Below, piece by piece: positions 1-39,752 of a DNA stretch of 39,752 nt. A program made the position numbers and the translations under genes. How positions within the stretch are numbered: the first letter of the stretch is position 1; each line of letters opens with the position of its first letter. The stretch covers positions 1-39,752 of the forward strand of contig JAFEEH010000125.1 of the NCBI GenBank assembly GCA_018241185.1. The letters run 5' to 3'. The notes beneath the pieces were generated by a model. It made no database searches. It saw only the letters and a program-made list of their open reading frames with translations, and was not told where the DNA came from. The stretch is from Pseudomonadota bacterium (lineage in GTDB: Bacteria; Pseudomonadota; Gammaproteobacteria; Burkholderiales; Burkholderiaceae_C).

Positions 1-1725
1 ACCACCTCCCCGCTGCTGGCGAGCAAGACGCCGGTCTGGCGCAGCAAGTTCATCGTCGCCGCTATCGGCTTCGGCTTCTGCGTGCTGGCTGGCCGCGCCC
101 TGTACGTGCAGGTGATCGACAACGACTTCTTCCAGCGCCAGGGCACGGTCCGCTTCGAGCGCACGCTGGAGCTGCCGGCCAACCGGGGCCGCATCCTTGA
201 CCGCAACGGCCTGATCCTCGCCTCGAGCGTGATCGCACCCAGCGTGTGGGCCATTCCCGAAGACATCGAGCGCGGCAACCCCGACACCACGGCCAAGCTG
301 CGCCAGGTCGCCAAGCTGCTGGGCATGCCGCAGAAGGACCTGGACAAGAAGCTGGCCGACGAGGACAAGACCTTCGTCTGGATCCAGCGCCAGGTCGACG
401 AGCCCATCGCCAAGCAGATCGCCGCGTTGGGCATCAAGGGCCTGTACCAGACGCGCGAGTACAAGCGCCAGTACCCCGAGGGCGAGGCCGCGGCCCATGT
501 GGTCGGCTTCACCAACGTGGAAGACCACGGCCAGGAAGGCATCGAACTCGCCTTCGACAAGGCGCTGGGCGGCAAGGCCGGCTCGCAGCGCGTCATCAAG
601 GACCGGCTGGGCCGCGTGATCGAGGGCGTGGGCGAGCAGATCCCGCCGGTGGACGGCAAGGACATTCAGCTGTCGATCGACAGCAAGGTGCAGTTCTTCG
701 CCTACCAGAAGCTGCGCGATGCCGTGACGGCACGCAAGGCCAAGGCGGGCAGCGTGGTCGTGCTCGACGCCGTCACCGGCGAGCTGCTGGCGCTGGCCAA
801 CTACCCGAGCTACGTGCCCGACAAACGCCAGAACCTCACCGGCGAGCAGCTGCGCAACCGTGCGCTCACCGACGTCTTCGAGCCCGGCTCGACGATGAAG
901 CCCATCACCATTGCCATGGCGCTCGAGGCGGGCCGCGTGAAGCCGCAGACGCTCATCGAGACCTCGCCAGGTCGCTACCAGATCGGCGGCTTCACCATCA
1001 GCGACACCCACAACTACGGCACCCTCACCGTCCAGGGGGTGATCCAGAAGTCGAGCAACATCGGTGCGCTCAAGATCGCGCAGAAGATGAGTCCGCAGGA
1101 GATGTGGGACACCTTCACCTCGCTGGGCTACGGCCAGAAGCCGCAGATCCAGTTTCCCGGTGCCGTCACCGGCCGCTTGCGCCCGTGGAAAAGCTGGAAG
1201 CCGGTGGAGCAGGCCACCATGGCCTACGGCTATGGCATCTCGGCCTCGCTGCTGCAGATGGTGCATTCGTACACCTCCTTCGCGCACGATGGCCAACTGA
1301 TCCCCATGACGATGCTCAAGTCGCCCGACGTGGCGACGGGCGTGCGGGTGTTCTCGCCCAGCACCGCGCTCGAGGTGCGCCGCATGTTGCAGATGGCGGC
1401 CGGCCCCGGCGGCACGGGCCCGCTGGCGCAAACCGTCGGCTACTCGGTGGGCGGCAAGTCCGGTACCGCGCACAAGCAGGTGGGCAAGGGCTACGCCAGC
1501 AACAAGTACCGCGCCTGGTTCACGGGCATGGCACCGATCGAGAAGCCGCGCATCATCGTCGGCGTGATGATCGACGAGCCCAGCGATGGCCGCTACTTCG
1601 GCGGTCTGGCCGCGGCACCCGTGTTCAGCGAAGTCGTGCAGCAGACGCTGCGCATGATGAACGTGCCGCCGGACCTGGCCGTGAAGCCGCTCATCGTCAC
1701 GCAGGGCGTGGACGAAAGCTTCTGA
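1..1725 (+). CDS. ftsI: Penicillin-binding protein 3 (FtsI), 5' end missing
   Basis: Class B transpeptidase that cross-links septal peptidoglycan in the divisome. The frame is open from base 1, so roughly the first 20-40 residues lie outside the window; the visible start covers the end of the N-terminal membrane anchor (hydrophobic stretch encoded at about 49-110). The pedestal domain follows, then the transpeptidase domain with all three active-site motifs: STMK with the nucleophile serine at 889-891, SSN at 1051-1059, and KSGT at 1456-1467. An ATG at 82 is internal to the anchor and is not the real start. The stop overlaps the murE start by one base (TGATG), so the two are probably translationally coupled. 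The motifs and the dcw position make the assignment secure. Confidence 0.97.
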   Translation, partial: TTSPLLASKTPVWRSKFIVAAIGFGFCVLAGRALYVQVIDNDFFQRQGTVRFERTLELPANRGRILDRNGLILASSVIAPSVWAIPEDIERGNPDTTAKLRQVAKLLGMPQKDLDKKLADEDKTFVWIQRQVDEPIAKQIAALGIKGLYQTREYKRQYPEGEAAAHVVGFTNVEDHGQEGIELAFDKALGGKAGSQRVIKDRLGRVIEGVGEQIPPVDGKDIQLSIDSKVQFFAYQKLRDAVTARKAKAGSVVVLDAVTGELLALANYPSYVPDKRQNLTGEQLRNRALTDVFEPGSTMKPITIAMALEAGRVKPQTLIETSPGRYQIGGFTISDTHNYGTLTVQGVIQKSSNIGALKIAQKMSPQEMWDTFTSLGYGQKPQIQFPGAVTGRLRPWKSWKPVEQATMAYGYGISASLLQMVHSYTSFAHDGQLIPMTMLKSPDVATGVRVFSPSTALEVRRMLQMAAGPGGTGPLAQTVGYSVGGKSGTAHKQVGKGYASNKYRAWFTGMAPIEKPRIIVGVMIDEPSDGRYFGGLAAAPVFSEVVQQTLRMMNVPPDLAVKPLIVTQGVDESF

Positions 1726-3233
1726 TGGCGCTGATGCAGTTCCACGCCCCCGAAGACGCCGCCGCCTGGCTGCGCGCACGCGTGCGGGGCGCGCTGCATG
1801 CGGACAGTCGGTCGGTGGCTGCGGGCGACGGCTTCGTCGCCTGGCCCGGTGCCGCCACCGACGGCCGTCGCCACGTGGCCGATGCGCTGGCGCAGGGCGC
1901 CACCGCGTGCCTGGTCGAGCACGAGGGCGTCGACGCGTTTGCGTTCGGCGGCGACGCCATCGCGACGTACGCCGGACTCAAGGCGGCGACCGGCCCGATC
2001 GCCGCGGCCTACTACGAGCAGCCCTCGCAATCGCTCGACGTGCTGGCCGTGACCGGCACCAACGGCAAGACCTCCACCGCCTGGTGGTTGGCCGAATCGC
2101 TATCGAAATCAGAGCATTCGGCGCAGTCCCCATGCGCCCTGGTGGGCACTTTGGGCATGGGCGTTCCGCCCGCGCTGACCTACACCGGACTGACCACGCC
2201 CGATCCCGTGATGCTGCAGAAGGGCCTGCGCGGGTTCGTCTCGCGCGGCTTCAGGGCCTGCGCCATCGAGGCGTCCTCCATCGGCCTGGCCGAGCGCCGG
2301 CTCGACGGCACGCGCATCGCCGTGGCCGTCTTCACGAATTTCACCCAGGACCACCTCGACTACCACGGCAGCATGGACGCCTACTGGCAGGCCAAGGCCG
2401 AGCTGTTCCGCTGGCCCGGGCTGCGTGCGGCGGTGGTCAACATCGACGACGTGCACGGCGCCTCGCTGGTCAAGGGCCTGCTCGACCAGGGTGCGGGCAA
2501 CGGCCTGGACATCTGGACGCTGTCGGCCGGCGCCTGCGCGGCCCGTCTGATGGCGCAGGACGTCGGTTACGGCGCGCAGGGCCTGCAGTTCACGGTGGCG
2601 GAGCGCGGCATGTCGCCGGCCCGCCTGAACACCGGTCTGATCGGCGAATACAACGTGGCCAACCTGCTGGGCGTGATCGGTACGCTGCGCGCGCTGGGCC
2701 TGTCGCTCAACGACGCGGTGGCGGCCTGCCGCGACCTGTCCAGCGTGCCCGGCCGCATGGAGCGCGTCAGCGAAGACGGTGCGCCGTTGGCCGTCGTCGA
2801 CTACGCCCACACGCCTGACGCGCTCGACAAGGCCCTGGCCGGCCTGCGTGCCTTCGCCGACCAGCGCGGCGGCCGGCTGTGGTGTGTGTTCGGCTGCGGC
2901 GGGGATCGCGACCCGATCAAGCGCCCCATGATGGCGGCGGTGGCCGAGGCGCGGGCCGACGTGGTGATGGTCACCAGCGACAACCCGCGAAGCGAGTCGC
3001 CCGACGCCATCATCAGCCAGATCCTGCGCGGCCTGGCGCGCCCCGAGGCGGCCCAGGTGCAGCCGGACCGCGCCTGCGCCATCGCCGACGTGCTGGCACA
3101 GGCCGATGCGCGCGACGTGGTGCTCATCGCCGGCAAGGGGCACGAGACCTACCAGGAGATCGCGGGCGTGCGCACGCCGTTCTCTGACCGGGATCAGGCC
3201 CGGGCCGCACTCGAACGCCGGAGGATGCCGTGA
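1725..3233 (+). CDS. murE: UDP-MurNAc-L-Ala-D-Glu:meso-DAP ligase (MurE)
   Basis: Cytoplasmic ligase that adds the third stem-peptide residue to UDP-MurNAc-L-Ala-D-Glu using ATP. It has 502 residues, normal for the family. The ATP-binding loop GTNGKT lies at residues 111-116, the central domain carries the TNFTQDHLDYH motif, and the C-terminal domain has DNPR at 419-422, the signature for meso-diaminopimelate rather than lysine. The ATG at 1725 is chosen because it overlaps the ftsI stop; the frame stays open far upstream but that part is a shadow of ftsI. The stretch encoding about residues 125-146 resembles a short dispersed repeat seen elsewhere in the window (2099-2160), in a variable loop just before the conserved CALVGT segment. 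Confidence 0.97.
   Translation: MALMQFHAPEDAAAWLRARVRGALHADSRSVAAGDGFVAWPGAATDGRRHVADALAQGATACLVEHEGVDAFAFGGDAIATYAGLKAATGPIAAAYYEQPSQSLDVLAVTGTNGKTSTAWWLAESLSKSEHSAQSPCALVGTLGMGVPPALTYTGLTTPDPVMLQKGLRGFVSRGFRACAIEASSIGLAERRLDGTRIAVAVFTNFTQDHLDYHGSMDAYWQAKAELFRWPGLRAAVVNIDDVHGASLVKGLLDQGAGNGLDIWTLSAGACAARLMAQDVGYGAQGLQFTVAERGMSPARLNTGLIGEYNVANLLGVIGTLRALGLSLNDAVAACRDLSSVPGRMERVSEDGAPLAVVDYAHTPDALDKALAGLRAFADQRGGRLWCVFGCGGDRDPIKRPMMAAVAEARADVVMVTSDNPRSESPDAIISQILRGLARPEAAQVQPDRACAIADVLAQADARDVVLIAGKGHETYQEIAGVRTPFSDRDQARAALERRRMP
2099..2160 (+). repeat. Short dispersed repeat, family 1, copy A (inside murE)
   Basis: The sequence begins GCTATCGAAATCAGAGC and continues through a GCGCAG block to a TTTGGG block. 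It aligns over about 60 nt with copies D (22328-22389) and E (34604-34666). The first half, with the GCTAT and GCGCAG blocks, is the clearest match. The second half coincides with conserved MurE codons, so part of that similarity may be chance. Confidence 0.55.
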
Positions 3234-4678
3234 GCAACAGCGCCATGTTCACCCTGGCGCAGGCCGCGGCCTGGGTGCCGGGCGCGCGCCTCGTCGGCGA
3301 CAGTGCCACGTCCATCGCGCGCGTGCACACCGACACCCGCACGCTGGCCGAAGGCGACCTGTTCGTCGCACTGCGCGGCGAGCGCTTCGATGCCAACGAC
3401 TTCCTGGCCGACGCCAGGGCGCGCGGCGCCGTTGCCGCCATCGCGCACCATGGCCTCGAGCAGGCCGGCCTGCCGGGGCTGGAAGTGCCCGATTCGCTGG
3501 CCGCGCTGGGCGCCATTGCCCACGGCTGGCGCGCGCAGTTCGACCTGCCGCTGATCGCCGTGACCGGCAGCAACGGCAAGACCACCGTGACGCAGATGAT
3601 CGCGTCGGTGCTGCGCACGGCCGCCGGCGAACGCAGCCTGGCCACGGCCGGCAACTTCAACAACGAGGTCGGCGTGCCGCTCACGCTGCTGCGCCTGCGC
3701 GCCGGGCACAGCCTGGCGGTGGTCGAGCTGGGCATGAACCACCCGGGCGAGATCGCCCGCCTGGCGGCGATGGCGCAGCCCACCATCGCGCTGGTCAACA
3801 ACGCGCAGCGCGAACACCAGGAGTTCATGGCCACGGTCGAGGCCGTCGCCCGCGAGAACGGCTCCGTGTTCGTGGCCCTGCCCGAGAACGGCACGGCCGT
3901 CTTTCCGCACGGCGACGCCTACGCCGCCCTGTGGGAAGAACTGGCGCGCGAAGGCGGCCCGCGCCGCTGCATCAGCTTCGGTGCCTCGCCCGATGCCGAT
4001 GTGGCGCTCGCGTTCGCCGAGTGGCAGGGCGACGCCTGGGAGTTCGGGGCGCAGACGCCCATCGGCAACGTGCAGGCACGACTGCGAATCGCCGGCCGGC
4101 ACAACGTCCACAACGCGCTGGCGGTCGTCGCCTGCACGCTCGCCGCCGGGGTCTCCATTGACGAGATCGGGCGCGGCCTTTCGGCCTTCGAGCCGGTCAA
4201 GGGCCGCTCGCGCAGCCAGCAGCTGGCGCGCGCCGGCCTGCCGCCGCTCACCCTGGTCGATGACACCTACAACGCCAATCCCGACTCGGTCCGCGCCGCG
4301 ATCGACGTGCTGGCAGAGCTGCCGGGCCCGCGTCTGCTGGTGCTCGGCGACATGGGTGAGGTGGGCGACCAGGGGCCGCGCTTCCACGCCGAGGTGGGCG
4401 ACTGGGCGCGCATCCGTGGCCTCGACGCCCTCTATGCGCTGGGGGACGCCACACCGGAGGCGGTCGACGCCTTCAACGCCGCCAGCCCGTCGTCCGAGGG
4501 ACGGCATTTCGACAGCATCGAGGCGCTCAATGCCGCGGTGCTCGCGCGCCTGCCTGCCACCGTCAGCCTGGTGGTCAAGGGCTCGCGATTCATGAAGATG
4601 GAGCGCGTCGTGCAGGCCGTGGCCGCACAGCTCGCGCCGCTCGCACCAGAACAGAAGGAGGCCGGCCATGCTGCATGA
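3230..4678 (+). CDS. murF: UDP-MurNAc-tripeptide:D-Ala-D-Ala ligase (MurF)
   Basis: Adds the D-Ala-D-Ala dipeptide to the UDP-MurNAc-tripeptide, the last cytoplasmic step of stem-peptide assembly. It has 482 residues. The ATP loop GSNGKTT starts at residue 113, and the typical DDTYNANPDS motif of MurF follows in the C-terminal half. The start is a GTG at 3230 overlapping the murE stop by 4 nt; an in-frame ATG at 3245 is a possible alternative that would shorten the protein by five residues. The gene lies between murE and mraY as in most proteobacterial dcw clusters. Confidence 0.96.
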   Translation: MSNSAMFTLAQAAAWVPGARLVGDSATSIARVHTDTRTLAEGDLFVALRGERFDANDFLADARARGAVAAIAHHGLEQAGLPGLEVPDSLAALGAIAHGWRAQFDLPLIAVTGSNGKTTVTQMIASVLRTAAGERSLATAGNFNNEVGVPLTLLRLRAGHSLAVVELGMNHPGEIARLAAMAQPTIALVNNAQREHQEFMATVEAVARENGSVFVALPENGTAVFPHGDAYAALWEELAREGGPRRCISFGASPDADVALAFAEWQGDAWEFGAQTPIGNVQARLRIAGRHNVHNALAVVACTLAAGVSIDEIGRGLSAFEPVKGRSRSQQLARAGLPPLTLVDDTYNANPDSVRAAIDVLAELPGPRLLVLGDMGEVGDQGPRFHAEVGDWARIRGLDALYALGDATPEAVDAFNAASPSSEGRHFDSIEALNAAVLARLPATVSLVVKGSRFMKMERVVQAVAAQLAPLAPEQKEAGHAA

Positions 4679-4693
4679 CGACGGCACCCCCAC

Positions 4694-5872
4694 ATGCTGA
4701 TGAGCCTGGCCCAGTGGCTGCAGACGCTCTCACCCGAGTTCGGGTTCCTGCGCGTGTTTCAGTACCTCACCTTCCGTGCCCTGATGGCCGCGCTCACCGC
4801 GTTGCTGATCGGCCTGGCGGTGGGGCCTTACGCGATCCGCCGCCTCACCGCGCTCAAGATCGGCCAGCCAGTGCGCGGCTATGGCATGGAGACGCACCTT
4901 ACCAAGAGCGGCACGCCCACCATGGGTGGTGTGCTGGTGCTGTTCTCGATCGCGTTCGCGACCTTGTTGTGGTTCGACCTGTCGAATCGCTTCGTCTGGA
5001 TCGTGCTGTGGGTCACCCTGGGCTTCGGCGCCATCGGCTGGGTCGATGACTGGCGCAAGGTCGTGCGCAAGGACCCCGAGGGCATGCGTTCGCGCGAGAA
5101 GTACATGTGGCAGTCGCTGGTCGGCCTGGTCGCGGCCATCTACCTGCTGTTCAGCATTTCGGAGAGTTCCAACTGGCGGGTGATGGAACTGTTCGTGAAC
5201 TGGGTGCGCTCGGGCTTCGCGCTCGACTTCCCGCCCAAGATCAACCTCATCGTGCCCTTCTTCAAGGAAGTGAGCTATCCACTCGGCGGCATCGGTTTCG
5301 TGATCCTGACCTACCTGGTGATCGTGGGCGCCAGCAATGCCGTCAACCTCACCGACGGGCTCGACGGCCTGGCGATCATGCCCGTGGTCATGGTCGGCTC
5401 GGCGCTCGGCGTGTTCGCGTATGTCACGGGCAGCTCGGTCTACGCGCGCTACCTGCTGTTCCCGCACATCCCGGGCTCGGGCGAGCTGCTGGTCTTCTGC
5501 TCCGCGATGGCCGGCGCGGGCCTGGCCTTCCTGTGGTTCAACACCCATCCGGCGCAGGTCTTCATGGGCGACGTCGGCGCGCTGGCGCTGGGCGGCGCGC
5601 TGGGCACCATCGCCATCATCGTGCGCCAGGAGATCGTGTTCTTCGTGATGGGTGGCATCTTCGTGGTCGAGGCGATCTCGGTGATGGCGCAGGTCAGTTA
5701 CTTCAAATACACGAAGAAGCGTTACGGCGAAGGCCGGCGCGTGCTGAAGATGGCACCCTTGCACCACCACTTCGAGAAGAGCGGCTGGCGCGAGACCCAG
5801 GTGGTCGTGCGCTTCTGGATCATCACCATGCTGCTGTGCCTGGTGGGCCTGTCGACCTTGAAGCTGCGCTAG
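4694..5872 (+). CDS. mraY: Phospho-MurNAc-pentapeptide transferase (MraY)
   Basis: Integral membrane enzyme that moves phospho-MurNAc-pentapeptide onto undecaprenyl phosphate to form lipid I. It has 392 residues with about ten hydrophobic segments. Family motifs are clear: a DDWRK-type acidic pair near residue 117, [10 protein letters not shown], and the HHHFEKSGW motif near the C-terminus. The ATG at 4694 lies 15 nt after the murF stop; the next in-frame ATG, two codons on, would serve almost equally well. This is a complete, ordinary member of the family. Confidence 0.97.
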
Positions 5873-5883
5873 ACGGCCCTGCA

Positions 5884-7917
5884 ATGCGACACCTCCAAGA
5901 CCTCCCCGTCCTCATCCTGGGCCTCGGTGCGTCCGGCCTGGCGATGGCGCGCTGGTGCGCGCGGCACGGGGCGCGGGTGACCGTGGCCGACACGCGCGAG
6001 GCACCGCCCCAGCTGGCGGTGCTGCGCGAAGAGCTGCCTCAGGCGCAGTTCGTCGGCGGCCCGTTCAGCGCCGCACTGATCGAGGGCTCGCCCATTCGCG
6101 CCGTGTACCGCTCGCCGGGCCTGTCGCCTGCCGCCGTTGCGCCGGTCGTCGATGCGGCCCGCGCCGTGGGCCTCGTGGTCGGCGGCGAACTCGACCTCTT
6201 CGCGCAGGCGTTGCGCGATGTGCATGCGGCGCGTATCGAAGCAGCGCAGGCGGCCGCGCCGGCACTGCTCACCGACGACCCAGAGCTGGAGTCCTCGGTC
6301 GCTGCCGAGGCGCCCGTTGCGGATGCGGCCGAGCCGGAAGTCGCGCCGGTCCCGGACGCGCCGGACGAGGATCTGCCCGCCGCGGCGACGACCGAGCCAG
6401 CGCCTGCGCGGGGCGAACCCGCGTCAAGCACTGTGGACGAATCCGTCACGCCGCCGGTCGAGGCGCACGAAGCCGAGTCCGGCGCCAACGACGTCGATGC
6501 TTCCGTCGGCGCACAGGTCGACGGTGTTCAACCCGACCCCTCGCTCTCCGTGCCGGCACCCATGCCGACTGCAGCGGCGCCGGCCGAACCGGCCGCGCCC
6601 GGCGTCTACGTGCCCAAGGCCGCGCGCGAGGCAGCCGAATTCGTGGCGCGCATCGCCGAACTGTCCACCCCGGCCGCCCTGGCGCAGGCCGAGGAAGAGC
6701 CCGCCCCCGCACCGGCTGTCGTCATCGAGGCCCCGGCGGCGCCGGTGGGCTACACGCCGGCCGTCCTCGCCATCACCGGCACCAACGGCAAGACCACCGT
6801 CACCTCGCTCACGGCGCAATTGATCGAGCACGCAGGCAAGTCTGTGGCCGTGGCCGGCAACATCGGCCCCACGCTGCTGGACACCCTGGCTGCGCACATC
6901 GACGCCGACACGCTGCCACAGGTGTGGGTGCTCGAGCTGTCGAGCTTCCAGCTCGACGGCGTGCAGGGCTTCGAGCCCACGGCCGCCACCGTGCTCAACA
7001 TCACGCAGGACCACCTCGACTGGCATGGCGACATGGCGAGCTATGCCGCAGCCAAGGCGCGCATCTTCGGCCAGAAGGGCCTGATGGTGCTCAACCGCGA
7101 CGACGCTGCCGTGATGGCCATGCTGCCGGCGCCTCTCAAGGCCAAGCTGCAGAAGCCGGTGGTGCGTGCGCACCTCACCTTCGGCGCCGACCTGCCGCGG
7201 CGCCCGGGCGATTTCGGCATCGAACGCATCAACGGCATGGCCTGGCTGGTGCGCGCCCACGAGGCCGACGAGACGCAGAAGCGCAAGCGCGGCGCTGTGC
7301 AGGAAGAGGACATCCACATCCAGCGCCTGATGCCCGCCGATGCGCTGCGCATCCGCGGCCAGCACAACGCGCTCAATGCGCTGGCGGCGCTCGCGCTTTC
7401 GGTGTCGGCCGGCTGCCCGATGGGCCCGATGCTCTACGGCCTGCGCGAGTACCGCGGCGAGCCGCATCGCGTCGAGCCCGTGGCGATCATCGACGGCGTC
7501 GAGTTCTTCGACGACAGCAAGGGCACCAACGTCGGCGCGACCGCGGCGGCACTGCTGGGCCTGGGCGTGGACCGCAAGGTCATCGTCATCCTGGGTGGCG
7601 AAGGCAAGGGCCAGGACTTCTCGCCGTTGGCCGATCCGGTCCAGCGTTTCGCGCGCGCCGTGGTGCTGATCGGCCGCGACGCGCCGGTCATCGAGTCGGC
7701 CCTGGCCGACACCGGCGTGCCGCTGCTGCACGCGCCCGACATGGACGAGGCCGTGGCCACCGCCGCGCGCCGTGCGCATGCCGGCGATGCCGTGCTGTTG
7801 TCGCCGGCCTGCGCCAGCTTCGACATGTTCAAGGACTACGCGCACCGCGCCGAAGTGTTCCGCACTGCCGTCGAGGCACTGCAGGACGCGCCCGCCCGAG
7901 GAGTTCTCCAATCATGA
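5884..7917 (+). CDS. murD: UDP-MurNAc-L-Ala:D-Glu ligase (MurD) with a large low-complexity insertion
   Basis: Adds D-glutamate to UDP-MurNAc-L-Ala. The protein has 677 residues, whereas MurD is usually around 450. The extra length is one block: residues 1-111 form the UDP-binding Rossmann domain ([10 protein letters not shown] at 10-19), residues about 112-290 are Ala/Pro/Glu/Asp-rich without visible homology, and the ATPase domain then starts with GTNGKTT at 299-305, followed by a normal C-terminal domain ending in [14 protein letters not shown]. The reading frame and codon bias continue through the insertion, so it is not a frameshift artefact. The ATG at 5884 lies 11 nt after mraY; the frame is open upstream inside mraY but encodes nothing MurD-like. 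The stop overlaps ftsW by 4 nt. The ligase assignment is secure; the role of the insertion is unknown. Confidence 0.95.
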
Positions 7918-9215
7918 GCAGCACCCCCGCAGGCGCCACGCCCAACCCGACCGGCGGCCGCTTCGGTGGCTGGTTCCGCCGCGCCGCCAAGAGCGGCATG
8001 GATGCACTGCCCATGCACCTGCCGGTGCGCCTCGGTGGTGGCGACTTCACGCAGACCAAGGCCGCGCCGGTGCGCGTGCTCGGCTTCGACCAGGCCATGC
8101 TGTGGGTGGTCGTCGCGCTGCTGGCCTGGGGCTTCGTGATGGTGTATTCGGCCTCGATCGCGCTGGGCGACAACCCGCGCTTCGCGCGCGCCAACTACAG
8201 CCAGTACTTCTTCGTCGTGCGCCACGGTGCCTTCATCGCCATCGCCTTCGTGGCGGGCCTGCTGGCGTTCCAGGTGCCCATGCGCATCTGGGAACGCGTG
8301 GCGCCCTGGCTCTTCATCATCTCGATCCTGCTGCTGGTGCTGGTGCTGGTGCCGCACATCGGCCGCGTGGTCAACGGCGCACGCCGCTGGCTGCCGCTGG
8401 GCATCATGAACTTCCAGCCCTCGGAGCTGGCCAAGCTGGCCATGGTGCTCTACGCCGCCAGCTACATGGTGCGCAAGATGGAGATCAAGGAGCGCTTCTT
8501 CCGCGCCGTCGCGCCGATGGGCATCGCCGTGTTCGTCATCGGCATGCTGCTGCTGGCCGAGCCCGACATGGGCGCCTTCATGGTGATCGCCGTCATCGCC
8601 ATGGGCATCCTCTTCCTGGGCGGCGTCAACGCGCGGATGTTCTTCGTGATCGCGACGCTGGTGGTGGCGGCCTTCGCGCTCATCATCGCGACCAGCCAGT
8701 TCCGGCGCGAACGCATCTTCGCTTACCTCGACCCGTTCAGCGAGGAGCATGCGCTGGGCAAGGGCTACCAGCTCTCGCACGCGCTGATCGCCATCGGCCG
8801 CGGCGAGATCTTCGGCGTCGGCCTGGGCGGCAGCGTGGAGAAGCTGCACTGGCTGCCCGAGGCGCACACCGACTTCCTGCTGGCCGTGCTGGGCGAGGAG
8901 TTCGGCCTGGTTGGCGTGCTGCTGATCATCGTGCTCTTCCTCTGGCTCACGCGCCGGATCATGCACATCGGCCGCCAGGCGATCGCACTGGACCGCGTGT
9001 TCGCCGGCCTCACGGCCCAGGGCGTGGGCATCTGGATCGGCTTCCAGGCCTTCATCAACGTGGGCGTGAACCTCGGCGCACTGCCGACCAAGGGCCTGGG
9101 CCTGCCGCTCATGAGCTTCGGCGGCTCGGCGATGCTGATGGACCTGATCGCGCTCGCGCTCGTGCTGCGGGTGGACTACGAGAACCGTGTCCTCATGAGA
9201 GGCGGACGCGTATGA
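7914..9215 (+). CDS. ftsW: Peptidoglycan glycosyltransferase FtsW
   Basis: SEDS-family membrane glycosyltransferase that polymerises lipid II at the septum with FtsI. It has 433 residues and about ten membrane segments, starting near residue 60. The first 55 residues are a hydrophilic extension rich in Gly, Arg and Pro. SEDS signatures are present: a GARRW motif, FQPSELAK, and a C-terminal [12 protein letters not shown]. The ATG at 7914 overlaps the murD stop by 4 nt. It is told apart from RodA (36542-37696) by its position between murD and murG and by the N-terminal extension. Confidence 0.96.
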
Positions 9216-10266
9216 GGACGGCCCTGGTCATGGCTGGCGGCACCGGCGGCCACATCTTCCCCGGCCTGGCCGTGGCGGAGGAGTTGCGTGCGCGCGGCTG
9301 GCAGGTGCATTGGCTGGGCGCCCCGGGGAGCATGGAAGAGCAGCTCGTGCCCCCGCGCGGCTTCGCCTTCGAGCCGGTGCAGTTCGGCGGCGTCCGCGGC
9401 AAGGGCCCGGTCACGCTGGCGCTGCTGCCGCTCAAGCTGCTGCGCGCCTTCTGGCAGAGCATCCAGGTGGTGCGGCGTGTCAAGCCGCAGGTGGTCGTCG
9501 GCCTCGGCGGCTACATCACCTTCCCGGGCGGCATGATGAGCGTGCTGCTGGGCAAGCCGCTCGTGCTGCACGAGCAGAACTCTGTGGCCGGGATGGCCAA
9601 CAAGGTGCTGGCCGGCGTCGCCGACCGCGTGTTCACCGCCTTCCCGAACGTGATGGCCAAGGCGAAGTGGGTCGGCAACCCGCTGCGCGAGGCCTTCCTG
9701 TCGCAGCCCGGCCCGGCCGAGCGCTTCGCCGGCCGCACGGGTCCGCTGAAGCTGCTGGTGGTCGGCGGCAGCCTGGGCGCCCGGGCGCTCAACGCCATCG
9801 TGCCGAAGGCGCTGGCGCGCATCGCACCGGCCGAGCGGCCCATCGTGCTGCACCAGAGCGGCGCCAAGCAGATCGACGAGTTGCGTGCCAATTACGCCGC
9901 GGCCGGTGTCGACGCCGAACTGACGCCCTTCATCGAGGACACCGCCGAGGCGTACGCCGCAGCCGACCTCATCGTTGCGCGCGCCGGCGCCAGCACCGTG
10001 ACCGAGATCGCCGCGGTCGGTGCCGCCGCGCTCTTCGTCCCCTTTCCGTCGGCGGTGGACGACCACCAGACCACCAACGCCCGCTTCCTCGTCGACGCGG
10101 GTGGCGGCTGGCTCGTCCAGCAGACCGATCTGACCCCTGAACTCTTGTCCGATTTGCTACAGAAAACAGAGCGCTCCACGCTGATGGAGCGGGCGCTGAA
10201 GGCCAAAGCGATGCAGAAGACCGAGGCCACGGCCGAGGTCGTCCGCGCCTGCGAGGAGCTGGCGAA

Positions 10267-10270
<4 letters not shown>
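9212..10270 (+). CDS. murG: Lipid II-forming GlcNAc transferase (MurG)
   Basis: Peripheral membrane GT28 enzyme that transfers GlcNAc from UDP-GlcNAc to lipid I. It has 352 residues. The N-terminal glycine-rich loop [14 protein letters not shown], the HEQNSVAG motif, and the GGSLGA loop that opens the C-terminal domain are all present. The ATG at 9212 overlaps the ftsW stop by 4 nt. Near the 3' end, about codons 315-324 coincide with a repeat-like segment (10156-10183) that may have changed the C-terminal region. The stop overlaps murC by 4 nt. Confidence 0.97.
10156..10183 (+). repeat. Short dispersed repeat, family 1, copy B (inside murG)
   Basis: GCTACAGAAAACAGAGCGCTCCACGC is a short form that shares the GCTA, the A-rich spacer and the AGAGCGCTC block with copy C in murC (11667-11695). 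It is translated in frame within the C-terminal part of MurG. Confidence 0.5.
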
Positions 10271-11708
<1,438 letters not shown>

Positions 11709-11712
<4 letters not shown>

Positions 11713-12695
11713 CCCGATTTGATCCTCAATCCCTGGGCAAGGTCGCCGTGCTGTTCGGCGGCAGCTCGGCCGAGCGCGAGGTCTCGCTCATGTCCGGCAC
11801 CGGCGTGCTCGACGCGCTGAAGAGCCGCGGCGTCGATGCCCATCCCTTCGACCCCGCCCAGCGCGAGCTCGCCGACCTCAAGCGCGAGGGCTTCGCGCGC
11901 TGCTTCATCGCCCTGCACGGCCGGCACGGCGAAGACGGCACGGTGCAGGGCGCGCTGGAGCTGCTCGGCGTGCCCTACACCGGCTCCGGCGTCATGGCCT
12001 CCAGCGTGGCGATGGACAAGGTCATGACCAAGCGTCTCTGGCAGGCCGACGGCCTGCCGACACCCAAGTACGTGCGCCTGGCCTTCGACCAGCAGAGCCG
12101 CGAGCAGGTGCGCGCGGTGCCCGACGTGCTGGGCCTGCCGCTGATCGTCAAGCCGCCGCGCGAGGGCTCGTCCATCGGTGTGACCAAGGTGCGCGGCTAC
12201 TCGGAGATGCAGGACGCCGTTGTCCTGTCGGCGAAATACGACCCAGACGTGCTGTGCGAAGAGTTCATCGAGGGCGATGAGGTGACCTGCGCCGTTCTCG
12301 GGAGCGGCCTGGACGCGGTGGCGCTGCCGGTAGTGCGCATCGCCGCCCCGGAGGGTGCCTATGACTACCAGAACAAGTACTTCACCGACGACGTGAAGTA
12401 CCACTGCCCGGCCGGCCTGTCCGACGCGCTCGAACAGGAGATCCGGCACCTCGCGCTGGCTGCCTACCGCACGCTGGGCTGCCGCGGTTGGGGCCGGGCC
12501 GACCTGATGATCCGCGCCAGCGACCGCAAGCCCTTCCTGCTGGAGATGAACACCTCACCCGGCATGACCAGCCATTCGCTGGTGCCCATGTCGGCGCGCG
12601 CGGCGGGCATCGCCTACGAAGACCTGTGCCTGCGGGTGCTGGCCAGCGCCACGCTCGATTCGGCGCCACCTGCGACCAGTGAGCACGCCGCCTGA
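11709..12695 (+). CDS. ddl: D-alanine-D-alanine ligase (Ddl)
   Basis: ATP-grasp ligase that makes the D-Ala-D-Ala dipeptide used by MurF. It has 328 residues from a GTG start at 11709 that overlaps the murC stop by 4 nt. Visible family features are [15 protein letters not shown] near the N-terminus, the [12 protein letters not shown] loop, the [11 protein letters not shown] lysine segment, and the C-terminal [15 protein letters not shown] metal/ATP-binding motif. Its place between murC and ftsQ is the standard ddlB position. The frame is open upstream but only as a shadow of murC. Confidence 0.96.
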
Positions 12696-12696
12696 C

Positions 12697-13488
12697 ATGG
12701 CCGACTCCATCCCCACCCCCTTCGATGTCAAGCTCATGAACATCCTGGCCACGCTCATGTTCGCGGCCTGCGGTGTGCTGCTGCTGGCGGCGGCGGGGTG
12801 GTGGGTGCTGCGCCAGCCCTTCTTTCCGATCGCGGGCCTGAAGGTGGACGGCGATGTGACGCACAACAACGCGATCACCCTGCGCGCCAACGTGGCGCCG
12901 CAATTGGCCGGCAACTTCTTCACCGTCGACCTGGCCAAGGCGCGCGCCGCCTTCGAGTCGGTGCCGTGGGTGCGCAAGGCGGTGGTGCGGCGCGAGTTCC
13001 CCAACAAGCTGCGCGCGACGCTGGTGGAGCACGTGCCTGTGGCGCACTGGGGCACCGAGGCCGAGTCGCGCATGGTCAACAGCTACGGCGAGGTCTTCGA
13101 GGCCAACACCGCCGAGGCAGACGACGACCTGCCGCGCCTGTCGGGCCCGGACGACCAGGCCAGCCACGTGCTGGGCATGTTCCGAGAGCTGGAACCGGTG
13201 TTCAAGGCCAAGGACCTGGAACTCGATGAGCTGGACCTTTCCAGCCGCGGCAGCTGGCAGGCGACGCTGTCCACCGGCGCCGTCATCGAACTGGGCCGCG
13301 GCAGCGGCGACGACGTCAAGGCACGCACCGAGCGATTCCTTCGCAGCGTGCGCCAGGTGGCGGCGCAGTATGGCCGCAGCGTCGACTCGGTCGAGAGCGC
13401 CGACCTGCGCCACGCCGATGCCTATGCGCTGCGCCTGCGTGGCGTGACGGTGGCCGCCGAGGGCGCCCCCGCGCCCAAGAAGAAATAG
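12697..13488 (+). CDS. ftsQ: Cell division protein FtsQ
   Basis: Bitopic inner-membrane divisome protein that recruits FtsB/FtsL. It has 263 residues from the ATG at 12697, one base after the ddl stop; a GTG at 12679 inside ddl would add six residues and cannot be excluded. There is a short cytoplasmic N-terminus, a membrane segment at about residues 15-38, then a periplasmic POTRA domain starting around FFPIAGLKVDG and an FtsQ-type beta domain. The sequence is less conserved than its neighbours, as usual for FtsQ; the architecture and the ddl-ftsA context fix the call. Confidence 0.93.
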   Translation: MADSIPTPFDVKLMNILATLMFAACGVLLLAAAGWWVLRQPFFPIAGLKVDGDVTHNNAITLRANVAPQLAGNFFTVDLAKARAAFESVPWVRKAVVRREFPNKLRATLVEHVPVAHWGTEAESRMVNSYGEVFEANTAEADDDLPRLSGPDDQASHVLGMFRELEPVFKAKDLELDELDLSSRGSWQATLSTGAVIELGRGSGDDVKARTERFLRSVRQVAAQYGRSVDSVESADLRHADAYALRLRGVTVAAEGAPAPKKK

Positions 13489-13513
13489 AGAAGAGTGACC
13501 TGAGGACACATCG

Positions 13514-14743
13514 ATGCCCAAAGAATACAAAGACCTGGTTGTCGGACTCGACATCGGCACCGCCAAGGTGATGGCCGTGGTGGCCGAGGTGCTGCCCAAC
13601 GGCGAGCTCAAGCTCGCCGGCCTGGGTGTGGCGCCTTCCAACGGCTTGAAGCGCGGCGTGGTGGTCAACATCGACGCCACGGTGCAGAGCATCCAGCAGG
13701 CCTTGAAGGAGGCCGAGTTCATGGCCGACTGCAAGATCGGCCGCGTCTACACCGGCATCACCGGCAGCCACATCCGCGGCATCAACTCCAGCGGCATGGT
13801 GGCGGTGAAGGACAAGGAAGTCACCACCGCCGACGTGGCGCGCGTGGTGGAGACGGCACGCGCCATCAACATCTCCAGCGACCAGCGCCTGCTGCTGGTG
13901 GAGCCGCAGGAGTTCGTGATCGACGGCCAGGACGTCAAGGAGCCGATCGGCATGAGCGGCATGCGCCTGGAAGCCAAGGTGCACATCGTGACCGGTGCAC
14001 AGAGCGCGGCCGAGAACATCATCAAGTGCGTGCGCCGCTGCGGCCTCGAAGTGGACCAGCTCATGCTGAACCCGCTCGCGTCGAGCCAGGCGGTGCTGAC
14101 CGAGGACGAACGCGAGCTGGGCGTGGTGCTGGTGGACATCGGTGCCGGCACCACCGACGTGGCCATCTTCACCAACGGCGCGATCCGCCACACGGCGGTG
14201 ATCCCGATCGCCGGCGACCTGATCACCAGCGACATCGCGATGGCGCTGCGCACGCCGACCAAGGACGCCGAGGACATCAAGGTCGAGAACGGCTACGCCA
14301 AGCAGCTGCTGGCCGACCCCGAGACGCAGGTCGAGGTGCCCGGCCTGGGCGACCGCGGCCCGCGCATGCTGAGCAAGCAGGCGCTGGCCGGCGTGATCGA
14401 ACCGCGCATCGAGGAGATCTTCTCGCTGGTGCAGCAGGTCGTGCGCGAGTCGGGCTACGAAGAAGTGCTGTCTTCCGGCGTGGTGCTCACCGGCGGCAGC
14501 GCCGTCATGCCCGGCATGGTCGAGCTGGGCGAGGACATCTTCCTCAAGCCCGTGCGCCGGGGCATCCCGAAGTATTCGAGCGCATTGTCCGACATGGTGG
14601 CGCAGCCCCGTGCGGCGACAGTCATGGGTCTGCTCGAGGAAGCACGCTTTGCGCGCATGCGCGGCTACAAGGTGGCGCAGAAGAACGGTTCGGTGAAGAC
14701 GGCCTTCGGCCGCTTCAAGGACTTCATCGTGGGGAACTTCTGA
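13514..14743 (+). CDS. ftsA: Cell division protein FtsA
   Basis: Actin-like ATPase that tethers FtsZ to the membrane and recruits later division proteins. It has 409 residues. Nucleotide-binding motifs are GLDIGTAKV at about residues 10-18, DIGAGTTDVAIF, and GGSAVMPG in the C-terminal lobe. The C-terminus FGRFKDFIVGNF has the amphipathic look of the FtsA membrane-targeting helix. The ATG at 13514 lies 25 nt after ftsQ. It is followed by a 182-nt gap before ftsZ. Confidence 0.97.
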   Translation: MPKEYKDLVVGLDIGTAKVMAVVAEVLPNGELKLAGLGVAPSNGLKRGVVVNIDATVQSIQQALKEAEFMADCKIGRVYTGITGSHIRGINSSGMVAVKDKEVTTADVARVVETARAINISSDQRLLLVEPQEFVIDGQDVKEPIGMSGMRLEAKVHIVTGAQSAAENIIKCVRRCGLEVDQLMLNPLASSQAVLTEDERELGVVLVDIGAGTTDVAIFTNGAIRHTAVIPIAGDLITSDIAMALRTPTKDAEDIKVENGYAKQLLADPETQVEVPGLGDRGPRMLSKQALAGVIEPRIEEIFSLVQQVVRESGYEEVLSSGVVLTGGSAVMPGMVELGEDIFLKPVRRGIPKYSSALSDMVAQPRAATVMGLLEEARFARMRGYKVAQKNGSVKTAFGRFKDFIVGNF

Positions 14744-14925
14744 CGATGAATCACCTGTTCGATGCCCACCTGCACACCGGCCCGCCTCGACATTTCAACG
14801 AGCGATGGCGACGCACCGGTCCACCACGTTGACGCCCGCGGCGTTCACATCCGGTCAGACATCGGCAAAGCAACAAAACAGTTCTCTCTCAAACACGGCA
14901 ACTGCAAGGATTCAAGGAGTTAAAG
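14744..14925 (+). promoter_or_regulatory. ftsA-ftsZ gap with strong ftsZ ribosome binding site
   Basis: This is by far the longest gap inside the division cluster before ftsZ. AAGGAG at 914-919 of the 14000 block (14914-14919) is followed by six bases and the ftsZ ATG, an almost perfect Shine-Dalgarno arrangement. FtsZ is needed in large excess over FtsA, so a separate ftsZ promoter here is likely, but I see no hexamer pair good enough to place it. No repeat or long hairpin was seen. Confidence 0.6.
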
Positions 14926-16143
14926 ATGGCCATCGAAATGATCGAAGTCGAAGAATTCAACCAGGGCACGCAGATCAAGGTGATCGGTGTCGGCGGCGGC
15001 GGCGGCAATGCCGTCGCGCACATGATGCAGCGCGGCGTGCAGGGCGTGGAGTTCATCTGCGCCAACACCGACGCGCAGGCGCTCAACCGCGGCCACTCGC
15101 ACAAGACGATCCAGCTCGGCCTCACCGGCCGCGGCGCAGGCAGCAAGCCGCAGATCGGCCGTGAATCGGCCGAGGTGGCGGTGGACGACATCCGCCAGGC
15201 GATCGAAGGCGCGCACATGCTCTTCATCACCGCCGGCATGGGCGGCGGCACCGGCACCGGTGCGGCCCCCGTGATCGCGCGCGTGGCCAAGGAAATGGGC
15301 ATCCTGACCGTCGGCGTGGTGACCAAGCCCTTCGACTGGGAAGGCGGCAAGCGCATGACCAACGCCGAGCAGGGCCTGTCCGAGCTCGAGGCCAACGTCG
15401 ATTCGCTGATCGTCATCCTCAACGAGAAGCTGCTCGACGTGCTGGGCGACGACGTGACGCAGGAAGAGGCCTTCGGCCACGCCAACGACGTGCTGAAAAA
15501 CGCCGTCGGCGGCATCGCCGAGATCATCAACGAGTACGGCCACGTCAACGTCGACTTCGAAGACGTGCGCACCGTGATGGGCGAGCCCGGCAAGGCCATG
15601 ATGGGCACGGCCTCGGCCAGCGGCCCGGACCGCGCACGCATCGCCTCCGAACAGGCGGTCGCCTGCCCGCTGCTCGAAGGCATCGACCTGTCGGGCGCCA
15701 AGGGCGTGCTGGTGCTGGTCACGGCGTCGAAGGGCTCGCTCAAGCTGTCGGAATCGAAGCTGGCGATGAACACCATCCGCGCCTACGCTTCGCCCGATGC
15801 GCACGTGATCTACGGCGCCGCCTACGACGAGTCGCTGGGCGACGAGATGCGCGTGACCGTGGTCGCCACCGGCCTGTCGCGTCCCAAATCCAACCTCACG
15901 GTCGTGCCGACCTACGAGCCGGCGATGGCCACGGGCACGCACGGCTACGTGCCGAACATCGGCGGGGTGGGCGTGAACATGGTCGACCCGGCGTCGATCC
16001 CGACCTACCAGCGCGTGGGCAAGCCGGACGTGTGGTCTTCCCACCCCAACCGCGTCAACGCATCGGCCAAGGTCAATGCGCTGTCGTCGGGCGGGATGGA
16101 CGATTTCGAGATCCCGGCCTTCCTGCGCCGCCAAGCCGATTGA
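14926..16143 (+). CDS. ftsZ: Cell division protein FtsZ
   Basis: Tubulin-like GTPase that forms the Z ring. It has 405 residues. The GTP-binding signature GGGTGTG lies at 106-112, the T7-loop region with the NVDFEDVRTVM segment follows, and the conserved C-terminal peptide DDFEIPAFLRRQAD that binds FtsA ends the protein. The ATG at 14926 has an excellent ribosome binding site. The stop codon TGA forms the first three bases of a 119-nt palindrome that separates ftsZ from lpxC. Confidence 0.98.
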   Translation: MAIEMIEVEEFNQGTQIKVIGVGGGGGNAVAHMMQRGVQGVEFICANTDAQALNRGHSHKTIQLGLTGRGAGSKPQIGRESAEVAVDDIRQAIEGAHMLFITAGMGGGTGTGAAPVIARVAKEMGILTVGVVTKPFDWEGGKRMTNAEQGLSELEANVDSLIVILNEKLLDVLGDDVTQEEAFGHANDVLKNAVGGIAEIINEYGHVNVDFEDVRTVMGEPGKAMMGTASASGPDRARIASEQAVACPLLEGIDLSGAKGVLVLVTASKGSLKLSESKLAMNTIRAYASPDAHVIYGAAYDESLGDEMRVTVVATGLSRPKSNLTVVPTYEPAMATGTHGYVPNIGGVGVNMVDPASIPTYQRVGKPDVWSSHPNRVNASAKVNALSSGGMDDFEIPAFLRRQAD

Positions 16144-16259
16144 TGGCGCATCAGGCTACTGCGCAACCCGATCTCGCATCTGCGCTCCTCGCCGTACGTG
16201 AGTACGGTTGCGGTGCTCGAAGCGACCTCGGGCTGCTCGCTACGCCTGCTGCACCATCA
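16141..16259. repeat. 119-nt imperfect palindrome on the ftsZ stop codon
   Basis: The outer arms are TGATGGCGCATCAGGC at 16141-16156 and GCCTGCTGCACCATCA at 16244-16259, complementary except at two positions. The centre CCGTA/TACGG at 16192-16196/16203-16207 is perfect, and blocks of complementarity occur between. The transcript could fold into one long hairpin. There is no T-run, so it is not a classical intrinsic terminator. It may be a dispersed palindromic element, an mRNA 3' stabiliser for ftsZ, or both. Confidence 0.7.
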
Positions 16260-16335
16260 ATCCTCATCAGTCGACGACCATGCTGGCTATGACGGCCATA
16301 GGCAGGGCGATGGGACGCCGCACGGCGGGCGAAAC

Positions 16336-16341
16336 TAAAAT
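16336..16341 (+). promoter_or_regulatory. Candidate lpxC -10 element (leaderless type)
   Basis: TAAAAT matches the sigma70 -10 consensus at five of six positions and lies 7 nt before the lpxC GTG. Transcription would begin close to the start codon, giving an mRNA with little or no leader. The -35 region (about 16313-16318) is poor. Confidence 0.45.
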
Positions 16342-16348
16342 CGCCGGC

Positions 16349-17272
16349 GTGCTGCAACAGAGAACCCTCAAGTCCATCAGCCGCGCCGTGGGCGTGGGGC
16401 TGCACAGCGGCCAGCGGGTGGAGCTGACGCTGCGGCCGGCGCCGGCGGACACGGGCATCGTGTTCCGGCGCGTCGACCTGCCCGAGCCGGTCGAGATCCC
16501 GATGAATGCCGAAGCGGTGACGGACACGCGCCTGGCCTCGACGGTCTCCAACGGCGGCGCCAAGGTGCAGACGGTGGAGCACATCATGTCGGCCTGCGCC
16601 GGCATCGGCATCGACAACCTGTACATCGACATCACGGCCGACGAGGTGCCCATCCTCGACGGCTCGGCGGCCTCCTTCGTGTTCCTGCTGCAGAGCGCGG
16701 GCGTCGAACTGCAGAAGGCGCCGCGCCGCTTCCTGAAGGTGACGAAGCCCGTCGAGGTGCGCGAAGGCGAGGGCGCCAACGAGAAGTGGGCGCGGCTCGA
16801 CCCGTACCACGGCTTCAAGCTGGGCTTCCAGATCGACTTCGACCACCGCGTCGTCAACTCCACCGGCCAGCGCTTCGAGTTCGACCTCGGCAGCGGCCAG
16901 TACAACCGCGACATCGCACGCGCGCGCACCTTCGGATTCACCAAGGAAGTCGAGTACATGCGCAGCAAGGGGCTGGCCCTGGGCGGCGGGCTCGACAACG
17001 CGATCGTCATGGACGACACCAAGGTGCTCAATGCCGGCGGGCTGCGCTACGACGACGAGTTCGTCAAGCACAAGATCCTCGACGCGATGGGCGACCTCTA
17101 CATCGTCGGCCACCCGCTGCTGGCGGCGTACAGCGCCTTCCGCTCGGGCCACGCGCTCAACAACAAGCTGCTGCGCGCGCTGCTTGCGCAGCCCGATGCC
17201 TACCAGCTCGTCACCTTCGACAACGAGCGTGCGGCGCCGCAGGGCTTCAACGAGGTGGCGCGCGCCTGGTAG
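16349..17272 (+). CDS. lpxC: UDP-3-O-acyl-GlcNAc deacetylase (LpxC)
   Basis: Zinc-dependent deacetylase that catalyses the committed step of lipid A synthesis. It has 307 residues from the GTG at 16349, matching the usual length and the family N-terminus LQQRTLKSI; the frame is open further upstream but that part is unconserved. The zinc ligands are visible: His78 in VEHIMSA, and His241 and Asp245 in HKILD. It closes the dcw cluster as in many proteobacteria. A palindrome and a -10-like TAAAAT just upstream suggest its own promoter in addition to readthrough from ftsZ. Confidence 0.97.
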
Positions 17273-17298
17273 GCGACGCGCACCCGCCTTTCCCGCAC

Positions 17299-17475
17299 AT
17301 GCTGCTTTTTCGCTGGGCCATCCTGCTGCTCCTGCTGGTGGCCGGCGTGTGCTTCGCCTTCTATGCCGGCACCGGCCAGGTGAAGTACCGGCGCATCGGC
17401 TGGATTGTGCTCAAGTGGACCCTGCTGGCGGCGCTGGGATTCTTCGCGGTGCTGATAGCGGAGCGCGTGGCCTGA
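17299..17475 (+). CDS. Small two-span membrane protein
   Basis: A 58-residue ORF lies 26 nt after lpxC. Residues about 5-22 (ILLLLLVAGVCFAFYAG) and 34-53 (IVLKWTLLAALGFFAVLIA) are hydrophobic, separated by a basic turn GQVKYRRIG, so it probably spans the inner membrane twice. I do not recognise a named family. The coding-like third-position GC and the position directly behind lpxC argue that it is real. Its stop is 13 nt before the start of the next gene. Confidence 0.6.
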   Translation: MLLFRWAILLLLLVAGVCFAFYAGTGQVKYRRIGWIVLKWTLLAALGFFAVLIAERVA

Positions 17476-17488
17476 CCAACGAGGCGGA

Positions 17489-18601
17489 ATGAATATGGGC
17501 GAGTCGCGAACCTTTGGTCTCGACGTCTTGCGTGCGCTGGCCATTGGCAGCGTCTTGCTCAGCCATTTGCGCACTGCGTTCTGGGGACCGAACGTCTACG
17601 CCAGCGTGGCGGGTTTCCTCGGCGTGGAGCTTTTTTTTGTGCTCAGCGGGTTTCTTATCGGCGGGCTGCTGATGGACATCCTGGCGGATGACCTGGGCAT
17701 GCAAGCGTGGTGGATATTCCTGGTACGGCGATGGATGCGAACCTTGCCTTTGTATTTCGTCTGGCTCCTTGTACTCCTGGCCGTCGCTCCCTGGCTGAGT
17801 GCTGCGTCCAGCCCGCCGCCCGACCAAGGCCTGTGGCGCTATTTCTTTCTTCAACAGAATCTGGCCTGGCCCATGACGGACAGTTGGTTTCCCGTGTCGT
17901 GGTCGCTCATGGTCGAGGAGTGGTTCTACCTGCTGTTCGCGACCGCACTGATGTGCGCAGCCGCATTCGCACGTCCGCGATTCGCGTTGTGGGGTACCTG
18001 CATACTGTTCCTTGTCCTGCCCTTTATTGCTCGGTGGGCTTCGGGCGTTCCGCAGCATCTTGATGTCGAACGCGAGATCCGGACCGTGGTGGTCTTTCGG
18101 CTGGATGCAATTGCCTATGGCGTGGTGGCGGTTTGGTGCTATCGGAACCGGCGTGCGTTGTGCGAGCGCTTTGCGGAGCCCGCGTTGCTGCTCGGTGCGG
18201 GGCTGGTTGCACTCGCCAATGCGGGCCCCCACCTGTGGCCAGGCTTGAACGCTAGTGCCCTGTGGAGCAGCAGCAGCTTCTGTCTCACGTCCCTGGGCTT
18301 TGCGCTTTGCTTCCCCGCCGCGATGCGGTGGCACGCTCCCTTGCCGGGATGGAGCGGCCGCATGATCGGCTGGATCAGCCTGCGTTCGTATGGCATATAC
18401 ATCGTCCACCTGACGCTATTGGAAGCGGCCCGGCAGGGCATCGTGCACGCGCGGATGCCCGCGTGGCCGTGCATTGCGCTGGCCTGTCTGGGCATCGTAG
18501 TGGTGTCTGAGTTGTCCTATCGTTGGCTGGAGCTACCTGTGCTGGCGCGCCGGCCGCGTCAGTTCGGGCGTCCGCGTTCGGCGCCGGGCTTGATCGTTTA
18601 A
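17489..18601 (+). CDS. Acyltransferase family 3 (OafA/YrhL-like) membrane protein
   Basis: Predicted multi-span membrane O-acyltransferase, a family that usually acetylates surface polysaccharides, lipid A or exported glycans; the substrate here is unknown. It has 370 residues with about ten hydrophobic segments. Family marks are the N-terminal LDVLRALAIGSVLLSH with the likely catalytic His26, GVELFFVLSGFLIGG, the RRWMRTLP segment, and SWSLMVEEWFYLL. A ribosome binding site GAGGCGG precedes the ATG at 17489; a second ATG at 17495 is equally possible. Base composition is less GC-biased than that of neighbouring genes (for example a run of eight T at about 17630), hinting at horizontal transfer. 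Confidence 0.88.
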   Translation: MNMGESRTFGLDVLRALAIGSVLLSHLRTAFWGPNVYASVAGFLGVELFFVLSGFLIGGLLMDILADDLGMQAWWIFLVRRWMRTLPLYFVWLLVLLAVAPWLSAASSPPPDQGLWRYFFLQQNLAWPMTDSWFPVSWSLMVEEWFYLLFATALMCAAAFARPRFALWGTCILFLVLPFIARWASGVPQHLDVEREIRTVVVFRLDAIAYGVVAVWCYRNRRALCERFAEPALLLGAGLVALANAGPHLWPGLNASALWSSSSFCLTSLGFALCFPAAMRWHAPLPGWSGRMIGWISLRSYGIYIVHLTLLEAARQGIVHARMPAWPCIALACLGIVVVSELSYRWLELPVLARRPRQFGRPRSAPGLIV

Positions 18602-18674
18602 CAGGGGTGGCTCACGGCCGCTCATTTGCCGAGAAGGGAGGCAGGCAGTCCGATCGAGAGGGTAACGGTGCTTG

Positions 18675-19733
18675 TCACCGTGGACGGATGCCCTCGAACG
18701 CATCCTGCAGCAGTTGCCTGAGGGCCTGCGCCTGCAGCGGCCGCGGGTTGGGGTACTGGTTTTCCATCGCCAGCGCGCAGGCCCGGTCCAGGTCCTGCTC
18801 GCGCATCCCGATGTCCTTGAGCGCCACCGGCGCGCCGTTCTCGCGTGCCAGGTTGTAGACCGCGCGCGGTGCGTCGTCCGCGCGCAGCGCGCGCGCGATG
18901 CGCTGCATCGCCTCGGCGGCAGCGCCGGCGTTGTAGGCCAGCACGTGGGGCAACACGATGGTGTGGGTCTCGGCGTGCGGCAGGTTGAAGCTGCCGCCCA
19001 GCGTGTGGCACAGCTTGTGGTGCAGCGCCATGCCGACGCCGCCCAGCACCTGTCCGCACAGCCAGGCGCCGTAGAGCGCGTCGGCCCGCGCCTGGCCATC
19101 GGCGGGGTCGGCATGGATTGCCGGCAGTGCGCGCCCCAGCGCGGCAATGCCTTCCTCCGCCAGCAGGCGCATCACGGGGTTGCCGTCGACCGCGTACAGG
19201 CCTTCGGCGGCATGCGCCATGGCATTGATGCCGCTCACGATCGACAGGCCCACGGGCAGCCCGAGCGTCAGGGCCGGGTCGTAGATCACCGTGCGCGGCA
19301 TCACGCGGGTGTCCTTGCCGGTGTGCTTGAGGCCGTTGTGGGTCACGCCGTAGATGGGGGTCATCTCCGAGCCGGCGTAGGTGGTGGGCACGGCAAGGAT
19401 CGGCAGGCCCGAATCGAGCGCGATGGCCTTGCCCAGGCCGATGGTCGACCCGCCGCCCAAAGCCACCGCGCAATCGGCGTCCAGCCGGAGCGCCTCGGCG
19501 CGCGCTTCGCGGGCGACCTCCATCGGCACGTGCATCACGGCCCCGGCGAAGACGCCCGCGGCCCGCTCGCCCAGCTGCGCGGCCAGCCGCTCGGCCTGCT
19601 CGCGCTGCGGCGGGGTGCACAGCACCAACGCCCGGCGCATGCCCAGGGCGTCCAGTTCGTCGGCGATGCGGTCCAGGGCGCCGACGCCGAAGATCACCCG
19701 CTGCGCGCGGCTCTCGAAGACGAAGGGGGTCAT
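18675..19733 (-). CDS. Maleylacetate reductase-like iron-containing alcohol dehydrogenase
   Basis: Group III (iron-type) dehydrogenase of the maleylacetate reductase branch, which reduces maleylacetate to 3-oxoadipate with NAD(P)H at the end of hydroxyquinol and chlorocatechol degradation. It has 352 residues. The N-terminus FVFESRAQRVIFGVGAL, the nucleotide loop GGGSTIGLGKAIAL, PTTYAGSEMTPIYG, and the HHKLCHTLGG/LPHAETH histidine region fit that branch. The ATG at 19733 overlaps the stop of the upstream Bug receptor by 4 nt, so the two are co-translated. No ring-cleavage dioxygenase is present nearby, so the physiological substrate is uncertain. The frame remains open upstream but that is a shadow of the receptor gene. 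Confidence 0.85.
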   Translation of the reverse strand: MTPFVFESRAQRVIFGVGALDRIADELDALGMRRALVLCTPPQREQAERLAAQLGERAAGVFAGAVMHVPMEVAREARAEALRLDADCAVALGGGSTIGLGKAIALDSGLPILAVPTTYAGSEMTPIYGVTHNGLKHTGKDTRVMPRTVIYDPALTLGLPVGLSIVSGINAMAHAAEGLYAVDGNPVMRLLAEEGIAALGRALPAIHADPADGQARADALYGAWLCGQVLGGVGMALHHKLCHTLGGSFNLPHAETHTIVLPHVLAYNAGAAAEAMQRIARALRADDAPRAVYNLARENGAPVALKDIGMREQDLDRACALAMENQYPNPRPLQAQALRQLLQDAFEGIRPR

Positions 19734-20728
19734 TCGGCAACGATTCCGCGGCTCTTGATGAGGCGGCCCCAGCGCTCGCTCTCGCTCTTGATCAGGCGGT
19801 TCATCGCCTCGCGGTCGCCGGCCACGACCTCGAAGCCGCCATCCCCCAGGCGCTTGGCGACCTCGGGCTGGCGCAGCACGGCCCCCATGTCGGCCGCCAG
19901 GCGGTCGAGCGCGGCGGCCGGCACCTTGGCCGGCGCCACCATGCCGACCCAGGAATAGACCTCGAAGCCCTTGTAGCGCTCGGCCACTGCAGGCACCTCG
20001 GGCAGGGCCGGATTGCGGGCCGGGGAGGTGACGGCCAGCGCGCGCAGCTTGCCGCTCTGCACCTGCGGCAGCACCAGCGGCAGGCTGGCGATCATCGAAT
20101 CCACGTGCCCGCCCATCAGGTCGGTGAGCGCCGGGCCGCCGCCCTTGAAGGGCACGTGCACGCCGTTCGTGCCGGCGGTCTCGTGGAAGAGCTCGGCCGC
20201 CAGGTGGTTGGAGCTGCCCGCGCCCACCGATGCGTACGACACCGTGCCCTTCCCCTTCGCCGCCGTCACGTAGTCCTGCAGCGTCTTGTAGGGAGAGGCG
20301 GCGGGCACCACCAGCACCATCGGCGAGCGGGCCACGTACGACACACCGGTGAAGTCGCGCGCGGTGACGTAGGGCAGCCTGGGGTAGATGTGCTGCTCGG
20401 TGGCGTAGGAGTCGAACACCAGCGCCACGGTGTGGCCGTCGGGCGGACTCTTGGCCACCAGCGCCATGCCGATGGTCCCGCCCGCGCCGCCGCGGTTGTC
20501 GACGATGACCTGCTGGCCCAGCCGGGCGGCGAGCGGCTCCTGGATCTGGCGCGCCACCTTGTCGACGGTGCCGCCGGCCGCGAAGGGCACCACCAACGTC
20601 ACGAGCCGCGAGGGATAGGTCTGGGCCACGGCCGATCCGGTGCCGAGCAGCGCCAGGCCGAGGGCCACCGCGCCGTGGAGGGTGTGCCGGCGGCGCATCC
20701 CGGCCGATGTCGTCTCTTGTTCGAACAT
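19730..20728 (-). CDS. Bug/TctC-family periplasmic solute-binding receptor
   Basis: Extracytoplasmic receptor of the tripartite tricarboxylate transporter type, a family greatly expanded in Burkholderiales that binds carboxylates. It has 332 residues: a signal peptide at about residues 11-36 ending GSAVAQ, then the mature protein starting YPSRLVTLVVPFAAGG, with VDNRGGAGGTIG and the PFKGGGPALTDLMGG segment typical of the family. The ATG at 20728 has AAGGA upstream; a later start at Met11 would also give a signal peptide. No membrane components are encoded nearby, as is common for orphan Bug receptors. It is divergent from a LysR regulator, which probably controls it. Confidence 0.92.
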   Translation of the reverse strand: MFEQETTSAGMRRRHTLHGAVALGLALLGTGSAVAQTYPSRLVTLVVPFAAGGTVDKVARQIQEPLAARLGQQVIVDNRGGAGGTIGMALVAKSPPDGHTVALVFDSYATEQHIYPRLPYVTARDFTGVSYVARSPMVLVVPAASPYKTLQDYVTAAKGKGTVSYASVGAGSSNHLAAELFHETAGTNGVHVPFKGGGPALTDLMGGHVDSMIASLPLVLPQVQSGKLRALAVTSPARNPALPEVPAVAERYKGFEVYSWVGMVAPAKVPAAALDRLAADMGAVLRQPEVAKRLGDGGFEVVAGDREAMNRLIKSESERWGRLIKSRGIVAE

Positions 20729-20764
20729 GAAGAATCCTTGTGTCTCGGTGTGGGCTGGATGCTA

Positions 20765-20787
20765 TTCTTTGCGGCGGACGAAAAGAA
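20765..20787. promoter_or_regulatory. Candidate LysR operator in divergent promoter region
   Basis: TTCTTT and AAAGAA form a perfect dyad with an 11-nt spacer, fitting the T-N11-A rule for LysR-type regulators. It lies 37 nt upstream of the Bug receptor start and 40 nt upstream of the LysR start, in the 99-nt divergent region. A second weaker dyad, CAAACGCTTTTG, lies closer to the LysR gene. Confidence 0.5.
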
Positions 20788-20827
20788 CTCGCCCCCAACG
20801 CCAAACGCTTTTGCGGGAGCTGCACAA

Positions 20828-21760
20828 ATGGAATCTATCCGCTTTGCCGAATCGCTGGCTGTCTTCGTCGACGTCGCGCAGGCCCGCAGCTTCTCGGCCG
20901 TGGCGCGCCGGCGCGGGATGGTCGCCTCCTCCGTCGCGCGGCAGATCGATGCGCTGGAGCAGGACCTGAAGGTGCCGCTGTTCACGCGCTCCACCCGCGC
21001 GCTGGTGATGACCGACGCCGGCGAATTGCTGCTCGAGCGGGCGCGGAAGATCCTGCGCGACATGACCGACGCGCGCAGCGAGGTGGTCTCGCTCGACCAG
21101 CGCGTGCAGGGCCTGCTGCGCGTGAGCTGCGTGCCGGCCTTCGGGCGGCGGCATGTGGTGCCGCACCTGGCGTCGCTCCTCGAGAAGCACCCTGCGCTGA
21201 GCGTCGAGCTGGAACTCACCGAGCGAACGGTCGACCCGGTGCTCGAGCGATTCGACATCGTCATCCGCATCGGCCCGCAGCCCGACAGCAGCCTCGTCGG
21301 CCAGCGCATCGGCAACCAGCGCTACATCATGGGCGCCGCGCCCTCGTACCTGGCGCGCCACGGCCGGCCGACGCACTTCGAGGACCTGGCCAAACACCAC
21401 CTCATCGACCGCCAGCACAGCACCAACGCCCGTGGCTGGCGCGAACTCGACGGCTTCGACTGGAGCCAGCCGCCGCATTTCGCCCTGGAGAGCGACGACT
21501 GTGACTCGCGCCGCATGTGCGCCGCGCAGGGCCTGGGCATCGCGCTGATGCCCAACTGGGCCATCGGCGAGGACCTGGCCGCCGGCCGAATCGTCGAGCT
21601 GTCGCTCGAAGGTGCGCCGAAGCAGCCCGCCACGGGCATCTTCATGCTGCGGGCCGCGCCGCATGCGAGCGTCAAGGTGCGCGCCTTCACCCAGCACCTG
21701 CTGGACAGCATCGGCCGCTCGGCCAGTTGGGTCAGCGACGCGGCGACGGCGCTGCAGTAG
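20828..21760 (+). CDS. LysR-type transcriptional regulator
   Basis: DNA-binding regulator of 310 residues. The winged helix-turn-helix occupies about residues 5-63, with the typical pattern FVDVAQARSFSAVARR and VARQIDALEQDLKVPLFTRS. The remainder is a periplasmic-binding-protein-like effector domain. The ATG at 20828 is preceded by GGGAG at good spacing; the frame is open upstream but lacks homology. The gene is transcribed away from the Bug receptor/maleylacetate reductase pair, the usual arrangement for a LysR activator and its target, so it probably senses the imported acid or a breakdown product. Confidence 0.93.
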   Translation: MESIRFAESLAVFVDVAQARSFSAVARRRGMVASSVARQIDALEQDLKVPLFTRSTRALVMTDAGELLLERARKILRDMTDARSEVVSLDQRVQGLLRVSCVPAFGRRHVVPHLASLLEKHPALSVELELTERTVDPVLERFDIVIRIGPQPDSSLVGQRIGNQRYIMGAAPSYLARHGRPTHFEDLAKHHLIDRQHSTNARGWRELDGFDWSQPPHFALESDDCDSRRMCAAQGLGIALMPNWAIGEDLAAGRIVELSLEGAPKQPATGIFMLRAAPHASVKVRAFTQHLLDSIGRSASWVSDAATALQ

Positions 21761-21778
21761 CGGGCCGGCGCTGTGCGC

Positions 21779-22327
21779 TCAGCGCGTGCGGCCCTGGCGG
21801 TAGGCGCCCGTGGTGCGGCGCTCCAGCGTGGCGGCCTGGCCCAGGCGCGCGAGCGTGCGGCCGACCTGCGCATGCGTGATCGCCAGGCCCAGCGCGTCGG
21901 CCGCGTCGGCACCGGGCACCCCCGGCAGGTCGAGCAGACGGCGCACCATCTCCTGCACCTGCGCCTTGGCGGCGCTGCCGTGGCCGGCCACGGCCTGCTT
22001 CATCTGCAGGGCCGTGTACTCGGCCACGCTGAGGTCGTTGACCACCAGCGCCGTCAGGCAGGCACCGCGCGCCTGGCCCAGCAGCAGGGTGGACTGCGGG
22101 TTGACGTTGACGAACACGATCTCCACCGCCGCCGCGTCGGGCTGGTAGCGCTGCGCCAGTTCGCCGATGCCGTCGAACAGCACCTTCAGCCGCGACGCCA
22201 GCTCGCCCTTGGCCATGTGCTTGGTGCTGATGGTGCCGCTGGCCACGTAGCGCAGCGCGTGGCCCTCCACGTCCACCACGCCGAAGCCGGTGGTCTGCAG
22301 GCCGGGATCGATGCCGAGGATGCGCAT
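21779..22327 (-). CDS. ruvC: Holliday junction endonuclease RuvC
   Basis: Dimeric endonuclease that resolves Holliday junctions with RuvAB. It has 182 residues. The four acidic catalytic residues can be placed at Asp7 (GIDPG), Glu69 (VEIVFV), Asp141 and Asp144 ([11 protein letters not shown]), and the LLLGQARG segment is typical. The ATG at 22327 is directly abutted by a copy of the short dispersed repeat (22328-22389), leaving no normal Shine-Dalgarno sequence. No ruvA or ruvB lies next to it in the window. Its 3' end faces the LysR gene with an 18-nt gap. Confidence 0.96.
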
Positions 22328-22389
22328 GCTATGAAATCAATAGCTGCTCGCGCAGGTGGGACGGGCGCTGCAGGCCGATTTGGCGTTGG
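22328..22389 (+). repeat. Short dispersed repeat, family 1, copy D (upstream of ruvC)
   Basis: The copy begins GCTATGAAATCAATAGCTGC, with the self-complementary pair GCTAT/ATAGC, continues to GCGCAGG and ends TTTGGCGTTGG. It is the cleanest copy and lies outside coding sequence, immediately next to the ruvC start codon. It aligns over about 62 nt with copy E in the RNase gene. Confidence 0.7.
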
Positions 22390-22477
22390 GGTCGATGCGC
22401 TTCGATGCCGTGGCCGTCGCCGGCGGCGCTGCCCCTTGCCGATGCAGAAGGCCGCGGAGCAGGCCATGCGCGGACAC

Positions 22478-22566
22478 CCGCGGAACCGGCTTTGCCGTGC
22501 CGCAGGTTGTGCCCCCTGAGGGGGTATGGGGGGCTACACGAAGTGAAGCCCCCAAACGGGGGGAGC
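22478..22566 (+). repeat. Dispersed GC-rich repeat, family 2, copy a
   Basis: It begins CCGCGGAACCGGCTTTGCCG, continues with CCGCAGG and CCCCCTGAGGGGG hairpin segments, then CTACACGAAGTGAA and a G-run. It matches 37726-37816 block by block. It occupies most of the 241-nt gap between cdsA and ruvC and ends two bases before the cdsA stop codon. Confidence 0.65.
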
Positions 22567-22568
22567 CT

Positions 22569-23636
22569 TCATGCATCGAAGTACCAGCGCACCGAATGGA
22601 AAAAGATCGGCGCCGCGAAGCACAGCGCGTCCACGCGGTCGAGCAGGCCGTTCGCGCCGGTCACGCCCACGCCCTTGCGGCCCCAGTTGGGAATCCCGCG
22701 GTCTCGCTTGAGCGCCTTCATCACCAGGTGGCCCATCGAGCCCGCGACGCAGGCCACGAGTGCGGCCGTGAAGGCCTGCCAGAACCGGAAGGGCGTGATG
22801 AAGGACAGCAGCGCGCCGACAAAACTCGCCACCGCCATGCCCACGCCCCAGCTCGCCCAGTTGAAGCTGCGGCTGATGTGCGGCGCGATCGGCGCGCGCG
22901 GGCGCAGCAGCTGGCGCAGCAGGCCGCCTTTGGCGGGGGGCGCCTCGGGCCCGGCGTCGGCGGGCGGTGCGGTGGCCGAGAGGCGGCGGTTGATGAGGTG
23001 CTGCACCAGCATGCAAGTCTGCACCGTGGCGACGAGGAAGAACACGAGGAATGCGTTCTTGCCCTCGTAGCCGGGAAAGGACAGCAGCAGCAGCGCCGGC
23101 ACGTGCGACAGCCCGTAGACGCAGACCATGATGCCCCACTGCAGCTTCGCGTTGCGTTCGAGGAACTGGCTGGGGTCGTCGGCCAGCGCGCTGGCCACCG
23201 GGATGGCGAAGAACACGTACACCGGGATGAACACGGTGAAGAAGTTGAAGCGCGCCGTCGCCACCAGCATGAACTGGATCGGCAGCACCACGAAGAACGC
23301 CAGCAGCAGGCTGCGGTGGTCCCCGCGCCGCGTGGGCGACAGCGTGATGAACTCGCGCAGCGCCAGGAAGGCGATGAGCGCGAAGAGCACGGTGGCCACC
23401 GTGTCGCCCAAAGCCCAGCCGATCCAGAAGATCGCCACCATGACCCAGGTGGTGCGCAGCAGCTCGCGGAAGTGGCGCAGCTCTTCCTGCCAGACCTCGC
23501 CATGCACCGGGTGGCGCCGCTCGCGCAGCGTGAGCAGGAAGGCCGCGGTGCTCACGATGGCCAGCAGGCCAAAGACGACGACGAACAGCGCCGCGACCTG
23601 CTGGGTCGCGCTCAAGTTGCGCAGGAAGTTTTCCAT
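22569..23636 (-). CDS. CdsA-like phosphatidate cytidylyltransferase
   Basis: Membrane enzyme expected to make CDP-diacylglycerol from phosphatidate and CTP. It has 355 residues with about eight hydrophobic segments and a cytoplasmic Pro/Ala-rich linker near residues 220-250. The C-terminal signature region is recognisable (LVMKALKRDRGIPNWG, then GLLDRVDALCFAAPIFFH), but the usual K-D and H-G-G elements before the DR-x-D motif appear as GRK and GAN. It therefore resembles the divergent YnbB-type members paired with an acyltransferase. It lies downstream of plsC on the same strand, which fits successive steps of phospholipid synthesis. The name is sure at family level, less so for activity. Confidence 0.85.
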   Translation of the reverse strand: MENFLRNLSATQQVAALFVVVFGLLAIVSTAAFLLTLRERRHPVHGEVWQEELRHFRELLRTTWVMVAIFWIGWALGDTVATVLFALIAFLALREFITLSPTRRGDHRSLLLAFFVVLPIQFMLVATARFNFFTVFIPVYVFFAIPVASALADDPSQFLERNAKLQWGIMVCVYGLSHVPALLLLSFPGYEGKNAFLVFFLVATVQTCMLVQHLINRRLSATAPPADAGPEAPPAKGGLLRQLLRPRAPIAPHISRSFNWASWGVGMAVASFVGALLSFITPFRFWQAFTAALVACVAGSMGHLVMKALKRDRGIPNWGRKGVGVTGANGLLDRVDALCFAAPIFFHSVRWYFDA

Positions 23637-23650
23637 GTCGTGTCGCAGTG

Positions 23651-23920
23651 CTAGGGCCTGTTAGCGCTATGAAAGGGGATCGCGTTGCTTCGCCAAGGGG
23701 CTGGATGCAAGGCGCCCGCGCGCAGCAAGGCCGAGGCCTTGCAAGCGCGGGCAACGCCGCAGACGGCCCCTTGGCGCAGCAACCCGAAGGGAAGCTCATC
23801 ACAGCCCGCCCCTCGGCGTTGCGCTCCTTGTGCGTGTGGACACACGCACGGCGTCGCGCGCCTTGATGGGCAGGCTGTGATGAGCTTCGCGACCCCTTGC
23901 ATAGCGCTAACAGGCCCTAG
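23651..23920. repeat. 270-nt nested palindromic element (three-stem, MITE-like)
   Basis: The outer arms at 23651-23684 and 23888-23920 are complementary over 33 nt with one mismatch and one extra base; both begin with CTAG at the outer edge. Inside sit two adjacent hairpins: 23684-23783 (arms 23684-23703 and 23764-23783, two mismatches) and 23791-23888 (arms 23791-23811 and 23868-23888, one mismatch, with a perfect 9-nt apex at 23830-23838/23841-23849). The three stems meet almost without spacer, so the strand could fold as a cloverleaf-like three-way junction. No ORF with recognisable function lies within it. It separates plsC from cdsA, and its edge supplies the plsC stop codon. Confidence 0.85.
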
Positions 23921-24873
23921 ACGTCGCGCAGGGCGATGACCGCCTCGCGCGCACGGTCGAGAAAGGCGCGGCGCTCCTCGCCCGCGCCGAGCTTCACCGG
24001 CACACCGAAGGTGACCGAACACAGGATGGGCACCGGCACGACTTCGCCCTTGGGCATCACGCGCTGCACGTTGTCGATCCACGCCGGCACCAGCACCACC
24101 TCCGGGAACAGACGGGCCAGCGTGTACAGGCCCGACTTGAACTTCTGCGGCGTGCCGGTGTGGCCGCGCGTGCCCTCGGGAAAGATGATGATCGAGTCGC
24201 CGCTCCTGAGCGCCTCCACCAGCGGCAGCAGTGGATCGTCCGGGCGGAGCTCGGCCAAGGGCGCAGTCCCCGGGTGGGCATCGGTCGGCGCGGTGACCGG
24301 CGAGGCAACGGGCGCCGAGGGCAGGGGTGTCGGCAGGTCGAGCTCGCCCTGGACTTCGCTGCCCGAGGCCGGCGGCAGGTTCGACGACGGCGTGCCCGCC
24401 TCTGCGCCGGCTTCCACGGGCAGCGCTGGCGGCGGTGTAGCTGCTTCGGCGCCGGTGGAGGTGGGCAGGGTGGCCGGTGCTGCGGCCACGGCGCCGGGCA
24501 GGTCGAAGGTGGGCTCGATGCGCTCGCCGCCGGCCATGGCCGTGGCCATGGCGACGGGCGCCGTGGGCATCGCAGGGCTTGCCGGTGCAGGGCCGCCCGC
24601 GCGCTCCACGTACACGGCATTGAACACCTCGGTGGTGATCCAGCGCTTGAGCGGGGTGTTGGCCCAGTAGTCGCGCGCCGCGATGGGTCGCGTGATGCTG
24701 CGCAGCTCTTCGGGCAGCGCGGCCCAGATCATGACCAGATCGACGTGGCTCTGATGGTTGGCGAAGTAGATGCGCTGCTCGGCCTTGGGCGGGCAGCCGA
24801 ACCAGCGCGCCTGTGCACCGGTGAGCAGCCGCACCAGCCCGAGCAGCATCCATCCGGTCAGCTTGGCAAGCAT
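23917..24873 (-). CDS. plsC: 1-acylglycerol-3-phosphate acyltransferase (PlsC family) with a low-complexity insertion
   Basis: Acylates lysophosphatidate to phosphatidate, the substrate of the neighbouring CdsA-like enzyme. It has 318 residues. The catalytic NHQSHVD motif lies at 39-45 and FPEGTRG at 231-237. PlsC domains normally have about 70-80 residues between these motifs; here residues about 92-211 are an extra Ala/Pro/Thr-rich block without visible homology, in the same frame and codon bias. The ATG at 24873 has TATCAT 6 nt upstream, suggesting a leaderless transcript. The stop codon TAG is formed by the CTAG end of the palindromic element, so the original C-terminus may have been changed. 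Confidence 0.9.
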   Translation of the reverse strand: MLAKLTGWMLLGLVRLLTGAQARWFGCPPKAEQRIYFANHQSHVDLVMIWAALPEELRSITRPIAARDYWANTPLKRWITTEVFNAVYVERAGGPAPASPAMPTAPVAMATAMAGGERIEPTFDLPGAVAAAPATLPTSTGAEAATPPPALPVEAGAEAGTPSSNLPPASGSEVQGELDLPTPLPSAPVASPVTAPTDAHPGTAPLAELRPDDPLLPLVEALRSGDSIIIFPEGTRGHTGTPQKFKSGLYTLARLFPEVVLVPAWIDNVQRVMPKGEVVPVPILCSVTFGVPVKLGAGEERRAFLDRAREAVIALRDV

Positions 24874-24879
24874 GCGGCG

Positions 24880-24885
24880 ATGATA
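24880..24885 (-). promoter_or_regulatory. Candidate plsC -10 element (leaderless type)
   Basis: On the minus strand TATCAT matches the -10 consensus at five of six positions and lies 6 nt before the plsC ATG. No convincing -35 was seen. Confidence 0.4.
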
Positions 24886-24891
24886 CGGGCC

Positions 24892-25029
24892 ATGCCTGCT
24901 GCCGATGCCTCGCCGCCCCGCTGGCGCTTCGATCCCCGGGCGGCCGCGTGGGCGTCGGGTCTGCTCGTCGTGCTGGTGCTGCTCGCCTATTCAGGGCTGA
25001 AGCTGCAGTCGGGCGGCGCCCTCCAGTGA
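24892..25029 (+). CDS. Possible 45-aa single-span membrane peptide
   Basis: A short ORF lies between the divergent plsC start and the end of the PrpD-family gene, overlapping the latter's 3' end by 39 nt on the opposite strand. It encodes a basic N-terminus (PPRWRFDPRAAAW), then a hydrophobic span of about 16 residues (SGLLVVLVLLAYSGLK) and a short tail. It could be a genuine small protein, the truncated start of a gene interrupted by the catabolic cluster, or chance. I do not recognise a family. Confidence 0.3.
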   Translation: MPAADASPPRWRFDPRAAAWASGLLVVLVLLAYSGLKLQSGGALQ

Positions 25030-26325
25030 CCACAGTTTTTGCAGGAGCGCCTGTGCCCGTGCGGCCCCGAGCACGGGCGTTGCCAGTTCCAGGTACTTGC
25101 CTTCGAGTTCCTCGTCCGAGAGCGGCAGCTCGGGATCGCCCTTGCGGTCTGGCTGCAGCCACGACAGGCGGCGGCCGTCGTGCGTCTCGATCTCCACACG
25201 CGCCGCCCGTCGGCCGGGGAAGGCGGCATCGATCTCGGGATCGACGACCGCGTGGATCCGCCCGATCATCGCCCGCACGTCGGGGTCGGCCAGGCGCTCG
25301 GCGGTGTATGCGCTCAATCGCACGCTGCCGTGGACCAGCGCCGTGGCGACCACGAAACGCAGGCTGAAGCGCGCCTCGTTCTCCGTCGAAGGGTTCTCGT
25401 GGCATGCGATGTCCAGCGCCGGCGCATAGGTGGCCACCTTCACCTGGCGGATGTCGGCGGCCCGAAGCGCATGCGCGCGTGCGAGCGCCAAGGCGCCGTC
25501 GATGGCGGCGAAGGTGTGGCCGCAGCCGATGTGGTTCTTGAAGGTCAGCCGCGTGATGTGGAAGTCGCTGCCCAGCGTGTCGCCGATCCGCGTCCAGTCC
25601 GGTCCGTCGCTCATGGCCCGGCCCAACCCGGACTCGCCGTCGAGCACGTCCAGCGATCCTGTCACGCCGCGTGCCGCCAACTGGGCCGCGAGCACGCCTC
25701 CTTCGGCGGCGCGCCCGGCATGCAGGGGCTTGGACATCGAATCCATGCGGAAGGCCTGTTGCAGCCCCGCGGTGAAGGTGGCCGCCGTGGCGAGCGCATG
25801 CGCGAAAGGTCCACCGCCCAGGCCGAGCACGCCGCCGGCCGCGGCCGCCGCGCCGAAGGTGCCGACCGTGCCGGTGTTGTGCCAATGGCGGTAGTGGGGA
25901 CGGCCCAGCACGACGCCGATCCGCGTCGATACCTCGTAGCCCAGCACCACGCCGCGCAGGAAGTCCAGCCCGGTGGCGCAGCGCGCCTGGGCGACGGCCA
26001 GCGCCGCCGCCACGGTGGCGGCGCCCGGGTGGTACATGGCGTCGCGGAAGCTGTCGTCGACTTCGGCGGCGTGGGCCGCCGTGCCGTGGATCAATGCCGC
26101 CGTGCGCGCGCTGGCCGCCCGGCCGTCGATCAGCTGGGCGCCGCCATGGTCCAACTCGCCTGCCATCAGGTCCTGCAACTGCGGGACGGGCGCGACCGCC
26201 AGCCCGGGAAACAGCGCCGCGTACCAGTCGATCACCGCGCGCTTGGCATGGTGCAGCACGTCGGTGGACAGGGGCTGCCGCTGGAATGCGGCGGCATATT
26301 CGCCGAGCACTTCGGTGGGGTGCAT
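24991..26325 (-). CDS. MmgE/PrpD family protein
   Basis: Member of the 2-methylcitrate dehydratase (PrpD)/MmgE family, which also includes cis-aconitate decarboxylase and other CoA-independent lyases acting on tricarboxylic or branched acids. It has 444 residues. The all-helical part carries HGTAAHAAEVDDSF and HPGAATVAAALA, followed by HNTGTVGTFGAAAAA and the central KPLHAGRAAEGGVLAA segment, all typical. It is last in the minus-strand unit after the acyl-CoA synthetase, with an 11-nt gap. The exact substrate cannot be read from the sequence; no prpB or prpC is present, so a standard 2-methylcitrate cycle is unlikely to be encoded here. Confidence 0.88.
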   Translation of the reverse strand: MHPTEVLGEYAAAFQRQPLSTDVLHHAKRAVIDWYAALFPGLAVAPVPQLQDLMAGELDHGGAQLIDGRAASARTAALIHGTAAHAAEVDDSFRDAMYHPGAATVAAALAVAQARCATGLDFLRGVVLGYEVSTRIGVVLGRPHYRHWHNTGTVGTFGAAAAAGGVLGLGGGPFAHALATAATFTAGLQQAFRMDSMSKPLHAGRAAEGGVLAAQLAARGVTGSLDVLDGESGLGRAMSDGPDWTRIGDTLGSDFHITRLTFKNHIGCGHTFAAIDGALALARAHALRAADIRQVKVATYAPALDIACHENPSTENEARFSLRFVVATALVHGSVRLSAYTAERLADPDVRAMIGRIHAVVDPEIDAAFPGRRAARVEIETHDGRRLSWLQPDRKGDPELPLSDEELEGKYLELATPVLGAARAQALLQKLWSLEGAARLQLQP

Positions 26326-26336
26326 GGCGACCGCCC

Positions 26337-28439
26337 TCAGGCCAGCACCAGCACGCCGTCGGCGGCGCGCACGCCTTTCCCTTGCGGCAACACGAAGAGC
26401 GGATTGATCTCCGCCTCGACCAGGCGCTCGCCCAGCCGGGCCGCCATGGTGGAGAACGCCACGATCGCGTCGACCAGCGCATCGACGTCGGCCTTGGGTC
26501 GGCCGCGGAAGCCGTCCAGCAGCGGCCAGGTCTTGAGTTCATGCGCCATCGACAGGGCGTCCGCGCGGCTGAGCGCGCCCAGCATGTCGCCATCGTGCGG
26601 CAGCAGGCGCAGCGTGGTGTCCTGGAACAACTCGGCCGCCACGCCCCCCATGCCCAGCAGCACCGCGGTGCCGAGCGCGTCGCGGTGCAGGCCCAGGATC
26701 AGCTCGGTGCCGCCGCCCACCATCTGCTGCACCAGGAAGCGCGAGGGCTGCACGCCGGCGCGCGCCTCGACATCGCCGGCCATCTGCACCAGGCGTTCGC
26801 CGATCGTCTCCGCGGTCTGTCCGATGGCCACGCCGCCGACGTCGCTCTTGTGCGTGATCTGCGCGGAAAGGATCTTCAGCACCACGTGGCCACCCAGCGC
26901 CTGCGCGGCGGCCTCGGCCTCGGCCGGCGTCGCCACCACCTGTTCCGCGGCACAGGGCACGCCGAAGCGGGCGAAGCACTGCTTGGCCTGGGCCTCGTCG
27001 AGCGAACCGCTGGGCAGGTCGTCGAGCGGTGCGGTCGCCGGGCTGGCGACCGCGTCGCTGTCGGGCGCCGTGAACCGTTGGGCGCGCAGCATGCCGGCGA
27101 TCGCCGAGGTGCAACTCTCGGCGGCCGCGAAGGCCGGCACGCCGTGCCGCGTCAGCAATGCGCCGATGCCGGGCGCATGGGGGCTGACGTAGGCGAGGAC
27201 CGGCTTGTCGGAAGCCGGCAGGCAATCCCGGATGGCATTCACCAGCAGCTCGGGCATGGCCAGGCTGGAGGAGCCGACGATGACGACCAGCGCGTCGTAG
27301 CTCGGGCTCGCCAGCAGGGTGTTGATGGCACCGCGCAGCAGGTCCGGGCGCAGACCCGCCAGCGTGACGTCGATCGGGTTGCGATCGAGCACCGCCTCGC
27401 TGCCGGTCTGCAGGGCGCGCAGCGCCTCGGCCGTGGCGGCATCCGGCGGTGGTGTCTCGAAGCCGGCCACACCCAGATCGTCCGACACCAGCGTGCCGGC
27501 GCCGCCGGTGGACGTGAGCACGGCCACGCGCGGCCCGCGCAGCATGCGCCCGGTGGCCAGCGCGGCCGGCACGTCCAGCAGGTCGGAAAAACTCTGCGCG
27601 CGGATGACGCCGACCTGCCGGAACAGCGCGTCGTACATGCGGTCGGCACCGGCCATCGCGCCGGTGTGCGACACGGCGGCCTGGGCCCCGGCTTCGGAGC
27701 GGCCGATCTTGAACGCCACCACCGGCTTGCCGGCGCGGGCGGCCTTCAGGCACGCGGCACGAAAGCGCGCCGGGTTGCGCACCGTTTCCACGTACAGCGC
27801 GATCACCTGCGTGGCGGGATCGTCGGCCAGGTGGTCGATGAAATCTGCCAGTTCCAGGTCCGCCTCGTTGCTGGTGGCGATCAGCTTGGACAAGCCGATG
27901 CCGCGCGCCGCCGCGCGCGACAGGAGCGAGCCCAGGATGCCTCCACTCTGTGACACCACGCCGATGCGGCCGACCGGGAACTCGTCCATCTCCAGCGCGC
28001 CGGAGGGCGAGAGCACGATGCCGTCGGTGAGGTTCACAAGGCCGATGGTGTTGGGCCCGAGGAGGCGCATCGGTCCGGCGGCCTCGACCAGCTGGCGTTG
28101 CCGCCGTGCGCCTTCCTCGCCCGTTTCCGTGTAGCCGCTGGCCAGCACGATGGCGGCGGGGCAGCCGCGTGCCGCGAGTTCCTTCACCGCGACGTGGGCC
28201 CGCTCGGCGCCCAGCAGCACCACGGCGACATCGGGCACCTCGGGCAGCGAGGCCACGTCCGCATAACAGGGCAGTTCGCCCACGCGGTCCATCTTGGGGT
28301 TGACCGGCATGATGCGGCCGGCGAACCCGTGCTTGCGCAGGTAGGCGACCGGTCGGCCGGAGGTCTTCTTCGGGTCGGCGGAAGCGCCGATCACGGCGAC
28401 GCTGTGCGGCGACAGCATGCGGTCGAGGGCCGTGCGCAT
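26337..28439 (-). CDS. ADP-forming acyl-CoA synthetase (acetate-CoA ligase family)
   Basis: Fused ADP-forming acyl-CoA synthetase that links an organic acid to CoA with ATP. It has 700 residues: a CoA-binding Rossmann domain (residues about 5-130, SVAVIGASADP), succinyl-CoA ligase-like domains including SQSGGILGS and the phosphorylated His258 in SHTGAMAGAD, then an ATP-grasp domain from about 470 to the end (VVLKILSAQITHKSDVGGV, EINPLFVLP). Domain order matches single-chain bacterial enzymes of this family. It follows the crotonase gene by 4 nt and precedes prpD-like in the same direction. It probably activates the acid delivered by the Bug receptor; the acyl specificity is unknown. Confidence 0.9.
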   Translation of the reverse strand: MRTALDRMLSPHSVAVIGASADPKKTSGRPVAYLRKHGFAGRIMPVNPKMDRVGELPCYADVASLPEVPDVAVVLLGAERAHVAVKELAARGCPAAIVLASGYTETGEEGARRQRQLVEAAGPMRLLGPNTIGLVNLTDGIVLSPSGALEMDEFPVGRIGVVSQSGGILGSLLSRAAARGIGLSKLIATSNEADLELADFIDHLADDPATQVIALYVETVRNPARFRAACLKAARAGKPVVAFKIGRSEAGAQAAVSHTGAMAGADRMYDALFRQVGVIRAQSFSDLLDVPAALATGRMLRGPRVAVLTSTGGAGTLVSDDLGVAGFETPPPDAATAEALRALQTGSEAVLDRNPIDVTLAGLRPDLLRGAINTLLASPSYDALVVIVGSSSLAMPELLVNAIRDCLPASDKPVLAYVSPHAPGIGALLTRHGVPAFAAAESCTSAIAGMLRAQRFTAPDSDAVASPATAPLDDLPSGSLDEAQAKQCFARFGVPCAAEQVVATPAEAEAAAQALGGHVVLKILSAQITHKSDVGGVAIGQTAETIGERLVQMAGDVEARAGVQPSRFLVQQMVGGGTELILGLHRDALGTAVLLGMGGVAAELFQDTTLRLLPHDGDMLGALSRADALSMAHELKTWPLLDGFRGRPKADVDALVDAIVAFSTMAARLGERLVEAEINPLFVLPQGKGVRAADGVLVLA

Positions 28440-28443
28440 CGCA

Positions 28444-29235
28444 TCACTCCTTGCCGGCGCTCTTGGCCAGGAAGGCCTCGACCGAGGCGCGGTGCTCGGC
28501 GCTCGTGTAGCAGATGCCCTGGGCCTGGCTGCCCTGCGCGAACACGTCGTGCGAGGACAGCTCGAAGCTCTGGTTCAGGATGGTCTTCGTCAGCGCCAGG
28601 GCGGTCGACGAGGCGGCCGACAGGTCGCGTGCCCATTGCCGGGCGTCGGCGAGCAGGGTGTCGGCACCGGTCTGCCGGTCGACGATGCCCAGCTTCAGCG
28701 CTTCGTCGACCTTGACCTGACGGCCGGTGAAGATCAATTCCTTGGCCTTGGCCAGGCCGACGCGGCGCGGCAGGAAGTACATGCCACCGCCGTCGGGAAT
28801 GATGCCGCGGTGGATGTACGACCAGGTGAAGCTCGCCCACTCGCTGGCGATGATGAAGTCGCAGGCCAGCGCGGTGTCGGCCCCCAGGCCGGAGGCGGCA
28901 CCGTTCACGGCGGCGATCACGGGCTTGGGCATGGTGTGCAGCAGCGCCTGGGTGTGGTGCACCCGCTGCTGGCGGTGCCAGCCGTTGAAGCCGACCTCGC
29001 CGACGGGGGCGTTCATGCGCTTCTGCATGCCGCTGATGTCGCCGCCGGCGCAGAAGCCTTTTCCCGCGCCGGTAAGCACCAGCGCACGGATGGACTTGTC
29101 TGCCGCCACGTGCTCCAGCGCGTGGATGAACTCGGTGCGCATGTCGTCGCTCATCGCGTTGCGCTTTTCGGGGCGGTTCAGTGTCAGGGTCGCAATCGCG
29201 TCCTGCACGTCCAGTTCGATCAGGGGGGTGCTCAT
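28444..29235 (-). CDS. Enoyl-CoA hydratase/isomerase (crotonase) family protein
   Basis: Crotonase-fold enzyme of 263 residues acting on an acyl-CoA. The first oxyanion-hole segment GFCAGGDISGM (about 60-70) and the second, NGAASGLGAD (111-120), are present. Against rat enoyl-CoA hydratase the two catalytic glutamates are not conserved: Glu144 aligns with Asp120 and Glu164 with Tyr140. It may thus be an isomerase, hydrolase, decarboxylase or a hydratase with altered mechanism rather than a standard hydratase. The ATG at 29235 is 40 nt downstream of the Bug receptor gene; the acyl-CoA synthetase follows after 4 nt, supporting a shared pathway. Confidence 0.88.
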   Translation of the reverse strand: MSTPLIELDVQDAIATLTLNRPEKRNAMSDDMRTEFIHALEHVAADKSIRALVLTGAGKGFCAGGDISGMQKRMNAPVGEVGFNGWHRQQRVHHTQALLHTMPKPVIAAVNGAASGLGADTALACDFIIASEWASFTWSYIHRGIIPDGGGMYFLPRRVGLAKAKELIFTGRQVKVDEALKLGIVDRQTGADTLLADARQWARDLSAASSTALALTKTILNQSFELSSHDVFAQGSQAQGICYTSAEHRASVEAFLAKSAGKE

Positions 29236-29275
29236 GGGAATCTCCGGTGCGGCCCCAGAGGCCGCGGTTTCGAAT

Positions 29276-30250
29276 TCACTCCGGCTTGATGCCGTTTTCC
29301 TTGACGATGCGCGCCCAGCGCGCTTCCTCGGCCTGGACGTAGGTGCCCAGTTCGGCCGGCGGGCCGCCGCCGATCGTCAGGCCCTCGTGCTCGATCTTGC
29401 GCACGAACTCGGGTGCGCGAAGCGCCTTGTTGCCGGCAACGTTCAGCCGGTCGATGATCGGCTGGGGCGTGCCCGCGGGCACGTACAGCCCGTACCAGCT
29501 GTCGACCCGGTAGCCCGGCACCGTGGATGCGATCGTGGGCACGCCCTTGAACGCCGCCGACGGTTCCTGCGTCGTCACGCCCAGCGCCCGCAGCTTGCCG
29601 GTATCGACGAAGTTGGACACCGCGGCCGCAGTTGCGAACATCATGTCCACCTGGCCACCCAGAAGGTCGGTCAATGCCGGGCCGGCGCCCTTGTAGGGAA
29701 CATGGACCAGACGGACCTTGGCCAGGTTCGCCAGCATCTCGCCCGCCAGATGGGCGGAAGTGCCGGTGCCCTGCGAGGCGTAGGTCAGCTTGTCAGGCTT
29801 GGCCTTGGCCGCAGCGATGATGTCCGCGACGGACTTGTAAGGGCTGTCGGGGCGCACCACCAGCACATTGGGGCCACGGCCGATCAGCAGTACGGGCGCG
29901 AAGGCGGCGTTGCTGCCATAGGGCAGCTTGGGCTGCAGCGACGGGTTGACTGCATGCGCGAAGGACGCGACGACGACGGAATAGCCATCGGGAGCGCTCT
30001 TGGCCACGTTGTCGGTGCCGATCATGGTGCCGGCCCCTGGCTTGTTGTCCACGATCACCGGCTGGCCGAGGTCCCTGGACATCTCGAGGCCCAGCGTGCG
30101 GGCGATCAGGTCGGTGCCGCCGCCGGGGGCGAAGGGCACCACGAAGCGGATCGGCTTGTCGGGGTAGGCCATCGCCGTGCCGGCCATGCCCAGGCAGGCC
30201 AGGGCGGCGAAAAGAAGGGCGCGTGCCGCGCGCCGGGGGCTAGAGGTCAT
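29276..30250 (-). CDS. Bug/TctC-family periplasmic solute-binding receptor
   Basis: Second tripartite tricarboxylate-type receptor in the window, of 324 residues. A signal peptide covers about residues 1-28 (ending GTAMA), followed by YPDKPIRFVVPFAPGG, VDNKPGAGTMIG and the VPYKGAGPALTDLLGG segment typical of Bug proteins. GGAG lies 10 nt before the ATG at 30250. It is the first gene of a four-gene minus-strand unit (receptor, crotonase, acyl-CoA synthetase, PrpD-like) and is divergent from an IclR regulator. It probably captures the carboxylate that the unit degrades; the membrane subunits must be encoded elsewhere. Confidence 0.92.
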   Translation of the reverse strand: MTSSPRRAARALLFAALACLGMAGTAMAYPDKPIRFVVPFAPGGGTDLIARTLGLEMSRDLGQPVIVDNKPGAGTMIGTDNVAKSAPDGYSVVVASFAHAVNPSLQPKLPYGSNAAFAPVLLIGRGPNVLVVRPDSPYKSVADIIAAAKAKPDKLTYASQGTGTSAHLAGEMLANLAKVRLVHVPYKGAGPALTDLLGGQVDMMFATAAAVSNFVDTGKLRALGVTTQEPSAAFKGVPTIASTVPGYRVDSWYGLYVPAGTPQPIIDRLNVAGNKALRAPEFVRKIEHEGLTIGGGPPAELGTYVQAEEARWARIVKENGIKPE

Positions 30251-30350
30251 GATGCTTGTCTCCGTGTCTCAGCGATAAGGTGAGCGGCCGCACCTTTGTT
30301 GGCGGCTGGAGCAACTCTAGGCAACGGCGCGCCGAAGAGGCACCGGTCTG

Positions 30351-30365
30351 TTCCAATCAGTGGAA
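30351..30365. promoter_or_regulatory. Candidate IclR operator
   Basis: TTCCA-ATCAG-TGGAA is a perfect 5-nt inverted repeat with a 5-nt spacer, in the 153-nt divergent region (30251-30403) between the Bug receptor operon and the IclR gene. Short palindromes of this size are typical IclR-family targets. No clear -35/-10 pair was identified for either gene. Confidence 0.45.
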
Positions 30366-30403
30366 TTGCACTTTCCGCCCGTTTCGACGCTGAGGCGCTG
30401 CCC

Positions 30404-31207
30404 ATGACCGCAAAAGCCACTGCCGCACTGATGGAAAAGCCCGGGCAATCCCCTGCCAATCGTTCGTTGCAACGAGGCATCGAGATCCTGCGCGCCTTTC
30501 GCCCCGGATCGGAGTTGCTGGGCAATGGGGAGCTCGCCGAGCGCACGGGTTTGCCCAAGGCCACGGTGAGCCGGCTCGCACAGACCCTGGTCGGAAGCGG
30601 GGTGCTGCAACTGGACATCGCCACGCGTACCTACCGGCTGGCTCCGTCGGTCCTGAGCCTGGCGCATGCGATGCGGTCGGGTTCGCGCGTTCTCGCTGTC
30701 GCCGCGCCGCACATGCGCGCGCTCGCGGAGCGGCTGCGCATCAACGTCGGCCTGGCGGCGCCCGACCGCGACGAGATGGTGTATCTCGAATCGATCCGGT
30801 ACGCGCGGCGGGTGGCGCTGCGGCACGTCGTGTCGGGGCAGCGCGTCCCGATGGAGCTGACCTCCCTCGGGCGGGCGTACCTGGCGGTGGCGTCGGCCCG
30901 CCAACGCCAGGCGCTGATGGGCATCCTGGCGCGGCGACGCGGCCGGCAGTGGCCGGCGTTGAAAAAGGAGATCGACGAGGCGTGCGCCGACGTACGGAGC
31001 AAGGGCCATTGCGCCGCCTCGTGGCAACCGGAGGTGGTCGCCATCGCGGCGCCGCTGGTGACCGAGGATGCGGTCTATGTCTTCAACCTGAGCCTGTCGA
31101 CGGTCGAATCGCCGGAGTCGATCTCGAGCGAGCTGGGGCCCGCCCTGCTGGCGCTGATCGACCGGGTGCGGCGCGAACTCGACAGGCGCGACCCGCGGGG
31201 CCTGTAG
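30404..31207 (+). CDS. IclR-family transcriptional regulator
   Basis: Regulator of 267 residues with an N-terminal winged helix-turn-helix at about residues 18-80 (RSLQRGIEILRAF, LAERTGLPKATVSRLAQTL) and a C-terminal GAF-like effector domain (VGLAAPDRDEMVYLES, RVPMELTSLGRAYLA). The ATG at 30404 is preferred over an in-frame TTG at 30296, because the added 36 residues would run through the candidate operator and show no homology. It is divergent from the Bug-crotonase-synthetase-PrpD unit, which it probably controls in response to the substrate or a CoA ester. Confidence 0.92.
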   Translation: MTAKATAALMEKPGQSPANRSLQRGIEILRAFRPGSELLGNGELAERTGLPKATVSRLAQTLVGSGVLQLDIATRTYRLAPSVLSLAHAMRSGSRVLAVAAPHMRALAERLRINVGLAAPDRDEMVYLESIRYARRVALRHVVSGQRVPMELTSLGRAYLAVASARQRQALMGILARRRGRQWPALKKEIDEACADVRSKGHCAASWQPEVVAIAAPLVTEDAVYVFNLSLSTVESPESISSELGPALLALIDRVRRELDRRDPRGL

Positions 31208-31228
31208 GGCCCAGGTGCGGCAGGGGCC

Positions 31229-31981
31229 TCAGGGCAGCTCGACGGCGCCCATGCGCGCCACGATGGTCGCCGTGCGGCCGTTGAGGTAGGACGAGTTCGG
31301 ACGCATTTCGTAGAACTGCGGGCTCGGTAGCATCACGGCCAGGCGTGCAGCCTCCGAGGGCGACAGGCGCGCCGCACTCTTGCCGAAGTAGCGCTGCGCG
31401 GCCGCCTCGGCGCCGAACACGCCGTTGCCCCACTCGACGCTGTTGAGGTAGATCTCCAGGATGCGCTGCTTGCTCAGGAAAAGCTCCAGCGCCATCGTCA
31501 GCACCAGTTCCTGGCCCTTGCGCAGCAACGTGCGCTCGCCCGACAACAGCAGGTTCTTCGCCAATTGCTGCGTGACGGTGGAGCCGCCGCGCAGGCGCGC
31601 CTGCACCGGTGCGGGGGCGGGCTTGCCGCGTGCGGCGGCGCGGGCGGCGCGCTTGGCTGCGAGCTCTTCGGCACGGGCGTTGCGCTGCCGGGCGCGCTCG
31701 ATCGCCTCCCACTCCACGCCGTCGTGATTGACGAAGTCGGCATCCTCGCTGGCCAACACCGCGCGCTTGAGGTTGTCGTGGATCTGCGTATAGGGCAGCC
31801 ACTGCTGGTGCCACCGCGCGTGGGCCCCGTCACGCAGCAGGATCTGCCACATCTCGGAGCGCTGGAAGGCGGTGGACTGCGGGTCGATCGCCGCCATGGC
31901 CGCGATGCGCAGCACGAAGAAGAGCTCGAGTGCGATTCCGGCCAGCAGCAGGCAGCCGATCCAGCGGACGAGGGCGCGCAT
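31229..31981 (-). CDS. mtgA: Monofunctional peptidoglycan glycosyltransferase (MtgA)
   Basis: GT51 enzyme that polymerises lipid II into glycan strands without transpeptidase activity. It has 250 residues from the ATG at 31981; the frame extends upstream over the aroE end but without homology. A membrane anchor lies at about residues 7-29. Catalytic-domain motifs are ASEDADF with Glu79, GGSTVTQQLAKN at 132-143, ILEIYLNSVEWGNGVFG, and AAQRYF. A basic Ala/Arg-rich loop of about 28 residues (101-128) precedes the GGST motif and is longer than in E. coli MtgA. It is the last gene of the aroE unit, 8 nt downstream of aroE. Confidence 0.94.
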   Translation of the reverse strand: MRALVRWIGCLLLAGIALELFFVLRIAAMAAIDPQSTAFQRSEMWQILLRDGAHARWHQQWLPYTQIHDNLKRAVLASEDADFVNHDGVEWEAIERARQRNARAEELAAKRAARAAARGKPAPAPVQARLRGGSTVTQQLAKNLLLSGERTLLRKGQELVLTMALELFLSKQRILEIYLNSVEWGNGVFGAEAAAQRYFGKSAARLSPSEAARLAVMLPSPQFYEMRPNSSYLNGRTATIVARMGAVELP

Positions 31982-31989
31982 CCCGGTGG

Positions 31990-32844
31990 TCAGGCGGCGT
32001 CGACGACGGCGCGCAGCTCGGCCAGCACCTCGGCCGACGGCGGGCGCACGCCGCGCCACAGCGCGAACGCCTCGGCCGCCTGCTCGACCAGCATGCCCAG
32101 CCCATCGCGCGGCACGGCGCCGTGCATGCGCGCCCAGTCCATGAAGCCGGCCGCGGCGCGGCCGTACATCATGTCGACCGCGAGCGCGCCGGGGCGCAAC
32201 ACACTTGCGGCCACCGGCACCGCGTCGCCGGACAGGCTGGAGGCGGTGGCGTTCACCACCACGTCGAAGCTGCCGGGCACGGCGTCGAGCGCCCAGGCTT
32301 CCAGCGCCGTGGAATGGCCCAGCGCCTGCGCCGAGTGTCGGCGCACCAGGGCCACGGCCTTGTCCACCGTGCGGTTGGCGACCACGAGCCGGCGCAATCC
32401 GGTGTCGAGCAGTGGGCCGAGCACGCCGGCCGCTGCGCCGCCCGCGCCGATGAGCAGCAGGTCGCGGCCTGCGAGCGGCACGCCAGCGTTGCGCTCGATG
32501 TCGTTGACCAGTCCCACGCCGTCGGTGTTGTCGCCGTGGAGGCGGCCGTCGGGCTCGAAGCGCAGCGTGTTCACCGCCTGCGCCAGCCGTGCGCGCTCGC
32601 TCAGCGACTGCGCCGACGCCGCGGCGTCGAACTTGAAGGGGACGGTGACGTTGCAGCCGCCGGCACGGTCACCTGCGGCAGTGGCTTCGGCACGGAAGGC
32701 GTCCACGGCGACAGCAAACCCATCGATGGGCGCCAGGCGCCGCCCGTAATCCAGCGCCTGGCCGGTGAGTGCGGCGAAGCGCGCGTGGATCCAGGGCGAG
32801 CGGCTGTGCTCGACCGGGTTGCCGATGACGCAGTAGCGGTCCAT
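31990..32844 (-). CDS. aroE: Shikimate dehydrogenase (AroE)
   Basis: Reduces 3-dehydroshikimate to shikimate with NADPH. It has 284 residues from the ATG at 32844. The substrate-binding NPVEHSRSPWIH, the CNVTVPFK lysine segment, NTDGVG, and the nucleotide loop GAGGAAAGVL are all typical of AroE. The gene sits 11 nt downstream of a TonB-like gene and 8 nt upstream of mtgA. The frame is open far upstream, but only as a shadow of the tonB-like and RNase genes. The window also ends with the first shikimate-pathway enzyme, DAHP synthase, in a separate unit. Confidence 0.95.
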   Translation of the reverse strand: MDRYCVIGNPVEHSRSPWIHARFAALTGQALDYGRRLAPIDGFAVAVDAFRAEATAAGDRAGGCNVTVPFKFDAAASAQSLSERARLAQAVNTLRFEPDGRLHGDNTDGVGLVNDIERNAGVPLAGRDLLLIGAGGAAAGVLGPLLDTGLRRLVVANRTVDKAVALVRRHSAQALGHSTALEAWALDAVPGSFDVVVNATASSLSGDAVPVAASVLRPGALAVDMMYGRAAAGFMDWARMHGAVPRDGLGMLVEQAAEAFALWRGVRPPSAEVLAELRAVVDAA

Positions 32845-32855
32845 GTCGGTCGGTG

Positions 32856-33722
32856 TCAGTTGATGGGCTGGGTGGAGACCTGCGTCTCCAGCGTCTCGTC
32901 GCGCGTGAACTTGAATCGCGAAGGCATCAGCAACTGGTCGGTCTGGCGCCGCATCGCGTCGGTGAAGCGGCCGAAGTTGCCGATGCTGGCGACGATGGCC
33001 TGCGCACGCCGGTCCAGCTCCTTGTTGCCGGAGCTCTGGACGATCTCGGTGCCCAGCAGCGAGCCGTCGAAGTTGACGCTGACGATCATGGTCAGCGCGC
33101 CGTAGAGCTTCTTGCCGCCGGCCTGCGGGAAGCGCTCGGTGCCGCGTGCCTCGATCTTGCGTCGCAGCGTGTCGACGTACACGGCGTAGGTCGCCTCCTT
33201 GGTGGCGGGGCTCACGAAGCGGCGCTTGGGCCGCGCGTTCTCCTCGTTCACCCGGCGCTCGATCTGGGCCAGCAGCTCCAGCAGCTGGCGGCGCTTTTCT
33301 TCCTGCGCCGTGTTGTCGTTCGGCTGGCCGGCCTGGCGCGGATCCGGCATCGGCATGGCGGCGAGCTGGGCGCGCACCTGCGCCAGCAGCATCATCTGCT
33401 GTGCCTGCATGGCCTCGATCTGCTTCTGGGCCTCTTCTGCAGAGTCGCCCACGGCGGTGAAGGCCGAGGGCGGCAGCGGACTGGTGGCGCGGCCCTTGTC
33501 GAGGTCGCCGCCGCCGGCCAGCGAAGCCTGGGCCAGCGCCTGCGGCTTGTCGGGCGCTTCGCCCTTGGCCTTGGCATTGACCAGGATGATCTCCAGCGGC
33601 GTTTCCTGGAAGACGCGGTTGAAGGCCTCGGGATCGGCGAAACGGACCGCCAGCAGCCCAGCGTGGGCCAGGACCGACAGGCCCAGCGCAATCTGCAGCG
33701 TGCTGAAGTCCTTGAGGTTCAT
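32856..33722 (-). CDS. TonB-family C-terminal domain protein
   Basis: Energy-transducer-like protein of 288 residues. A single N-terminal membrane span covers about residues 8-27, followed by a Gln/Ala-rich, probably helical region (EEAQKQIEAMQAQQMMLLAQ, LLELLAQIERRVNEEN) and a C-terminal TonB-type domain (YAVYVDTLRRKIEARG, GALTMIVSVNFDGSL). The long Pro-rich spacer of classical TonB is missing and no exbB/exbD is adjacent, so a role in TonB-dependent uptake is unproven; a TolA- or envelope-related scaffold role is as likely. The start overlaps the upstream RNase gene's stop by 4 nt. Confidence 0.8.
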   Translation of the reverse strand: MNLKDFSTLQIALGLSVLAHAGLLAVRFADPEAFNRVFQETPLEIILVNAKAKGEAPDKPQALAQASLAGGGDLDKGRATSPLPPSAFTAVGDSAEEAQKQIEAMQAQQMMLLAQVRAQLAAMPMPDPRQAGQPNDNTAQEEKRRQLLELLAQIERRVNEENARPKRRFVSPATKEATYAVYVDTLRRKIEARGTERFPQAGGKKLYGALTMIVSVNFDGSLLGTEIVQSSGNKELDRRAQAIVASIGNFGRFTDAMRRQTDQLLMPSRFKFTRDETLETQVSTQPIN

Positions 33723-35794
33723 GCCGCGCTGGGCTCGGCGGTGGGCGCGTCGGCTGCGTCGCCGTCGGCCAGGTCGACGGCGATGGCCAGCGGGCCGGCG
33801 GCCGGCTCGTCGTCGTCGCCCTCGTCGGTGGCTTCGGGGGTGGCGGCGGCACCGAGGCGGTCGGTGACGGTCCCGTTGACGGCCAGCGCGATCTCGTCGA
33901 TGTCACCCAGGCGCACCCGCACGCGGCTGCCGCGCGGCAGGCCCTGCGCGCCCAGCACCGGCAGCACCAGCGGCAGGGTGTCGGCGCGCACCAGCGTCTC
34001 GCCCGCGCCGCCATCCTTGATCAGCGTGGCGTCCAGCTCCTGGATGCCCTGCTGCTGCAGGTACTTGAGCGTCCAGAAACGCTCCATGCCGGCCTGGTAG
34101 GCGTTGTAGGTGCCATAGGCGGCATCGAAGCCCGAGAGGATGGAGAACAGGCTCGCGTCCTTGGGCTTGAAGGGCGCTGCGAGGGCGGCGGTCTTGCCGT
34201 GGCGGGCGGCGGCGATGATCTGCCACTGGTTGACCAGGTCGGTGTAGCGGCGCAGCGGCGAGGTGCTCCAGGCGTAGCTCTTCACGCCCAGGCCCGCGTG
34301 CGGCAGCGGCTTGGTGCCCATGCGCACCTTGATGCCAGGCGCCAGGCTGGCCTGGCTGCGGTAGAGCGCCGGCACGCCCAGCTCGCCGAGCCAGCCGCCC
34401 CAGCTGCTGTTGGCCAGGATCATGGCCTCGGAGACGATCAGGTCCAGCGGCGCGCCGCGGCGGCGGGTGCTGATCTGCACGGTTTCGCTGCCGGTCGGCT
34501 CGGCCTGGTCGTTGCCGACGAGCCGGAAGTTGTAGTCGGGCCGGTTAAAGGTCTCCGGCTTGCCGCGCACCGCCTCCCGGCCGAGCTTCAGGTGGCGGGC
34601 GAGGCGATACAAAAATGATAGCGGCTCACGCAGGCTCCATGCGGCTTCCGGGCCTTTTTGGCTTGGAATGGAGGCACTGTCGAGCCAGGTCTCGTCGATC
34701 ACGCCGTCGAGCTGGTCATGGCGCAGGTTGGCCACGATCGGCACGCGCTCGAGCTTCGTCTCGGTGCCCACCACATCCAGCGTCGCCTCGTTGAAGCGGA
34801 CGTAGAGCGACACGGCAGGCCGGTCGCCGCCGTCGAGCAGGGTGTAGGTCTGCACGATGTCGTCGGGCAGCATCGTGATCTTGTGGCCCGGCATGTAGAC
34901 CGTCGACATGCGGTTGCGGGCCACCTGGTCGAGCGCGCTGTCGGGCGCGATGGCCAGGCCCGGCGCGGCGATGTGGATGCCCACGGTGACGGTGCCCGAG
35001 CCCAGGCCTTGCACCGAGAGCGCGTCGTCGATCTCGGTGGTCTGCGAGTCGTCGATCGAGAAGGCCTGCACGCCCTCGGCGCGCGGCAACTCGTCGGCGA
35101 TGGCCGGCGCCGCCAGCGCAGGAAAGCCCGTGCCCTTGGGAAAGTTCTCGAACAGGAAGCGCTTCCAGTGGAACTGGTAAGGCGAGTCGATGGCGCCCGA
35201 GGCCTCGAGCAGGTCCAGGGGCGCACGCTGGCTGGCGCGTGCGGCCTCGACCACGGCCTTGTACTCGGGCGCGTTCTTGTCGGGCTTGAACAGGATCTTG
35301 TAGAGCTGCTCGCGGATCGGCGCCGGGCAGCGGCCGGCCGCCAGCTCGGCCGACCATTCGGCGATCTGCGCCTGGATGGCCTTCTTCTTCTCGATGGCCG
35401 CCAGCGCCTGCTGCACGATCTCGGCCGGCGCCTTGCGGAAGCGCCCCTTGCCGGCGCGGCGGAAGTAGTGCGGCGCCTCGAAGAGTGCGAACAGCGCCGC
35501 GGCCTGCTGCACCAGCGAGGGCTTGGCGGTGAAGTAGTCGGCCGCGAGGTCGGCGAAGCCGAATTCCTCGGCCGGCGCGAATTCCCAGGCCAGGTCGAGG
35601 TCGACGGTGGCGGCCAGCGTGCGCGCCTCGGCGATCAGCTCCGCCGGCGCGGGCTTGTCGAAACGCAGCACGATGTTCGCGCCCTTGACCTTGACGCGTT
35701 TGCCGGTCTCCAGCTCCACCTGGGCGGAGGATTCGGCCTCGGACAGCACGCGGCCGCCGAGGTACTTGCCGGCTTCTTCGAACAACACAAACAT
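33719..35794 (-). CDS. RNase II/R-family (RNB domain) exoribonuclease
   Basis: 3'-5' exoribonuclease of 691 residues. The catalytic motif IDDSQTTEIDDALS lies at 247-260 with the conserved aspartates, and the RNB domain continues with MSTVYMPGHKITMLP and STSPLRRYTDLVNQW. The C-terminus ends in an acidic tail (EGDDDEPAAG). Residues about 377-397 are encoded by a copy of the short dispersed repeat inserted in frame (34604-34666), just before the LARHLKLGREAVRG segment. On the minus strand GAAAAT lies 6 nt before the ATG, suggesting a leaderless transcript. It heads the unit that includes the tonB-like, aroE and mtgA genes. Confidence 0.93.
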   Translation of the reverse strand: MFVLFEEAGKYLGGRVLSEAESSAQVELETGKRVKVKGANIVLRFDKPAPAELIAEARTLAATVDLDLAWEFAPAEEFGFADLAADYFTAKPSLVQQAAALFALFEAPHYFRRAGKGRFRKAPAEIVQQALAAIEKKKAIQAQIAEWSAELAAGRCPAPIREQLYKILFKPDKNAPEYKAVVEAARASQRAPLDLLEASGAIDSPYQFHWKRFLFENFPKGTGFPALAAPAIADELPRAEGVQAFSIDDSQTTEIDDALSVQGLGSGTVTVGIHIAAPGLAIAPDSALDQVARNRMSTVYMPGHKITMLPDDIVQTYTLLDGGDRPAVSLYVRFNEATLDVVGTETKLERVPIVANLRHDQLDGVIDETWLDSASIPSQKGPEAAWSLREPLSFLYRLARHLKLGREAVRGKPETFNRPDYNFRLVGNDQAEPTGSETVQISTRRRGAPLDLIVSEAMILANSSWGGWLGELGVPALYRSQASLAPGIKVRMGTKPLPHAGLGVKSYAWSTSPLRRYTDLVNQWQIIAAARHGKTAALAAPFKPKDASLFSILSGFDAAYGTYNAYQAGMERFWTLKYLQQQGIQELDATLIKDGGAGETLVRADTLPLVLPVLGAQGLPRGSRVRVRLGDIDEIALAVNGTVTDRLGAAATPEATDEGDDDEPAAGPLAIAVDLADGDAADAPTAEPSAA
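34604..34666 (+). repeat. Short dispersed repeat, family 1, copy E (inside the RNase gene)
   Basis: GCGATACAAAAATGATAGCGG is followed by a CACGCAGG block, CATGCGGC, GGGCC and TTTTTGGCTTGG. It aligns with copy D over about 62 nt. It lies antisense to the RNase gene and is read through in frame, adding about 21 codons. Confidence 0.7.
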
Positions 35795-35800
35795 CGGGCG

Positions 35801-35806
35801 ATTTTC
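35801..35806 (-). promoter_or_regulatory. Candidate RNase-gene -10 element (leaderless type)
   Basis: On the minus strand GAAAAT is preceded by TGT, giving an extended -10 form, and lies 6 nt before the ATG at 35794. No clear -35 was seen in the 45-nt gap to the upstream esterase gene. Confidence 0.35.
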
Positions 35807-35839
35807 ACACGCAGGCCGCCGCCACCCGCCGGTGGCCGT

Positions 35840-36436
35840 TCAGGCCGGCGAGAGAAAGGCCACCACGTCGGTCAGGTGGGCGCGTTCGAAGTCCGACAGC
35901 GCGTGGTCGCCGCCCTCCAGCAGGCGGGTCCGGCTGCCGGGGTAGCGGGCCGACATCTCGCGCCAGTCCAGCACCTCGTCCCCCTTGGCGATCACGGCGA
36001 ACACGCGCTCCGGGTGGTCCAGCGCGCCCACCTCGAGCGCGGCCAGTTCACCGATGAACTCGGGCCGGAAGAAGAAGCGCTCCTCGGGGCTGTGCCAGGT
36101 GTGTTGTTCGCCGATGTACTTCGCCAGGTCGCGCGCCGGATCGACCGCGGGGTTCAGCAGCACCGCGCGAGCACCGGTCATCGCGGCGACGTAGGTGGCA
36201 TAGAAGCCGCCCAGCGAGGACCCGATGACGCCCAGGCTCTGGCGCGGCCAGTCGGCGATGCCGGCCAGCACCAGGTCCATCGCTTCACGCGGCGAGGGCG
36301 GCAGCTGCGGACACCACCATTCCACGTCGGGATGGTGCACGGCCATGTAGGCCGCGGTGGCCTGGGCCTTGGCGGAGCGTGGCGAGGACCGGAAGCCGTG
36401 CAGGTAGAGCAGGTGGGTGATGGGCGGCAGGGGCAT
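35840..36436 (-). CDS. YqiA-like alpha/beta-hydrolase esterase
   Basis: Small cytoplasmic esterase of 198 residues from the ATG at 36436, close to the length of E. coli YqiA. LLYLHGFRSSPRS opens the protein, the nucleophile elbow is GSSLGG, an acid residue lies in AKGDEVLDW, and the catalytic histidine in GGDHALSDF. An upstream start at 36499 would add 21 non-conserved residues. It is divergent from rodA with a 105-nt gap and probably co-transcribed with the RNase gene 45 nt downstream. The natural substrate of the family is not established. Confidence 0.88.
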   Translation of the reverse strand: MPLPPITHLLYLHGFRSSPRSAKAQATAAYMAVHHPDVEWWCPQLPPSPREAMDLVLAGIADWPRQSLGVIGSSLGGFYATYVAAMTGARAVLLNPAVDPARDLAKYIGEQHTWHSPEERFFFRPEFIGELAALEVGALDHPERVFAVIAKGDEVLDWREMSARYPGSRTRLLEGGDHALSDFERAHLTDVVAFLSPA

Positions 36437-36524
36437 CTGGATCCGACCGGGGCGAGGGCGCGGTGCGAAGGGCCATTGTCCTGCGCTGCGCCTGCCCAAG
36501 CCAGACGCGCACGCGCGGCGCGCG

Positions 36525-36530
36525 GATAAT
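36525..36530 (+). promoter_or_regulatory. Candidate rodA -10 element
   Basis: GATAAT (five of six consensus positions) lies 11 nt before the rodA ATG, with GAC-containing CAGACG 17 nt upstream as a weak -35. The expected leader would be only a few bases. Confidence 0.4.
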
Positions 36531-36541
36531 CCCGGCCCATC

Positions 36542-37696
36542 ATGTCAGCGGTCTTCCAGCAGCCCTCGCTCGTGCGGCGCATCCTGCCCGTCTTCCAGGG
36601 CTTCGACGGCTTCCTGGCCTTCGCCGTCTTCCTGCTGTGCTGCGCCGGGCTGGTGACGATGTATTCGTCCGGCTACGACCATGGCACCCGCTTCCTCGAC
36701 CATGGCCGCAACATGCTGCTGGCCGGCTTCATCATGTTCGTGGTGGCGCAGATCCCGCCGCAGCGGCTGATGAGCCTGGCGGTACCGCTGTACCTCTTCG
36801 GTGTCGGGCTCTTGATTGCCGTGCTGCTGTTCGGCGTCACCAAAAAGGGGGCCAAGCGCTGGATCAACGTCGGCATGGTGATCCAGCCCAGCGAGATCCT
36901 CAAGATCGCCATGCCGCTGATGCTGGCCTGGTGGTTCCAGCGGCGAGAAGGGCAATTGCGGCCGCTGGACTTCATCGTGTCCTTCGTCCTGTTGGCGGTG
37001 CCGGTGGGGCTGATCATGAAGCAGCCCGATCTGGGCACCTCACTGCTGGTGCTGGCCGCGGGGCTGGCGGTGATCTTCTTCGCCGGGCTGCCCTGGAAGC
37101 TGATCGTGCCGCCGGTGATTCTCGGCATGGTGGTGGTGTCGTTGGTCGTGGGCTTCGAGTCGAAGCTCTGCGCCGACGGCGTCGACTGGAAGGTGCTGCA
37201 CGACTACCAGAAGCAGCGCGTGTGCACGTTGCTCGACCCCACCAAGGACCCTCTGGGCAAGGGCTTTCACATCATCCAGGGCATGATCGCCATCGGTTCC
37301 GGCGGCGTCGGCGGCAAGGGATTCATGCAGGGCACGCAGACGCACCTGGAGTTCATCCCCGAGCGCACCACCGACTTCATCTTCGCCGCCTACTCCGAGG
37401 AATTCGGGCTGGCGGGCAACCTGTTCCTGATCTTCTCCTTCCTCTTCCTCGTGTTCCGCGGGCTGATGATCGCGCTCGACGCGCCGACGCTGTTCTCGCG
37501 CCTTCTGGCCGGCGCGGTGTCGATGATCTTCTTCACCTACGCCTTCGTGAACATGGGCATGGTCAGCGGCATCCTGCCCGTGGTGGGCGTGCCGCTGCCC
37601 TTCGTGAGCTATGGCGGCACGGCCATGGTGACGCTGGGGCTGGGGCTGGGCATCCTGATGTCGATCTCGCGCGCCAAGCGGCTGGTCCAGACCTGA
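36542..37696 (+). CDS. rodA: Rod-shape peptidoglycan glycosyltransferase RodA
   Basis: SEDS glycosyltransferase of the elongasome that polymerises lipid II during side-wall growth. It has 384 residues with about ten membrane spans. SEDS motifs are present: GAKRWINVG, IQPSEILKIAMP, a PDLGTSLLV segment, and the C-terminal GVPLPFVSYGG. It is distinguished from the dcw FtsW (7914-9215) by the lack of the long N-terminal extension and by these RodA-type motifs. The usual partner mrdA (PBP2) would be expected directly upstream, but a divergent esterase gene is there; mrdA is not in the window. Confidence 0.95.
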   Translation: MSAVFQQPSLVRRILPVFQGFDGFLAFAVFLLCCAGLVTMYSSGYDHGTRFLDHGRNMLLAGFIMFVVAQIPPQRLMSLAVPLYLFGVGLLIAVLLFGVTKKGAKRWINVGMVIQPSEILKIAMPLMLAWWFQRREGQLRPLDFIVSFVLLAVPVGLIMKQPDLGTSLLVLAAGLAVIFFAGLPWKLIVPPVILGMVVVSLVVGFESKLCADGVDWKVLHDYQKQRVCTLLDPTKDPLGKGFHIIQGMIAIGSGGVGGKGFMQGTQTHLEFIPERTTDFIFAAYSEEFGLAGNLFLIFSFLFLVFRGLMIALDAPTLFSRLLAGAVSMIFFTYAFVNMGMVSGILPVVGVPLPFVSYGGTAMVTLGLGLGILMSISRAKRLVQT

Positions 37697-37725
37697 CGGC
37701 AACTCGCAAGGCAGACCAGCCACGT

Positions 37726-37816
37726 GCCGCGGAGCCGGCTTTGCCGGGCCGCAGGCAGCGTCCCCTCCTCGGGAGGTGGCGAATTACACGCAGCGCAGCG
37801 AAGTGAAAAGCCGGGA
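37726..37816 (+). repeat. Dispersed GC-rich repeat, family 2, copy b
   Basis: GCCGCGGAGCCGGCTTTGCCGG starts the copy, followed by CCGCAGGC, a CCCCTCCTCGGGAGG hairpin, TTACACG, GAAGTGAA and CCGGGAGG. It matches 22478-22566 block by block. It fills most of the 136-nt rodA-tldD gap and ends 5 nt before the tldD -10-like hexamer. Confidence 0.65.
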
Positions 37817-37820
37817 GGCA

Positions 37821-37826
37821 GATAAT
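37821..37826 (+). promoter_or_regulatory. Candidate tldD -10 element (leaderless type)
   Basis: GATAAT matches the -10 consensus at five of six positions and lies 6 nt before the tldD ATG. The -35 position falls inside repeat family 2 copy b, so the repeat may contribute to or displace the promoter. Confidence 0.4.
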
Positions 37827-37832
37827 CGTTCG

Positions 37833-39293
<1,461 letters not shown>

Positions 39294-39343
39294 GCCGCGA
39301 CGCTTGATGCGAATTGGCGACATGCGCTTCGAAGACCCTGTGC

Positions 39344-39349
39344 TAGAGT
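39344..39349 (+). promoter_or_regulatory. Candidate promoter (-10) for the aroG leader
   Basis: TAGAGT preceded by TGC forms an extended -10 (TG-N-TAGAGT). It lies 8 nt before the leader-peptide ATG, so the transcript would begin within a few bases of that start codon. There is no ribosome binding site before the leader ATG, which is consistent with leaderless translation. Confidence 0.45.
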
Positions 39350-39357
39350 CTGCCCCC

Positions 39358-39432
39358 ATGCCTGCCTCGCGCGCTTACTACTTTGCCTACTTTTGGTTCC
39401 CGGATTCCGGCGGACGAGTGGCGCGCGCGTAA
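39358..39432 (+). CDS. Aromatic-rich attenuator leader peptide upstream of aroG
   Basis: A 24-codon ORF carries the run YYFAYFWF at residues 7-14: three Tyr, three Phe and one Trp in eight codons. This is the hallmark of a leader peptide whose ribosome stalls when aromatic tRNAs are undercharged, as in the pheL or trpL leaders of enteric bacteria. It is followed 24 nt later by an intrinsic terminator and then by DAHP synthase, the first enzyme of aromatic amino acid synthesis. Codons 17-19 contain CCGGCGG, which can pair with the 5' arm of the terminator. The mixed Tyr/Phe/Trp content suggests the switch reads all three end products. Confidence 0.85.
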   Translation: MPASRAYYFAYFWFPDSGGRVARA

Positions 39433-39456
39433 CAGCAGACAGACCGAACCCCTCAG

Positions 39457-39490
39457 AACCGCCGGTGCGAAAGCCCCGGCGGTTTTTTCT
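39457..39490 (+). terminator. Intrinsic terminator (attenuator) before aroG
   Basis: The stem AACCGCCGG (39457-39465) pairs perfectly with CCGGCGGTT (39476-39484) around a 10-nt loop and runs into a TTTTTT tract (39483-39488). CCGGCGG also occurs at 39407-39413 inside the leader ORF, offering an alternative, mutually exclusive partner for the 5' arm (39459-39465), as expected for an antiterminator. Confidence 0.88.
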
Positions 39491-39538
39491 TGGCCGCCCC
39501 GAAATCACCCGCCACAACAACCCAGAGGAAAAACGAGC

Positions 39539-39752
39539 ATGAGTCCCAAAGCCACCCCCGGCACCAGCGAATCCTGGTACGCGCAACCCGTCGAGAAGAC
39601 CAGCCAGACCGACGACCAGCGCATCAAGGACATCAACGTGCTCCCTCCGCCCGAACACCTCATCCGCTTCTTCCCCATCGGCGGCACGCCGGTGGAACGG
39701 CTGATCGGCCAGACGCGCCACGCCATCCACAACATCATGGCCGGCAAGGACG
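39539..39752 (+). CDS. aroG: 3-deoxy-7-phosphoheptulonate (DAHP) synthase, 3' end missing
   Basis: First enzyme of the shikimate pathway, joining phosphoenolpyruvate and erythrose 4-phosphate. Only the first 71 codons are in the window. They match the N-terminus of type I (AroF/G/H-type) DAHP synthases: DDQRIKDINVLPPPEHLIRF, then a segment ending ARHAIHNIMAGKD-like (read here as TRHAIHNIMAGKD). AGAGGA lies about 9 nt before the ATG at 39539. The gene is preceded by an aromatic leader peptide and terminator, so it is probably controlled by attenuation. Which isoenzyme it is, and whether it also has allosteric feedback control, cannot be told from the fragment. Confidence 0.88.
   Translation, partial: MSPKATPGTSESWYAQPVEKTSQTDDQRIKDINVLPPPEHLIRFFPIGGTPVERLIGQTRHAIHNIMAGKD

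Follow-up and report, generated by a model that had tools for sequence, protein, structure and literature searches.

The end of the window, by which we mean the whole stretch of DNA analysed (39,752 nucleotides; contig 28 of a 5.3-Mb source genome), carries the features collected in Table 1. A gene for a TldD metalloprotease ends at 39293 and is followed on the same strand by a short leader ORF, an intrinsic terminator and the first part of a DAHP synthase gene. A sequence-only reading of this DNA had listed an extended -10, a 24-codon ORF with seven aromatic codons in eight, a 9-bp terminator with its T-tract and the DAHP synthase start, all of which are indeed read in the sequence. It had also pointed out that a CCGGCGG segment of the leader (element C) duplicates the terminator 3' arm and can pair with the 5' arm. 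The identity of C to the 3' arm core and its complementarity to the 5' arm (element E) are evident, and a role as antiterminator is backed by covariation of C with E.

Table 1. Features at the end of the window, with positions counted from its first nucleotide
Feature	Position	Strand	Basis or remark
Extended -10 (TGnTAGAGT), TGCTAGAGT	39341-39349	+	Sequence; recognisable -35 absent
Leader peptide ORF, 24 aa, MPASRAYYFAYFWFPDSGGRVARA	39358-39432	+	Ends with TAA 39430-39432; Shine-Dalgarno not apparent
Control codons Y Y F A Y F W F (7 aromatic of 8)	39376-39399	+	Trp codon 39394-39396
Element B, GGTTCCC	39395-39401	+	Predicted 5' side of hairpin hiding C
Element C, CCGGCGG, putative antiterminator 5' arm within leader ORF	39407-39413	+	Covariation with terminator 5' arm
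Element D, GAGTGG (GAGAGG in most relatives)	39416-39421	+	Predicted 3' side of hairpin hiding C
Intrinsic terminator, 9 bp, AACCGCCGG (39457-39465) / CCGGCGGTT (39476-39484)	39457-39488	+	Sequence
Element E, CCGCCGG, terminator 5' arm and putative antiterminator 3' arm	39459-39465	+	Sequence, folding, covariation
Element F, CCGGCGG, terminator 3' arm core	39476-39482	+	Sequence, folding
T tract of terminator	39483-39488	+	Sequence
AGAGGA, likely Shine-Dalgarno of DAHP synthase	39524-39529	+	Sequence
DAHP synthase (type I, AroG-like), 5' part only	39539-39752	+	ATG at 39539; cut by contig end after 71 codons

The 71 residues of the enzyme match the NCBIfam models AroG (E = 3e-05) and aroFGH (E = 2.5e-04), far below the full-length cut-offs, and a full-length DAHP synthase homologue of the same genus (L009) matches PF00793 at 1.5e-94. 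A simple promoter and terminator scan of the window returned 0 sites of either kind at this locus. The likely reasons are that the loop of the 9-bp stem, at 10 nt, exceeds the 3-8 nt that the scan accepts, and that the promoter has no -35. Folding of 39345-39500 gives a structure whose stability exceeds that of 199 of 200 shuffles (z = -2.78), a score to which the terminator contributes. An Rfam search of 38900-39752 at E up to 5 gave two matches only, ar35 and PtaRNA1, both far below cut-offs, and hence none to the Phe, Trp or other amino acid leader families; three leader peptides matched no family in NCBIfam or Pfam. Elsewhere in the window's genome, a gene of the KdsA/DAHP-synthase family (L004, contig C202, 777-1679) is split over two overlapping frames and is either a broken gene or a sequencing error.

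Searching related genomes, we found the start of the enzyme in 15 of 15 genomes searched in the genus and in 146 of 150 in the family. Upstream of DAHP synthase, an aromatic-rich leader ORF is present at 157 of 161 loci from the GTDB family of the window; the four exceptions are two loci with only 143 and 109 nt of upstream DNA (L162 and L165) and two second DAHP synthases of their genomes (L163 and L164). ORFs with at least six aromatic residues in nine occur in 148 of 159 family upstream regions versus 0 of 795 dinucleotide shuffles. With a looser cut of four in nine, 157 of 159 upstream regions pass versus 64 of 795 shuffles, so that weak leaders alone are no evidence. All 157 leaders contain Phe, 154 contain Tyr, 148 contain Trp and 145 contain all three. 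The terminator reaches at least 20 on a simple score at 156 of the 157 loci. Codons and terminator are therefore kept together, the opposite of the pattern, codons lost while the terminator is kept, that the sequence-only reading had named as evidence against itself.

Across the 148 Trp-containing leaders, columns -6 to +1 are 67-100% aromatic, except column -3 (39%), with Phe directly before Trp in 143 and Tyr or Phe two before it in 132. The exact string YYFAYFW, searched in 399 genomes of the order, matched the window's own genome only, because the first aromatic residues vary, and this search was superseded by those with the enzyme and with an RNA model. The leader peptide of L206 (Xenophilus sp. 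E41) differs by one residue from that of the window, that of L204 (Xenophilus aerolatus) equals that of L008, and that of L254 (Pseudacidovorax intermedius) equals that of L016, both L008 and L016 being loci of the window's genus; Xenophilus belongs to the Comamonadaceae, Burkholderiales, and the window's source is probably close to this group. Phe codons in the leaders are TTT in 61% of cases versus 15% in the examined part of the following gene; TTT and the other Phe codon are probably read by one tRNA.

Past the aromatic run, the peptide shifts frame (SVPGGREASA, HRTGGGEANA, NAPAVESSER, or an early stop), and leader length ranges from 18 to 29 aa across the family, while RNA elements such as GGCGG and GAGAGG are mostly retained. 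GAGAG lies between the aromatic codons and the terminator in 137 of 157 leaders, compared with 0 of 157 in an equal-length upstream control, and is absent in the window itself. One could suppose that the ORF is a small protein gene with an independent function, that the terminated RNA acts in trans, or both, since the aromatic run is kept at the peptide level and the leader RNA and peptide of the Sinorhizobium meliloti trp attenuator are described as having trans roles in the part of the literature at hand (PMC7298713). We consider this unlikely, because the C-terminal half shifts frame and varies in length, and because the conserved RNA elements account for much of the remaining conservation. 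Frame drift combined with kept RNA elements fits an RNA switch better than a working peptide.

Beyond the family, the arrangement is widespread in the order and specific to one DAHP synthase. A pattern scan of named genomes gave, among 120 loci listed, 110 with DAHP synthase 93-194 nt downstream of the pattern; of the other 10, three have a leader near the end of the available DNA, and seven lack a leader ORF and look like chance matches. Genera among the matches listed include Comamonas, Variovorax, Hydrogenophaga, Limnohabitans, Polaromonas, Polynucleobacter, Rubrivivax, and Roseateles. An RNA model was built from 56 leaders (alignment A1 holds 56 of the 157, after six odd ones and those above 165 nt were dropped and the remainder thinned by similarity). 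It matched 140 of 300 order genomes at E <=0.01, many of them by the terminator only, and 9 of 229 class genomes at E <=1e-4, three of which are of the window's own family. At the best 30 order loci of this model, DAHP synthase lies downstream in 30 of 30. Outside the window's family, 62 of 68 loci have both enzyme and leader, which is not an unbiased rate since the loci were picked by their match to the RNA model, and the other six (L319-L323 and L362) have no DAHP synthase nearby. In all, and counting the window's own family, the order has 14 families in which the leader is found; f63 is the one such family outside it.

In genomes with a leader copy, no such ORF stands before 18 of the 20 other DAHP synthase copies; weak, unrelated ORFs precede the remaining two (L368 and L383). 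L383, the second DAHP synthase of a genome from another family (G158), is 76% identical to the enzyme of the window's genus and has no comparable leader. In genome G542, two DAHP synthases stand in tandem (L166 and L164), with a leader on the upstream one only. A sample of 30 loci from the class included one of the window's own family (L384), with the leader present; among the 29 from other families, no leader ORF was found at 27, while L398 (f63) has a leader and L388 has an unrelated Trp/Arg-rich ORF. The f63 leaders (L317; L318/L398), FYFWYYFPKP and FYRWYYFPKP, precede DAHP synthase in two genomes and resemble those of family f23, which could reflect either transfer or shared ancestry. Class II DAHP synthase, looked for as a partner enzyme, is present in only 4 of 79 genomes.

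Promoter geometry ahead of the leader is also largely conserved across the family. In 143 of 157 family leaders, the ATG is preceded at a distance of 12-16 nt by an extended -10 (TGnTAnnnT), compared with 4 matches in the 40 positions from -57 to -18 of the same leaders, and no conservation is seen around their -35. The usual distance from the -10 to the transcription start is 6-8 nt, so that at this spacing the RNA would start at or next to the leader AUG. A Shine-Dalgarno core precedes the leader ATG in 1 of 157 family leaders, and the base before the ATG is C in 77%. By a permissive test, a Shine-Dalgarno core stands before some in-frame DAHP synthase start in 131 of the 157 relatives. Promoter spacing and the near absence of a Shine-Dalgarno suggest that the leader transcript is probably leaderless, a feature that the sequence-only reading had overlooked. 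There is a precedent in S. meliloti, whose trp attenuator RNA is described as beginning with the leader ATG (PMC7298713, from the portion available). Among the 62 leaders outside the family, the geometry is less regular, with TAnnnT in 29, the extended form in 18 and a Shine-Dalgarno in 4.

The pairing of C with E provides evidence that the leader forms an antiterminator. Locating C by a position matrix blind to E, we compared each sequence's own C:E pairing with swapped combinations. In the family (156 sequences, L057 left out), own pairs average 6.378 Watson-Crick pairs of 7 versus 6.206 when swapped (sd 0.022), and with the order added (214 sequences, using 58 of the 62 outside loci) they average 6.313 versus 5.995 (sd 0.027); in both cases 0 of 1000 swaps reach the own value, although the swaps retain shared ancestry and related species are not independent, so that the true significance is weaker than 1 in 1000 would imply. 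In the 58 outside loci alone, the own value again lies above all 1000 swaps. A version with 8 nt and wobble pairs is weaker in the family, with 13 of 1000 swaps reaching the own value. The signal can be followed at single positions in the 214 loci: pair 4 is G-C in 204, A-T in 8 and G-T in 2, and pair 6 is C-G in 137, T-A in 25 and T-G in 11, with 41 unpaired combinations. All ten CCGT arms stand opposite an unchanged CCGGCGG 3' arm, so the terminator is not the driver of the change at pair 4. Two loci, L069 and L112, have matching C/E changes by eye. This covariation supports C:E as the candidate antiterminator.

The sequence-only reading had suggested looking for covarying stems in relatives, and C:E covaries; for the second, predicted stem, B:D, swap tests give no comparable support. 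When folded, element D pairs mainly with the B region, just past the Trp codon, with a mean probability of 0.58 of 0.87 total (141 sequences), and inspection of single sequences had seemed to favour B:D covariation. The formal test in the family (147 of 156 leaders) is negative: own pairs average -6.85 versus -6.87 kcal/mol for swapped ones, with 282 of 500 swaps as good, and with 108 distinct pairs 115 of 500 swaps are as good. Across 15 families the signal is weak, own pairs being better in 312 of 400 draws. RNAalifold, run on alignment A1, recovered no structure other than the terminator.

Leader codons, promoter and terminator are thus conserved, and C:E covaries, in comparisons made entirely at the level of sequence. 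They bear on an alternative explanation, in which the terminator merely ends the upstream tldD gene, lying as it does downstream of tldD on the same strand, and the leader ORF is incidental. We regard this as highly improbable, because promoter, leader codons and antiterminator arm are jointly conserved between tldD and the terminator, and because the leader is missing from 18 of 20 other DAHP synthase copies.

How a ribosome on the leader could act on these pairings was modelled by folding the RNA up to E with the ribosome footprint masked at each codon. Over 156 leaders (again without L057), the predicted mean antiterminator probability is 0.90 with the Trp codon in the A site and 0.58, 0.19, and 0.04 at the next three codons; in the window it falls from 0.97 at Trp to 0.00 one codon on. 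For stalls at the aromatic codons up to Trp, the mean is 0.88, and at codons 2-4, ahead of the aromatic run, it is still 0.72, so the stall window has no sharp 5' limit. The antiterminator is lost within two to four codons past Trp when the leading edge is set at 10 to 14 nt, a loss that is partly plain geometry, since the footprint reaches C. In 137 of 147 leaders, C follows the Trp codon at a distance of 12-16 nt, and in this model that codon would be about the last position at which a stall permits antitermination. With a ribosome on the stop codon, antitermination is again predicted (mean 0.56; window 0.85), and low basal readthrough would therefore need quick release or timing. With no ribosome, the family mean is 0.36, which is not a clean off state, and the window value is 0.00. 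When the full terminator is included, E:F prevails at every ribosome position in the window, and the switch must therefore be kinetic.

Taken together, we conclude that the locus is, with a probability of about 0.87, a ribosome-mediated transcription attenuator of DAHP synthase, which catalyses the first step towards the aromatic amino acids. Attenuation, the central claim of the sequence-only reading, is well supported by conserved codons, covariation and specificity to one DAHP synthase, all read from DNA. In the proposed mechanism, promoter geometry would have RNA polymerase start on the leader AUG or no more than about two bases from it, and a ribosome would initiate on this AUG without a Shine-Dalgarno. 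When charged Phe, Tyr or Trp tRNA is scarce, the ribosome would stall in the YYFAYFW run, where folding predicts that it hides B and leaves C free. C could then pair with E as E emerges, the E:F terminator would be blocked, and the DAHP synthase gene would be read. When the aromatic tRNAs are charged, the ribosome would advance over C, or depart and let the B:D hairpin re-form; with C covered or sequestered, E would pair with F and transcription would stop.

Which amino acids such a leader senses is a separate question, and here the sequence-only reading, which had proposed a pan-aromatic sensor, holds in part. At the codon level, Phe, Tyr and Trp occur together in 145 family leaders, but Trp is missing from 9 of 157 (for example, YFGFS, YFRFS, and FFIS) and from most leaders of several other families. 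Among outside leaders, all 62 of which contain Phe, Trp is present in f23 (8/8), f63 (2/2), f12 (1/1), f40 (1/1), f3 (4/5), f32 (3/5), f13 (2/4), f10 (3/7), f4 (1/7), and f8 (1/8), and it is absent from the one f30 leader and from all leaders of f11 (4/4), f20 (4/4), and f44 (5/5), the last three families together giving 0 of 13 with Trp. By eye, the Trp codon shows no simple link to the number of DAHP synthase copies in 79 genomes. In our reading of these sequences, Trp may be an add-on to a Phe/Tyr sensor.

The attenuation reading can also be drawn more narrowly, without contradiction: the effective sensor would be one for Phe and Tyr, or for Phe only, with the single Trp codon of little weight. 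The means per family leader (4.4 Phe and 1.7 Tyr versus 0.97 Trp), the universal Phe of family and outside leaders, and the absence of Trp from 7 of 8 f8 and 6 of 7 f4 leaders as well as from those already named all point this way, as does the FYF leader of Corynebacterium glutamicum, which the available text describes as responding to Phe and not Tyr (PMC11802643). Against it, 148 of the 157 family leaders retain Trp, placed close to the last position at which a stall would still be effective, and Trp is also present in the f23 and most f3 leaders, whose surrounding residues differ. We see this narrower form as having an appreciable but clearly minority chance. Stated as a general model, and to our mind not quite an even bet, attenuation here may amount to a Burkholderiales-wide leaderless OR gate: a stall at any Phe, Tyr or Trp codon would open the shikimate pathway, with Trp near the last permissive position, and lineages would change what is sensed by acquiring or dropping the Trp codon, with the RNA switch itself preserved. 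If so, the promoter at the DAHP synthase gene would need no repressor.

These results offer a concrete, testable account of how a large bacterial group may control entry to the aromatic pathway. Because some families have the Trp codon and others do not, nature offers an experiment on how attenuators come to sense what they do. Attenuation would also account for two things that annotation easily misses, the short leader ORF and the probable presence of a small terminated RNA.

Among the closest known systems, pheL-pheA and trpL-trpEDCBA of Escherichia coli likewise combine leader codons for the end product with a mutually exclusive antiterminator and terminator. They read one amino acid each, have a Shine-Dalgarno and serve branch enzymes, whereas the leader described here stands at the pathway entry. 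The sequence-only reading had held that classical leaders read one amino acid, which is too narrow, since single leaders such as those of E. coli ilvGMEDA and thr hold codons for several amino acids in which a branched pathway ends; they resemble the present leader in this respect but belong to the branched-chain and threonine pathways, not the aromatic one.

At the DAHP synthase gene itself, a counterpart is the C. glutamicum aroR leader before aroF, which has aromatic codons and is described as attenuation in the passages available (PMC4046766, PMC11802643). The likeness lies in an aromatic-codon leader peptide before DAHP synthase. Compared by description only, it differs in being actinobacterial and F-Y-F, with Trp not mentioned in the available text, and in its reported response to Phe but not Tyr (PMC11802643). 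Attenuation has been proposed for E. coli aroF (Camakaris 1980, as cited in the relevant parts of PMC2659441 and PMC8632094), and Table 7 of PMC1173090, drawn from a web database and covering tyrA operons only, gives putative attenuators before the DAHP synthase-tyrA (aroF-tyrA) operons of two Vibrio species and before the gyrA-serC-pheA-tyrA cluster of Bordetella parapertussis. The E. coli and Vibrio cases are, as here, proteobacterial and suggest attenuation at a DAHP synthase gene, and a tri-aromatic leader is not given in the portions of these sources at hand. The uORFC-13-1 motif before aroF of Acholeplasma is similar in that DAHP synthase is preceded by a terminator and by a predicted uORF containing one or more Phe codons, but it belongs to another phylum and is described, in the text available, for Phe codons only (PMC8632094).

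In the open literature, as far as its available text goes, we found no description of such a leader in Burkholderiales; an earlier description may exist in subscription papers, among them the 2004-2005 comparative attenuation surveys and the primary C. glutamicum study (Neshat 2014). The mechanism is of a known class, and what appears new, as far as open papers show, is the combination of a multi-aromatic codon set, a wide spread in the order and a probable leaderless start. The last of these links the DAHP synthase leader to the S. meliloti trp attenuator, which has a leaderless transcript as well, with a start that is known there and deduced here, and which differs in being a Trp leader (PMC7298713, in the portion available).
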